Position numbers and translations under genes: made by a program
In this document: positions 1 to 64,000 of the stretch, piece by piece
How the letters are laid out: every line of letters starts with the position of its first letter
Position numbering within the stretch: position 1 is the first letter of the stretch
DNA from: Phytophthora colocasiae
Taxonomy: Eukaryota; Oomycota; Peronosporomycetes; Peronosporales; Peronosporaceae
Direction of reading: 5' to 3'
Assembly: GCA_018806915.1 (NCBI GenBank)
Contig: JAGKQI010000088.1
Span: 620,001 to 684,000, forward strand
DNA length: 64,000 nucleotides
Notes under the pieces: model-generated
The model's input: only the letters and a program-made list of their open reading frames with translations
Told to the model about the DNA's origin: nothing
Databases searched by the model: none

Positions 1-343
1 CAGTGCAGACTTCAGTTTTAGCCAAATGACGGCAACGTTGCCAACGTTTAACATTGTGCATCGGTTCTGTACGCTTGAAGATGCAAAAACTGCAACTACG
101 AATTTCATCCAATCCACGATTTTCCTGTCAATTATTATCCAATGTCCGCAAGCTTCGTTTCAGTGGTTCGTCCAACTCCGCAAATATCATCACACTATCG
201 CGGGGAAGCTCTTCAGTCATTTTTCTAAGCATCGCCTGCCAGTTCAGCGCAAACACGGTACTCTCCTGTGTGAGGCTCGCGAGCTCCGTATCATTTCCCG
301 AGACGCCTTCAGCCACCCGCACGTCATCGTCAGAGTCTCCACC

Positions 344-1784
344 ATGTTCGGCCGCGTGCTGCGTAACCCCAAGCTCATGTCTATGCCTGCGCGCCAGAGC
401 GCACAGGTGCGTCGCCTCAACCTGCACGAGTTCCAGTCGCTGGAGATCATGAAGGGCTTCGGCGTGGCGACTCCCCAGGGCATCCCGGCCGACACTCCGG
501 CTGAGGCCAAGGCTGCCTTCAGCAAGATCCGCGGTGATCGTGGTACGTATTTAGTGAAAAACTATAAATAGCCGAGGGAAGGGGGAAGCAAGCTATTTTT
601 AGAGTTTCCTCTTATTTCGTGCATAGGAAGAGCAATTTATTTAACAAAATATCTTTTGCTATTATGCAGAGGGTGTGGACGTGGTGATCAAGGCGCAGGC
701 GCTTACGGGCGGCCGTGGCCTCGGTACGTTCAAAAACGGCTTCAAGGGCGGTGTGCACATGTGCACCAAGCCGGAGCAGGCCGAGGATTTCGCCAAGAAG
801 ATGCTTGGCGAGACCCTCGTGACCAAGCAGACGGGTGCTAAGGGTATTGAGGTGGCCAAGGTCTTCCTCATGGAGCGCGTCTGGATGCGCCGTGAGATGT
901 ACTTCTCGATCCTCATGGACCGCGCGTCGCAGGGCCCTGTTATGGTGGCCTCGCCTGCTGGTGGAACCTCCATTGAGGATGTGGCTGAGGCTACCCCGGA
1001 GCTGATCTTCAAGGAGAACGTCGACATCTCCACGGGTCCCACGGACGCTCAGGTGTCGCGTCTTGCCAAGGCTCTGGGCGGTGAGGGTGAAGTCCTGAAG
1101 AAGCTGGAAACCCAGATCAAGAACCTGTACAACATGTTCATCGGTGTGGATGCTACTCTCGTGGAGATCAACCCCCTGGCTGAGACCCGCGAGGGCGAGA
1201 TCTTCGCTTGCGACGCTAAGCTCAACTACGACGACAACGCCGCTTTCCGCCACAAGGAAATCTTCGCCAAGCGCGACAAGACTCAGGAGGACCCGCGTGA
1301 GGTGGAGGCTAGTGCTTACGACCTCAACTACATCGGTCTGGATGGCAACATTGGCTGCCTTGTGAACGGTGCTGGTCTCGCCATGGCTACGATGGACATC
1401 ATTTCGTTGTACGGCGGTTCTCCCGCTAACTTCCTGGATGTGGGTGGAGGTGCCACCGAAGAGCAGGTGAAGAAGGCCTTCGAGATCCTGGACGGCGATG
1501 ACCAGGTCAAATCGATCCTCGTGAACATTTTCGGCGGTATCATGCGTTGCGATGTGATTGCTGCCGGTATTGTGGCTGCTGCTAAGGACTTGGGACTGAA
1601 GAAGCCCGTCATTATCCGTCTGCAGGGCACCAACGTTGAGCCTGCTCGCAAGATTATCGCCGAGTCTGGCATCAAGATGATTGTGGCCGACGACCTGGAA
1701 GACGCTGCCGAGAAGGCCGTCAAGATTGCCGACATCGTTGCACAGGCGGCAAAGGTGAACATTGGCGTGGAGTTCGAGGCGTAA
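344..1784 (+). CDS. Succinyl-CoA ligase beta subunit, mitochondrial
   Basis: The beta subunit of succinyl-CoA synthetase, a TCA-cycle enzyme of the mitochondrial matrix. It interconverts succinyl-CoA and succinate with nucleotide phosphorylation, together with an alpha subunit not seen here. Two exons (344-542 and 670-1784) flank a 127-bp intron with GTACGT donor and ATGCAG acceptor; joined they give 437 aa. The basic, Ser/Arg-containing N-terminus (MFGRVLRNPKLMSMPARQ) fits a mitochondrial presequence and is followed by LHEFQS, the usual start of the ATP-grasp domain. Family landmarks seen are KAQALTGGRGLGTF, VEINPLAE, NFLDVGGGAT, ILVNIFGGIMRCD and RLQGTNVEPA. ADP versus GDP specificity cannot be told from sequence. 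The ATG at 344 is preferred because the longer upstream frame is not conserved-looking and contains a TCATTTTT initiator-like sequence near 218. Confidence 0.95.
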
Positions 1785-2045
1785 GCAACCTGCTGCGCAT
1801 GGAAGAAGCACCAGGGTTTACTCAGGTGAAAGACACCCGAATGCTCGACCACAGAAACAAAAGCACTAATAAAGTCGTGGAGTGCGTAGGTGTGCACATT
1901 CCAAAAATCAAACACGCCCGTGTTTATCGTTTCAAAGGCAGTTTTGTTGATACTGTAGTGTATCTTACAGATAGTCCACGTGCTTGAATCTATCTGCATA
2001 GTTTGTTAATGAAGCTGGCAGTTGCAAGGTGCTAGCGTCAACTCT

Positions 2046-2658
2046 TTACTTGGCCTCTCGTCCGGTGCTCATTGTGTTGACTATCCACTCCATGCCTTCT
2101 TGTAGCCCCTCGCCCGTCTTGGCCGAGCAGGCCTGGATGTGCCACGTACGGTCTCGGATAGTGGCCAGGTTGAGTGCAGTGGAGATTTCACCCGAAGGCA
2201 GTGCATTCAGCAGGTCCTGCTTGTTGGCAAAGACAAGAATCGGCACGTTGGAGAGCTTCTCCTCCTCCAGCAGCGTCACAAGCTCCATGCCCGTTTCCTC
2301 CAGACGACGGCGGTCGGCACTGTCAATCACGTAGATCTACAATTTACAAATAAGCATTTACTCGACTATTTTACACAAACAATTGTTTGCTACGCACCAG
2401 AGCGTCAGTCTGCTCGTAGTAGTTCCTCCAGTACGGACGGATGGTCTTCTGACCTCCGATATCCCACATGTTGAGCTTGAAGCCGTCCACTTGCAGGCTC
2501 TTGACGTTGAAGCCCTGAGTGGGCATGATGTGGCTGATGTCCTCCTCCGAGAGTTTCTTGAGGATAGTAGTCTTACCGCCATTGTCGAGTCCCAGCACGA
2601 GAATGCGCGCCTCACTGTCGTCCTTCTTGAGCTTGCGCAGCAGGTTCAGGAGGCCCAT
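2046..2658 (-). CDS. ARL3: ADP-ribosylation factor-like small GTPase (ARL3 type)
   Basis: A small GTPase of the ARF/ARL family, closest by eye to ARL3, which releases lipidated cargo from carrier proteins in cilia and flagella. Two exons (2658-2398 and 2336-2046) are separated by a 61-bp intron; the joined product is 182 aa plus stop, normal for the family. Visible motifs are the P-loop GLDNGGKTT (residues 23-31), switch 2 WDIGGQ (65-70) with the catalytic-type Gln70, and the guanine-specificity motif NKQD in exon 2. The exon junction falls between TDAL and IYVIDSAD, an uninterrupted family motif, which supports the splice. It is transcribed convergently toward the succinyl-CoA ligase gene, with 261 bp between stop codons. 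An ARL2 assignment is possible but less likely. Confidence 0.93.
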
Positions 2659-2938
2659 TTCGACCGTTTTCTAGTGTTCTAGCTGGAGGTTCTGAGATGA
2701 CGAGTCGCTTCGATCTTTTTCAAGAGTAAGAGGCGTCTAGAGGACGGCACCATTATGGGCATAGCGATCCGTTTCGAAACGACATGGATGAAGATGAAGT
2801 TGAAGCGACGCAACCGAAAATAAGGTACGTATGGTGTAAAACCCGAATTTAAGGCAAATGTCGGATATTGAGGTTATATTCGATGCAGGAATTGATTGGC
2901 TGCTGTGAGATTGAGAAAACGACAAGCAAAACTGAAGG

Positions 2939-3057
2939 GCTCATTCGTCAATTTGCACTGTAAAAGTATGTTGCTGCTTTTTTTTTACGGCCTGTTGAGG
3001 CCATGGGCTCAAATGATGTTCGCAAAATATACCAAGATCTGCTCTGAATCTTTGTGA
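2939..3057 (+). promoter_or_regulatory. Oomycete initiator-like sequence followed by a 29-codon ORF
   Basis: The plus strand at 2939-2960 reads GCTCATTCGTCAATTTGCAC, very close to the composite initiator plus flanking element described for oomycete core promoters. Eight bases later an ATG (2968) opens a 29-aa frame ending at 3057 with a very hydrophobic start (MLLLFFYGLL), like a signal peptide cut short. The following 360 bases up to the duplication at 3421 hold no recognisable gene. It may be the promoter and first codons of a decayed secreted-protein gene; this is inference. Confidence 0.35.
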
Positions 3058-3761
3058 GGAAATCCTCTCGGTAACTCGAGAGATGAATGCACTGATGAGC
3101 CCACGAACAACCTATTCATGTGTTTAGAAACATATCAGGATGCGAACGCGTCTGACGGTATTGTTGCACTACAAGCATGCAAAGCAATTCTAGCTAAACT
3201 CCGCAGAGGTAATACTAGTAGTATTCACAATTTATCGTCGCAGGTAGCACTTCAGTACCCGTAAACTACATACTACTATACCTTTTACTTTTTTGTAAAA
3301 GCAAATGGTTACCACATTGTCTGGTTTGGTGTGCCGGAAGACAAGAAATTTGTGCAATCCTATCACTACTGTAGCTGACTGGCATTATGGCACACGCTAT
3401 AGCGATTCAATTCATAGGTGTTATGTACTGTACTTCTTCGTAAGCTTAAGCGTGAGGAAGTGCCTTCCTCAGAGGAAGCCCTTGGAGGATGCAAATCTTG
3501 CGGCAGCCTCGCAGCCGCTTCAACAGAAGAACGAGTTGGCGCTGGAAGGAAGCAAAATGTAAGGCTCGCTTCCTTTCGATCCTTCAAACGCACTCGCTAC
3601 CAGTTTATCTTGCGTTATGTTGCACTTAAACTCTCCATGATTGTGCACAAGTCCATTCCCAAGATGGGCGAGCATCAGTGTACACAACACCAACGTATCG
3701 TATTGCACCCGTGACTGCAGCATGCCAGTCGCGCACAACTGAGGAGGTACACTGCTATCTT

Positions 3762-3777
3762 GTTCATTTTGGGTTTC
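3762..3777 (+). promoter_or_regulatory. Probable initiator of the pectin methylesterase gene
   Basis: GTTCATTTTGGGTTTC lies 30-45 bp upstream of the ATG at 3807 and resembles the oomycete TCATTYY-type initiator with its T-rich flank. The spacing to the start codon is typical. The same element is kept in the inverted copy even though that copy has lost its ATG. Confidence 0.5.
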
Positions 3778-3806
3778 TCCTTCCAACACTCAAATCGTCT
3801 CAACAA

Positions 3807-4847
3807 ATGCGCGCATTCGCAGCTCTTGCTTACCTCACGACGGCATTGTTCGCCACAGTCAGCAGTGCTTGTACTGGACCAAACTCAAGGACGAAACCTC
3901 CTGCGGGCGCCTTCGTTGTCGATGCCACTGGTGCGTATGCTGGCAGCTTCAAAACTGTATCAGAAGCTGTCGCTAATGTCCCCAACACGACGGACGAGCA
4001 CACACTCTTCATGTTCCCTGGCGTCTACCACGAGCAGGTGACGATCCCGAAGCTTAACGGCCGATTGACGCTGCAGGGCTACACATGCAACACGATGAAC
4101 TACGCCAATAACCAAGTGACCATCACCCACACAATGGCTCAAAGGGATCTACCTGCCAATGCTACTGGATCACTCAACCAACTTGTCAGCACTTTGCTGC
4201 TCAAATCCAAGAGCGGCGTGAAAGTGTACAATCTCAACGTTGCCAATCCGACTGGCAAAATTACGACTCTGGGTCAAGCAGTAGCTACATACGTCGATGC
4301 TCCTAACTACGGGTTCTACACCTGCAACTTCACCGGATACCAGGACACTTTGTGTGCCAATAAGGGTCGTGAACTCTACGCCCGGTCGTACATTGCTGGT
4401 GCCGTGGATTTCATCTTTGGACTACAAGCGAAGGCCTGGTTTGAGTCGTGCGACTTGGAATCGGTGGGTAAGGGCGCTGTCACTGCTAATGGCAACACGA
4501 ACAGCTCCAATCTGTCCGAGTACGTCTTTAATAATGCGCGAGTCTTCAGCTCCAATGCTTCGATGAACGGAACGGCTTTTCTCGGTCGTCCTTGGTATCC
4601 GTACGCTCGCGTGGTTTTCCAGAACAGTAAGCTGGGCGATGTCATTAACCCGCAGGGATGGCAGCAGTGGAACAAGGACAACAACACGGCCAACGTTTAT
4701 TTCAAGGAGTACAGCAACAACGGCCGTGGTGCCAACACAGGCCAGCGAGTGTCATTCAGTGGACAGCTGGACGCACCTGTGAACATCACGGACATTCTCC
4801 TGAGCAACTACACGTCCGAGTGGTGGGTGGACACCAAATTCTTGTAG
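3807..4847 (+). CDS. Secreted pectin methylesterase (CE8 family)
   Basis: Pectinesterase removes methyl esters from plant cell-wall homogalacturonan, a step in host wall breakdown by plant-associated oomycetes. The 346-aa product starts with a clear signal peptide (MRAFAALAYLTTALFATVSS, cleavage after SSA) followed by a right-handed beta-helix enzyme. Family landmarks are GVYHEQVTIP, the conserved QAVA glutamine, GYQDTLCA, GAVDFIFG (catalytic aspartates) and LGRPW (substrate-binding arginine). Several NxS/NxT sequons fit secretion. The start at 3807 is chosen over upstream in-frame codons because it begins the signal peptide and lies just after a good initiator. The gene has no intron. It is the intact member of an inverted pair whose other member (30450-31517) lacks a start codon. 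Confidence 0.95.
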   Translation: MRAFAALAYLTTALFATVSSACTGPNSRTKPPAGAFVVDATGAYAGSFKTVSEAVANVPNTTDEHTLFMFPGVYHEQVTIPKLNGRLTLQGYTCNTMNYANNQVTITHTMAQRDLPANATGSLNQLVSTLLLKSKSGVKVYNLNVANPTGKITTLGQAVATYVDAPNYGFYTCNFTGYQDTLCANKGRELYARSYIAGAVDFIFGLQAKAWFESCDLESVGKGAVTANGNTNSSNLSEYVFNNARVFSSNASMNGTAFLGRPWYPYARVVFQNSKLGDVINPQGWQQWNKDNNTANVYFKEYSNNGRGANTGQRVSFSGQLDAPVNITDILLSNYTSEWWVDTKFL

Positions 4848-4937
4848 ATTGCTGCAACGCGAGGAACTACCTAGCGTAAGTAACCCCACGCACCAAAACT
4901 TTTCAATACCGTAAGAACAAATTAGACGTGAATCCAT

Positions 4938-5582
4938 CATCGTTTGTAGCTCTTTCATTGCCAAGGATGTAAGGGGTGGAGATTCTTTTCGCGTGCTCAA
5001 CGGCTGGTTCCCACGTGCATCCCGCGTCGACACGTTTCGGCTGGTCGTCGAGTGCATGTTGGACAGCACACGACCATGCAACACACACACACACATTTTT
5101 CTTATTTCACTAACGGGGAAGGCTCCCCCGCTACCAACCCGTTTGTTGGCATGCGTGGGATCATGGGACGTCGCTCCCGTTACCTCTAGTTATGCTGCTC
5201 GTACTAGACTAAAGAGACAATGACAATTGCAAGGTAGTCAAAGTAATGTACTGTTAGTAGCCACGCTTCGTATTTTGCTGCTTGGATAGCTCGGACAGCA
5301 ACGAACGTAGTGTGATATACTAGTAACACGCACTGAGCAACATCAAAGACCTGGTTGGAAATGCTACATGTACCTGCACGCGGTCAAGCATCCGATTCTT
5401 GCAAAGTGCACTCGGAAAGCCACCGCAAGTGCATGAAAAGTGCAGTGCACTCGAAGTCCCAGGATTTGCACGCGAAAAGAAGCCCGTTCCGGATGTAAGC
5501 TTGTGTTTAAAGTTGCAAGGATTTTTTCCTCATGTCAATAGCATACCAATTTGCACGCATTAGATCTTCAGGCGTACAAGCA
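4938..5582. other. Intergenic stretch between arms A and B
   Basis: No convincing gene is seen in these 645 bases. This spacer separates arms A and B on the left side only; between B' and A' on the right, only about 115 unrelated bases remain once the two piggyBac elements are removed. A and B may therefore have been copied separately, or the spacer was later deleted on one side. Confidence 0.6.
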
Positions 5583-6922
5583 CACATCAACAGAAAGTAT
5601 ATTTACTGTACAAACCTTAGTTCATCGTGTCTTAGCTGGCTGGCTACCGGTCGACACTTTTGCATAGATTAGCGTCTAGTATGGCGAATCTACATGAGTG
5701 CACGCCTTATAGAAGTGGACGGAAGCCGATCACTTGGATTCAGGTTCACCCACGGAGACCAGCCTCATCATCTTCGCTCAGCTCCTCTAGTGTCATAGGT
5801 CGGGCCATCTCCACGTTCTCCTCATCCAAATCCGCGAGCGGCAGCGGACCGAAAGACACCGACCGACGTCGACTGTCCTTGACCGACGAACTGGCCTGCG
5901 AGTCGCTCTCGAACGACCAAGCACTGACACTCGACTGCTCCCCACCGATCGTCTCCTTCTCGTCGTCGTCCAATTCTCCATCGTGCGGCTGAGCCACGCG
6001 CAGCTTCGGGTAGTCACTGTCACTCGCCTGTTCAACAGCTGCAAAGTCCACGTCCATGTCGATGTCCTCGTTCACCTCTGCAAAGTCGCTCAAGTCGTAG
6101 TCACTCTCACTGGAACCACTATACTCGTCTCCGTCTTGGTCGTCCTCGACGTACCCCTCCTCCTCATAGCCCAGCTCTGATGCAGACAGGAACGTTGTCT
6201 TGGAGCACGTGGCCACCATGGACTGGATGAGGCTGTTCTTGCAGTTGAAGACCACCATCGCCTCGTCCGCCGCCTTCTTCTGCTCCTTCAACGCTCGCTG
6301 GACACGCACTCGAGACCGCACAGTCCGCTTGAGGTTCCGCAGCAGCACACCCTCGCGCTGGTCCTCTTTGCGCAGCAGCTTGAGCTCGTCCGCCAGGTCC
6401 TTCAGCAGCTCCGGCTGACCCAGCGTCTGCGCCTGCTCCACGTCGTCCTGCAGCTCTCGCAGCTGCTCCAGACGCTGTCGCTGGTTCAAGACGTTCTCCA
6501 CGATGTGCGCGCGCAGCAGCTCCGTCTCGTCCGTCACGGCCTGCAGACGCTTGGTTAGTCGCTCGCGACGGCGGCGCATGACGTCGCCCACCTGTTTACT
6601 GGAGAAGGCCACGCACTTGAGCGCCTTGAGCACCTGCTTGGAGTTCTCCACGGGGTCGTCGGACGCCGTGAGCTGCGGGATGGAAGCCATGGGGGACATC
6701 CACGAGATGGCGGCGGTGGACATTTGACTGGAAATAAGTTATTAAGTTAAAGAAAAAATACACACGAAACTCTCCGGAATCCCAATCGGACCAGGAGGCT
6801 GTTCACTCGCTTCGGGGCAAAATCGGAAAGTGGTCGACCACTGCGTTGCCGGTCATCTCGGTCGATTGCAGGCGGAAACGCGCCGAAGCGGCATCTTTGC
6901 TGCGGGAGTTGGAGTTGATCGA
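5583..6922 (-). repeat. Arm B of inverted duplication
   Basis: Recurs inverted at 17176-18505. The coding part (5746-6723) differs from its partner by a single base that changes one residue (Leu to Met near the C-terminus). The flanks differ by small indels, such as about eight extra bases near 5620 on this side. Homology ends at the shared sequence GAGTTGATCGA at 6912-6922. Confidence 0.93.
5746..6723 (-). CDS. Conserved-looking coiled-coil acidic protein, function unknown
   Basis: A 325-aa protein that I do not recognise. Residues 1-35 are uncharged and Ser/Pro-rich. Residues about 36-165 are highly charged, with long Arg/Glu/Leu/Gln heptad-like runs (RRRRERLTKRLQ, LRELQDDVEQ, LKLLRKEDQREG) that should form one or two coiled coils. 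From about 190 the chain becomes strongly acidic with Ser clusters (DYDLSDFAEVNEDIDMDVD), and the C-terminus carries a basic RRRS patch that could be a kinase site. There is no signal peptide or membrane segment, so a cytoplasmic or nuclear scaffold is likely. It has no intron. A second copy at 17375-18352 is intact and almost identical, so both may be expressed. Confidence 0.8.
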   Translation of the reverse strand: MSTAAISWMSPMASIPQLTASDDPVENSKQVLKALKCVAFSSKQVGDVMRRRRERLTKRLQAVTDETELLRAHIVENVLNQRQRLEQLRELQDDVEQAQTLGQPELLKDLADELKLLRKEDQREGVLLRNLKRTVRSRVRVQRALKEQKKAADEAMVVFNCKNSLIQSMVATCSKTTFLSASELGYEEEGYVEDDQDGDEYSGSSESDYDLSDFAEVNEDIDMDVDFAAVEQASDSDYPKLRVAQPHDGELDDDEKETIGGEQSSVSAWSFESDSQASSSVKDSRRRSVSFGPLPLADLDEENVEMARPMTLEELSEDDEAGLRG

Positions 6923-7176
6923 GAGCGGTGTTTATTACTAACAAAACTATTAAGAATACTAAAGATTTGTTGCTGAACACTATAAATCGAAGTGATGACC
7001 ACTAAAAAAAAGCATAACGGTACATACTTATAAATTGGTAATAGACACATTGCACAACGGTAACATCACCTATCCAACGGATCTCAGCACTATTTTAAAA
7101 GTGTTTGAAACTAACATTGCGTACGGCCAGTAACACCATAAATATTAGACAATTTGGCTCCCCAGAGCTTCTTGGC
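6923..7176. other. Non-coding flank between arm B and MULE-1
   Basis: AT-rich sequence without a gene. It begins where arm B homology ends and contains a stretch near 7018-7045 that is weakly similar in reverse complement to 12612-12640. That could be a remnant terminal inverted repeat of the MULE between them, but the match is poor. Confidence 0.35.
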
Positions 7177-8333
7177 ATGGAAGAGCCTCCCCCAACGCGC
7201 CGCCGAGAGCGTCGGCCATGGCAGGAACTGTGGAGAACTGGAGATAACTTGTCTTTAATGGATTTCACGTCACAACTACCTTCCTTTTCTACTGACAAAA
7301 ATGATCTGTTGCGATGCACAATGAACCATGTTGATCGAGAAGAAGACACATTAGCTGCAACATGGCATGAGATGCGCTGCAAGTTAACAAAATGTACATC
7401 TAACCGGTGTGCAAAGTCCGATAATGCCCCAGGTTTAAAGTGTGAAGCCCGCTACAAGATCCTACAATGCGCAGAAGCTGATTTTACTATTGTGTATGGC
7501 CAAGGAGACCACACAATGGCTGCTGATGCACCACCGTCGCCTACACTGCCTAAGTTAACACCAGCTATGAAATCTTATATCGAGGCTAAAATGGATGACA
7601 CGCCGTCAATGGTGGCTCAGCTGGTGTTTGCCTTTCTTTGCCGAGAGATTAATGCGCACCGTATCGATGGTCCATCGCCAGAGCTGAAGCAGGTGCAGAA
7701 TTACGTCAAGTCGTGGAAACAAAAACACAAACAGGACTCTATGGGACCTGTGATTGAGATTTGCAAGCGCTCTATGTTTGATTTGCACGTGCCTCGTTCT
7801 GATGATGACATGCTGGTGTTTTGTGACTATCATATCGTGGATGGAGCTATGCTGCCGTTGCTTGGTACTGGGTCGGATGCAAATCCGTTTCGAATTGGAC
7901 TGACGTGCATGAAGCTTCTCAAACGGTATATTGTTGTTCAAAGCGACCCTGCTTTAACTACAGTAATGCACCTGGACAGTACGCACGGAGTTGTGAAGCA
8001 AAAGTTTCCTGTTTTTGTGGTTGGAATATCAGATTGTAGTGGAAGTTTCCAGCCGATTGTGTACTTTTGCACATCTTCACGGGTATGCCTTTTTTTGGGT
8101 CAAACTCTGCGCAGGTCAACTCGTGCGCAAGTCTCTTTTTGGGTCAACTTCTGCGCAACTTGCGCAGAAGTTGACCCTTGAAGAGGCCATTATTTTACCA
8201 AGTGATAAAACTGTAACAAATTTTTTTTCTTCCGCCTAAAAGTTTATTAATTATTTGAGGTGAAAGTTTAAATGTGTTTTGCTTGCTCTGCAATTTTAGT
8301 ATGCCTATAGGGCGTGCGCTTAGATAGGCTGTT

Positions 8334-8612
8334 GCTTATCAGGTGGCGTGGGTTCAAACCCCACTCCTGTAGAGAAGCTCGATGCTTGAGGTAAGTGTCG
8401 TGTGCAAAACCTCTGTCAGATCTGAGACATAACCAAGGACCTGGGTCGTCCGTCACGCTCTTCAGAGTGAGTCTCTTGTGATCAGACTTGACTTGACTAT
8501 TACGAGTAATAACCCACCGTGACAGTTCAGTCGCTAAGTCGTTTGGCAGATGGTAAACGGGATTAATCCCTGGGCACAAACGTTCTCAGTTGGTTAGAGC
8601 CTCTACCTTTAC
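8334..8612 (+). repeat. tRNA-like promoter motifs, SINE-like sequence
   Basis: GTGGGTTCAAACCCCAC at 8348-8364 is a perfect tRNA T-arm with a B-box. TTCTCAGTTGGTTAGAGCC near 8583-8601 matches the D-arm/A-box of a tRNA. The two are in the wrong order and about 220 bp apart for a functional tRNA, and no cloverleaf can be drawn. tRNA-derived SINE remnants carried in the 3' region of MULE-2 are the simplest reading. Confidence 0.45.
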
Positions 8613-8784
8613 ACGTTTTGACAATGTCAAAGCTGTATAGTGGAATCAAGTCATTTTTTTCTAAATTTTGAAAGCCAACACAACTCTAAAAAATCCTTCA
8701 AATTCATGTTTATTATTCTGTTTTGTTTGATTTCATTGAATGTAAGAATGCAAATTGAAAGAAGAGTGAACTCTAGACTACTTT

Positions 8785-10615
8785 TTAGTACTCCGGTGAC
8801 ATCCCCATTCCGTGATCACTGTTGGAATCCTCATCGCTGTCCGAATCCGAAGCGTCCAATCCAGAATCGTCCACAAAGTCCGAGTCCAATTCGAATCTTG
8901 GTGCTTGTTGGGGGTCAGCGTGTTCTGGAGCTATGGCCCTACGGTTGGAAATATCTTCGATGAGGCGTACATTTTCGCGACTCTGGCGCTCGATAACACT
9001 GATGAACTGGATCACGTCCGGATGTGGCACTGGAAATGCTTCGTTTAGTGTTCGGTTGTACCGCTCGAGAGGGTTATTCGTTCTATTCACGATGTCTTCG
9101 TCCAACCCATTGATATTCCACCACTCCGGCACAAATTCCTTGACCCATGTGCGCTTGAAATATTTCCAGAACTTCTTCCATTTGTCCTTTGAATAAGAGA
9201 TTCCTTGGTCTCCACAGTCACGCTTGATCATGTGACGAACATCTTGAATCCCGCGAAAAACAATATCGCATCGACGAATCACAGTGAGGCGGTCAATGCA
9301 TCCGTCGCGCATGGCGAGACTCACCTCAGCCTCCGAAATGTTCAGCTTGAGCATTTTCCGGCGCAAAGCTTGCTTGAAGTGAAAGAGACAACCCACAATC
9401 CTTGAATTTGGAAACTGATTCTTGACTGTTTTGATCATCGCATACTCGAAATCACACACAACATGGGCAGGGTCAAGACGATTTTTTGAAGCGACACAGA
9501 TGTAGTTGAAGAGAAGTTCATACACCCGTGTAGTTTTTCCAGATGTCAATGCATACCAGATTGGAAGGTACAAGTCCGAAATTGGGTCATACATCATAAC
9601 AATCACCAGTTGGTAGAAGCGAATTGGGACACAACGATACGTCGCGTCGATGAAAAGAGAGGATTGACGCTGCTTCATTCGATCCATGAGCTTTGGGTGT
9701 GCCCATCCAATCACTCTGTGAAGAACTTCGTCTTCGTAATACGTCAAATGAAACTGAAAAAATTTAAGTCCCGGGCTGTGTTTCACGTCGCACAAAGGTT
9801 CCATTTCCAAACGCCCAAAAATCTCCCGCCCAAAATGTTTGCTTCTAGTCCGGTACAATCGGCCTAGAATCTGCTTTTTGGTCGCTCCTTGGACAACTAC
9901 GTTTTCGTCACCATAAAACCGATCACGAATAATCTCCCAAACTCTTTCCGGAGTAAGGGTCACGTCTTGAATTCCGATTTCATCAGTTGCTAACAGCATT
10001 TGCTGCTTCTGATTCTCGACATACGGTGCAGATCCGTCTGGAGCTTGGACCAATTCTGGAACACATCCAGATTTGTGTCTGCCTTCGACGACAACACCTC
10101 GTTGTGAAACTTTTAACTTGACAAAACACCCGGTACGACGGTAGGCACTGCAGCGATAATTGGTTGTAGATTCCCCGCTGTGGTAAAATGCGTAAGTATG
10201 CCCACGGTATGTTACTGACTTAGAGTCTGTTACCGGTTCTACGCCATCTGGAAGTCGAGAATCGCCTTCATCGCCATGACGGTCGTTCTCTGCATCGAAG
10301 TTGTCGTCACCTTCAACCAAATGATCATCACTCTCCTCGTCAAGGCTATCGTCAGCTTGACCCTCGTCTCTGTCGCTCCACACAGCCTGAACTTGACGAC
10401 CGGTTAGACATCATCTCCGTATATCGCGGGTCGTCATTATCACCATCACGATCGAAACTCCAGTGGGAGTCGGATGGTGATGACTGACTCGGAATGATCT
10501 CAGTGTGTCCCGACGACACATCACTCATAGAGCCTTGCATGGAGCCTTCGCCTTCACTGACACGCGAGGGGAGAATTTCAAGGTTGTCGTCGGAGGTGTA
10601 GTCGGGTCGGGACAT
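8785..10615 (-). CDS. FLYWCH/MULE-domain transposase of MULE-2
   Basis: The probable transposase of MULE-2. From the ATG at 10615 an acidic Ser/Asp-rich N-terminus (MSRPDYTSDDN) runs to about 10383, where a one-base frameshift is needed to enter the main 532-codon frame. The body has a FLYWCH-like zinc-binding module (YRGHTYAFYHSGES, YRCSAYRRTGC, then GRHKSGC), followed by the MULE catalytic domain: LFIDATYRCVP (first Asp), VVCDFEYAMI (second Asp) and CLFHFKQALRRKM. A Ser/Asp-rich tail ends at 8785. No SWIM finger is seen, so it belongs to a different MULE lineage from its host. Apart from the junction near 10383 it looks complete and could have been active recently. Confidence 0.85.
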
Positions 10616-12599
10616 GGTGCCGAAAAGGGACTTGGTTGCTCTTGGACTTGGTAGTGGACTTGGGTCGGAAAGATTGAAAATGAGGTGCTAGGGAAATGAA
10701 CAAGTGTTGGTTGTCCTCGTGCAGTGCCGGGTGGGATCGACCAAAATCTCCTACAGATGCCACACCTAAAAATCACACCGTCTCATGTTACACAGTCTCG
10801 TTTTACGCAGCGTCGTGTAGGCTATACTCTACACAAGTGTGGCAACATCCCACCAATCGTTTCGTAACGAACACGCTAGATTCAGTTATAGTTTAACATA
10901 CGCGATATGATTGGTTAACTTTCAGATTAATTTATAAAACCTGGCAGTCGTGATATTTTTGACCACGATTTGACCCAAGAAAGACATGCGCAAGAGTTGC
11001 GCAGAAGTTGACCCAAAAGGAGAGTTGCGCACGAGTTGACCTGCGCAGAGTTTGACCCAAAAAAAATCGTTCCATCTTCACGTCGTGCGCCTGACGTTTG
11101 TTGGTGTCTCTCGTTTTTGAAACGAGTTATTTTCAATGAATTTGGTGTAGCATTTGCACCTAAGTTTACTATGGTTGACGCAGACAATGCACAATACAAT
11201 GCGTGCGTCTCCGAGTTACCGGAAACCACAATTTTGATGTGCTGGTTTCATGTGTGCCAAAATGTTTTCAAACATTGCAAAGATGCAAGCTGCCTAGTGT
11301 CTCAAAGCAGTTGATTTTTCGCAATTTGTACGATTTGCATTTTTCGCCTACCGAGGAGTACTACTTACAAAAACGCGACTATGTGATAAAGTCTTGGCGA
11401 GGTGCTGGAGTTGTGTGTCCTCGATTTAAGCGTGTAGCAGACCACATCATTTCAATGTGGCTATTGAACGATCGATTTTCGCGGTGGCAGGCCTATCATA
11501 CACCCCCGGGTTACGTGGCAACAAACAACCCCCTTGAAACTTATCATCACACTCTAAAACTAGTCAACGACAGCAAACGAGCTACCCCAACTGAACTATT
11601 GGTGCGACTCGAGTTATCTCGTATTGCTTACATCTCGTCGATGGTACCTTTTTCGTCTGAAGCTGTCGTGTCCAAGCGTATGAAAGCAGCTTTTATTGTG
11701 TCGAATAAAAAAAGACTATGAAAGCTGAGGTTGTTCTTCGGGTACAGAACCGGGATTTGGTAATGGTGAAAGTATCTCCTGTGCGGGGAATTGCTGTAGA
11801 TTCATCAGACTCCGATTCAGAATACTTTGAATCTTTAGACAGATCATCCGACGCTGGACGCTCCTACAAGTCCTCAAACTACGAGCGAATGCACTGGTTT
11901 GGCATGCCAGAAGGTGGCTGGATTGTAGATGCGACAGGAAGAACTTGTTCGTGTCGCGTTTGGCTTAAATATGGAATGTGCTTTCATGTCATAAAAGCTA
12001 CTCAATTTGCAGATCTACGGTGCCCTGGGATGCCAGATCCACAAGCAAGATTTGTAACAAAACGTAGCCAAGTCCGATCAAGGCGTTCTCGCCAGCGTGC
12101 AACTCGTGTTGATGCTCCACAACTAGAGCCTGTTCTGGACTGTGAGATTGTATATGGGCCTCCGCTGCAAATAAATCACGCCGTATTAAACGACGTGGAT
12201 ATTGATGCAAGTGGGGATCAAGTACACGTAGCTGACGAAAACACTAACATCCATGGGCACTTCCTTGAGGAAATTGCCCCTGATGGTGAGCAAATGGATT
12301 ATATAGAGCCTGTTGAACAAGCTGTACGTCAACTGTTTCCCGAAGCTGAGGAAGCAAATGATCACCATCCTGAACAGGCTCATCTAGCGGATGGTCCATC
12401 TGCAGGTGATGTAGAATCTGGGACTTCGTCTTTCGTTTCGGATGGAGAAGATGCTGTAGAAGCAGTCGCATCATGTGCACTGGACGACGGCCAAGTCCGT
12501 CGGTCGACACGACGCCGCCAGCCATCTCTCCGAGCTCGAGAGTCTTACGCTGTTGTTTATGCAAAGAAGCACAGGAAATAAAGGCAAGCAGAGTCTGCT

Positions 12600-13870
12600 C
12601 TGATTCATTTCCCCAATAACCAATACATAATACATACAGTCTGTATGAAATCCAGACTTGAACCAGAAAAGATAAAGCAGCTGGTAACCCTCCTTTACAT
12701 TCGTACCCGTATTGTACAATGCGCCAGTAAAGTTTTCCTGCTCATTTCAGATTCATCTCGGCAGTTATCACACACGCATCACCGCCTCTGCTTCAGGCAC
12801 TGGAGAACCGCACGCAGGGGAACGTCGTCACGCATCGTCTCTACAGTCTCGACCGCAACTATGACCGCGCGGTGATGCCCGACGCCGTGGTGCAGATGTA
12901 TGTGGAAGCACCACGCCGGAGTGATCACAGCCCAAGTAAGGCTATTCACGCGGGACAGTAATAAGCACGGACAGTTGGGACTGGGGGACTTCCAGACAAC
13001 CAAGCAAGTCAGTTGGGTCTCGGCAATTGCCTACAGCAGCGCAAGGGCTGGCGTAGCTGATACATCGCGAAGTGAAAGGAAGCAGTTTTCGAGATGAGGA
13101 CCAGCATTTACTGAACGAAACGGCTGTATAGCGCACATGTGCAAGCAAAAAGCAAGTGGAGAATCAAACAGCTTCAGTATTGGCACTGGAGCAACTTGTC
13201 ATTTCGTACACCAACGAAGGTCTTAAAGAGGCAAGGAAGAACGAGACTCGAGTGCTCAGTTGTGCTCACAGGGACTGGATCCGGTACGATGTTGCTTCTA
13301 TTCACTGTAACACCACAGTACTCTTAACAGCCATACCTAACTCTCCAAGGTGGACACTATCTGGTCGGAAGCTATGGAGTACAGCGCCAGTTTGGCATCC
13401 TGTGACGCTACACCCAACACCTCTGGGATCCAGACAGATTAAGTGTTGCTGTGGAACGCCCAGCTGCAAGGGAGTCATTGGCACGCAGATTGACACAGTG
13501 CAGAATGCAGAGGAGCAAACAGGTTACTGGAAAGACCCATGAGAAACAGCATACAGGCAAAACGCTGATGGGGACCCGCGTTCGTGTCTTCCTGGATAAG
13601 ACGGAGTACGACGTGCAGCTGATTAATGCGTACGATGAGGAGTACGATAGATACGAGGTGGAGGATCTTCTGGAACCTGCAGGACACGAGACAGTGGCAT
13701 ACTGTCCTCCAGGGGAGAGAGAGGGGAAAACCGTATTTGCCATACCAAAAGACAGATACTGACCTCGTAAGGGCAGCTGAGAGTCGAGATCCATCACCAA
13801 AAAGGGAAACAACGTCGCGTACTCCGTCTCCAGTGGCGATGGCGAAATTGGAGAGCTCAGAAGAGGAATG
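12600..13870 (+). pseudogene. Decayed gene fragments including an RCC1-like motif
   Basis: No long frame survives here, but several short stretches look coding. The clearest is DSNKHGQLGLGDFQTTKQV, translated near 12957-13012, which fits the RCC1 repeat signature (GxNxxGQLGxGD). A second, YDVQLINAYDEEYDRYEVED at about 13608-13668, is of unknown family. Frames change repeatedly, so these are relics of one or more genes. Function cannot be assigned. Confidence 0.4.
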
Positions 13871-14099
13871 AATTCGGAGAACGGCTGGATCGCGACGGCA
13901 AGATCGTGTCCAACAAACTTTTTGTCAAGTTTTTGCCTAAGGAGTATGACGAGCGTATGCTACGCGGTTTGTTTCGGAGTCGAAAGCATCCAAATGCGCT
14001 GGTACATGCAGACGTGTTCTATTTTCTGGATGGTACTGGCAAGCAACGAGCTTGCGTCTTCTTTCCGTCGTACTTTGGATCGCCGGAATTTGCTTACCA

Positions 14100-15130
14100 A
14101 GATGTTGCGTGTGTACCCAGCGGGAGCCAAAGTACTGTTTTGGACGCAAGCTTAACTGGCTTGTCACTGAAGAGGAGATGAAGAACCTGTCGGTACAACA
14201 TAGTGAAGTACGGAAAGAGTATCTTTCACATCGCCAAGGGCTACGTCTCGACCGGGAGGATGCCACCAGTGCCATCATCGCGCTGAACAGGTACTTCACG
14301 TTCCACGTGATGCCCATGGAGGTTGGCATCTATGCTGCAGCAATGCTACACTTGTTCTTGAAGGCTCACCTCCAACTGCGAGGGCTTCCGGCTCGACTTT
14401 TGAGACTCAGGCACTCGCCACTGTTGGTCACCAATGAATGCTGCAACTTGAAGCAATTTATGCGCGATATGAGCGGCAACTGGTTGGTTCTCAAGCTGCA
14501 CTCTCACTGGCAATTTGCTCGGATGCAGCACGTGAAAGCGCCGCAAAGATCACACAGTTAGAGACCCGCAACCAGCAGCATGAGGCAGATCCAAAGTACC
14601 GTGGATAGCTTTCGTGAAGGAGGTGTACAAGGCCAAGCATGGTGCTTCAGCTGCCGAGCGCCTCACTGCTGCCTCCCTGGAGTTGGGTGTTCTTAAGCGC
14701 CACCTCGTTAAGGCTGAAGGAGAGCTGCTGGAAGGATTACACTATGATGTCACAGGAGAAGACCCGTACGCGTTAATAAACCTGCTCACGACACGCAAGA
14801 GCACGAAGAAGATCGTAGCGCTTTCTCAAAATGGCCAAACAAGTTCGTTCCCGGCCGAGGTTCAAAAAGAAGCGAAGCACTTGGTGGCGGAGGCGTTGGC
14901 GTTGCCCATTTGGACGCACACCCCAGTGGAATGTGTGATGCTCAGCGTTGTTTACGTGAGTGCTGCAGTGACCGAAGCTTTGAGTTCTAAAGAAACCTCT
15001 CCGATCAGCAAGATCCCGGACTTCTTGCCTCAGCTGGACCTGCAAGCTAACGCCAGTGAGGCGCGCATGCTGCTCGATAGCTCTTTATTACTCTGCTCTC
15101 AGCATATCCCGACTGACATCGTATCAAACC
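14100..15130 (+). pseudogene. Decayed cyclin gene (cyclin K/T/L type)
   Basis: The first cyclin box can be read at about 14150-14370: KLNWLVTEEEMKNLSVQHSE, then YLSHRQGLRLDREDATSAII and ALNRYFTFHVM, matching the W-F-T-E-E-E / R-Q-G / A-I-hydrophobic-Y-F pattern of transcriptional cyclins. A second cyclin-fold block follows in another frame at about 14615-14990 (LVKAEGELLEGLHYDV, then DPYALINLL, PVECVMLSVVYVSAAV). Between them (14375-14600) the frame is lost. Such cyclins partner CDKs that phosphorylate RNA polymerase II. With several frame changes and stops this copy is most likely dead, although an unusual intron between the blocks cannot be excluded. Confidence 0.55.
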
Positions 15131-15494
15131 AAATGCTACCACTGCAGCAAGGCGAACGACACAGATCTCCATCAACCGATGGTAGTTACATGCAGTCTTT
15201 GTCTTTACGACGGGAGCTGCATGTACTGCCTCGTATAATCCATTCAACAAGGTCAGGCCAGGGGCACCACCTCGAGTGGTCCAGCAGTAGGTGCCGCGAT
15301 AAGTGCCGTAGTGTCATGATCCACGGTAGCTGGAGGTTGCAAGGGAGTGATTTACTGACATGGTGCGGGTTACTGGGTAGTAGTAGGTTGAATGGTTCTA
15401 CCAGCATCGACTACTATTCTTTACGTGCTTTGTGAGTTCGACTAGGTTGGTGGCGGTTTAATAGAGCGAATGCTCGAGTGACGGTGTCTTTGTT

Positions 15495-15835
15495 TCGGTG
15501 AAGACTTTGATTTCCCGGACGAGACGGCAGTCTACACTCCGGCTACTGTGTGCCAGGTATACGTGGAGCACATTCTGCTCCATTGCATTTATTTCTTCAA
15601 ATAAGGCTAACCTCTGGATGGTCAGATGCAAGGCACGTCAAAGCTACCGCCTTTACTTGGCTAGCAAAGGAGGATACATTGGTGTTGTGGTTTACTTACT
15701 GCATCGACGGACGTTGTAATTGGTGATCAGCTCTTCACGTGGCAGTGCAAGGTGGATGCACTGAGATTGTGGCCGAACTGCTGCGCTACAACGCAACAAA
15801 ACGATGGTGCAGGCAGAAAGGTAAGAGAATACGTC
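15495..15835 (+). pseudogene. Ankyrin-repeat gene fragment
   Basis: Two adjacent ankyrin repeats can be translated in different frames: LYLASKGGYIGVVVYLLHRR at about 15652-15711 and ALHVAVQGGCTEIVAELLRY at about 15731-15790. Both fit the xLHxAxxxGxxxxVxxLL consensus. A frameshift and stop lie between them, and no start or longer frame is present. It is a relic of an ankyrin protein of unknown role. Confidence 0.55.
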
Positions 15836-16248
15836 ACTGCCAATTGCCAGGGGATCGCCACGCTTTCGATCGCAAGGCAAATAGCCAAAATGCAGGTAGT
15901 ATAGATACCCCTATTTGAGCTATGAACACGACAAGAATGCAGCTCGAAATTGGACTCCAATGGCCCATTGTCAATGGAGCATGGATGGATGGGGCCTCCA
16001 TCCATGCCGATGGAAGTGTGATGGATCTGCCGTGTTGTCATTGATTTTAAAAATGATAGAGTACAAGTATCTTCGGTAGTGATCGACTGGTTTGCATTAG
16101 TGCTCAGCTCCATCTAATAGGTCTTCGCCGCTCTTTTGTTAGTTAGTGATTATCAAGCTGTTTTTGGTGGTGCGTGCCACCGCATTAGTGGTACACATCG
16201 AATTAACGGTGGATGATCTCTTCATAATCGTATTTTTATCATCTCCTC
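15836..16248. other. Non-coding stretch
   Basis: No gene, RNA gene or clear element is recognised. A short imperfect palindrome around 15985-16010 (ATGGATGGGGCCTCCATCCAT) is the only structure noticed. Confidence 0.5.
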
Positions 16249-17186
16249 GAGTTGATCGACTGGAAGGTTGGACTTGGCTTTTGTATGCTATTGAAGAGTT
16301 CACCGGCTGCGGGATCTTTTATGGCTACGATGGATGTAATTTTCAGAAACTAGCGGATGCCAGCAGAAAAAACATTAAACAAGGAAAGCGATTGGTGACC
16401 GCAAGTTGCGGCCACAGCACACCAACGCTCATACAAATTTGATAACCAGGAGAGTAATGTTGGGTTAATGATGGCAGTCGCAGCTTGTTGCTGCCAGTAT
16501 CAAGCTGAGACTCTCAGCTTGAGAGCATGGATTGCTTTAGTACAGGAAAACTGAAAGTTCACCAGTGTGTAGGGAGCAGTTAGATGTATGCGTAGCAGAT
16601 ACTACTATACGAAACGTTGCTGGTGGGTGATGCTGACATCGTCGACAACCTGACATTCCCAACAAACAGCACCCGGATTATGCAAAGGTGCCTTAACGCG
16701 TTTCTTTTGCGTCGTTGTGTTCCAGCTTCAATGTGACGTAGGGTGGAGGTTGTCCGTGACACCACAAACTTTGGTCAATCGGATTCCGGGTCGCCCCTTT
16801 CACGAGAAGGTCACTACATGTATGTGTACCTTGCAGATGACATGCATCATTACTTCTAACTTGCACGTTGAAATGGGCTGCATGCAATGCCATAAAACAT
16901 CTCCAACAGCACTGCGCCGATGACCGAACATCGCGTCCATTTCTGGCTGTGGCTGCACCTTGCTGTTAACACTTTTCCTGTCCACAACGCACAATGCCAC
17001 CGCCAAGACTGGTGCAATCTACCAGTCCAAGCCGACCATTATTCGGTCACCAATCACTTCCCTTGTTTAACGTGTTTTTTCTGCTGGCATCCGCTAGTTT
17101 CTGAAAATTACATCCATCGTAGCCATAAAAGATCCCGCAGCCGGTGAACTACAAAAGCCAAGTCCAACCTTCCAGTCGATCAACTC
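16249..17186. repeat. Inverted repeat pair of about 150 bp adjoining arm B'
   Basis: The arms 16249-16403 and 17044-17186 are reverse complements over about 145 bp (for example AGTTGATCGACTGGAAGG at the outer left edge against its complement at the outer right edge, and GATTGGTGACCG at the inner edge), with a 640-bp unrelated centre. The right arm runs directly into B' at 17176-17186. It could be a non-autonomous foldback element or the residue of the original duplication junction. No transposase is encoded. Confidence 0.7.
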
Positions 17187-18505
17187 CAACTCCCGCAGCA
17201 AAGATGCCGCTTCGGCGCGTTTCCGCCTGCAATCGACCGAGATGACCGGCAACGCAGTGGTCGACCACTTTCCGATTTTGCCCCGAAGCGAGTGAACAGC
17301 CTCCTGGTCCGATTGGGATTCCGGAGAGTTTCGTGTGTATTTTTTCTTTAACTTAATAACTTATTTCCAGTCAAATGTCCACCGCCGCCATCTCGTGGAT
17401 GTCCCCCATGGCTTCCATCCCGCAGCTCACGGCGTCCGACGACCCCGTGGAGAACTCCAAGCAGGTGCTCAAGGCGCTCAAGTGCGTGGCCTTCTCCAGT
17501 AAACAGGTGGGCGACGTCATGCGCCGCCGTCGCGAGCGACTAACCAAGCGTCTGCAGGCCGTGACGGACGAGACGGAGCTGCTGCGCGCGCACATCGTGG
17601 AGAACGTCTTGAACCAGCGACAGCGTCTGGAGCAGCTGCGAGAGCTGCAGGACGACGTGGAGCAGGCGCAGACGCTGGGTCAGCCGGAGCTGCTGAAGGA
17701 CCTGGCGGACGAGCTCAAGCTGCTGCGCAAAGAGGACCAGCGCGAGGGTGTGCTGCTGCGGAACCTCAAGCGGACTGTGCGGTCTCGAGTGCGTGTCCAG
17801 CGAGCGTTGAAGGAGCAGAAGAAGGCGGCGGACGAGGCGATGGTGGTCTTCAACTGCAAGAACAGCCTCATCCAGTCCATGGTGGCCACGTGCTCCAAGA
17901 CAACGTTCCTGTCTGCATCAGAGCTGGGCTATGAGGAGGAGGGGTACGTCGAGGACGACCAAGACGGAGACGAGTATAGTGGTTCCAGTGAGAGTGACTA
18001 CGACTTGAGCGACTTTGCAGAGGTGAACGAGGACATCGACATGGACGTGGACTTTGCAGCTGTTGAACAGGCGAGTGACAGTGACTACCCGAAGCTGCGC
18101 GTGGCTCAGCCGCACGATGGAGAATTGGACGACGACGAGAAGGAGACGATCGGTGGGGAGCAGTCGAGTGTCAGTGCTTGGTCGTTCGAGAGCGACTCGC
18201 AGGCCAGTTCGTCGGTCAAGGACAGTCGACGTCGGTCGGTGTCGTTCGGTCCGCTGCCGCTCGCGGATATGGATGAGGAGAACGTGGAGATGGCCCGACC
18301 TATGACACTGGAGGAGCTGAGCGAAGATGATGAGGCTGGTCTCCGTGGGTGAACCTGAATTCAAGTGATCGGCTTCCGTCCACTTCTATAAGGCGTGCAC
18401 TCATGTAGATTCACCACACTTGACGCTAATCTATGCAAAAGTGTCGACCGGTAGCCAGCCAGCTAAGACAAGGTTTGTACAGTAAATTACTTTCTGTTGA
18501 TGCGT
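17176..18505 (+). repeat. Arm B' of inverted duplication
   Basis: Reverse-complement copy of 5583-6922, nearly identical throughout. It ends at 18505, ten bases before the TTAA into which a piggyBac element is inserted. Confidence 0.93.
17375..18352 (+). CDS. Coiled-coil acidic protein, second copy
   Basis: A 325-aa protein identical to the product of 5746-6723 except for one Leu-to-Met change near residue 302 (LADMDEE here). The coiled-coil N-terminal half, acidic Ser-rich C-terminal half and start are the same, and the frame is fully intact. The near-identity of coding and flanking DNA means the duplication is young or is kept uniform by gene conversion; either way there is no sign yet of divergence in function. 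The function itself is unknown. Confidence 0.8.
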   Translation: MSTAAISWMSPMASIPQLTASDDPVENSKQVLKALKCVAFSSKQVGDVMRRRRERLTKRLQAVTDETELLRAHIVENVLNQRQRLEQLRELQDDVEQAQTLGQPELLKDLADELKLLRKEDQREGVLLRNLKRTVRSRVRVQRALKEQKKAADEAMVVFNCKNSLIQSMVATCSKTTFLSASELGYEEEGYVEDDQDGDEYSGSSESDYDLSDFAEVNEDIDMDVDFAAVEQASDSDYPKLRVAQPHDGELDDDEKETIGGEQSSVSAWSFESDSQASSSVKDSRRRSVSFGPLPLADMDEENVEMARPMTLEELSEDDEAGLRG

Positions 18506-18519
18506 GGTTTTCATCTTAA

Positions 18520-21500
18520 CCCCTTGGTTCCCAACGTCATAACTTACGGCTTTACGAAATCGTACGTCGTAAGTTACGACGAAAAATCTTCGAGCAATAG
18601 AAAATGGCTCGGAAAAGGGAAACCAATACTTTAATGAAGTCAATTTTTTCTTGCCCAAAGAATAAGCTGCTGGAGGTCGCACGGGAAATTGCAGAAATCG
18701 GACAGGGCTAGGGTTTGTAAAGGCGTGGGATCCGGATCGCAGCTGATTCATCATTCCTGAATTTTCCCGATGGCGCGCATCAGATCCACTGGACGCAAGA
18801 AACCTGCCGTTGCTCGACACGACGTCGACTTTCGACATCTCTGGAGGCAGCTACGAGAGGTGGGATGGAGCTCCAGACGCCCCAAGGGCCTCGAGACCGA
18901 CTGGACCTACATAAAGCCTGGCAGTTCGGTAGATGGCACGGTTGGAGTCGACTTCTTTGTTGGTGAGGCTGCTGTAGTGGCGCATGTTATTGAGACCGGA
19001 TTGCTGGTAGCTGAGGTGAGTCGTTCATTTGTGATTCGGAGTAGAATGTAAGACTAAGGCTGATGATTGTTGCAGGATGAGGCGTCTGGAAACGACGACA
19101 ACTTCGAGAATCAGAGCCATAGTGATAAAGAGGGTGGGGCTCAACGTGAAGCGCAAGCCTGTGAAGATGAAGTGCAAAACGAGAATTTGGTGCGGGCGTC
19201 CCAGATTGACACTAATATGGAGCTCTCCCAACACACAATGGATGCATTATTTGGATCTCCAACACCGAGTGAGGTAGAGCTATCACAGGGAGCTGTAGCT
19301 CGTGCATTTGACATTCCGCAAGTTGGCCTTCAGGGAGATCTTTCCGAGCCGGATGTACTGGAAGGGGCAAGTCATTTGCAGCACTTGTCGGGCGCTTCAG
19401 GGGCTGAAAGTTTGGAGTTAGACGTGCCTGTAACCAGGCAACTTCGACCGCGACGCCAGTTCAAGCACGATGTAAACTTTGTAGAGGAGAACGAGAACCC
19501 AAGTGATTATGAGCAGCTGAGCTCTGGAGAAAGTGACGGTGATACGATAGCAGACAATGATGATGATCCACTGCAGCATCGAGGAATAGATGTAGGTGAC
19601 GATGCCATCTCGGATACGGATGCTCCGGAACTGGACGAAGCATTCCTGGCTTCACTAAGCATAGGAGACGATGAAGGACTAAGCCGAGAAGCTCTCGCAA
19701 GAAGACAAGAGGCTCTCCGGGCAATGCGTTGGACGCCACCTTCATCGAACTTCGAATTCGAAGCGGACGCGTACCCGGGGCTTACCGGTGAAGAAGCACA
19801 ACCCGTTGCTGACCTACGGAAGCTATGTAATTCACCCCTCGAAACCTTCTTTTTCTTCGCACCGAAGTCTATGTGGGTCAATATTTGTGAAGAATCGAAC
19901 CGTTACTGCTCGCAGCAGATCCTCCCCAGAGCTGAGCGGATGCGCGTCAAGCAGACCGAGCGACGCGGGACGCCAACGGAAACGGTGAAGCAAATACGGC
20001 GTCGGCTCCGAATGAAGCCAGCTTACGCAACGCACGAGATTCTCCATGTGATGGGTCTGCTGGTAGCCCATATGCTGTGCCCTCCACAACGTCGATTTGC
20101 GCAGCACTGGTCCATGACAGAAGATGGCGCCGTTCCCGCCGGGACCTTCGGCAGATATATGGCAAGGAATAGGTGCCAAGACATTCTTCGAGACTTGCAT
20201 TTCGTGGATAATGAAAGAGATCAGACTCGCGACAAGTTGAGGAAGCTTCGCCCGGTTGTCGAGAAGTTACAAGAGCGTTTCCTGGCCGGTTGGACGCTGC
20301 CTGCAGTTTTTTCGTTCGACGAGGGTGTTTTGCCAGCGACCTCTCGGCGAAACACCACCAGGATGTTCATGCCGGACAAGCCGCACAGGTACGGCTCCAA
20401 AATGTTTATGACGTGTGACAGCAAGACGGCGTACTGCCACAGGTAATACTGATTTTTTTTGTTGATTTTTCAATGATGTAACTTACGACTTTGAAGCTGA
20501 CATCATTCTGCTTTGCCGTAACTTTATAGATTCGAGATTTACGTTGGTAAAATGAAAGCTCGCGATGATCAGGCCGACACATTTGATCACAAGACGGGAG
20601 CTGCTGCAGTAATTCGCAACCTCAAGGTCGTGCTCGCAAATGATCGCCAAGCCTTTCACGCAGTCACGATAGACCGTTTCTATTCATCTATCCCGTTAGC
20701 TATTGAGCTGCTTTCGATGCACGTGTACGTCGTCGGGACGGTAATGACTGGGCGACTCGGGTATGACCGCAACGTTGTCGAGCCACGAAAGACCCGGCCA
20801 AGAAGTATTCCGCGGGGCTCGTTCACGTTTTCACGCTCGCTGACTGTGCCAAGTATGATCGCCTTCCACTGGTGGGATCGTAAACCGGTCCACTACCTGT
20901 GCACAGGGTCAGTGATGACGGCATCCCTTATCAACCGCAACGTGAAAGGAGAAGGACCAACGACGGTGGCGTGTCCAAGGGCAGTCAACAACGATTACCA
21001 AGAATGGATGGGCGGAGTGGACGTGCATGACCAACTCCGCCTCCAAGCCTTCTCGATCCAGACGTCGGTTCGTTTTGCAAAATACTACAAGAGCCTATTC
21101 TTAGGTCTCATTGATTTGGTCATGGTGAATTCCTACATCTCACACAAGGCTGCGTGTAAATTGACGAACACACCGGCGATGAAGCGTGGTGAATGGTACG
21201 CTGTGCTCCACAGCCAGCTACTGCAGTTGAAGGAACAGGATTTTGCAGGGGTGGCGGTCACACCTTCACCCGGAGGCAAGAAGCGAAGACGGAAACGCGT
21301 TGGGCATTCCCTAATCCAGTTCGACGACTGGGTTACAGTATCTGGAGTCCAAAAAAGGCGCCAGCGGTCTTGCAAAGTATGCGCATTGCTCTGTGGCGAT
21401 CGCAAGAAGTCGTTTCAGACGACCTTCTACTGTGAGAACTGTTCCCTAGACGACGCCAAGTGCTACCTATGCCCAAAAGCACGACGTGAGTACAGAGGTA

Positions 21501-22059
21501 CGATGAAGACTTGCTTCCAGATATGGCACGATGATTTTGAGTGCGGGTTCGCCATCCCACCTACCTTGGGCAAGCGCGTTGTCCTCCGGCGTCCTGGAAA
21601 GAAAATAGGTGTGCGGAAGAAAACACGGCGTGAGCTGCTTCGTGAAGAAGAGGGCGAGGCGGACGACGAGCTACGTGGTGATGGTGAGGAGCTCAGCGAA
21701 GACGACAGTGAGTTCGACCTCTAGAAACGCAATGATCAGCTATCTTGTGTGTTGTTATAAAATAAACTTTCTTGAACCGACGTACCTTTTGCCTCCTTAT
21801 TTCTGAAATGATTGGGTTCAGAGTCCAACTATCTTGCGCACTTCCTTTTCTGCAATCCCCGAAGTTACGACTTTGAATCTCCACTGGACAAAAGAAAGTT
21901 GTGTATCTTACGACTAAGCCTAAATTTCACCTGTACAAATCTATATACCTACCCGCATGTGGATAGTCTACGACTATACAAACGCCTTGATAAAATGTAC
22001 GTCATAAGTTACGACCTTCGCTTAGCGGTTCCGAGGTACGAATCCTGGGAACCAAGGGG
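18520..22059 (+). mobile_element. piggyBac-like transposon PB-1 (3.5 kb, apparently complete)
   Basis: A 3540-bp element flanked by TTAA target duplications (18516-18519 and 22060-22063). Terminal inverted repeats are CCCCTTGGTTCCCA at the left edge and its complement at 22046-22059. Inside the ends are many copies of a GTCGTAAGTTACGAC-type near-palindrome, likely transposase-binding sites. One three-exon transposase gene fills the interior. With intact ends, TSDs and an open transposase frame it could be autonomous. Confidence 0.95.
18770..21724 (+). CDS. piggyBac-type (DDE_Tnp_1_7) transposase of PB-1
   Basis: Three exons (18770-19015, 19076-20442, 20530-21724) with 60- and 87-bp GT/AG introns join into one open frame of 935 aa. 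The N-terminal exon carries a short domain (DFRHLWRQLREVGW, then GVDFFVGEAAVV) also found in PB-2. Exon 2 is acidic, then enters the catalytic RNase-H-like fold: SFDEGVLPATSRRN (first Asp), VTIDRFYSSIPLAIELL (second Asp) and GGVDVHDQLRLQAF (third Asp region). The C-terminus has a Cys-rich zinc module (CKVCALLCGD, FYCENC, CYLCPK) and a basic then acidic tail. piggyBac transposases excise precisely at TTAA. No frameshift or stop is seen. Intron 2 contains a copy of the subterminal GTAACTTACGAC motif. Confidence 0.93.
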
Positions 22060-22063
22060 TTAA

Positions 22064-22746
22064 CCCTTCTGCGAAGCAATGGACTAAACTATAGTATACA
22101 AAGTTAAGTCAATGTCTTGTAAAAGGGCCCTCAGGCGCCCTTTTAGAGACAGATCGCAAGATCATCCATGCCTCAAATCTCGCAAGATGCACGAGGATAC
22201 CTCCTTCATCAACCTCTAAGGGCACATCATGCGCCTTTCAAGTTGGCGATCTGATAGGCCGATATCCTGGAGCTAAACAAAAAATCTGGAAGAATACTCT
22301 AATTGGATAAAAAGAAGTTGGTGGGAAGCAGCTTCAGGTAACAAATCAAAAATTACGTCAAACATGAGCCACGTTTTTGAACGCCATGCTTGGAATGATG
22401 ATGCTTGGATGTTGTCTTGCATGAGCACTGGCGCCGCGCTTGCAACAACTACGTCTACACAAACACTTTCCGCTTGTTAATGGCAGTCCAGAATGGCTTT
22501 ATCATTCCCTACGTGTTCGCAATTAGCTTCTTCTACAAACAGCTAGCAAACTGGAATAAATGCCTTTGAATGCCAGAATTAATTTTTATTGAAACTTAAT
22601 TATTTCAAAAACACATAGCATATAAATTACAAAACAACAAGTGAACTATCAAAAATGCGACCTGTTAAAATTAATCGCGAACAACGACGCGTGGCGACCG
22701 TCCAGCATTTCCCTCCCCTCCCGTTTCGGAGAATTCATGACGCTTA
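22064..22746. other. PB-2 left non-coding end
   Basis: About 680 bp with the TIR and AAGGGC/GCGCCC subterminal motifs but no gene. The segment 22560-22740 is AT-rich and probably holds the promoter of the former transposase gene. Confidence 0.55.
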
Positions 22747-23010
22747 GTGAAGAAGCACCCGGAGAAGAAGGCACCACCACCAGGGCAAGTCAGCAAGCGA
22801 CGCCGGCTTGATACGTCCACCGCGTGGGGCGTTCGGTTTCGTGATGTGTGGGCGGCGTTATTAAAGATGGGTGGACATCAAAGCGACCAAGTGGCCGGAG
22901 CTTGGACTCGCGATACCAGTACATCGTCCCTCGTGGGCGTTATAATGGTGAGGAAGGGGTCGACTTCTTTCTCGGCGAAGACGCCTTGATGCAACACCTC
23001 CATGATGCCG
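22747..23010 (+). pseudogene. First exon of the PB-2 piggyBac transposase, frameshifted
   Basis: The sequence aligns with the N-terminal exon of PB-1: GVRFRDVWAALLKMGG matches VDFRHLWRQLREVGW. After a one-base frameshift near 22918, YIVPRGRYNGEEGVDFFLGE matches the GVDFFVGE block, and DALMQHLHDAVQ leads to a splice donor (GTAAGTAAG) at 23011. The frameshift makes the exon non-functional as it stands. In PB-1 an intron occurs at the same point, so the inverted Myb-DOT1 copy may have landed in this intron. Confidence 0.65.
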
Positions 23011-24340
23011 TCCAAGGTAAGTAAGAATGGTGTGATTTGGTGCTACGTGTACTTGACATTGTTCGTGTATGTGCTATAGGTGACGAGCTACGAGAAGCAG
23101 TGGCAGAGCGTGGTGGCGGCGCAGTACAGCAGTGTCGCGGTGCAGCGCAAGACACCGGTGCAGCCGTTGACACCAACGTCCAAGGTGCGTGATGAATGTG
23201 TACTGGACGACGGTGCACTAGTTGCTAATGTTGTGTGCATGCGTAAGGTGCAGGTGGTGAGCATCGAGCAGCAGGCGGACTACATCTCATCGATGCTGTG
23301 CAAGGTGTGTGAGGTCTTTATGGAGGTGGTGCTTCTGATGGCTGATGCTGCTATGTGTTTTGTAGGACTTGGACATCGGGACGATGCTGGTACAGCGTAC
23401 GCTGGTACTGTCGGTAGAGGTGAGAAAGAACTACATGGACTGTGTGGGTGCTGTGGTTGTTGACGTTATTTGCGTACTGTGTATGTAGCTCACGAGCATC
23501 GTGTAGGAGTTGTTGTTAGTGACGCCGCTGGCCGAGGTGGGGGAAGCCGTGTTGTGAGATGGACACAAGATGCTGACGTTGTGCTATGTGATATGCAGTT
23601 TCCAAGCGCCGTGGATCAGCAGCAGTGGATGATGAGGGTGGCGTTACTGGCCCAGGTGAGCGGAATTATATTGTAGAGGTGTTCTGTGTTAGTGACATCG
23701 TTATGCTTGCTGTGTAGTTACCAAACGTCGCGTGTGCGTGAGTTCTGCTAGTGGTGTACGTACGTCGAGACGTAGGCGTGCAGCTGCTGAACGTCCGATT
23801 GGTGGACAATCTGCTCGTGGTCGTGCACTTCGAAGTGCTAGTAATGAACTTGCTTCGGGTGCTTTGGCTGGCACAAGTGACGGTCGTGCTTCGGCCATTG
23901 GACGTGCTGCTGGTGATGACTTTGTTTCGAGTGGCCAAGTTGGCAGCGATGAACTTGCTCGTGGTGGACGTGCGCTTCGAGGTGAACGTGCGCTTCGAGG
24001 TGAACGTCCAGCTGGTGATGAACTTGCTTCGAGTGGTAATGCTGGCACAAGTGGTGGACGAGTTTCGGACAGTGAACGTCCAGCTGGTGATGATCTTGCT
24101 TCGAGTGGTATTGGCACTAGTGGTGGACGAGCTTTGGACAGCGATCGTGCTACTGGTGATGAACGTTCTTCGAGAGGTATTGCTGGCACTAGTGGTGGAC
24201 GAGTTTCGGACAGTGAACGTCCAGCTGGTGATGATCTTGCTTCGAGTGGTATTGGCACTAGTGGTGGACGAGCTTTGGACAGCGATCGTGCTACTGGTGA
24301 TGAACGTTCTTCGAGTGGTAGTGCTGGTACTAGTGGTGGA
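23011..24340 (+). pseudogene. Inverted partial copy of the Myb-DOT1 gene (exons 2-7)
   Basis: Almost base-for-base reverse complement of 28340-29605, including the introns between exons 2-7; for example the exon 2-4 region reads through as the same 127 codons in both copies. It lacks the Myb/SANT exon 1 and the DOT1 exon 8, so it cannot make the enzyme. The Gly/Ser repeat region is longer here, with extra copies of the roughly 22-residue unit (GGRVSDSERPAGDDLASSG). It then runs into unrelated GGRT-rich sequence up to 24565. Together with the other arm it could fold into a hairpin of about 1.3 kb. Confidence 0.85.
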
Positions 24341-24559
24341 AATGATGTTCGTCGTGCGTGTGGCACTAGCGAACAACGTACAGCTAAACATGGGCGTACG
24401 GCTAGATATGGGCGTGTGTCTAGTGGTGGGCGTACTACTGCAGATGTGCGCACTTCTAGAGGTGGGCGTACGGCTAGAGGTGGCACTGCTAGAGGTGGTC
24501 GCACTATTCATGGTGGACGGGTTGCTAGTGTTGGGCGTGTTGGCGGCTGCTTGCAACGA

Positions 24560-27137
24560 ACCTAAGTCTAATACTGGACGGGCAGAAATGTATTGGGGTG
24601 TTTCAAGAAGTTCAGCATTTTCAATCGCTGGCAATAAGATCTCGGTTGGTGAAATTGAAAACTCACGGTGTCTAAATGTTCGAGCATCTAGTGGCGGTAG
24701 TTTTAGTGTCGGTACTACCCGTTACACTGGCGACAACGACGTTATATCAGTGGCCGATGAAGGTGATAGTGACGGAGTATCTGTGATTAGCGGAGGTGCC
24801 AGTAGTCCAGACACGATGAATCTTGCGCCATCTTCATCACGTGCGAACACCCCAACATCTCGATCACCCAATGAGGCCAAAACAACACCACGATCCACGC
24901 CTATCCTACTCCAAGATGTCTACATTGACAAACTGGTCGCGTTCACACCTGACAATGAAACGTGGATGAAGGCTAAGGCATACAGACCGATTGGTACATC
25001 CTACATTGTCGGCCGCATTTACCGTTCTGTGAAGAAGGGAAGAACGCTACTCTCTTTCAAATCCGATGGCTGGATAGTCAATTTCAAAATAACTTGAGAT
25101 CATCAACGCTGGCGTCGCACAGCGTGGTATCAAGAATTACGTTGCACTTACACAGTTGAAAACTCCTAACTGGCGTGTTCTCGTGGAGCCTGATCCTGGT
25201 GAGGAGCTTGACATCGACTCTGAAGCCTCCGACCCAGTGGAAGACCCCATTGAAGCGTTCGATCCTGGCAGCGTTCTTCCCACGAGTCTATCAGAGGTGG
25301 AGGCGATTAGAAACATGCGATTTGTCCCCGGAGAAGACGTTGAATCTCCCTCCTACCTGTATGCGCATGCCGACGGTACAACCAAGACCCACATCCGCCC
25401 TGAGTACAAGCACCTTTTCGAGCACTCTGCCTGCTCAAGCTTTTTCGCGTAAATAACAATATTTTCTGGCGCCAGACATTACACGAGACGAATCACTACG
25501 CTACTTTAAAGGATATTCGCATCGGCAACCCGTTCACGCTGGACGAGTTGATGACTTTCCTCGAATTTTGTTCTTCATGGCTGTGCATGATAAGGGGAGT
25601 ACGCAAACTATTGGGGTCAACAAGCCGAAGACTTAGTGTTTGGAGGATCTACAACCGCTCTAGATTCTATCATGTCACTGTATCGATTCAAGCTCCTTCG
25701 GCGTTGCCTGAGCTTCAATGCTTCGCCAACCACTCTTGAGAAAGATGCTGCGGCAAGGATTAGGCCGCTTCTGAATCTACTAAAGATCACCGGGGCAGTA
25801 CGTTAATGTCGGACGCAATGTTGCTTTGGACGAGGCTAGTGTCGCCTGCAGAACTCGCCAAGGCCGACACATGATCGTGTACAACCCCACCAAGCCAACG
25901 GGCAAGTATCACTTCCGACTTTATATGGTGTGCTGTTCTACTACGTGGATAGCTCTGAACTACAAGCTTCACTGTAATCGAAGTGACATTTTGGACCGTT
26001 TAGACGGTGTTGTTGGGCTGGAGGAAGCCCAGAGTTTGAGAGAGGAGTTCGAAGCTGTATCGAAAATCCGGCAGCATGTGCTTGAAGTTACACGACCTCT
26101 CTTTGGGACGAACCGAATTGTGAACATGGACAACTACTATACATCAGTGCAGCTGCTGCAGGAACTGCGGCTTAAAGGTCTCTATGGGGAGAGGTACAAT
26201 TCGTGCGAATAGCAAACACTTTCCTGCGCATTCAATACTGCCCAAAGATGAGTGCACTCGAGGAGACTACCGACAGGCTGTGGCTCGGGATCACAGTATG
26301 CTAGCGGCATCCTGGTGTGATGGCAATGTAGTCAACATGATTTCCAATGCAGATTCGACAGCCATTACAAGTGTGGCTCGAGTGATTGGCAAAGAACGAA
26401 AGGAATTTACGTCGCCAGTGTGTGTTGCCCACTACAACGCCAATATGCAAGGGGTTGATAGACTTGATCAAATTAGAGGACGCTTCTCTATTTCTGACGG
26501 ACACTCCTATAGACGTTGGCACAAAAAGCTGGCATTAGCACTAATCGATGTCGCGCGATCCAACGCATACCTCACTCAACGTCTCGTCAAAACGGACACC
26601 CCGCCCATCCGAGACCCTCATCGAAAGTTTATGATGGAGCTTGTGGGGGAATTGCTGAATGGACAGTGGAAAAACGCTCCTAGTGAAGGGCGCATGCTTT
26701 ACACTGGCGCATGTGCTACAAGAGACGAAATTGAAGCAGTAAACATGCCGCCGGCACGACCAAGCGTTGACCGTGTTAGAGGTGCGACGATGGTGTGTAC
26801 GTCAGTTTCGTCAAGGCAAATTTATGACAAAAGGCAGAGGAAACGTCGACGCTGCATAGTATGCAGGTGGGAGGGCAGATACCCAACCGAGGTTACGACC
26901 TACTGCTATTCCCATGACGTATGCTTGTGCCGAGAACTGCACGACGTACCTGTCAAGCCGTGGATGTGCCCAAACACTACTGCAACATGTTGGGAAAAAT
27001 TCCATCAGTTCTATCTTCAGCAAAATTTGTTTACTGACAAGGGCAACGTCAGGCGACACTCAAAGCTTGCCATGCTGAAAGCAGCAGCAGGTGACAACGA
27101 GTCGAGGCCACCTGTAGTACGCCAAATTCAAATATAG
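24560..27137 (+). pseudogene. piggyBac transposase of PB-2, decayed
   Basis: The main body of a piggyBac transposase in several frames. An acidic Ser-rich N-terminal region (to 25097) is followed by pieces at 25156-25452, about 25470-25800 and 25826-26212, and the C-terminal part at 26184-27137. Catalytic landmarks remain: NVALDEASVACRTRQG, NRIVNMDNYYTSVQLLQ and GVDRLDQIRGRFS. The C-terminal zinc-binding Cys cluster (CIVCRWEG, CYSHDVCLC) also remains. At least four frame changes are needed, including one in a GGGG run near 26190 and stops near 25098 and 25450. It is therefore dead, and PB-2 would need a transposase supplied in trans. Confidence 0.85.
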
Positions 27138-27155
27138 GTGAAGTTGTTTGTTTGA

Positions 27156-27532
27156 GTGCATGTGTTTACCTGTATGTAACTTGAATTTAGTATGCTTCTA
27201 GTGCATGTGTTTACCTGTATGTAACTTGAGTTTAGTATGCTTCTAGTGCATGTGTTTACCTGTATGTAACTTGAATTTAGTATGCTTCTAGTGCATGTGT
27301 TTACCTGTATGTAACTTGAGTTTAGTATGCTTTTAGCGCATGTGTTTACCTGTGTGTAACTTGAGTTTAGTATGCTTCTAGTGCATGTGTTTACCTGTAT
27401 GTAACTTGAATTTAGTATGCTTCTAGTGCATGTGTTTACCTGTATGTAACTTGAGTTTAGTATGCTTTTAGCGCATGTGTTTACCTGTATGTAACTTGAG
27501 TTTAGTATGCTTCTAGTGCATGTGTTTACCTG
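27156..27532 (+). repeat. 45-bp minisatellite, about 8.4 copies
   Basis: Eight full 45-bp units and a 17-bp partial unit, each starting GTGCATGTGTTTACCTGTAT. Units differ by one to three substitutions (GAATTTAG versus GAGTTTAG, TTCTAGTG versus TTTTAGCG), with a higher-order alternation. It separates the convergent 3' ends of the transposase remnant and the Myb-DOT1 gene. Confidence 0.95.
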
Positions 27533-27600
27533 AATTCCACTTAAATGTACGATGTGTTTGGTGCAAATTGACAGTAGTTATTGTTGGGAAGGCTGTGATA

Positions 27601-29945
27601 CTACTTTGTATTGCTGTTGTACAGATACACAGGAACTCGATCAGCCTTCCAGCTACATCTCACAAGGATTTCATCTGCTAGACTCCAGCGAAGACAAAAC
27701 GGCTCTGTGCACGACTTTCGATGTCTTGGGCAGAATCGAGATGTAGCCGCCAGTAAGCGAGCCTTTGATAAAGTTGCGAGCTCTCGGGCCACCACCAGCT
27801 TCGCGTCTTCTTCAAATAAAAAAATATTCGCGAATACTAATGTAGCATCACGTGTAGCAGGGTTGCTTGAAAATGAAACATCCCGCACGTCTGTTTTCTT
27901 GATCATCACTTTGCCAAGGTGCGGGAATCTTCCAACAAACCGATGGAGGCAACGCTCTGCAAGTTGACAAAGATCACTCCGAACTTCTATGCCAACGCAT
28001 GCCCGGGCTGATGTTGCTATCGCTACTTGAGCGATGATGTTGCCAACACCTGCCCCAACATCCAGAAAAATATCCCTATTGGTAACAGGACTCATCGCCC
28101 GAATTAGGCGAACAACTCCCCAAGAAAGAACTTCACCGGCATTATCCTGTGTCTTCCCAGCCTTCTGCCTCACGTCCCCGCGAGTGATGTCCCTAAAAAT
28201 AAGTCCGACTGCAACCACAGCATCGCTATGGGGTAATGGAGCAGGCGCTTGATCTACAATGAAACTCAATCAGCCGTAAACGACAGTGATACAAGGGAAT
28301 GTACATTCTTACCGGATACGTCAGAATCACTGGATGAATTTAATACGTGAGGGCTGTGACCAGCCCGTCTACCACTAGTGCCAGCAATACCACTCGAAGC
28401 AAGTTCATCACCAGCTGGACGTTCACTGTCCGAAACTCGTCCACCACTTGTGCCAGCATTACCACTCGAAGCAAGTTCATCACCAGTAGCACGATCGCTG
28501 TCCAAAGCTCGTCCACCACTAGTGCCAATACCACTCGAAGCAAGATCATCACCAGCTGGACGTTCACTGTCCGAAACTCGTCCACCACTTGTGCCAGCAT
28601 TACCACTCGAAGCAAGTTCATCACCAGCTGGACGTTCACCTCGAAGCGCACGTCCACCACGAGCAAGTTCATCGCTGCCAACTTGGCCACTCGAAACAAA
28701 GTCATCACCAGCAGCACGTCCAATGGCCGAAGCACGACCGTCACTTGTGCCAGCCAAAGCACCCGAAGCAAGTTCATTACTAGCACTTCGAAGTGCACGA
28801 CCACGAGCAGATTGTCCACCAATCGGACGTTCAGCAGCTGCACGCCTACGTCTCGACGTACGTACACCACTAGCAGAACTCACGCACACGCGACGTTTGG
28901 TAACTACACAGCAAGCATAACGATGTCACTAACACAGAACACCTCTACAATATAATTCCGCTCACCTGGGCCAGTAACTCCACCCTCATCATCCACTGCT
29001 GCTGATCCACGGCGCTTGGAAACTGCATATCACATAGCACAACGTCAGCATCTTGTGTCCATCTCACAACACGGCTTCCCCACCTCGGCCAGCGGCGTCA
29101 CTAACAACAACTCCTACACGATGCTCGTGAGCTACATACACAGTACGCAAATAACGTCAACAACCACAGCACCCACACAGTCCATGTAGTTCTTTCTCAC
29201 CTCTACCGACAGTACCAGCGTACGCTGTGCCAGCATCGTCCCGATGTCCAAGTCCTACAAAACACATAGCAGCATCAGCCATCAGAAGCACCACCTCCAT
29301 AAAGACCTCACACACCTTGCACAGCATCGATGAGATGTAGTCCGCCTGCTGCTCGATGCTCACCACCTGCACCTTACGCATGCACACAACATTAGCAACT
29401 AGTGCACCGTCGTCCAGTACACATTCATCACGCACCTTGGACGTTGGTGTCAACGGCTGCACCGGTGTCTTGCGCTGCACCGCGACACTGCTGTACTGCG
29501 CCGCCACCACGCTCTGCCACTGCTTCTCGTAGCTCGTCACCTATAGCACATACACGAACAACGTCAAGTACACGTAGCACCGAATCACACCATTCTTACT
29601 GACCTTGGACGGCGGCAGTTGCTGTGGCAACGATGCTTGTGGCAGCTGTAGCTGCCTTTCGTGAAAGAGTCCTTGGGCCACCTGCAAGTAACGACCGGGA
29701 AGGGCTACACGACGGGAGCGCCGACGTGTGTGTTGTTCTCCGAAGAAGCATCGCGGGAAGGCCCTTACTACCTTGCCGTAGGTTCTCTTTAGGCTTTCCA
29801 TCCGAAGCCGGAGCTCCTTAGACGTCCGCGTCCCATGCATCTGCCGGGCTACATATGCCCATGTAACCCGCAGGCCTTCGTCTTCGAATTGGGCAGCAAT
29901 CTGCACTAGTAGCTTGTCTTCTGCGTCTGAGAACGTAGTTCGCAT
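27601..29945 (-). CDS. Myb/SANT-like - Gly/Ser repeat - DOT1 histone methyltransferase, carried on PB-2
   Basis: An eight-exon gene read from 29945 to 27601: 29945-29604, 29540-29436, 29372-29316, 29254-29201, 29113-29068, 29022-28966, 28903-28313, 28253-27601. All introns are about 37-90 bp and GT/AG, and the exons join without a stop into 634 aa. Exon 1 holds a Myb/SANT-like domain of the oomycete type (FSDAEDKLLVQIAAQFEDEG, TWAYVARQM, LKRTYGKVVRAFPRCFF). Exon 7 encodes tandem 22-residue Gly/Ser/Arg units. Exon 8 encodes a DOT1 catalytic domain: SAM-binding DVGAGVGNIIAQVAIAT, acidic GIEVRSDLCQLAE, ATLVFANIFLFEEDAK (position of the DOT1 NNF motif) and the C-terminal CSWKADRVPVYLY, matching the SWTGKPVSYYLH block. 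Known DOT1 enzymes methylate histone H3 Lys79; targeting by the Myb domain is inference. It lies convergent to the dead transposase. Confidence 0.8.
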
Positions 29946-30255
29946 TAGTCCAATATGTTGATAATATATCTATGTAAATATCTTACCTTTCTATTGGCGG
30001 GGGGGATCTCAAATGGACGGCAGAGAGACGCCACACAGGAAGATTATGCTGCGCATCGAAAAAAAAAGGTCGTAGTTTATAAAATACCCTAGCCGTAAGA
30101 AAACAAAGTGCAGTTATTGGTAGAAATTCTGGAAGTTCTTTAAAGTACGTTTTTTTCTAAAAGGGCCTTTATGCGCCCTTCAAGCAGTCTGTTTTCGTAC
30201 CTAAATGAAAAACATACCCAAAGAGCGCATAATGCGCCCCTGCACCGCAGAAGGG
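29946..30255. other. PB-2 right non-coding end
   Basis: About 310 bp containing the presumed promoter of the Myb-DOT1 gene, subterminal AAGGGC/GCGCCC motifs and the right TIR. No gene is seen. Confidence 0.6.
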
Positions 30256-30359
30256 TTAATAACTATGGCATACTACTAGTAGTATTTGGTGCATGACAAC
30301 ATTTGGAAACACCCTTGCTACGTCAAAGTGTGGCGAGTGCCTGCGTAAATGAAAAGAGA

Positions 30360-31830
30360 ATGGATTCACGTCTAATTTGTTCTTACGGTATTGAAAAGTT
30401 TTGGTGCGTGGGGTTACTTACGCTAGGTAGTTCCTCGCGTTGCAGCAATCTACAAGAATTTGGTGTCCACCCACCACTCGGACGTGTAGTTGCTCAGGAG
30501 AATGTCCGTGATGTTCACAGGTGCGTCCAGCTGTCCACTGAATGACACTCGCTGGCCTGTGTTGGCACCACGGCCGTTGTTGCTGTACTCCTTGAAATAA
30601 ACGTTGGCCGTGTTGTTGTCCTTGTTCCACTGCTGCCATCCCTGCGGGTTAATGACATCGCCCAGCTTACTGTTCTGGAAAACCACGCGAGCGTACGGAT
30701 ACCAAGGACGACCGAGGTAAGCCGTTCCGTTCATCGAAGCATTGGAGCTGAAGACTCGCGCATTATTAAAGACGTACTCGGACAGATTGGAGCTGTTCGT
30801 GTTGCCATTAGCAGTGACAGCGCCCTTACCCACCGATTCCAAGTCGCACGACTCAAACCAGGCCTTCGCTTGTAGTCCAAAGATGAAATCCACGGCACCA
30901 GCAATGTACGACCGGGCGTAGAGTTCACGACCCTTATTGGCACACAAAGTGTCCTGGTATCCGGTGAAGTTGCAGGTGTAGAACCCGTAGTTAGGAGCAT
31001 CGACGTATGTAGCTACTGCTTGACCCAGAGTCGTAATTTTGCCAGTCGGATTGGCAACGTTGAGATTGTACACTTTCACGCCGCTCTTGGATTTGAACAG
31101 CAAAGTGCTGACAAGTTGGTTAAGTGATCCAGTAGCATTGGCAGGTAGATCCCTTTGAGCCATTGTGTGGGTGATGGTCACTTGGTTCTTTGCGTAGTTC
31201 ATCGTGTTGCATGTGTAGCCCTGCAGCGTCAATCGGCCGTTAAGCTTCGGGATCGTCACCTGCTCGTGGTAGACGCCAGGGAACATGAAGAGTGTATGCT
31301 CGTCCGTCGTGTTGGGGACATTAGCGACAGCTTCTGATACAGTTTTGAAGCTGCCAGCATACGCACCAGTGGCATCGACAACGAAGGCGCCCGCAGGAGG
31401 TTTCGTCCTTGAGTTTGGTCCAGTGCAAGCACTGCTGACTGTGGCGAACAATGCCGTCGTGAGGTAAGCAAGAGCTGCGATTTTTGAGTGTTGGAAGGAG
31501 AAACCCAAAATGAACAAGATAGCAGTGTACCTCCTCAGTTGTGCGCGACTGGCATGCTGCAGTCACGGGTGCAATACGATACGTTGGTGTTGTGTACACT
31601 GATGCTCGCCCATCTTGGGAATGGACTTGTGCACAATCATGGAGTGCGACATAACGCAAGATAAACTGGTAGCGAGTGCGTTTGAAGGATCGAAAGGAAG
31701 CGAGCCTTACATTTTGCTTCTTCTGTTGAAGCGGCTGCGAGGCTGCCGCAAGATTTGCATCCTCCAAGGGCTTCCTCTGAGGAAGGCACTTCCTCACGCT
31801 TAAGCTTACGAAGAAGTAGTAGTACATATG
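30360..31830 (-). repeat. Arm A' of inverted duplication
   Basis: Reverse-complement copy of 3421-4937. Compared with A it has small deletions of about 20, 8 and 20 bp, all in the part corresponding to the promoter, leader and start codon, and a few substitutions elsewhere. Confidence 0.9.
30450..31517 (-). pseudogene. Pectin methylesterase copy lacking a start codon
   Basis: A near-identical copy of the enzyme at 3807-4847; all active-site motifs (GYQDTLCA, GAVDFIFG, LGRPW) and the whole mature chain remain open to the stop at 30450. A net 20-bp deletion has removed the ATG and the first residues of the signal peptide. The in-frame extension upstream begins with TTG (LFILGFSFQHS) and contains no ATG, and the next in-frame ATG lies inside the mature enzyme. 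The copy is probably silent or would yield a non-secreted fragment. If a non-ATG start were used, the product would still have a hydrophobic N-terminus, so inactivity is likely but not proven. Confidence 0.85.
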
Positions 31831-31861
31831 AAGTCAACAGTAGTGATACGGTTGTGCAATA

Positions 31862-31911
31862 CAGTAAGCGACATATTAATGTGGATCGACATTAATATAT
31901 GTCGCTGACTG
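31862..31911. repeat. Hairpin next to the A' breakpoint
   Basis: Arms of about 21-23 bp (left CAGTAAGCGACATATTAATGT at 31862-31882, complementary right arm 31889-31911) around a six-base loop. It starts about 30 bp outside the end of arm A'. There is no T-run, so it is not a typical terminator. Confidence 0.75.
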
Positions 31912-32038
31912 TGCAGAAAATGCCGACTGCATATCATGCATTGTATGATATGATCACTCGTGCAACTACTGGCACAAATTCCATACAAATGCTACACAGA
32001 ACAGCACCGATTATCCCGACCAGATCCGGAATTCAATT

Positions 32039-32623
32039 ATGGAGGAGAAGCCCAAGGCCGCGCCGGAGCGTAAGGCGCTCGTGACGGACCACAGCGGCCA
32101 CTCGCATGCCGACAGCCACGTGACGTGGGACGAGGAGACCATCGCGCTGCACGACTTGGACCGTGGCACGCGCATGAAGATCGACGAGCCCAACACGCCG
32201 TATCATTACTACGCGGAAAGTGACGAGGCGGGAGGAGTATCACCCGCGCGAAGTCTCTCGGGTCAAGAGGGGCAGCCGCCCATTCAGGTATGATTTTTTT
32301 TAATATATTATTTTATTATTTATTGAATAAGATTATATAAACATGTTGGTTTTTAGTGGGACGAGCTCCAGTCGAAGCTACAGGACGTTGAGGACAAGAA
32401 GAAAAGCGAATGGGACAGAAGTGACGACGAGAGCTCAAGCTCAGCCTCAGGTGTCAACTTCTCGGCTCGAGATGCCGAAGGGAAAAAGATTAAGAAAGAT
32501 CCCAACTTTGCAGAGAAGCGTAAAATGCACTACAACGAGTTCGAGAGGGTTCGAGCCTGGAAGATGCAACATGCAGCTGAAGATGAAGAAGATGAAGAAG
32601 AAGAAAAGAAACCAGCAGCTTAA
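32039..32623 (+). CDS. Protein phosphatase inhibitor 2 (PP1 regulator)
   Basis: Inhibitor-2 binds and restrains protein phosphatase 1 in cytoplasm and nucleus. Two exons (32039-32287 and 32357-32623) around a 69-bp AT-rich intron give 171 aa, a usual size for lower eukaryotes. The family core MKIDEPNTPYHYY (residues about 44-56) holds the Thr-Pro site phosphorylated by GSK3/MAP kinases in animals, and DPNFAEKRKMHYNEFERVR near residues 130-150 matches the PP1-docking helix that covers the active site. An acidic DEEDEEEE tail follows. The N-terminus lacks an obvious canonical KGILK motif, which is degenerate in many protists. The gene is convergent with the SHIPPO gene, with 226 bp between stops. 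Confidence 0.88.
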
Positions 32624-32849
32624 TCTCAGTAAGGACTCCAATGTGACTGAATGATTGCTTTTGGTGTGGGTAGATAAAGAAACAAGAGACAACTGGAGCA
32701 CGCGGGGGCATGTTGTGAGTGACTTGAGATAGATACGTTTCGACTGGAGAGCTGAGCTTGTGTTGTGTCTTTGGGTGCTATTTAGGCTTTGATCTGCTTC
32801 TCTAGTTGTCTGCTTCTTATCTAGGACTATCTCTTGAAGCCTCTCAATG

Positions 32850-35800
32850 TTAAAAGTGGCCTCCAAACTTGGTTCGTCCAGACATGGTACACTTGGGAGC
32901 TGTAGGATACGTGGATTCTGCCTGCGTGCCAACTGAGCTTCTGGGGTCATAATATTTGTATCTCCCAGTGGAACGGACGCTTTTCGAGCGTGTATCTGTG
33001 CCGAATGAATAAGCTGCCCCCGATGCAGCCGTAGATACTGCTTGGCGACCTACTGACTCGACAACAGCGGAGTACTGACCAGGTCCAACGTCACCTGTGG
33101 TTGACCCATGTAGCGGCTTTCGCTCCACCTTCGGGAATGAGGAAACAGGGTTGGACTTTTGAGTCGACAAGACAGTGCGTCCGATGGTTGTAGACGACTC
33201 GTAAGCGCCAGGTCCTGGAATTCTCTCATCACCTCCCATATTGGACCACTTCTTACCGAGGGAGTAACTAGGGGCTGCTCGTTCTCGTGGATTGACGATG
33301 TCTGAGGTGTAATCCCCCGGTCCTGGTTGTCGACCGGATGCTGATAGGTCAGCCGTGGAGCCAAACTTCTCACGTCCAGCGATGGAACACGATGGAGCTT
33401 GTGCCATTGTGGACAGCACCGGCTTGCCAATGGATGACGGTATCTGGTATGTCCCGGGGCCAGGAGCCTTGGAGCCACTGGTAGTGTGTGGACGAGTGCC
33501 GCTGCCGAAGACAGCCCCGGGTGCGGTCGCTTTTCGCGAGTCCACTTGTCCGCCGCAAGACGACTTGACATCCGTAAACGTCTGGTTCGTGGGACTTCCG
33601 AGGGGTCTTGGGGGTGATTTATTCGACGTCTGCGGACGTCCCGACATGGAGCACTTGGGAGCTGTTCGGTACGTGGACTCTACCTGCGTGCCAACAGAGC
33701 TCTTGGGGTCGTAGTATTTGTACCTCCCAGTTGAACGAACGCTTTTGGACCTAGTTTCAGTACCGAAGGAGTATGATGCCCCGGTCGCGACCGTGGAGAT
33801 TGCCTGGCGACCCACGGATTCAACGACAACCGAGTACTGACCGGGTCCAACGTCTGCTGTGCCTGACCCATGTAGCGGCTTTCGCTCCACCTTCGGGAAT
33901 GAAGACACAGGGTTGGACTTTTGAGTCGACAAGACAGTGCGTCCGATGGTTGTAGACGACTCGTAAGCGCCAGGTCCTGGAATTCTCTCATCACCTCCCA
34001 TATTGGACCACTTCTTACCGAGGGAGTAACTAGGGGCTGCTCGTTCTCGTGGATTGACGATGTCTGAGGTGTAATCCCCCGGTCCTGGTTGTCGACCGGA
34101 TGCTGATAGGTCAGCCGTGGAGCCAAACTTCTCACGTCCAGCGATGGAACACGATGGAGCTTGTGCCATTGTGGACAGCACCGGCTTGCCAATGGATGAC
34201 GGTATCTGGTATGTCCCGGGGCCAGGAGCCTTGGAGCCACTGGTAGTGTGTGGACGAGTGCCGCTGCCGAAGACAGCCCCGGGTGCGGTCGCTTTTCGCG
34301 AGTCCACTTGTCCGCCGCAAGACGACTTGACATCCGTAAACGTCTGGTTCGTGGGACTTCCGAGGGGTCTTGGGGGTGATTTATTCGACGTCTGCGGACG
34401 TCCCGACATGGAGCACTTGGGAGCTGTTCGGTACGTGGACTCTACCTGCGTGCCAACAGAGCTCTTGGGGTCGTAGTATTTGTACCTCCCAGTAGAACGG
34501 TCAGCTTTGGAGCGCGATTCTGTACCGAAGGAGTATGATGCCCCGGTCGCGACCGTGGAGATTGCCTGGCGACCCACGGATTCAACGACAACCGAGTACT
34601 GACCGGGTCCAACGTCTGCTGTGCCTGACCCATGTAGCGGCTTTCGCTCCACCTTCGGGAATGAAGACACGGGGTTGGACTTTTGAGTCGACAAGACAGT
34701 GCGTCCGATGGTTGTAGACGACTCGTAAGCGCCAGGTCCTGGAATTCTCTCATCACCTCCCATATTGGACCACTTCTTACCGAGGGAGTAACTAGGGGCT
34801 GCTCGTTCTCGTGGATTGACGATGTCTGAGGTGTAATCCCCCGGTCCTGGTTGTCGACCGGATGCTGATAGGTCAGCCGTGGAGCCAAACTTCTCACGTC
34901 CAGCGATGGAACACGATGGAGCTTGTGCCATTGTGGACAGCACCGGCTTGCCAATGGATGACGGTATCTGGTATGTCCCGGGGCCAGGAGCCTTGGAGCC
35001 ACTGGTAGTGTGTGGACGAGTGCCGCTGCCGAAGACAGCCCCGGGTGCGGTCGCTTTTCGCGAGTCCACTTGTCCGCCGCAAGACGACTTGACATCCGTA
35101 AACGTCTGGTTCGTGGGACTTCCGAGGGGTCTTGGGGGTGATTTATTCGACGTCTGCGGACGTCCCGACATGGAGCACTTGGGAGCTGTTCGGTACGTGG
35201 ACTCTACCTGCGTGCCAACAGAGCTCTTGGGGTCGTAGTATTTGTACCTCCCAGTTGAACGAACGCTTTTGGACCTAGTTTCAGTACCGAAGGAGTATGA
35301 TGCCCCGGTCGCGACCGTGGAGATTGCCTGGCGACCCACGGATTCAACGACAACCGAGTACTGACCGGGTCCAACGTCTGCTGTGCCTGACCCATGTAGC
35401 GGCTTTCGCTCCACCTTCGGGAATGAAGACACAGGGTTGGACTTTGAGTCGACAAGACAGTGCGTCCGATGGTTGTAGACGACTCGTAAGCGCCAGGTCC
35501 TGGAATTCTCTCATCACCTCCCATATTGGACCACTTCTTACCGAGGGAGTAACTAGGGGCTGCTCGTTCTCGTGGATTGACGATGTCTGAGGTGTAATCC
35601 CCCGGTCCTGGTTGTCGACCGGATGCTGATAGGTCAGCCGTGGAGCCAAACTTCTCACGTCCAGCGATGGAACACGATGGAGCTTGTGCCATTGTGGACA
35701 GCACCGGCTTGCCGATAGTCGAGGGTATCTGGTAGGCGCCGGGACCAGGAGCCTTGGAGCCACTGGTAGTGTGTGGACGAGTGCCGCTGCCGAAGACAGC

Positions 35801-38800
35801 CCCGGGTGCGGTCGCTTTTCGCGAGTCCACTTGTCCGCCGCAAGACGACTTGACATCCGTAAACGTCTGGTTCGTGGGACTTCCGAGGGTCTTGGGGTGA
35901 TTTATTCGACGTCTGCGGACGTCCCGACATGGAGCACTTGGGAGCTGTTCGGTACGTGGACTCTACCTGCGTGCCAACAGAGCTCTTGGGGTCATAATAT
36001 CTTGTACCTCCCAGTAGAACGGTCAGCTTTGGACCTAGTTTCAGTACCGAAGGAGTATGATGCCCCGGTCGCGACCGTGGAGATTGCCTGGCGACCCACG
36101 GATTCAACGACAACCGAGTACTGACCGGGTCCAACGTCTGCTGTGCCTGACCCATGTAGCGGCTTTCGCTCCACCTTCGGGAATGAAGACACAGGGTTGG
36201 ACTTTTGAGTCGACAAGACAGTGCGTCCGATGGTTGTAGACGACTCGTAAGCGCCAGGTCCTGGAATTCTCTCATCACCTCCCATATTGGACCACTTCTT
36301 ACCGAGGGAGTAACTAGGGGCTGCTCGTTCTCGTGGATTGACGATGTCTGAGGTGTAATCCCCCGGTCCTGGTTGTCGACCGGATGCTGATAGGTCAGCC
36401 GTGGAGCCAAACTTCTCACGTCCAGCGATGGAACACGATGGAGCTTGTGCCATTGTGGACAGCACCGGCTTGCCGATAGTCGAGGGTATCTGGTAGGCGC
36501 CGGGACCAGGAGCCTTGGAGCCACTGGTAGTATGTGGACGAGTGCCGCTGCCGAAGACAGCCCCGGGTGCGGTCGCTTTTCGCGAGTCCACTTGTCCGCC
36601 GCAAGACGACTTGACATCCGTAAACGTCTGGTTCGTGGGACTTCCGAGGGGTCTTGGGGGTGATTTATTCGACGTCTGCGGACGTCCCGACATGGAGCAC
36701 TTGGGAGCTGTTCGGTACGTGGACTCTACCTGCGTGCCAACAGAGCTCTTGGGGTCATAATATCTCGATGCTCCAGTAGAACGGTCAGCTTTGGAGCGCG
36801 ATTCTGTACCGAAGGAGTATGATGCCCCGGTCGCGACCGTGGAGATTGCCTGGCGACCCACGGATTCAACGACAACCGAGTACTGACCGGGTCCAACGTC
36901 TGCTGTGCCTGACCCATGTAGCGGCTTTCGCTCCACCTTCGGGAATGAAGACACAGGGTTGGACTTTTGAGTCGACAAGACAGTGCGTCCGATGGTTGTA
37001 GACGACTCGTAAGCGCCAGGTCCTGGAATTCTCTCATCACCTCCCATATTGGACCACTTCTTACCGAGGGAGTAACTAGGGGCTGCTCGTTCTCGTGGAT
37101 TGACGATGTCTGAGGTGTAATCCCCCGGTCCTGGTTGTCGACCGGATGCTGATAGGTCAGCCGTGGAGCCAAACTTCTCACGTCCAGCGATGGAACACGA
37201 TGGAGCTTGTGCCATTGTGGACAGCACCGGCTTGCCAATGGATGACGAGGGTATCTGATATGTCCCGGGGCCAGGAGCCTTGGAGCCACTGGTAGTGTGT
37301 GGACGAGTGCCGCTGCCGAAGACAGCCCCGGGTGCGGTCGCTTTTCGCGAGTCCACTTGTCCGCCGCAAGACGACTTGACATCCGTAAACGTCTGGTTCG
37401 TGGGACTTCCGAGGGGTCTTGGGGGTGATTTATTCGACGTCTGCGGACGTCCCGACATGGAGCACTTGGGAGCTGTTCGGTACGTGGACTCTACCTGCGT
37501 GCCAACAGAGCTCTTGGGGTCGTAGTATTTGTACCTCCCAGTTGAACGAACGCTTTTGGACCTAGTTTCAGTACCGAAGGAGTATGATGCCCCGGTCGCG
37601 ACCGTGGAGATTGCCTGGCGACCCACGGATTCAACGACAACCGAGTACTGACCGGGTCCAACGTCTGCTGTGCCTGACCCATGTAGCGGCTTTCGCTCCA
37701 CCTTCGGGAATGAAGACACAGGGTTGGACTTTGAGTCGACAAGACAGTGCGTCCGATGGTTGTAGACGACTCGTAAGCGCCAGGTCCTGGAATTCTCTCA
37801 TCACCTCCCATATTGGACCACTTCTTACCGAGGGAGTAACTAGGGGCTGCTCGTTCTCGTGGATTGACGATGTCTGAGGTGTAATCCCCCGGTCCTGGTT
37901 GTCGACCGGATGCTGATAGGTCAGCCGTGGAGCCAAACTTCTCACGTCCAGCGATGGAACACGATGGAGCTTGTGCCATTGTGGACAGCACCGGCTTGCC
38001 GATAGTCGAGGGTATCTGGTAGGCGCCGACCAGGAGCCTTGGAGCCACTGGTAGTATGTGGACGAGTGCCGCTGCCGAAGACAGCCCCGGGTGCGGTCGC
38101 TTTTCGCGAGTCCACTTGTCCGCCGCAAGACGACTTGACATCCGTAAACGTCTGGTTCGTGGGACTTCCGAGGGTCTTGGGGGTGATTTATTCGACGTCT
38201 GCGGACGTCCCGACATGGAGCACTTGGGAGCTGTTCGGTACGTGGACTCTACCTGCGTGCCAACAGAGCTCTTGGGGTCATAATATCTCGATGCTCCAGT
38301 AGAACGGTCAGCTTTGGAGCGCGATTCTGTACCGAAGGAGTATGATGCCCCGGTCGCGACCGTGGAGATTGCCTGGCGACCCACGGATTCAACGACAACC
38401 GAGTACTGACCGGGTCCAACGTCTGCTGTGCCTGACCCATGTAGCGGCTTTCGCTCCACCTTCGGGAATGAAGACACAGGGTTGGACTTTTGAGTCGACA
38501 AGACAGTGCGTCCGATGGTTGTAGACGACTCGTAAGCGCCAGGTCCTGGAATTCTCTCATCACCTCCCATATTGGACCACTTCTTACCGAGGGAGTAACT
38601 AGGGGCTGCTCGTTCTCGTGGATTGACGATGTCTGAGGTGTAATCCCCCGGTCCTGGTTGTCGACCGGATGCTGATAGGTCAGCCGTGGAGCCAAACTTC
38701 TCACGTCCAGCGATGGAACACGATGGAGCTTGTGCCATTGTGGACAGCACCGGCTTGCCGGATAGACGAGGGTATCTGGTATGTCCCGGGGCCAGGAGCC

Positions 38801-40497
38801 TTGGAGCCACTGGTAGTGTGTGGACGAGTGCCGCTGCCGAAGACAGCCCCGGGTGCGGTCGCTTTTCGCGAGTCCACTTGTCCGCCGCAAGACGACTTGA
38901 CATCCGTAAACGTCTGGTTCGTGGGACTTCCGAGGGGTCTTGGGGGTGATTTATTCGACGTCTGCGGACGTCCCGACATGGAGCACTTGGGAGCTGTTCG
39001 GTACGTGGACTCTACCTGCGTGCCAACAGAGCTCTTGGGGTCATAATATCTCGATGCTCCAGTAGAACGGTCAGCTTTGGAGCGCGATTCTGTACCGAAG
39101 GAGTATGATGCCCCGGTCGCGACCGTGGAGATTGCCTGGCGACCCACGGATTCAACGACAACCGAGTACTGACCGGGTCCAACGTCTGCTGTACCTGAAC
39201 CATGTAGTGGCTTTCGCTCCACCTTCGGGAATGAAGACACGGGGTTGGACTTTTGAGTCGACAAGACAGTGCGTCCGATGGTTGTAGACGACTCGTAAGC
39301 GCCAGGTCCTGGAATTCTCTCATCACCTCCCATATTGGACCACTTCTTACCGAGGGAGTAACTAGGGGCTGCTCGTTCTCGTGGATTGACGATATCTGAG
39401 GTGTAATCCCCCGGTCCTGGTTGTCGACCGGATGCTGATAGGTCAGCCGTGGAGCCAAACTTCTCACGTCCAGCAATGGAACACGATGGAGCTTGTGCCA
39501 TTGTGGACAGTACTGGTTTGCCAATGGATGACGGTATCTGGTATGTCCCGGGACCAGGAGCCATGGAGCCACTGGTAGTATGTGGACGGGAGCCACTACC
39601 GAATACTGGGTAAGGTGCTGTCGCCTTTCGTGAGTCCACTTGTCCGCCGCAGGACGACTTGACATCCGTAAACGTCTGGTTCGTGGGACTTCCATGGGGT
39701 CGTTGAGGCGAAGATGTCTGAGGACGTCCTGACATAGAGCACATAGGAGCTGTTCGGTACGTGGATTCTACCTGCGTGCCAACAGAGCTCTTGGGGTCAT
39801 AGTATTGAGCACCTGCAGTGGTGGATCGGTCGATTCTAGAGCGCGACTCCGTTCCAAACGAGTAAGATGCCCCGGTCGCGACCGTGGAGATTGCCTGGCG
39901 ACCCACGGATTCAACGACAACCGAGTACTGACCGGGTCCAACGTCTGCTGTGCCTGACCCATGTAGCGGCTTTCGCTCCACCTTCGGGAATGAAGACACA
40001 GGGTTGGACTTTTGAGTCGACAAGACAGTGCGTCCGATGGTTGTAGACGACTCGTAAGCGCCAGGTCCTGGAATTCTCTCATCACCTCCCATATTGGACC
40101 ACTTCTTACCGAGGGAGTAACTAGGGGCTGCTCGTTCTCGTGGATTGACGATGTCTGAGGTGTAATCCCCCGGTCCTGGTTGTCGACCGGATGCTGATAG
40201 GTCAGCCGTGGAGCCAAACTTCTCACGTCCAGCAATGGAACACGATGGAGCTTGTGCCATTGTGGAAAGCACTGGTTTGCCAATGGATGATGGTATCTGG
40301 TAGGTGCCGGGGCCTGGAGCTTTTGAGTCAAGCGCATTGTATTGACGGTTGCCACTTCCAAAGACTGGATAGGGTGCGGTCGCCTTTCGTGAGTCAACTT
40401 GCTCTCCGCAGGATGACTTGATATCCGTATACACCTGATGGATGGGGCCTCCTAGAGATTTACTCGGAGACGTCTGTGCGCGGGGGGAAGCCGCCAT
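32850..40497 (-). CDS. Giant SHIPPO / sperm-tail PG-rich repeat flagellar protein, frameshifted
   Basis: Proteins with SHIPPO repeats (PGPGxY) associate with axonemal microtubules, and oomycete zoospores are flagellate. The chain would be about 2,550 aa, built from roughly ten 254-residue units. Each unit has PG-rich motifs: DVGPGQYSVVVESVGRQ, APGPGTYQIPSSIGK, PGPGDYTSDIVNPRERAAP, IPGPGAYESSTTIGRT, and two YxDxKSSxGxQ variants. The first and last units are the most diverged, as is usual when inner units are homogenised. The first ATG in frame is at 40497; an upstream exon is possible because the frame stays open to about 40585. Seven indels (near 38759, 38172, 38028, 37732, 35999, 35886-35896, 35442) break the frame, mostly in G or T runs. 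This is either a pseudogene or a repeat region with assembly errors. Confidence 0.8.
33011..40400 (-). repeat. Tandem array of 762-bp coding units, about ten copies
   Basis: The same landmark recurs at 33011, 33773, 34535, 35297, 36057, 36819, 37584, 38342, 39105 and 39864, with spacings of 762, 762, 762, 760, 762, 765, 758, 763 and 759. Inner units are almost identical over hundreds of bases. Two sub-types alternate (PSSIGK with GTY versus PSTIGK with GAY; KSVRSTGRY versus KADRSTGAS), showing exchange between units. Confidence 0.95.
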
Positions 40498-41665
40498 AGT
40501 TGGAACTACGGATTCTTTAACTCGTTCTGACGGAGCTGATCGGAATTTGATAGCCGATGTCCGTGCCAAGTATGGACTCAGTCACGGAAGATTGTCTTGA
40601 AGTTTCACCTTGCTACACGTCGAGCTGGGGAAACTTCAAATAGGTTGCACCACATCAGCGTCAAGGAAAAACTAGCATGAAGAGAAGAGAATGCAGTGCT
40701 GCCATGAATAGACTCCGGCTGATCCTTTTTATATAAGGCTAGGAATAGCACACCCCTGCTATTTAAAAAATAGCTCCTTTCATTTCAAGAACATGATGTG
40801 TAACACACCACAAGCTTGTCTCTTCCAATAAAAAAGGCAGCAGTAACCGGCAGCGTCGTGAGCGTCCAGAGGGATCCTTGAACTGAACTGGAGATGGCGG
40901 TACATCTTCTTCTTTCTGCATTCACTGTGAATCACCAGTGTGATGGCATAACCACCGGAATGACGTGTGCAAGGAATGGTGGTGCCTAACAACGCAAACA
41001 TGACAAGCCAGTGTTGCGCTTGACTTAAGAGCTGCTAGGCAATGCCGCTGGACTTTGAAGGAGTGGTGCTGGACGCAATGGCCCTGCCTCAGTCTGAGGC
41101 TCAGACTACGGCCTGTAAGTATTTGCTGATGAAGATTCTTGGAGTATCTTGGTGGACAACGGTAACGGTTGGTTAGAAATGTTTCTAAATAAAAAGTGTG
41201 CATAGAAGGTCGGAATACCGCAGCTTACGTTCCAGTGCCAGACAGCCAGACATGCACAACTTGTGCAGCACAAATGCCACGCAAAGAACTGTTGTATCCA
41301 TAGCACCACGAAGATTTCTACACGTGCACCTACATGTACTGTGTCCTTCTGAAGAGGTTCTTTACTTTAGATTCTGGTAAAGGAGTCAAAAAATTATGAA
41401 TCAGGTTTTCCTGTCTGCAATTGGCTCGAAGCCGCATGGCGAGCGCGTGGCGAGTGCGGCTCGGCTCGGTCAAGTCCATGCGCAACCATTACATTGTTGT
41501 ACATGAAGCACAGCATTGTAGCGATGACCTCCCAACCAACTCGGGTCTTTTGCTGCTCTCTGGGGTTCAAATCACCTCGGACCCTGTCTGCTGTCTGAAA
41601 ACTCCGACGTATGCAGCAGCGACACAAGAATCCTGGTCCGATGTAGTTTATGTGATCTCTGAATA
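40498..41665. other. Intergenic region upstream of the SHIPPO gene
   Basis: No gene is recognised. A TTTATATAAGG sequence at about 40728-40738 could be a TATA-like element on either strand. The remainder has only short frames without family likeness. Confidence 0.45.
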
Positions 41666-41685
41666 CTACCGAATTTCCTATCTAA

Positions 41686-42458
41686 TAGGGCGCACCATTA
41701 CTGTTAGCTCAATAAAACATGCAAGGATTTGAATTACATAGGAATAGAAAGTGCAGCCAATCATGTACTACACCGATCGACAGAATGCAACGACCACTTT
41801 CCCGCAGGTGCAAAGTCTGTTCGGCGCGTGTAGACTGGTTATGTGAGAGCGAATTAATATCGATTTTGGTAAAAGATAGAGAGCAGCTGTATTTTGCACT
41901 AAAAATTGCACTAGTGACGGTTTAATGGATTCCCAGGCTGAAATGGCACGCTTTATCGTAGCCAAGCGCTCTCCTTTCGCCGTCGTAGCAGTAGCTGTTG
42001 CTCTTGCGTAGCTTTGCGTTGGCTTAGCCCCTCTATAGCTTAAAAGGACACGTCGTTTTTCTTGTATTGTGTAGTGCATGCGGCGTTGTTTGGCTGGCGC
42101 GTACACCTCGTCAAGGAGGCCTGTGTGTGGCAACCTCCTTTGCTTCCTGCAATACTGTCGCGGGTGGTGGGGGCTGCGAGGACTCCTCGTCCGCTTCCTC
42201 CATTTTATCGAGTGGCTGGTGGAGACCTCCATTTTATTGAGTGGCTGGTGGAGTTTTATTTTAGCGATTGAACGCTGCATCGGGCAATTTGATTGGTTGA
42301 TAACAAAATGTGCACACAATTTTATATCACAGGCGCCCTTTTTATATGGACGCTGCATTCTGTCGATCGGTGTAGGGCGCACCATTACTGTTAGCTCAAT
42401 AAAACATGCAAGGATTTGAATTACATAGGAATAGAAAGTGCAGCCAATCATGTACTAC
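41686..42458. repeat. 86-bp direct repeats flanking a 0.6-kb inverted-repeat unit
   Basis: The 86-bp sequence beginning TAGGGCGCACCATTACTG at 41686-41771 recurs unchanged at 42373-42458. Between them lies a unit with inverted ends (CTACACCGATCGACAGAATG at 41768 and its complement ending at 42375). On its minus strand a transposase-like HTH fragment can be read (YTIQEKRRVLLSYR, about 42056-42015). The left edge has a TA target but the right does not, so a simple insertion does not explain it; a tandem duplication spanning the insert is an alternative. Confidence 0.75.
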
Positions 42459-43380
42459 CTCTGTGCGGAAAATAATGAGCATTTTAAAAAAAATTGCGCA
42501 GCGCTCCGCCTCGTTTCTTTGGGGAGTTATTAGATTTGCAGAGGAGCTATGCGTTTGTGTTGAGCTGCTGACAAAACCAAAAGAAATTTGTGAGCGTACG
42601 TGCTCCGCCACATTAGAAGTACTTCTAGTAGTAAAACGGATCAAACTCAGACGTCGTTGACGTCTCACGAGCAGTTAATGCGTCTGGAACATCAACAGGA
42701 GTTGTCAATACAGAAAAGGAGAGTGCCATAGCCGCCTGCTGTGCTATGGCAAGCGCTGCCCAACCTTCTTCACGTAAAACCACTTTTCGTCGATGTGGAC
42801 CACGTCGTGCATTGCGTCAAACTTGTAGGTTCCATCAAGCTGAGGGATCCATGCAGAACTGGGGCCTCTTGAGGCGATGCAAAGGGGTGAGCAGTGGACG
42901 AGTTTGTCTTAGCGCACTGCGTAGGAAGCCCTCCTTCACGAGTTGTTGCACGAGATATGGTCCCTGTTGTATAGCACGCTGCTGCTCACGGTTATTTACT
43001 GGCACTTCGGCGAGGCACTTGCACAACTCTACGCGGTTCTTCTTCTTTCGCCCTCTCTCGACTTGACTACCACTGCTACCCCCGGATACCCTGCTCCCAA
43101 ATGCGAGAAACAGTTTAGATCAAAGTAGGCAGCTGTCCGCTTGATATCGCCGTGCCTGAGCACCCCTCCGTTGCTGTGAAGAAGCAGCATCTCCCACACT
43201 GCTTGGCGCTCTTCGTCAGACGCCTCCGATCCGCTCCGGTTTGAAAGTGATGGGGGGAGGTCCAGCAGGAAGATTGGGCGGGAGATTCCAAATTCAAAAT
43301 ATGATCAGATTTGCAAGGTATATATTCTGAACAGGATGTAATACAATTTGAAATGCTCATTATTTTCCGCACGGAGGTAG
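42455..43380 (-). mobile_element. mariner-like element (0.93 kb), internally deleted
   Basis: Terminal inverted repeats CTACCTCTGTGCGGAAAATA at 42455 and the complement of CTACCTCCGTGCGGAAAATA ending at 43380 extend about 28 bp with one mismatch. TA duplications lie at 42453-42454 and 43381-43382. The interior carries fragments of a mariner/Tc1 transposase on the minus strand. Confidence 0.88.
42740..43040 (-). pseudogene. mariner-type transposase fragment
   Basis: On the minus strand an HTH-like N-terminal part (LAEVPVNNREQQRAI, LLTPLHRLKRPQFCMD) is followed in another frame by MHDVVHIDEKWFYVKK at about 42813-42766. The latter is the classic first catalytic-aspartate block (HIDEKWF) of Tc1/mariner transposases. 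The second and third catalytic residues are absent. Frameshifted and truncated, it is not functional. Confidence 0.8.
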
Positions 43381-43396
43381 TATTGCTTTCAGTCAA

Positions 43397-43544
43397 GAAG
43401 AGCGAAATCTACACCTAAGTCTACAGCTACATCGAGAGCTTCTAATCTGCCAACGAGGTTGTGATGCTGCAAAACTGCCGACAGCAATCCCAGCACCTTC
43501 GGCTACCTCTTTGGCTTGCGATTGCAGCATGAACGGCGAGACAG
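43397..43544 (-). pseudogene. Host pogo-type transposase, fragment beyond the gypsy insertion
   Basis: Removing the gypsy element and one GACAG copy joins this segment to 51839-52184 in frame: REGVPV continues into SPFMLQSQAKEVAEGAG, a second helix-turn-helix block typical of pogo/CENP-B-like transposases. A frame change follows at about 43490 (then HHNLVGRLEALDVAVDLG), after which the coding sequence is lost; the DDE domain is missing. Confidence 0.7.
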
Positions 43545-43860
43545 TGTAACGGGGTTACATTGAAGAGTGACTAAAGTCACTCTTTTGAAGTGGATACATT
43601 TGGTGTGTCACACATCATGGTGACACGTGGCAGGTGGCTCCGCAGCCACCTATCACCTTCTATATAGGTTACACTATAGATATCTTTTAGTTTGTATTGC
43701 AGGCCAAGCTAACAAGTATCTATAATATATTCAGTCTTAAATCTACCTAATCTTTAGTTAGTCTCCCCAAGTCTTTGGGGACCGAGTGAACTGCCGTTCA
43801 CTAGGAGTTTGTATACTCCAAGCCTTCCTCTGTGTGAAGTGCTGTGTGACCCCCGTCACA
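43545..43860 (+). repeat. 5' LTR of the gypsy element
   Basis: 316 bp bounded by TGTAACGG and GTCACA (TG...CA). It differs from the 3' LTR at four clustered positions, within or next to a perfect hairpin (AGAGTGACTAAAGTCACTCT near 43564). A TATATAGG box occurs at about 43662. Confidence 0.97.
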
Positions 43861-43944
43861 CTTGGTAGCACTTGTAGTCAATCCTACGCCTACGCGGGTA
43901 GATTGATTACCTGAATCCTCTGTGGCCATAAGTAGTTGGCCATC

Positions 43945-44945
43945 ATGGATCGAAGTGAGTTTCCTCACTTGACCGACTCTCAGTTTGAGTCGGTCCGGAA
44001 GATGGCGGGCATCTTTGGGATGGATGCCTTCCGGAGCTTGGCGGCGGCGACGCCGGCCGAGCAGGTCGAACGCGTGGCGGCGTTCGACATGTACGAACGT
44101 GGGCTCATTGAGCACGTTCGAGGAACCTTTGAGGCTCCTGTGGTTGAACCGAGGCCGGTTCAGCCCAAGCCTTTAAGACTCAAGGTTCTTCCCTATGAAG
44201 GGAAAGAAGGTGAAAACCTTCACTTCTGGATCCGAGAAGTTGAGCTCGCCATGGAGGCGGCTCTCATCTCGGTGGAGCGACTTCGGGTCGCTTTCGCGCT
44301 GTCTAACCTCGGGGTCGAGCGAAGACATGGGCGTACACGCGCGAAGCGACGTCGCCTGGATGTTTTACATCCTGGGCCCAGCTGTGCGAACAGCTTCGGG
44401 CCGCATTCCTCCCGGCGAACTATGAGTATCGCCAGCGGTCACGCTTCCTAGCCTGCAATCAAGGGAAACGTGACCTGCACGAGTACATCCAAGAGATGCG
44501 TGTTCTCGCGGCATCTCTGGTAGGAAACCCCCTACCTGAACACATCCAAGTAACTGTGTTCATGGACGGCTTAAGAGTAAGCCCGGCCCGCACGCAACTG
44601 TTCCGCGTGCAGGTCAACACGATGGAGGAGGCGATTCAAGTCGCGCTCCAGGAGGAGTACAGCCATACACAGGCTCAGACTCCTGCCTCTGCGTGGCAGG
44701 CCACAGCGGGCCGACGACGGCGTCGGCCAGTGCTCCTGGGAATGGAGCAGGCTCGGGACCAGCCCCTATGGACTTGGGGCTCGCCGAGCAGAAACGCATC
44801 CGCTGTTTCGAGTGCGGGCGTTTCGACACTTCGCACGTGTCTGCCCCTCTGGGGGCAATGGAAGAGGTCTTCCAAGCCTCAGGGCTCTAAGGGCCGCTGG
44901 AAGAAGCCGGCGCCCAAGAGTCAGGGGAACTCCGGGGACCAGTAG
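43945..44945 (+). pseudogene. gypsy gag (capsid, zinc knuckle), frameshifted
   Basis: The structural Gag protein forms the virus-like particle. From ATG 43945 the chain starts MDRSEFPHLTDSQFESV and has a capsid-like region (LPYEGKEGENLHFWIREVEL). A one-base loss near 44310 shifts the frame; the capsid then continues at 44440-44690 (EYIQEMRVLAASLVGNPLPE). A further shift leads to the nucleocapsid part, where CFECG and a following HFARVC lie in different frames, together a CCHC knuckle. Three frames are used in all, so no full-length Gag can be made from this copy. Confidence 0.85.
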
Positions 44946-45073
44946 GGGCGGGGCGCCCTACTGGGGAAACACTAAGTCCCCATGCGGGTGGTGCGGGAGG
45001 CACACGCAGTGGAGACTTAGCCCCAGAGAGTCTTGGGACTCTCAAAGCGGAGAAGGGCAGCGGTGGGCTGCTG

Positions 45074-48000
45074 GTGGTACACGCGAGTGTACGGGGGTTT
45101 AACAACCCCTTTAGAGTCTTGATAGACTCTGGGGCGAGCAAGAACTTTGCTCGCCGACAAACTGTCGCAAGGAATCGCGGCAAGTTTGAGGACGCTCTAC
45201 GTGAGAGCGAGGGAAGTGGGCTAGTCGCCGTACGACTAGCCGATGGTACGGTGGTGGAAGTACCAAAGGTCCAGGTGGACCTGGCTGTGAAGTTTGAGGA
45301 CTTCGACAGCGTGGAGTCGTTCATTGTCCTCGAGATGGACAAGTACGACTTGATCCTAGGGATGTCGTGGCTTGAGAAGAACGAGCCCTGGATCGATTGG
45401 CGCGGCAAAGCCATTGGGGCTAGCCGGCCTGCAGTCTCTGACAGAGCTTTGGTGAGTCATGTTCCCTCTGTCAGGACTAAGGGCGTTCGCTGGAACCGCC
45501 AGGACGCGGCAGCGTCCGAGGAGTATTTGGGGGCTGGTGTAGTCGGTGCTACATCGCCCCACACGAGAAGTGATCGTGGGCCATGGATGGCCGGGGCAAC
45601 GGGCGGAGGCCCTTGCCCTACGTGTGGGTCTGCAACGATAGCTGGGCCCCACGCACGAAGTCGCAGCGACGTACAGGCTGCGACTGTGGTAGTGCCCGAG
45701 AGCACTAACCAGGTGGGTAACTTAGGTCCACAAGCAGATCAAAGAGTTCCGCAGGAAGCCAAGATGGCTCGCGATGCCGAAGTAGTGGCATCGCCAGGCG
45801 TACGAGAAGTAGTTCGACGCCAGGTCGCTCAGACCATAACTGATGCGGGTAACAGAGTTCCGCATGGAGCCACGAGGGCTCGTGATGCCGAAGTAGTGGC
45901 ATCACCAGGCGTGAGAGAAGTAGTTCCACGCAAGGTCGCTCAGACCATAACTGATCAGGAAGACACCAAGGGTGCTTCCGATGCGGGTAACGCAGTTCCG
46001 CACGGAGCCATGAGGGCTCGTGATGCCATCGTAGTGGCATCACCTGGCGTGGGTAAGTTAACCCCACGCCATGGTCGTAAGCCGGGGTTGGTAGAATACC
46101 ATCCCGAAGAAGTCCACGAGGACTTGGGGCAGGAGCTAAAGGCTCCTAGGTCACAGCCGGTCGAAGAATGCTATCACATCTTCGACGGCGTGACCGGGCA
46201 TCGCGTGAAGGCGGGGGCCATCGAGTTGGCACCCTGCCTGAGGTATCAGAGCTATTGAACCTCGAGGAAGTCGCGATGGATGACTTCCTGGCCGAGTTGA
46301 AGGCCGGGGAGATATCGGAGATGGTTCTCCTTAGGCCGGAGCCCACTCCAGAGGAGTTGAACTCCTCCTCAGTGATGGACGAAGACGTCCTGGAGGAGTT
46401 CCGAAGCAGCGTGCGTCGCGCACGGGCTCCGAGATTCTGAAGAATCCGAAGGATCCGTTGTATCCTTTAGTGAAGGAGTTTGAGGACGTGGTGTCTAAGG
46501 ACCCACCCTCAAAGCTCCCACCAGACCGAGGGATCAGGCACGAGATTGATCTCGTGCCAGGCACAAAGTATTGTGTCACGCGTCAATGGCCCCTGCCCCG
46601 AGAGCAGAGCGACGTCATTGACGCGTTCTTCGCCGCTAAGGCGAAAGCGGGAATGGTGCGGGAATCGAAGTCCCCGCACTCGACGCCAACCTTCTGCGTT
46701 CGCAAGCCGAACGGGAAGTGGCGTCTGGTTCATGCTTACAACAAGCTGAACAGCGCGACTGTGCCAGCACAGACGCCGATCCTCGCAAGGATGTGTTGTT
46801 GAACAACATGGCCGGCTGCACGCTGTATAGCGCGCTGGATCTGGTGGATGGATATTACCAGATCCTGATGCGGAGTGTGATATCCCGCTCACGGCCGTGA
46901 GCACGCCGAGCGGTATGCTCTGGGAGTGGCTGGTAATGCCACAAGGTCTATCCAACGCACCAGCGACCTTCAATCGCTTGGTCACACAGTTGTTTAGACC
47001 TTTGCGTGCGTTCACGCAGACGTACTTTGACGATATATTCGTCCATAGCCGTGCCGAGGGAGGCAAGACGGCTATAGAGGTGCATCGAGAGCACCTCCGT
47101 CGAGTGTTTGAGGTCATGAGAGCTAACAAGCTCTATGCCAACATCGACAAGTGCGTCTTCGCAGCTGAGGAGATTAAGGTCCTCGGCTGCTTCGTCAGCA
47201 GCGTCGGGGTCCGAGCGGATCCTGACAAGGTCAAAGCCATTGCGGCATGGCCTGTTCCTCGGTCACAGAAGGACCTGAGGAAGTGGTTGGGCTTAGCCAA
47301 CTACTTGCACAAGTACAGTGCTGGCTATGCGGGACTCGCAAAGCCTTTGTCGGACCTTCTGAAGAAGGAGGCCGAGTGGTGCTGGGAGCGCCAGCACCAG
47401 GATGCTTTTGACAGCATCAAGGCGAGCTTGCAATGCGCGCCCGTCCTGGCGTTGCCGGACGATGCCAAGTCGTTTAGCGTTGTCTGTGACGCTTCCGACT
47501 ATGCAATTGGCTGTGCGCTATTGCAACAGGACGATGAGGGACGAGATAGGGTGATCTCGTTCCAGTCCAGGCAGCTGAAGGCTGCCGAACGGAATTATCC
47601 CGTTCACGACAAGGAACTCTTGTCGATGAAGTATGCCCTTGTCAAGTTCAGGGTGCATCTTCTGGGCTCAAGGCCCTTTGTGGTCTATACGGACCACGCG
47701 TCCTTGCGGACAGCCATCCATACGCCGCACTTATCGCAGCGGATGGCGCGTTGGTTGTCATTCTTCGCGGAGTATAACTTCCGCGTTGAATACAAGCCTG
47801 GCAAGCTCAACACGCTTGCCGACGCTTTGTCGCGCAGGCCCGACTATGAGTTCGCTCATATTAGTCGGGCCACGACGGATCTTTACGATCGAATACGCTT
47901 GGCGTATCGGGACGATGATACCCTCGCCCCTATTGTGCGGTATTTGTCCGCTGGCACAGATGCCAAGGTCGAATGGCTTACGCCTCGACAGCGGGCACGG

Positions 48001-49396
48001 CTCCACCGCTATGAGTGGGCCGATGGCCTGCTCCACTATCGGGTGGAGCCCGGGATCTCTCCGCGGGTCGTTGTTCCGAACGACGAGGATCTGAAGTATG
48101 ATATACTTCACGAGGCACACGATGTGCCTTCGAGTGGCCACTTGGGCCGAGAGAAGACCTATCATGGGGTCTCTCTGATGTTTTGGTGGGCCCACATGTA
48201 CAAGTGGGTGGCCATACATCAAGACATGTGAAACATGTCAGCGCGTGAAGCCTGCGGGGCACGCGTCGGCTCCGCTGCAGAGCCTGCCAGTCCCACTGGA
48301 CTGCTGGAAGTCGATGAGTCTCGACTTTGTCTTCGGCCTTCCGGCCGATGACCAGAAGAACACCGGCATTGTGGTGTTTGTATGCCGGTTGAGCAAGATG
48401 GTGCATCTTGCTCCGGTCTCTGAGACCATTACCGGGAACAAACTGCGAAGTTGTTCCTTGATAGCGTATTCCGCTATCACGGGTTGCCTGAGACTGTTGT
48501 CTCTGACCGCGACCCGCGGTTTACCGCTGCGTTTTGGAAAACGCTGTTCCAATTGCTAGGAACACGGTTGACGATGTCAACAGCGGACCATCCGCAGACC
48601 GATGGTCAGACTGAGCGCGTCAACCGAGTGGTTGAGGACGTGCTGCGCAGTGTTTGCGCTGAGGCGCCGCGCTCTTGGTCAGCGCAGCTGCCTATGGTTG
48701 AGTTTGCACTCAACAACGCGGTACACGCGTCAACGGGGTTCACGCCGTTCTACTTGAACGGGCTTCGAACCCCTGGTGCCTCTCAAAGTGGGTGGGGGCG
48801 CCGCGGCTTTGAGAGTAAGTGGGGGAGAGGCTCGAAAAGAGCTCCAGGTTTCCGGTGTGGAACCAGCCGCGTTGCGGAAGAAGTTGTCGACATTTGTCGG
48901 CAACAGGCTGAATGTGATCAGCCGGGTGCGAGATGCAATGGCACTCGCACAGGACAAGCAAAAGGAGTACTCAGACCAACATGGGAGAGGAAACTTAAGT
49001 GTATTTAATGTGGGTGACTTAGTGCTACTCGACACTAGGAACCTACCTCTTAACACTGTTAGCTCCACGGTGAGCAACAAGTTGAAGCATCGCTTCATTG
49101 GACCCTTTAAGGTCCTGAGTAGGCACGGCGCTGCCTACACGATCGACTTGCCTAAGTCGATGACGACCCACCCGACGTTTTATGTGGGTCGTCTGAAGCG
49201 GTACCATGACCCTCAGGGTCATGCGGCCCTCAAGAGGTTGAAGGCGGCCGCGAGGAGGAGAGTGAACCTCCTCGACGCGAGGTTGAGCGTCAGGCGCAGA
49301 GCGCCCCAGGTAATAGGGAGTTTGGTGACTCCTAGGGGCGAAGCCGTACCCCGGTGGAAGGTACGAGCGGTGTGGAAACACCGAGGGGCCAAGTGA
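45074..49396 (+). pseudogene. gypsy pol (protease, RT, RNase H, integrase), frameshifted
   Basis: The polyprotein that copies and integrates the element. Protease: FRVLIDSGASKNF (45107-45145) with LILGMSWL. Then comes a low-complexity linker with three internal repeats (45735-46060). RT: PTFCVRKPNGKWRLVHAYNK, SALDLVDGYYQI, MPQGLSNAPATF and the YFDDI catalytic box at about 47023. RNase H: VCDASDYAIGCALLQQD and YTDHASLRT. Integrase: HEAHDVPSSGHLG with CETCQ (HHCC finger), MSLDFVFGLP, VVSDRDPRF and a DHPQTDGQTERVNR block (DDE core), then a GPY-type segment (HRFIGPFKVLSRHG). Frame changes near 46250, 46440, 46790, 46885, 48225, 48440 and 48780 interrupt it. Confidence 0.9.
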
Positions 49397-49531
49397 GTAG
49401 GCCCCTAGGCGCGAGTCGCGCGACAACGGGGAGTACGCGTACGGTTGCGACTCCCGGCGAGACATCGTCGCCTGAAGGTCGTAGACCTCTTGACGGAGGG
49501 AGTCCGGCGCCCGCGAAGAGGCACTACGGTT

Positions 49532-51335
49532 CTACACGACCATGAAGACCCTGCATCGCGAGACGCAGGTCTTCCAACTGGCGCACGACACCAGGCTGGC
49601 CGGCTGCAGAGGCAGCCTGACCGCCATGCCCAAGGCCAAGGGGGCAACCTCAAGCGCAAGGATACGCGTTCGGAGGAGGCGGATCTCCTCCTGTTGCTGA
49701 GCAACAAGTTGGCCGAGAGGCCCAGTCGAAGGCCTCTGAGTCCCCAACGTCGGGGACGGCTCGAAAGAGCAGTCGGGCGAGGCCTCCTCCGGCCTTGCTT
49801 GACCGGAACGGAGAACGCCACTACCATGTGGAGCGGGTTCTCCAGGAGCGGCGTCGCGGTGGGAAGCGCCAGCTCCGAGTGAAGTGGCGCGGGTACCCTG
49901 CGTCGCAGAGTACCTGGGAGCCGATTGAGCGGCTCCAGGTTGATTCGCCCGAAGGCTGTCGCGTGCTGGGAAGAGGCACGGCGGCAGCCTCGTAGCAGTC
50001 CGCGGCTTCTTAGCCGCTGAACGGGGTTGGAACACAGATGTATGTGTTCCATACCCGCGCTCATTGTGAGCGCTGGACTGAGACTCAGTTCTCAGTCGCT
50101 CCATCTTATGATGGAGCTGCCGTTTGCCTACGAGGTGGGCAAACTGGACACGAAGGTCCCGGAGGCGGAGGATGTCCTCCAGGTGATCTTCGTCACGGAG
50201 TTTGTGGTACTCCTGGGTTGACTTGACTGTCAACCGGACCCATTGCCAAAAGAGGTCCTCAGCGTCGACCCACGACGCAGTGTTCTCTGGGAGAACCCAT
50301 GGTAACCCCATGTGGGCTTGAGACCACCCTTAGTCTCAGGCTTCTTGCGAAGCGAGGTGAATTCTTGAGAGGAATTCGGTGCTGTGCTAGAAGCACGCAC
50401 CTGGCAACAGAGAGGTTGCCTTGAAAGAGAGGTTCTTTCTGAACCAAGGCCCGCTCAAAGGCGCCTTTGGTGGTATGGCCCCCTATGAGTGGAGGTGGGT
50501 CGTGGAGCTGCTCGTGATACGCAGCAGCTCCCGAGCCTTGATCGGGGGGGTAGTATCCCGGCTGGTGGGCAGAGTCCTCATCGTGTTGATGAGACTCACG
50601 TGCGACCGTTGGTGCGGTGCGCATTGGCTGTTGAGCAGCCTGAAAGAGCTCTTGCTGCTCATCGAGATCGTTAGTGATCTCTTGGGGCTCGCGGATGAGC
50701 CCCTCCTCCTCATCGGCGTCATCGTCGACGTCGTCGGGGCCGAAGATCTCTTCGAGCTCCCTTCTCCTTGTCATGTCTTGACGAGGAGACTGTGAAGCAT
50801 GACGCTTCTTGGAGTTGGTGCTGGGCACCTTCTCCTCTGCCAGAATGGCCCGGGCGCGTTCGCGCCCTTCAGCAAGTGTCAGATGTCTGACAGGTGGTGG
50901 CGTAGTGTCGCCACCACGGCCGCTGGTGTTGTCGGGAGACTTGGACGCGGTGTCCTTGTCTCCATGGTGCTCCTCCGTGGTTGGAGCACCCGCCGCAGGC
51001 TTGCCCTCGGCGTCGCCGTTGTCGCCTCGTCGCCCGAGTAGCTGACAAGAGTCGCTTCCTGTTCGGAAGGACTCCAGGAACCGACTATGGTCCCTATACT
51101 CGAACCGAGGATTCGGTCGAGTATCAGGCGGTAGGGACGGAGACCTACTGCGCCTTTGGCTAGGGCTAGCCGTCGCAGCAGTGCTGCTGGGCGAGCTAAG
51201 AGCCCTGGAGGCCACATCGGTGGCCTCATGAAGTGCCGAAGCCTTGCCGCGAGGCTTGGCTGGCTTGGAAGTTGGCTTTGCAGCCTTCTTCCGTGAAGAC
51301 GCTTGCGCGTCTGGGTTTGCACCCTTTGCAGACAT
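49532..51335 (-). CDS. Antisense reading frames in the gypsy 3' region, unknown function
   Basis: A 358-codon frame (51335-50259) and an overlapping 259-codon frame (50311-49532) lie opposite to gag-pol. The first starts MSAKGANPDAQASSRKKAAK, a Lys/Ala/Pro-rich basic segment with KPTSKPAKP, then Ser/Pro-rich stretches, then charged sequence (REGRERARAILAEE-like, DDVDDDADEEEG). The second has a helical, protein-like stretch (WVDAEDLFWQWVRLTVKST, DEDHLEDILRLRDLRVQFAH). Composition looks coding rather than accidental, and the sense strand has no long frame here. A frameshift or intron near 50290 could join them. Extra antisense genes are known in some plant gypsy elements; no homology is claimed here. 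The part below about 50000 overlaps the chromodomain region. Confidence 0.5.
49795..49995 (+). pseudogene. Chromodomain at the integrase C-terminus
   Basis: YHVERVLQERRRGGKRQLR followed by VKWRGYPASQSTWEPIERL is a canonical chromodomain (aromatic cage residues Y, W, W visible). In chromoviruses it tethers the integration complex to methylated histone marks. It is separated from the integrase core by a poorly conserved linker, partly out of frame. Confidence 0.85.
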
Positions 51336-51504
51336 GTTGCTGGGCTTCCAAGGAAGCCTGGTACGCGTTGGCAGTGCGCCCTGTGCTCTGTGAGAGCAGA
51401 AGCCGCAGCGATAAGAGCTGGCGGCAGGTCGATCGATTTCGACATTGAAGAGAGAAATGTGAAAGGGATTTTCTCTCTTCTCTGATTGGACGAGAGTCGA
51501 ATCT

Positions 51505-51517
51505 AAGTGGGGGAGGA
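51505..51517 (+). other. Polypurine tract of the gypsy element
   Basis: AAGTGGGGGAGGA directly precedes the 3' LTR (TGTAACGG at 51518), as expected for the plus-strand primer of reverse transcription. Confidence 0.85.
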
Positions 51518-51833
51518 TGTAACGGGGTTACATTGAAGAGTGACTTTAGTCACTCTTCCGAAGTGGATACATTTGGTGTGTCACACATCATGGTGACACG
51601 TGGCAGGTGGCTCCGCAGCCACCTATCACCTTCTATATAGGTTACACTATAGATATCTTTTAGTTTGTATTGCAGGCCAAGCTAACAAGTATCTATAATA
51701 TATTCAGTCTTAAATCTACCTAATCTTTAGTTAGTCTCCCCAAGTCTTTGGGGACCGAGTGAACTGCCGTTCACTAGGAGTTTGTATACTCCAAGCCTTC
51801 CTCTGTGTGAAGTGCTGTGTGACCCCCGTCACA
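51518..51833 (+). repeat. 3' LTR of the gypsy element
   Basis: 316 bp, 312 of 316 identical with the 5' LTR and without indels, pointing to a young insertion. GACAG target duplication follows at 51834-51838. Confidence 0.97.
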
Positions 51834-51838
51834 GACAG

Positions 51839-52184
51839 GCACTCCTTCTCGGCGGAGATCTCTCACCCAGCGTGCAATCATGTCTTCCTCCTCCTCCTCC
51901 AGCACAGTTGACAGCCCCATAGGTCGTTTTTTTTTTTGCAAACTCCCCCGACCACTTGCCACTGCGCCAACAATTTCGTCCTCTTTCTTAAGCCACTTGT
52001 ATATTAAGCGCTTTTTACTCCTTTTCTGGGTTGTCTGCAGTTTGTCGTAGAATTTTCTGATTGTCTTGTGCATGCCGTGCTCGTGGTAATACGCCATTAT
52101 GCGCGCCTTCTTGCTGTTGGTGACGCTATCGCGCAGATCATCGCACGGTTTGCTGCGGACACCCTTGATGCTGATGCGCCCCAC
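51839..52184 (-). pseudogene. Host pogo-type transposase, N-terminal part
   Basis: Reads MGRISIKGVRSKPCDDLRDS, then HTH-like KKARIMAYYHEHGMHKTIRK, a basic region (KRSKKRLIYKWLKKEDEI) and the acidic EEEEEDMIARWVRDLRREGV, where the gypsy element is inserted. This is the N-terminal DNA-binding half of a pogo/CENP-B-type transposase. The reading frame continues at 43544 on the far side of the insertion. Confidence 0.75.
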
Positions 52185-52384
52185 GGGTGGAGCTTCGAGG
52201 CCATTTTGGCAATGCTTCCCGTCCAGCAGTCATCAGGAGAGCCAGATTTAGGACCTTTTCTACGGTGTGCCCTTTGAGAAAGATTTATCCTGTTATCAGC
52301 ACATTGGCACGCTATTGGCTAATGCCTCTATCTAGAGATTTGACAGGTGCGCCCTACTAGTATTAGATAGGAAATTCGGTAGTA

Positions 52385-52875
52385 GTAACGTTAGTACAGA
52401 AGATAAATCGCACGAGACAGCTGGACAACTCTGTTCACAAAAGCTGCAGAGTCCACCGCCTTCTTAGTCCGGTCCGCCCTCTCCGTTGCTGCATTGACGA
52501 CTACAACGGATGTAATGTAGTGCACTAAACAGCCCAGTTAACGCCGAAAGAATCCAGACAGAAGCAAGCACAACTCGATCCAACGAAGCTCACTCATTCC
52601 TATAACTTCTTAAAAAAAATAAATCACCACCAGTCGAAAGCTCCACACTTGGTTATGCACTGCATCAAAATTAATCTTGTCCTTTTTGCGTTTCTAACTC
52701 ATTCCTTTTTCTCGCACTAAAGTCTGCTCCAGAATCAAATCCCTCGTTATAATAGATCGCTCTCATTTCTGAATCCGCTTCCCAGTGCTCACCAGCCACC
52801 CAGTTCAGTTGACACACAAGCAGGCAGGCTCCACTGTATCAAATAAACGTACAGTACATTAAAAGTCATTTCTCT
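52385..52875. promoter_or_regulatory. Intergenic region with probable VIT promoter
   Basis: No gene is seen. AAAAGTCATTTCTCT at 52861-52875 ends directly at the VIT start codon and resembles the oomycete initiator; if used, the leader would be very short. Confidence 0.35.
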
Positions 52876-53793
52876 ATGAGCTCCAACGGAAGCAGCACAG
52901 CCAACAGCACCACCGGGATCACGAGCAACGGATCAGGCAAGATGGACTACGGTAGTACGAGCTACAGCCAAGTGATGGTGGATGTCAAAGACGCCTTCGG
53001 ACGGGGAGACGCCGAGCAGTCGCGACTTCTGCACCAGTTGAAGAACGAAATGGGCAGCCATTCACACGCCCAGGAGAACCACATGACCGGTGGGGAACAC
53101 ATTAAGAGTGCAGTGTATGGAGGTCTGGACGGTATCATCACCACGTTCGCAACGGTCACGTCTGTGGCTGGCTCGGGTCTGCCACATTCTGTGATCCTCA
53201 TCATCGGTTTGGCTCATTTAGTGGCCGATGGACTGAGTATGGGGCTGGGAGATATGCTCAGCTCTCAAGCTGAAGCAGATTTGTCCAATCACGAACGCTC
53301 TCGAGAACAATGGGAGTTTGAAAACTACCCGGAAGGAGAGATCGAGGAGATGGTAGAACTCTACGAGAAGAAGGGAATCTCCACGGACGATGCGCTACTG
53401 GTAGTGCACACTCTGGCCAAGTACAAGGAAGCGTTCATTGATATTATGATGGTGGAGGAGCTCAACCTCATGCCTGTGGATGACGATGACTCGCCGCTTA
53501 CAGGAGGAATCATCACGTTCGTGTCGTTTATGCTGTTCGGAGTGATTCCATTGCTCTCGTACCTCGTCAACTTGATTCCTGGCATCAATATGAGCCCAGA
53601 GACGACGCTGTACTTGTCCTGCTTCCTTACGGTCGTCACGCTGTTCCTGTTGGGTGCTGTGAAGGGAAAATTTGTCGGACAGAAGATGTGGAAGGCTGGA
53701 AGCTCCATGGCCATCAACGGAACGATCGCAGCAGCTTGTGGATGGATCATCGGCTACTTGTTGCAGCTCACGGGCATCCAGAACATTGGATAA
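52876..53793 (+). CDS. VIT/CCC1-family Fe/Mn vacuolar transporter
   Basis: A 305-aa membrane protein of the VIT1/CCC1 family, which moves iron and manganese into vacuoles and detoxifies excess metal. The Ser/Gly/Asn-rich N-terminus (to about residue 70) is followed by the family hallmark KSAVYGGLDGIITTFATVTS in the first membrane helix, a second helix (VILIIGLAHLVADGLSMGLGD) and the DMLSSQAEADL loop. A cytosolic helical metal-binding hairpin rich in Glu (EREQWEFE-like, EIEEMVELYEKKGI, MMVEELNLMP) comes next, then three C-terminal helices (IITFVSFMLFGVIPLLSYLV, LYLSCFLTVVTLFLLGAV, GTIAAACGWIIGYLL). Five helices and conserved Glu residues match the family. There is no intron. Confidence 0.93.
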   Translation: MSSNGSSTANSTTGITSNGSGKMDYGSTSYSQVMVDVKDAFGRGDAEQSRLLHQLKNEMGSHSHAQENHMTGGEHIKSAVYGGLDGIITTFATVTSVAGSGLPHSVILIIGLAHLVADGLSMGLGDMLSSQAEADLSNHERSREQWEFENYPEGEIEEMVELYEKKGISTDDALLVVHTLAKYKEAFIDIMMVEELNLMPVDDDDSPLTGGIITFVSFMLFGVIPLLSYLVNLIPGINMSPETTLYLSCFLTVVTLFLLGAVKGKFVGQKMWKAGSSMAINGTIAAACGWIIGYLLQLTGIQNIG

Positions 53794-53922
53794 ACGCTCC
53801 ACGGATTCTCCCCTTGAGTAGAAGAGCTGGCCACTAGTTTGCACTTGTATACACGAGTTTTATATTGAATCAATTGACCACTTTTGCTGCGTTTGGTTGA
53901 ACGGTGGACTATGTTTGATGAC

Positions 53923-55466
53923 TCATAAACCTTCGACAAAGCCAGTCATCGCTCGGACCACATCCATGCACGAAACTTGGAACTGGACGCTGAGTACAAA
54001 CAACACGGCGATGACCATGAAACCCATAGTGAAGAGCATTGTCCAGGGAGCGATAGGCTTCAGAACAGCAGCAATAGGCGAGTCTAAGTCGAACAACGAA
54101 GGCCGCAGCGCTGAACTGAGGATCATAAAGTTGTGCAGGCAGCCGTTGTGCGAGCTGACGCTCAGAATTCGTCCGTCTGGGGTCCACTGAAGATCCTCAA
54201 ATGTCAAAGACGGAGCTTGCATGGATCCGTTGCTAGGACCGGAGAGATCTGCAAGCATCGATGATGAAGTTGGAGGAGATCCGGCGTTTCCAGAGGCTGT
54301 AGAACCCGTAGACGGCGCAGTTGGTTCACTGTCCAGATATTCCACTGCGATTTCCTTCCAGTCGCTCATTCGAACCACCTTGATGCAGTTGTCTCCGCAA
54401 GTTGCCACTGTTCCGTTCGCTTCATTGTAGACGATTTCACGCAGCGAATGTTCGTGGAATTTAGCACAATATTGCTCTTGGCCGATTTCGTTCAGATGTG
54501 TCGAGATGATTACAACGTAGCCAGACGAGAACCCAGCGATGATGTAGCCATTTCCAAACCACTGATACGACACGATGTTGCCGTATCGAGCCTGGAACGC
54601 GAGTTCCAGGGCGTTCTCTCGTTCGTTCAGGTCGTACAGCAAAATCGTTTTTCCTCCCATATTCACCGACAGAATCGCGTCTTTATCTTCTGTTTTGCCT
54701 CCGAACTGTTAAGAAAAAAACAAGGTTAGCATCAGATACAGTAATTTTCAGCAAGATAACGCGGTTGCAACGTACTGTGACGCTCTGCGGCGACGCCTTG
54801 ATCTTGACTTGATCAAAAGTGCGTCCTGACGGCAGGCAAATGGTAATTTGGCGATCTTCCGAGCCAAACGCAAATTTGTCTTCAAAATTCCAATCTCCGC
54901 ACAAAATGCGACGCTTGTGTTTACTCGCTACTTGAGTCTTCGTACCAGTGTGATGGTCGTAAATATAAACTTGTCCTCGATTTGTTCCTATTGCCAACTT
55001 GAAGGTAGCAAAACGAGTTAGAAAATCCTATCTATCAATATAAATTAATATAAATATTATACCAGCAATGAGTGTGGTGACTTGGACCACTTGATAAAGC
55101 TGATGTCTTTGCATGGCAAGTCCACGAGCTGATGCTGTTGGATCTTCTTAGGCTCCCACAGTACTAGAGATGCAGAATTAGCCTGTACAATGGCCAAAAT
55201 ATCTCCATTTTCACTCCATTCGAGTAATGTACACATACTAAAAATAAAAATTATTTGTTAGAAAAAAATAATATTTGGTAAAAATAAAAATATCTGAACC
55301 TTGGAGACGGCGGAACAATCTGATCCACGAGTTTCCCACGTCGTCCGAAGATATGAGCAACACGAGACGTCCCAGAAGACGCTACATAGTCGCCATGAGG
55401 GTCCCACGCGTACTTGACGGGCCCTGCGCCGTGGTGGCGAGCATCGACCGAAAAGATCATCAACAT
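53923..55466 (-). CDS. WDR19/IFT144-like N-terminal protein with C-terminal membrane segment
   Basis: Four exons (55466-55300, 55237-55063, 54997-54776, 54705-53923) with 62-70-bp introns give 448 aa. The whole chain follows the N-terminal WD40 propeller of WDR19/IFT144, the IFT-A subunit for retrograde flagellar transport: MLMIFSVDARHHGAGPVKYA, LAIGTNRGQVYIYDHHTG, FAFGSEDRQITICLPSG, YGNIVSYQWFGNGYIIAGFS and VVIISTHLNEIGQEQY. Full-length IFT144 is about 1,340 aa with a second propeller and TPR repeats; none of that is here. Instead the protein ends with a Ser-rich insert and a hydrophobic helix (TMLFTMGFMVIAVLFVLSVQ), so it could be tail-anchored. It is either a specialised paralogue or a truncated gene. 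It is divergent from the cyclic-nucleotide-binding gene. Confidence 0.75.
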
Positions 55467-55716
55467 GGCGATTTATCTGCTGGCTTTCTGACAAATAAAA
55501 TGTCACTGATTCACCTCGTAAGAGTGACTTTCAGTTGGCCAATCAGAAGAGAGCAAGTACGTCAGCATTGAGGACGAGGAGATCTTTTTCAAATTTAGAA
55601 CGTGACCAGATTGCTGGACACGAACCAGGGCATCCAGCGCTGCAGGGAGAACAATTTACGTTATGCCAAGAGAAGCGAATTGATCGTACACAGGTCTGTA
55701 CGAACTTTGAGTGAAA
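55467..55716. promoter_or_regulatory. Shared divergent promoter region
   Basis: 250 bp separate the starts of the WDR19-like gene (minus) and the cyclic-nucleotide-binding gene (plus). No sharp motif is certain. Head-to-head spacing like this suggests joint control, perhaps in sporulation or zoospore stages. Confidence 0.35.
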
Positions 55717-57459
55717 ATGGCGCTTCCAGTGACGCCAAACCAGCAAATGGCACCAAAAGGCCCCACAACGCAGTCGACGAATCCGATTTATGTGTACACC
55801 AAGTTTGTAGTGGCCTCCGCGAGGGCGACAACGGCAATTGCGGCTGTGATGATGGCTAATAGTAACTCGTCAGGGGTTAGTGAACTCAAAGCGCTGCATA
55901 ATTCAGCCAATGCACTGAGTTCCCCACGTGAACGCAACAGTCCTCGAGACACGAACCACGCGTATGTGAGTCTTGTGGACATTGTGCGACCTCGTACTGT
56001 TCCGGTATCGACACCCCGCCAGACACCGAGCTCTCGTCATGGCAGTACTGTGCAAAAGGACGGGAAGCTGCCGACAGTTCGAAAACAGTCTCAACTTGCA
56101 GCAACTAGTGGTGACCTCGGTAGCAGTAGAGAAAAGGACACACAAGAAGCCAGGCCACGATCGATGCCTGCGCCAGTGCCAGCACCAGCACCTTTGACTG
56201 GGGATCGTGAGGTGTTCCCGGCTTGGATTCGGGAACGTAAGGACTTTCAAGTGTTTTTCCCACGGTTTTCAGACCATGTGGTCACTGATGAAGAGATCTT
56301 GCAGCAAGGCGTCCCGAAAGAGCCCCATGAAAGGAACATTGTAGAGCTGCAGTGTATCGCACGATGGATTATGAACATCCCATCTATGTCGACGTTCTTG
56401 GACTTGAATCAGGCTACGGAGATCGCAAAGTTAGCGAGGTACCGAGCTTTCCGTCCACAGGAATACGTTTTCCGCAAAGGTGATGTTGGTGATGCCTGCT
56501 ATCTCGTTCTAAGTGGAGAAGTTCATATCTTAATTGATCACGAAAAAGTGGCTTCGGTCACGAAGAACGCAGCTTTTGGAGATATCGCACTGCAGTTGGA
56601 GAATGCAACACGAGGAGCTGATGTTCAGGCTGGGAGCAGCAATACTGCACCACCACCTAGCGCATTGACACCTAACGCGCCGGTCCCACCGATTGGGTGT
56701 GAAGTACTCATGATCATGGCCGAGGACTACCACAAGACGTTAGCGAGATGTCAGACAAGAAGACGGAAACATCTCGTGAACTGGTTGCACACTGAAGTTA
56801 CACTATTTCGCGATTGTGTGGAGAGCAAACTGCACTTCTTTGAACTCGTGTCGATCGACGTGCCATTGAAGAAAGGAGAAGTGCTTTACACGCAAGGAGA
56901 ATCAGTCGGTGCCTTCTACATTGTACGCTCTGGTCGAGTGCGACTTGAAGTTGACATTCAATATGAACGTCGACACCGGTGGCCGTGTGGCAAACACCAG
57001 TGGAAGCAGCAAGTCCACGCAGTTCGTTCACGAGTACCGTTCCATACCGAAGAAGCCGCCAGTTTCTTCGGGTTTGAGATGTTCATTGAGGGGCAGCAGA
57101 CTCGGGCATACACTGTTGTTGCTGATTCTCCTACGGTGGAATTGATCGCACTCAATCGTGTCGACTGCTTCTCGCCTTACTTCTCGTTCACTCCACGTGC
57201 ACTAGACCGGATCCACGACAAGAGCGACAAATGCAACGACATGGCTCAACGGAAGGTGCACCAACAACTGCGCGCTTTTCGACGATCTCAGTCAGCCGCG
57301 ACACACAAAACTACCCCCGAGACTCACCCGCCCGTTGTCATTCAGCGCAAATTTCCTCATTCACGTGAGACTCCTGAATTCCAGTTCCCGTGTCTTCGTC
57401 CTGCAAAACTGAAAGCTGAGAACGATGTAGTCTACGCACTACAGCAAGCATGTCAATGA
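55717..57459 (+). CDS. Cyclic-nucleotide-binding-domain protein
   Basis: A 580-aa soluble protein with two CNB-like modules. The N-terminal 170 residues are low complexity. At about 215-340 there is a CNB domain (FRPQEYVFRKGDVGDACYLV, LSGEVHILIDHE, AFGDIALQ), and a second at about 385-480 (LKKGEVLYTQGESVGAFYIV, RSGRVRLEVDIQYE, ASFFGFEMFIEGQQTRAYTV). The first retains a GDIAL-like phosphate cassette with an Ala/Leu variation, the second is more diverged, so nucleotide binding is uncertain. No kinase, channel or GEF domain is attached. The architecture recalls CNBD2-type proteins linked to sperm flagella in animals, which would suit the flagellar neighbour, but that link is inference. ATG at 55717 is used; an in-frame GTG lies two codons upstream. 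Confidence 0.8.
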   Translation: MALPVTPNQQMAPKGPTTQSTNPIYVYTKFVVASARATTAIAAVMMANSNSSGVSELKALHNSANALSSPRERNSPRDTNHAYVSLVDIVRPRTVPVSTPRQTPSSRHGSTVQKDGKLPTVRKQSQLAATSGDLGSSREKDTQEARPRSMPAPVPAPAPLTGDREVFPAWIRERKDFQVFFPRFSDHVVTDEEILQQGVPKEPHERNIVELQCIARWIMNIPSMSTFLDLNQATEIAKLARYRAFRPQEYVFRKGDVGDACYLVLSGEVHILIDHEKVASVTKNAAFGDIALQLENATRGADVQAGSSNTAPPPSALTPNAPVPPIGCEVLMIMAEDYHKTLARCQTRRRKHLVNWLHTEVTLFRDCVESKLHFFELVSIDVPLKKGEVLYTQGESVGAFYIVRSGRVRLEVDIQYERRHRWPCGKHQWKQQVHAVRSRVPFHTEEAASFFGFEMFIEGQQTRAYTVVADSPTVELIALNRVDCFSPYFSFTPRALDRIHDKSDKCNDMAQRKVHQQLRAFRRSQSAATHKTTPETHPPVVIQRKFPHSRETPEFQFPCLRPAKLKAENDVVYALQQACQ

Positions 57460-57519
57460 TGATCCGATAATGCAAGACGTGTTTTTCAAGGAGAAGTTAT
57501 CTCAATCCCAGCAATTCAA

Positions 57520-58206
57520 CTAAATCAGCGTAGTGGCCACGATAGTGGTGAATGCTAGAAGAGCTGCACTGGCAAGGAAATGCGGTGCCGACTGAGATGT
57601 GGTGGTGGAGATGCTCTTGTCTGTACTTGGTGGTACTGTGGCTGTTGCCTTTGTGGCGTTGCTTGAATAGAACTTCAATGCTCCGTTTTCGCACGAGTGA
57701 CTTGTTATCGACGCTTTCGTGACTGTGGTGGTCTTAATCGCTGCGTCGCTGCAGCTAACACCGCGATACGTCACGAATGTTACTGATCCATCTGTCCACA
57801 ATGACACACGCATGCTGGAGGCTCCGTTATCGGTGGCTAAGCAACTGCCATCAGCTAGGAATGCCGCACCGGACAGTAATTTGCCACACTCTGCACTCGA
57901 GTCGTAGATCTCCATCAACACGTACGGCTTGTCTCCATACGTAGAAGCTGATAGTGCGGAGTATTCGCCAGAAGCACAAGCTCGATTCCAGTACAAATCT
58001 TCCCCGTTAACGTTGACGTTTGAGCAAGTAGTGATAGCAGAGCAGGATGGTGGCGGCGATTCCTGAAAGCCGATGATGGTCGGTGTGGAGCAGCTTGAAT
58101 CGCTATGCAGTGTGTACACTGCCGATTGACTGAAGACGCGGTCTGGCAGAGGCAAGGAAGCAAGAATTCCAAGTAGGCGCATCCAGGACACTCGAAGCGG
58201 GCTCAT
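57520..58206 (-). CDS. Secreted, probably GPI-anchored cysteine-containing protein
   Basis: A 228-aa protein with a signal peptide (MSPLRVSWMRLLGILASLPL, cleavage near FSQS), a mid-region with about ten cysteines (SSCSTP, PSCSAITTCSN, YWNRACASGEY, SCLATD, VSCSDAA, SHSCENG), and a Ser/Thr-rich stretch. It ends in a hydrophobic tail without charged residues (FLASAALLAFTTIVATTLI), the pattern of a GPI-attachment signal. It would be displayed on the cell surface or wall. No RXLR or LFLAK motif is seen, so it is not a classical cytoplasmic effector. I do not recognise the family. It is convergent with the cyclic-nucleotide-binding gene, 60 bp apart. Confidence 0.78.
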   Translation of the reverse strand: MSPLRVSWMRLLGILASLPLPDRVFSQSAVYTLHSDSSCSTPTIIGFQESPPPSCSAITTCSNVNVNGEDLYWNRACASGEYSALSASTYGDKPYVLMEIYDSSAECGKLLSGAAFLADGSCLATDNGASSMRVSLWTDGSVTFVTYRGVSCSDAAIKTTTVTKASITSHSCENGALKFYSSNATKATATVPPSTDKSISTTTSQSAPHFLASAALLAFTTIVATTLI

Positions 58207-58386
58207 ATCTACCAAATCCAAAGTGGATACGTCGGTTCAGCTTGAGTAGTCATCCTGAGGTGATTTTACGGGTTCACATACCAGCAGCATTTTTGTTTAC
58301 TTATGTATCTCACTTTCAGCCTAGGTTTGTACGCCTTGCAGCACGTTAATTCCCACAATTTGGTGAAAGCAACGCACCACTGGTGC

Positions 58387-60669
58387 TTATTCGTACTCAA
58401 GAATGACTTCATCCACCTTGAGCGAGTCGCCAGCGGTGCACACAATGCTCTTGATAACGCCCCTCTTCTCGGAACGAAGAACGTTCTGCATCTTCATCGC
58501 CTCCACAACGGCCAGTTCCTGTCCAAGTTCCACTTGCTGGCCCACCTCAACAGCCACCGAAACTAGCATGCCAGGCATCGGGCACAGTAGCAAGTTCGAT
58601 GTGTCTACCTCTGGCTTCGGTTGCATGTGCTTGCCATACGCAGCCTCCAGCTCAGTGCGCACAACCACGTCATGGACAGCACCATGGAATTGAAGGCGGA
58701 ATCCTTCAGGTAGTGTCTGTAGCATTTGTGATGCCAACGGCAAGTCTGCTACCCCACCCTGCTTAGCGTACGATGCCTTGAAGAGCGGACCATTCACCGA
58801 CCAGTCCACATTGCCTACAACATGCCATTTGTTGTCAACCAGAGCTAGCGTCACCGTTTCAGTACGACGCAGCTTGTTCTCAACCTCGACTTCCACAACA
58901 ACAACGGGTTTGGACTCTCCGAATGGGCCATCGATGCTAACCGACAGCAGAGCACCCACGGTTTTGAGATTGTTTCGCTCAGCGAGGGCAATCAGCTCCT
59001 CAGACGATAGGTCTGGGAAAATCGCACGTAAGCGGGGAACAACACCAGCTTGGTCCGAGACAAACTCCAATTCGTTTTTGTTTAGAGAACTGAACCATTC
59101 AGACCCGGTGGAGATTGGCTGAATGCGGCCAGAGATCTGACTACTAGCACGAGCCTTCTTCAGATGCATGATCGCACCGACAACACGGAGGTCTTCGATC
59201 TCAGGAGCATTCAGCTTCACACCGTCAAACCCATCCGGATACTCTTCCTCGATAAATTTGGTGGTAATTTTACCACTCACGAAGCGAGGGTGACGGTAGA
59301 CATCTTGCAGGAATGCGACGTTGTTACCCGGGCCGCGGATCACGTAGTTGTCCAATGCTGTCTTCATGCGCTCTAAGCACTCGGGGCGGTCCTTGCCGTA
59401 GGTGATCAGTTTCGAGATCATCGGGTCATAAAACATGGAGATATCACTGCCTTCTTTCACACCTGAATCCACACGCACACCTGGAAGATGGACAGGTTCT
59501 TCGTATTGCAAAAGTCGCCCGATAGACGGCAAAAAGCCACGCAATGGGTCCTCAGCATATACACGACTCTCCATAGCCCAGCCGTGGATCTTCACTGGGC
59601 CATTCACCAGGTCCTTGGGCAGTTCATGCCCAGCAGCCACACGGATCATCTGCTCCACAAGGTCCACACGCGAAATGAGCTCGGTCACAGGGTGCTCCAC
59701 CTGCAAACGCGTGTTCATCTCCAAGAAGTAGAAATTCTTGTGTTTATCACACAGGAACTCCACAGTACCTGCGCTCACGTACCCCACTTTTCTAGCCAGC
59801 ATAGCAGCTTGCTTACCCATGGCCAACCTGGTCTCGGGGTCCAGCAACACACTCGGCGCTTCCTCAATGACCTTTTGGTTTCGGCGTTGGATGGAACACT
59901 CTCTCTCCGGCAACGGCACCACATTTCCGTGCGAGTCTGCAATCAATTGGATCTCAATGTGACGTGGATCTTCAATAAACTTCTCCAGAAACATCCTATC
60001 ATCGCCAAAGCTGCTAGCCGCCTCCTCCTTCGACAACCTGTATCCCATCCGCACTTCCTCGTCATTGTAGGCAACGCGCATGCCCTTACCACCTCCTCCA
60101 GCACTGGCCTTGATCATAACTGGATAGCCAATATCCTGAGCCACCTTAACAGCTTCATCTGGGGTGTCAATCTCTCCCAGGAAACCCGGGATCGTATTCA
60201 CACCTGCATCCATGGCCAGTTGTTTGGACTCGATCTTGTCTCCCATAGCCTGGATCGCCTCGTGGCCTGGTCCAATGAAGGCCACTCCAATAGCTTCCAA
60301 AGCTTCACAGAAATCCTTGTTCTCCGATAGAAAGCCATACCCTGGGTGCACAGCTTGCGCTCCCGTAGCTTTAACAGCCTCCACGATCTTGGGGATGCTC
60401 AAGTAGCTCTGGTTAGAGGGTGCAGGTCCCACACACACAGCCTCGTCAGCCATACGCACAGCCACAGAGTTCACATCAGGCTCCGAATACACCGCCACCG
60501 TCTTAATACCCAGCTTCTTGCACGTCCGCATGACGCGCACGGCGATCTCACCGCGGTTGGCCACTAAGATCTTGTCGAAGAGCTTCTCCTTGGGGGCGGC
60601 GTGGAGGTAACGCAGCGCTGTGGGGACAGGGCGACGCAGGTGACGTCCTAGCAGGCGTGCAGACAGCAT
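58387..60669 (-). CDS. PCCA: Propionyl-CoA carboxylase alpha subunit, mitochondrial
   Basis: The biotin-containing subunit that, with a beta subunit elsewhere, carboxylates propionyl-CoA to methylmalonyl-CoA in catabolism of odd-chain and branched substrates. The 760-aa chain has a mitochondrial presequence (MLSARLLGRHLRRPVPTALR), a biotin carboxylase domain (ILVANRGEIAVRVMRT at about 34; ATP-grasp loop SAGGGGKGMR; EMNTRLQVEHPVTE), the PCCA-type linker (PDGFDGVKL, MHLKKARASSQISGR) and a C-terminal biotin carrier domain. Lys726 in EAMKMQN is the biotinylation site. Length and order are normal for PCCA, and the linker argues against methylcrotonoyl-CoA carboxylase. No intron. Confidence 0.95.
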   Translation of the reverse strand: MLSARLLGRHLRRPVPTALRYLHAAPKEKLFDKILVANRGEIAVRVMRTCKKLGIKTVAVYSEPDVNSVAVRMADEAVCVGPAPSNQSYLSIPKIVEAVKATGAQAVHPGYGFLSENKDFCEALEAIGVAFIGPGHEAIQAMGDKIESKQLAMDAGVNTIPGFLGEIDTPDEAVKVAQDIGYPVMIKASAGGGGKGMRVAYNDEEVRMGYRLSKEEAASSFGDDRMFLEKFIEDPRHIEIQLIADSHGNVVPLPERECSIQRRNQKVIEEAPSVLLDPETRLAMGKQAAMLARKVGYVSAGTVEFLCDKHKNFYFLEMNTRLQVEHPVTELISRVDLVEQMIRVAAGHELPKDLVNGPVKIHGWAMESRVYAEDPLRGFLPSIGRLLQYEEPVHLPGVRVDSGVKEGSDISMFYDPMISKLITYGKDRPECLERMKTALDNYVIRGPGNNVAFLQDVYRHPRFVSGKITTKFIEEEYPDGFDGVKLNAPEIEDLRVVGAIMHLKKARASSQISGRIQPISTGSEWFSSLNKNELEFVSDQAGVVPRLRAIFPDLSSEELIALAERNNLKTVGALLSVSIDGPFGESKPVVVVEVEVENKLRRTETVTLALVDNKWHVVGNVDWSVNGPLFKASYAKQGGVADLPLASQMLQTLPEGFRLQFHGAVHDVVVRTELEAAYGKHMQPKPEVDTSNLLLCPMPGMLVSVAVEVGQQVELGQELAVVEAMKMQNVLRSEKRGVIKSIVCTAGDSLKVDEVILEYE

Positions 60670-61457
60670 AGCAAGAGTGATGGTCCTTTAGGTTGAAGTG
60701 GGAAGGCGCTCGAGTGCGGAATGCGGAATGGCGTCGTGTGCAGCCGGATGATCGTTTTTTGTGGTGGGGGTTCCAAGTATAGTGAAATCAAGTAAAAGGA
60801 TGTACAGTGGAGAATCTTAATAGAGGACTCTAGTAGTTGAAGTTGCGCTTGAAGGGCAAGTACGTATGCGGCATACAAAAAGCGTCATGTACGTGGCGGA
60901 TGGGTGGCACCAGCAGGACGCGCAAGGTCTTGATGGAATTCGCCAGGCTATCGCTGTGTCAGTATTACTCGATGGTGTCCGTTCTTGCTAGTGTTGACAA
61001 GGAATTGCCAGTTGGCGCTGACACTGGTGGGTGGTAGAATATTACCCGTTGGAGCTTGCCCGTCATTACGAACTGCTTGAGAATTACACGGCAGTTTGAC
61101 GCAATTTGCTGACTGTTCTCCCCGTACAAGTTGGGGTTAAAAGTCCACGGTGTGGATGCATCAGGTCGGCATGGCTGATGCGGCCGCAGCAAATCTAGGG
61201 CGATATCAGCGTTTAACAAAATTGCTGTCAATCTTCAACTACAGGTACAGCTTTCATATAGTCTGCCGCGAAATGGCAAATAGACGCAGTGTGGTGGTCC
61301 AACCCAACGCCGCAAGCTGCAAGTTGCAGCTTGCAAGTTGCAGCCTGCAACGTGAGGTTGAACGGCCTCCACTAGTGCCCTAGCAACCTCGACGATGAGC
61401 ATTGTCAATGGATGTTCATTGTTCTGGCGAGCCGACTTGCTGGTATTAGCATGTGTA
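60670..61457. other. Intergenic region
   Basis: No gene is recognised. Around 61308-61353 a short run of CAAGTTGCAGCTTG-type direct and inverted repeats occurs. Confidence 0.5.
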
Positions 61458-61798
61458 CAAATAACGACGGAAAAAGACGACGGACTCAAAAAGACGTCGT
61501 TAGTCTAGCAATGTTCATCCGACCACCTGGTAAAAAACTTACCAAGAATACAAAAAAAGTTAACCATTTTCCGCAAATCACTTCTTCGATTGGTTGAATA
61601 TTATTTATAATAGCTGTAAACTTTGCTTTGCCGATTCTATTGGATAAAACAGAATTTTGAATTGAACAAAAATTGGACTTTGGGACATAGATTTCAATTT
61701 TGAGCCAATAGAAAACAGTAATGCCAGACGTCGTGTTTTTCCGTCGTGTGCCCGTTCTTAACCTAACATTTCCCGGCGGGTTTTTCCGTCGTTATTTG
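61458..61798. mobile_element. MITE, about 340 bp, TA target duplication
   Basis: Terminal inverted repeats CAAATAACGACGGAAAAA at 61458-61475 and the complement at 61781-61798, flanked by TA on both sides. Further internal ACGACGGA / TCCGTCGT pairs suggest a foldback. There is no coding capacity. The TA target and short size fit a Tc1/mariner-derived MITE. Confidence 0.85.
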
Positions 61799-62473
61799 TA
61801 TTACTATAGCAGAGCTACAGTAGGTGCTTGTGCTTTTACTGATTGCTGCACCAGCACCACAACTTAAACTCAATTAGGCATAGCTAGTTTTCATCCGCCG
61901 CAACAAAAGAAGTACAAACCAAAGCTCGTTCACACAATTGATTGCTACATGTATATACCTCTACTTCCAAAGATCATGGAGCATAGTATGAATCAAAATT
62001 AAATAAACCATCGTCGGTAAATTACTATCTAGCACCTGCCAACACGGTATCTACAGATCCACCAGAAAACTATCGTGCTGCATACGTGTCAAGCTACTCT
62101 CCTGGTCAACCAAGGCTTGAAGTTGACAACAGCTATGGACCAAAACAGCAGGGTCTCCATTTCCACGTCGGGATAAAGTGCCCACAGTCGATCATTGCCC
62201 CCAAAACTGAGCTACGTTTCAGAGCTTCGGGGCTTGCAGGTAGGCAATCCAATTCCGGACCCACTTGGACTTAAACGAAATTAATCAGGAAGCGCTAAAT
62301 TAACGGAAACGTGCATATGCATGGCAAACGTCGGTAACCCTGCTCTTTCGAGTAATGCAAAGAATTATTACACGTAGAAGGTGTTTCCATACCAGTAGCA
62401 TACCTTGCTGTGAAAGGTTATTTAGTGAAGATTGTTTTACATTTGTTCGGCTTTTTATCGTTGCAGGCTACAC
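61799..62473. other. Intergenic region
   Basis: AT-rich sequence with no gene recognised between the MITE and the alcohol dehydrogenase stop codon. Confidence 0.5.
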
Positions 62474-63545
62474 TTAGTTCTCGAGCACGACGCGGTAGCG
62501 CACCGTGCCGTTGCGCACCATCTCAATTCCCTCGTTCACCTTGCTCATCGGCATCTTCTGGATCACGGGACGTACGTTCTTCTTGGACGCAACCTCCAGC
62601 ATGTCCTTGATGTCCTGGATACTACCGATAGCGCTGCCTTTGAAGTTGGCACCCTTGCCCACCAACGGGTACGGACTAAACTTGATCTCGTCGTTGGGGA
62701 GACCCACCATGATCACCGTACCGTGCACCGCCAGGAAACTCAGGAATAGCGTGTACGGCATGTCGTTGGCGTCGGCCGTGATCAGCAGGATGTCCACCGA
62801 GTTGGCCGCGTCCGCCGCCTGCTTCTCGTCCGTGTACACGACGAACTCGTCCGCGCCGAGACGACGGATCTCCTGTTCCTTGTTGGCTGAGCGGGAGAAG
62901 GCCACGACGGCAGCGGCACCCATGGCCTTAGCAAACTGAATGCCCAGATGACCCAGACCGCCAATACCCACGATACCGACACGGTCTCCAGGCTTGATAC
63001 CCACCTCCTTGAACGGCGTGAAGACCGTCGTGCCGGCACACAGCAACGGTGCGGCCACATCCGACGGGATGTTGTCTGGGATCTTGAAGGCGTACTCGTG
63101 CGTCACGCGGATGTAGTCAGCGTATCCGCCGTACGCGATGGCATCGTCCACCTTGCGGTACTTGTCGTTGTACGTGCCCACGCGATGACGGCAGTAGGCG
63201 TCCGTGCCGTTGGCGCACTCCTTGCACGGCTCGTCCGGGAACTTGTTGAGGCAGGCCCAGACCTGCGCACCGACGCCCACGCGGTCGCCAACCTTTATGT
63301 CCTTGACCTGTTCGCCAGCCAGCGTCACTTCGCCCACGATCTCGTGGCCTACCACACATGGGTAGATGATGGTCTGACTCCAGCCGCTGTCCATCGTATG
63401 CAGGTCGGAACCGCAGACCGCAGTGAGAGATCTTGATCTCTACGTCTTCAGGACCCAGAGGACGCGACTGGTACTCCCAGGGTTTGGCCTCCTCGCCCTT
63501 GGCGAACGTAGCGTACGCGTGGATGGTTCTTGGTCCAGTCGACAT
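62474..63545 (-). CDS. Zinc-dependent cinnamyl/NADP alcohol dehydrogenase, one frameshift
   Basis: A medium-chain alcohol dehydrogenase of the cinnamyl-alcohol/ADH6 type, reducing aldehydes with NADPH in the cytosol. From ATG 63545 (MSTGPRTIHAYATFAKGEEA) the frame runs to EIKISHCG at about 63415, then needs a correction of two missing bases to resume at CGSDLHTMDSGW. From there it is open to 62474 (RYRVVLEN). Seen motifs are GHEIVGEV (catalytic zinc), the four-cysteine structural zinc loop (CLNKF, CKEC, YCRHR) and the Rossmann GIGGLGHLGIQFAKAMGA. The corrected length of about 357 aa is normal. The lesion removes codons next to the zinc-binding Cys, so it is either a recent inactivation or a sequencing error; the otherwise perfect frame favours the latter. 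Confidence 0.85.
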
Positions 63546-64000
63546 GACTTTGCTGTTGGTTGTTGTTGCTAATTGTTTGATGGTGATGATCAAATTTGAA
63601 AATGGGGAAGGAGTCTCGAGACAAGTACAGTAGCTTTTGTCTCTCGGTGTTGCTGCTGGGCGCGTAGTCCTTGGCGTGCGTGGCTGGACTCAGCGGCGCC
63701 GGTCAGTCTGTACGGCGTCAGATGTAACCACAGCGTAACCTCATTTCGTTTACAGATCGCGGACGCATCGCAGGTAAACCTGCCGGTGGTTGACGCGCCC
63801 ACAAAAGACGAGAGATGGGGCGTACCCCAAACTTGGAGCCATTTTCGCAGATCACGGACTCCGATTGTTTACACACGGCAGCATCCACCCGATCCGATCC
63901 TGTAGACGCAGCGGTGTCTCGAATCCACTAAGCTCTTAGTGCTACATGTAGCGATCCGAGCTTTGTCCAGCGGACAATGGGAACATGAAGCTTGGGCGGT
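63546..64000. other. Upstream region of the alcohol dehydrogenase gene
   Basis: No complete gene is visible before the window ends. Any gene to the right starts beyond position 64000. Confidence 0.5.

Follow-up and report, generated by a model that had tools for sequence, protein, structure and literature searches.

DOT1 is usually regarded as a host enzyme that writes H3K79 methylation. According to the text of PMC12730594, which cites Kojima and Jurka (Repbase Reports 2014), HarbingerS and MuDR transposons of Phytophthora carry SET methyltransferase genes, and many fungal DNA transposons carry TET/JBP dioxygenase genes; the main text of that paper holds no match to DOT1 or piggyBac. In P. 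megakarya, expanded gene families with inverted repeats at block ends have been tied to piggyBac-like elements, as described in the main text of PMC7341134. A literature search, with most subscription journals and Repbase Reports 2014 lying outside it, found no publication on DOT1 in piggyBac elements. Altogether, SET genes in Phytophthora transposons are already known and DOT1 in piggyBac is a different variant.

Here, we analysed a 64,000-nucleotide stretch of Phytophthora colocasiae DNA (hereafter the window). A preliminary description had placed a gene that joins a Myb/SANT-like domain to a DOT1 domain inside a piggyBac-like element, PB-2. This was borne out by profile matches, a fold match and TTAA-bounded copies, and we are almost certain of both the identity of the gene and its membership of PB-2. 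The same description took the gene for the cargo of one element; it does lie inside PB-2, and its distribution was understated in that Myb-DOT1 recurs as the second gene in at least eight diverged piggyBac families, to which we assigned the letters A-H in the present analysis.

The PB-2 element and its Myb-DOT1 gene

The features of PB-2 are collected in Table 1.

Table 1. Features of PB-2 and its Myb-DOT1 gene, in window positions
Feature	Position	Strand	Remarks
PB-2, piggyBac element of family E, 8.2 kb	22060..30259	.	TTAA to TTAA; 10-bp perfect inverted ends; multicopy
Left inverted end CCCTTCTGCG	22064..22073	+	Perfect 10-bp match to right end
Right inverted end CCCTTCTGCG, minus-strand reading	30246..30255	-	Perfect 10-bp match to left end
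Inverted repeat, left arm	23007..24340	+	Near-copy of Myb-DOT1 exons 2-7, 5' side of transposase gene
piggyBac transposase domain	25784..27137	+	PF13843; two ORFs in different frames (25784-26212, 26124-27137); broken copy
45-bp tandem array, 8.4 copies	27155..27532	.	Between the two convergent genes
Myb-DOT1 gene, eight-exon model, 632 aa in window copy	27601..29945	-	GT donors, AG acceptors; predicted splicing
Exons 1-4	29945-29604, 29540-29436, 29366-29316, 29254-29201	-	
Exons 5-8	29113-29068, 29022-28966, 28903-28313, 28253-27601	-	
Exon 7, repetitive linker with 72/141-nt units	28313..28903	-	Length differs among copies by multiples of three
Inverted repeat, right arm	28362..29613	-	Within Myb-DOT1 gene
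Myb/SANT-like domain, exon 1	29739..29945	-	PF13921; aligns with seven other families
DOT1 catalytic domain, Pfam-matched part, in exon 8	27724..28092	-	PF08123, 57.8 bits, cut-off 23

PB-2 is inserted at TTAA, which is present at both of its ends (22060 and 30256-30259), and has the terminal inverted repeats of the piggyBac type. We compared the window copy with five fetched family E copies (L029-L033). Homology of L030 to PB-2 starts exactly at the left TTAA, that of L029 and L031 ends at most 2 bp from the right TTAA, and the DNA outside the PB-2 ends differs among L029-L031. Because copies start or stop at the PB-2 ends while their flanks differ, we conclude that the DOT1 gene lies inside a mobile, multicopy element.

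The two transposase ORFs of PB-2 matched PF13843 (DDE_Tnp_1_7) with 44.3 and 43.0 bits (cut-off 22.4); the transposase is broken, and the match across 25562-26191 holds five stops. The transposase and Myb-DOT1 genes are convergent, i.e. 3' to 3'. The arms of the 1.3-kb inverted repeat are 95-99% complementary, and exons 2-7 of Myb-DOT1, and with them most of its linker, lie within this repeat, whose other arm is at the 5' side of the transposase gene. Moreover, a single 922-aa frame in L029 runs through the linker, in the same frame as in Myb-DOT1, into the transposase and, therefore, the linker seems to be common to both proteins in family E.

Other sequences adjoin PB-2 in the window. A second piggyBac element, PB-1 (18516-22063), has TTAA plus a 14-bp shared end (CCCCTTGGTTCCCA) and shows a transposase without DOT1; its right TTAA is the left TTAA of PB-2. 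The pectinesterase beside PB-2 shares 96% identity with a P. capsici pectinesterase. On the minus strand, 32850-40581 contains long overlapping open frames, several of them of ~253 aa and evenly spaced, and the frame 38701-40581 has sperm-tail PG-rich repeats.

The DVGAGVGN loop, previously named as the SAM loop of the DOT1 domain, was confirmed and, together with GIE and FANIF, gives the window DOT1 its cofactor-binding residues and loop asparagine. The "NN"-loop asparagine of DOT1 matters for catalysis. PF08123, a check set beforehand, gave 57.8 bits against the cut-off of 23 in the ORF 27601-28269 (minus strand). Moreover, a confident structure model of the DOT1 fold had DOT1 enzymes as its best structural matches, and the best 20 of 22 PDB matches by sequence were histone methyltransferases. 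A SET domain was absent in Pfam scans of the window ORFs (E up to 0.1) and of six other Myb-DOT1 families (E up to 0.05). Beyond the catalytic core, most element DOT1 proteins have a conserved Cys/His cluster (C-x-x-H ... C ... F-C; window 27604-28251), and a cluster of similar form is present in the probable host DOT1 L009; judged by its residues, this cluster could bind zinc.

The Myb/SANT-like domain is at the detection limit. The corresponding profile check gave a borderline outcome: the 69-aa Myb region scanned alone passed PF13921 (23.5, cut-off 22.9) and reached 23.7 with PF00249 (cut-off 24.4), whereas the longer ORF 29541-29969 (minus strand) stayed below both cut-offs (PF00249, 21.4 vs 24.4; PF13921, 21.3 vs 22.9). 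In a PDB profile search, the best match of the Myb region was a weak one to TRF1 (E 0.08). In a structure model of the family A protein, not of the window exon, the Myb region has helices at 6-21, 28-33 and 42-56.

The gene had also been described as intact, with eight cleanly spliced exons and a product of 634 aa. The eight-exon model is open in the window copy with GT and AG sites, and its product is two residues shorter than had been described; the gene is intact in the reading of that copy, whereas this reading is not kept in any of the five other copies and rests on two homopolymer runs; the splicing is predicted. Specifically, exon 1 has one additional C in a C run in all five other family E copies, and a G run makes the length of exon 5 differ (45, 46 or 47 nt) across copies. 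Because these two runs vary, no copy other than that of the window has the eight-exon reading open; in L033, an alternative reading of exons 2-5 is open. It is possible that the homopolymer differences come from assembly errors. The length of exon 7 is 378-891 nt among six copies and changes solely by multiples of three, and the frame of exon 8 is kept in five of the six family E copies.

DOT1 and piggyBac transposases across the genome

A DOT1 search of the genome (92.5 Mb, 105 contigs) gave 135 matches, or 134 places once merged, and the final census of piggyBac transposases, in which several query sets were combined, held 271 places. A piggyBac transposase place was at most 6 kb away from 115 of the 134 DOT1 places, a count that includes the probable host gene L009, while 4.7 were expected under even placement. 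In a control with MULE transposons, built on 150 match rows, four of the 134 DOT1 places were near a MULE with 2.6 expected. Thus, the even-placement expectation and the MULE control rule out chance proximity of DOT1 and piggyBac. The number of paired DOT1 places rose from 54/135 to 86 and then to 115/134 as transposase queries were added, and the first census was low because the transposase list was short. The census was built from 118/154 transposase rows at first, from 71/71 rows and 150/152 matches thereafter, and finally from the rows of one more transposase search and 32/158 matches (at least 81% identity), with three short pieces left out.

All 20 best-scoring DOT1 places had a piggyBac transposase inside the fetched 10-kb stretch, and 18 of them had a Myb match beside DOT1. 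The exceptions were L009 and L013, and L013 holds a Myb region by DNA alignment despite having no profile match. From the 44 DOT1 places that were then unpaired at 15 kb, we picked four (L034-L037); three of these (L034, L035 and L036) are Myb-DOT1 genes adjoining a more distant piggyBac transposase. Both a transposase and Myb-DOT1 are present in L038. For 17 of the 134 DOT1 places, there was no piggyBac match within 10 kb; the one inspected among these, L037, is a DOT1 without Myb beside a kinesin gene. Similarly, the 511-aa DOT1 encoded in L009 lacks Myb, and its neighbour is a peroxin-3 gene. L009 and L037, the two Myb-less DOT1 genes among those fetched, resemble host genes.

These two host-like genes would fit a reading in which DOT1 is a host gene family that is merely near piggyBac elements. 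For PB-2, this reading is refuted by the TTAA-bounded copies that have different flanks and the gene inside and, across the genome, the excess of pairs over expectation and the lack of enrichment near MULE argue against it; we give it next to no credence. L009 (4644-9086) lies ~0.5 kb from a same-strand transposase that is 79% identical to that of family G, which may be chance or a hint to the route by which DOT1 was captured.

DOT1 was near the transposases of family F in 25 of 30 places and near close G-type transposases in five of six. By contrast, distant G-type transposases were near DOT1 in two of 43 places at 60-90% identity, one of these being L009, and in none of 48 at 35-60%. Because these distant relatives are without a nearby DOT1, we conclude that DOT1 pairs with particular piggyBac families and reject it as a generic piggyBac property.

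Myb and DOT1 lie within one simple ORF in families A, C, D, F, G and H. We located both element ends in E and G and one in C, D and F; in A, B, D and H, the comparison did not extend to the far end. The one family G copy seen at both ends (L036) is delimited by TTAA plus a 14-bp inverted end (CCCCTCCAAACCGG), at positions 863 and 6318, and encloses both genes. In families D (L025, L026), C (L024, L027) and F (L034, L035), the copies share one TTAA-bounded end and have differing flanks beyond it. Families E and G have different repeats near their element ends: in G, TATGCTGCATA-type repeats occur close to either end (L036 863-1000, 6170-6318), unlike the end words of family E. Such end-proximal repeats would be candidate Myb-binding sites and the first place to look for them.

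The families also differ in internal structure. In L010-L028, the DOT1 segment is enclosed by long, nearly identical internal repeats, which are inverted in families A (1 kb) and C (1.6 kb) and direct in family B (1.6 kb); the segment of L010 is flipped relative to L011, as if by recombination between these repeats. Family F (L034, L035) has two further long ORFs of ~235-280 and 188 aa, and no Pfam match was found in the two that were scanned (L034 2833-3537, 6639-7202).

Descent and constraint of Myb-DOT1

Homologs of Myb-DOT1 numbered 30 by single-sequence search and 44 by profile; the rows with a species name are all from Phytophthora (megakarya, capsici, sojae, palmivora, cinnamomi, fragariae, cactorum, idaei and aleatoria) and the rest are environmental records. 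The Myb-DOT1 proteins of five other families and the named relatives are 29-53% identical to that of family A. In unrooted FastTree trees of DOT1 and the transposase (10 sequences each; 259 and 148 columns, respectively), the transposases formed two deep clades with DOT1 carriers in both, and D and E were sisters in both trees. The DOT1 of family B groups with A and C, while its transposase groups with H; because the two group differently, the trees suggest exchange between elements. The PB-1 transposase, which is without DOT1, groups with F and G, and the two host DOT1 sequences fall beside F with a support of 0.03. With these placements, a single capture followed by strict co-descent is unsupported.

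Between families, dN and dS were 0.26 and 2.26 for A vs B, and 0.47 and 2.07 for B vs C; three other family pairs were saturated in dS. Thus, the DOT1 domain is under purifying selection between families. Within families, pN/pS was 0.24 in A and 0.46 in exon 8 of E, and 0.96 in B and 1.24 in F (one pair), with few changes in the latter two and too few in C and D for an estimate. The reference frame was stop-free in 27/27 copies, and small indels were present in 10/27. In total, these sequence comparisons argue that Myb-DOT1 very probably has a conserved function for the element.

The alternative is a passenger, i.e. a host DOT1 gene that was caught once or more by piggyBac and brings the element no benefit. 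The small indels, the two families (B and F) without within-family constraint, and the probable host gene L009 adjoining a G-like transposase are what such a history would leave, while eight diverged families with dN far below dS between them, and a Myb-DOT1 fusion that recurs across families, are not; accordingly, we consider a passenger highly improbable.

Candidate roles and known systems

We propose that PB-2 is one of a set of two-gene piggyBac elements that encode a transposase and a Myb-DOT1 protein. The Myb/SANT-like domain would bind the DNA of its own element, perhaps at the repeats near the ends, and the bound protein would bring the DOT1 domain to nucleosomes on the element. H3K79 methylation there may keep the copy transcribed and open to the transposase against heterochromatin of the H3K9me3/H3K27me3 type, in which the transposon-rich centromeres of P. 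sojae lie according to PMC7082073. Because a protein of this kind works in trans, Myb-DOT1 could still be supplied by a copy whose transposase is broken, such as the window PB-2. Anti-silencing by self-targeted H3K79 methylation is the reading that we put first, and we do so tentatively; the explanation as a whole, i.e. two-gene elements, a conserved Myb-DOT1 protein and self-targeted anti-silencing methylation, comes close to an even chance in our judgement.

According to the text of PMC13076208, brown algae, which are also stramenopiles, have an expanded set of DOT1 genes, and their H3K79 methylation is repressive; therefore, the direction of the effect of this mark is not to be assumed here. 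The same observations would suit self-restraint, in which H3K79 methylation is a silencing mark that Myb-DOT1 places on its own copies, repressing them and thereby restricting transposition. Self-limiting genes would be expected to spread less readily, and we regard self-restraint as unlikely.

Two further alternatives leave the anti-silencing reading aside. H3K79 methylation helps to recruit checkpoint proteins in yeast and animals. Conceivably, DOT1 marks the chromatin of the excision site and thereby helps to hold and rejoin the double-strand break; the Myb-DOT1 gene accompanies the transposase, and piggyBac transposition is of the cut-and-paste type and involves TTAA overhangs, as described in the main text of PMC7341134. 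However, this role in break repair would explain the Myb domain poorly unless it binds the ends, and distant piggyBac relatives do without DOT1 (0/48 for the G-type at 35-60% identity), making it improbable.

Alternatively, an end-binding protein might methylate the transposase or another factor or, in some families, bind without methylation. The loop asparagine is present in families A, B, D, E and H, whereas F and G have a histidine there, and this substitution, as well as the linker common to the transposase in family E, would suit such a non-histone role. However, A and B keep the ANN loop, all eight families keep the cofactor-binding motifs, and histone methyltransferases make up the best 20 of the 22 PDB sequence matches; we rate this role as low as break repair.

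Returning to self-targeted anti-silencing, a more specific form of it is possible and, on balance, doubtful: the Myb domain of each family would recognise repeats near the ends of its own element and DOT1 would methylate H3K79 at those repeats, leaving the element in control of its own chromatin state, and the enzyme, passed between transposase lineages, would now supply most DOT1 domains of the genome. Irrespective of the role, most DOT1 domains of this genome adjoin piggyBac transposases, and a DNA-binding-like domain is joined to them in the families examined. Should these proteins be active, they would represent natural self-targeted histone editing by mobile elements as well as a route for the expansion of the DOT1 family in stramenopiles. 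Moreover, some Phytophthora genes labelled as H3K79-specific methyltransferases may be transposon genes, which calls for caution in annotation.

Compared with known DOT1/DOT1L/Dot1p enzymes, Myb-DOT1 is short, fused to Myb and encoded by a transposon, and human DOT1L is 15-18% identical to it (Foldseek). The P. megakarya blocks likewise contain expanded families associated with piggyBac and inverted repeats at block ends; by contrast, their proteins are called hypothetical, and DOT1 or methyltransferase is not named in the main text of PMC7341134. Similar to VANC of Arabidopsis VANDAL, Myb-DOT1 is a second gene with a proposed sequence-specific relief of the silencing of its own family; VANC, as presented in the texts of PMC10398659 and PMC5735166, has been tested in vivo, and the likeness drawn here is one of proposed role. 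The TET/JBP transposons, as presented in the text of PMC12730594, also have an enzyme for a chromatin or DNA mark in several transposon lineages with transfers between them, and differ in that they concern DNA methylation, fungi and other transposon superfamilies. Finally, the HarbingerS and MuDR SET elements, known here via the text of the citing paper PMC12730594, share with the Myb-DOT1 piggyBac elements that an oomycete DNA transposon carries a histone methyltransferase gene beside its transposase; in the present case, a piggyBac element carries the gene, and the enzyme is DOT1 joined to a Myb/SANT-like domain.
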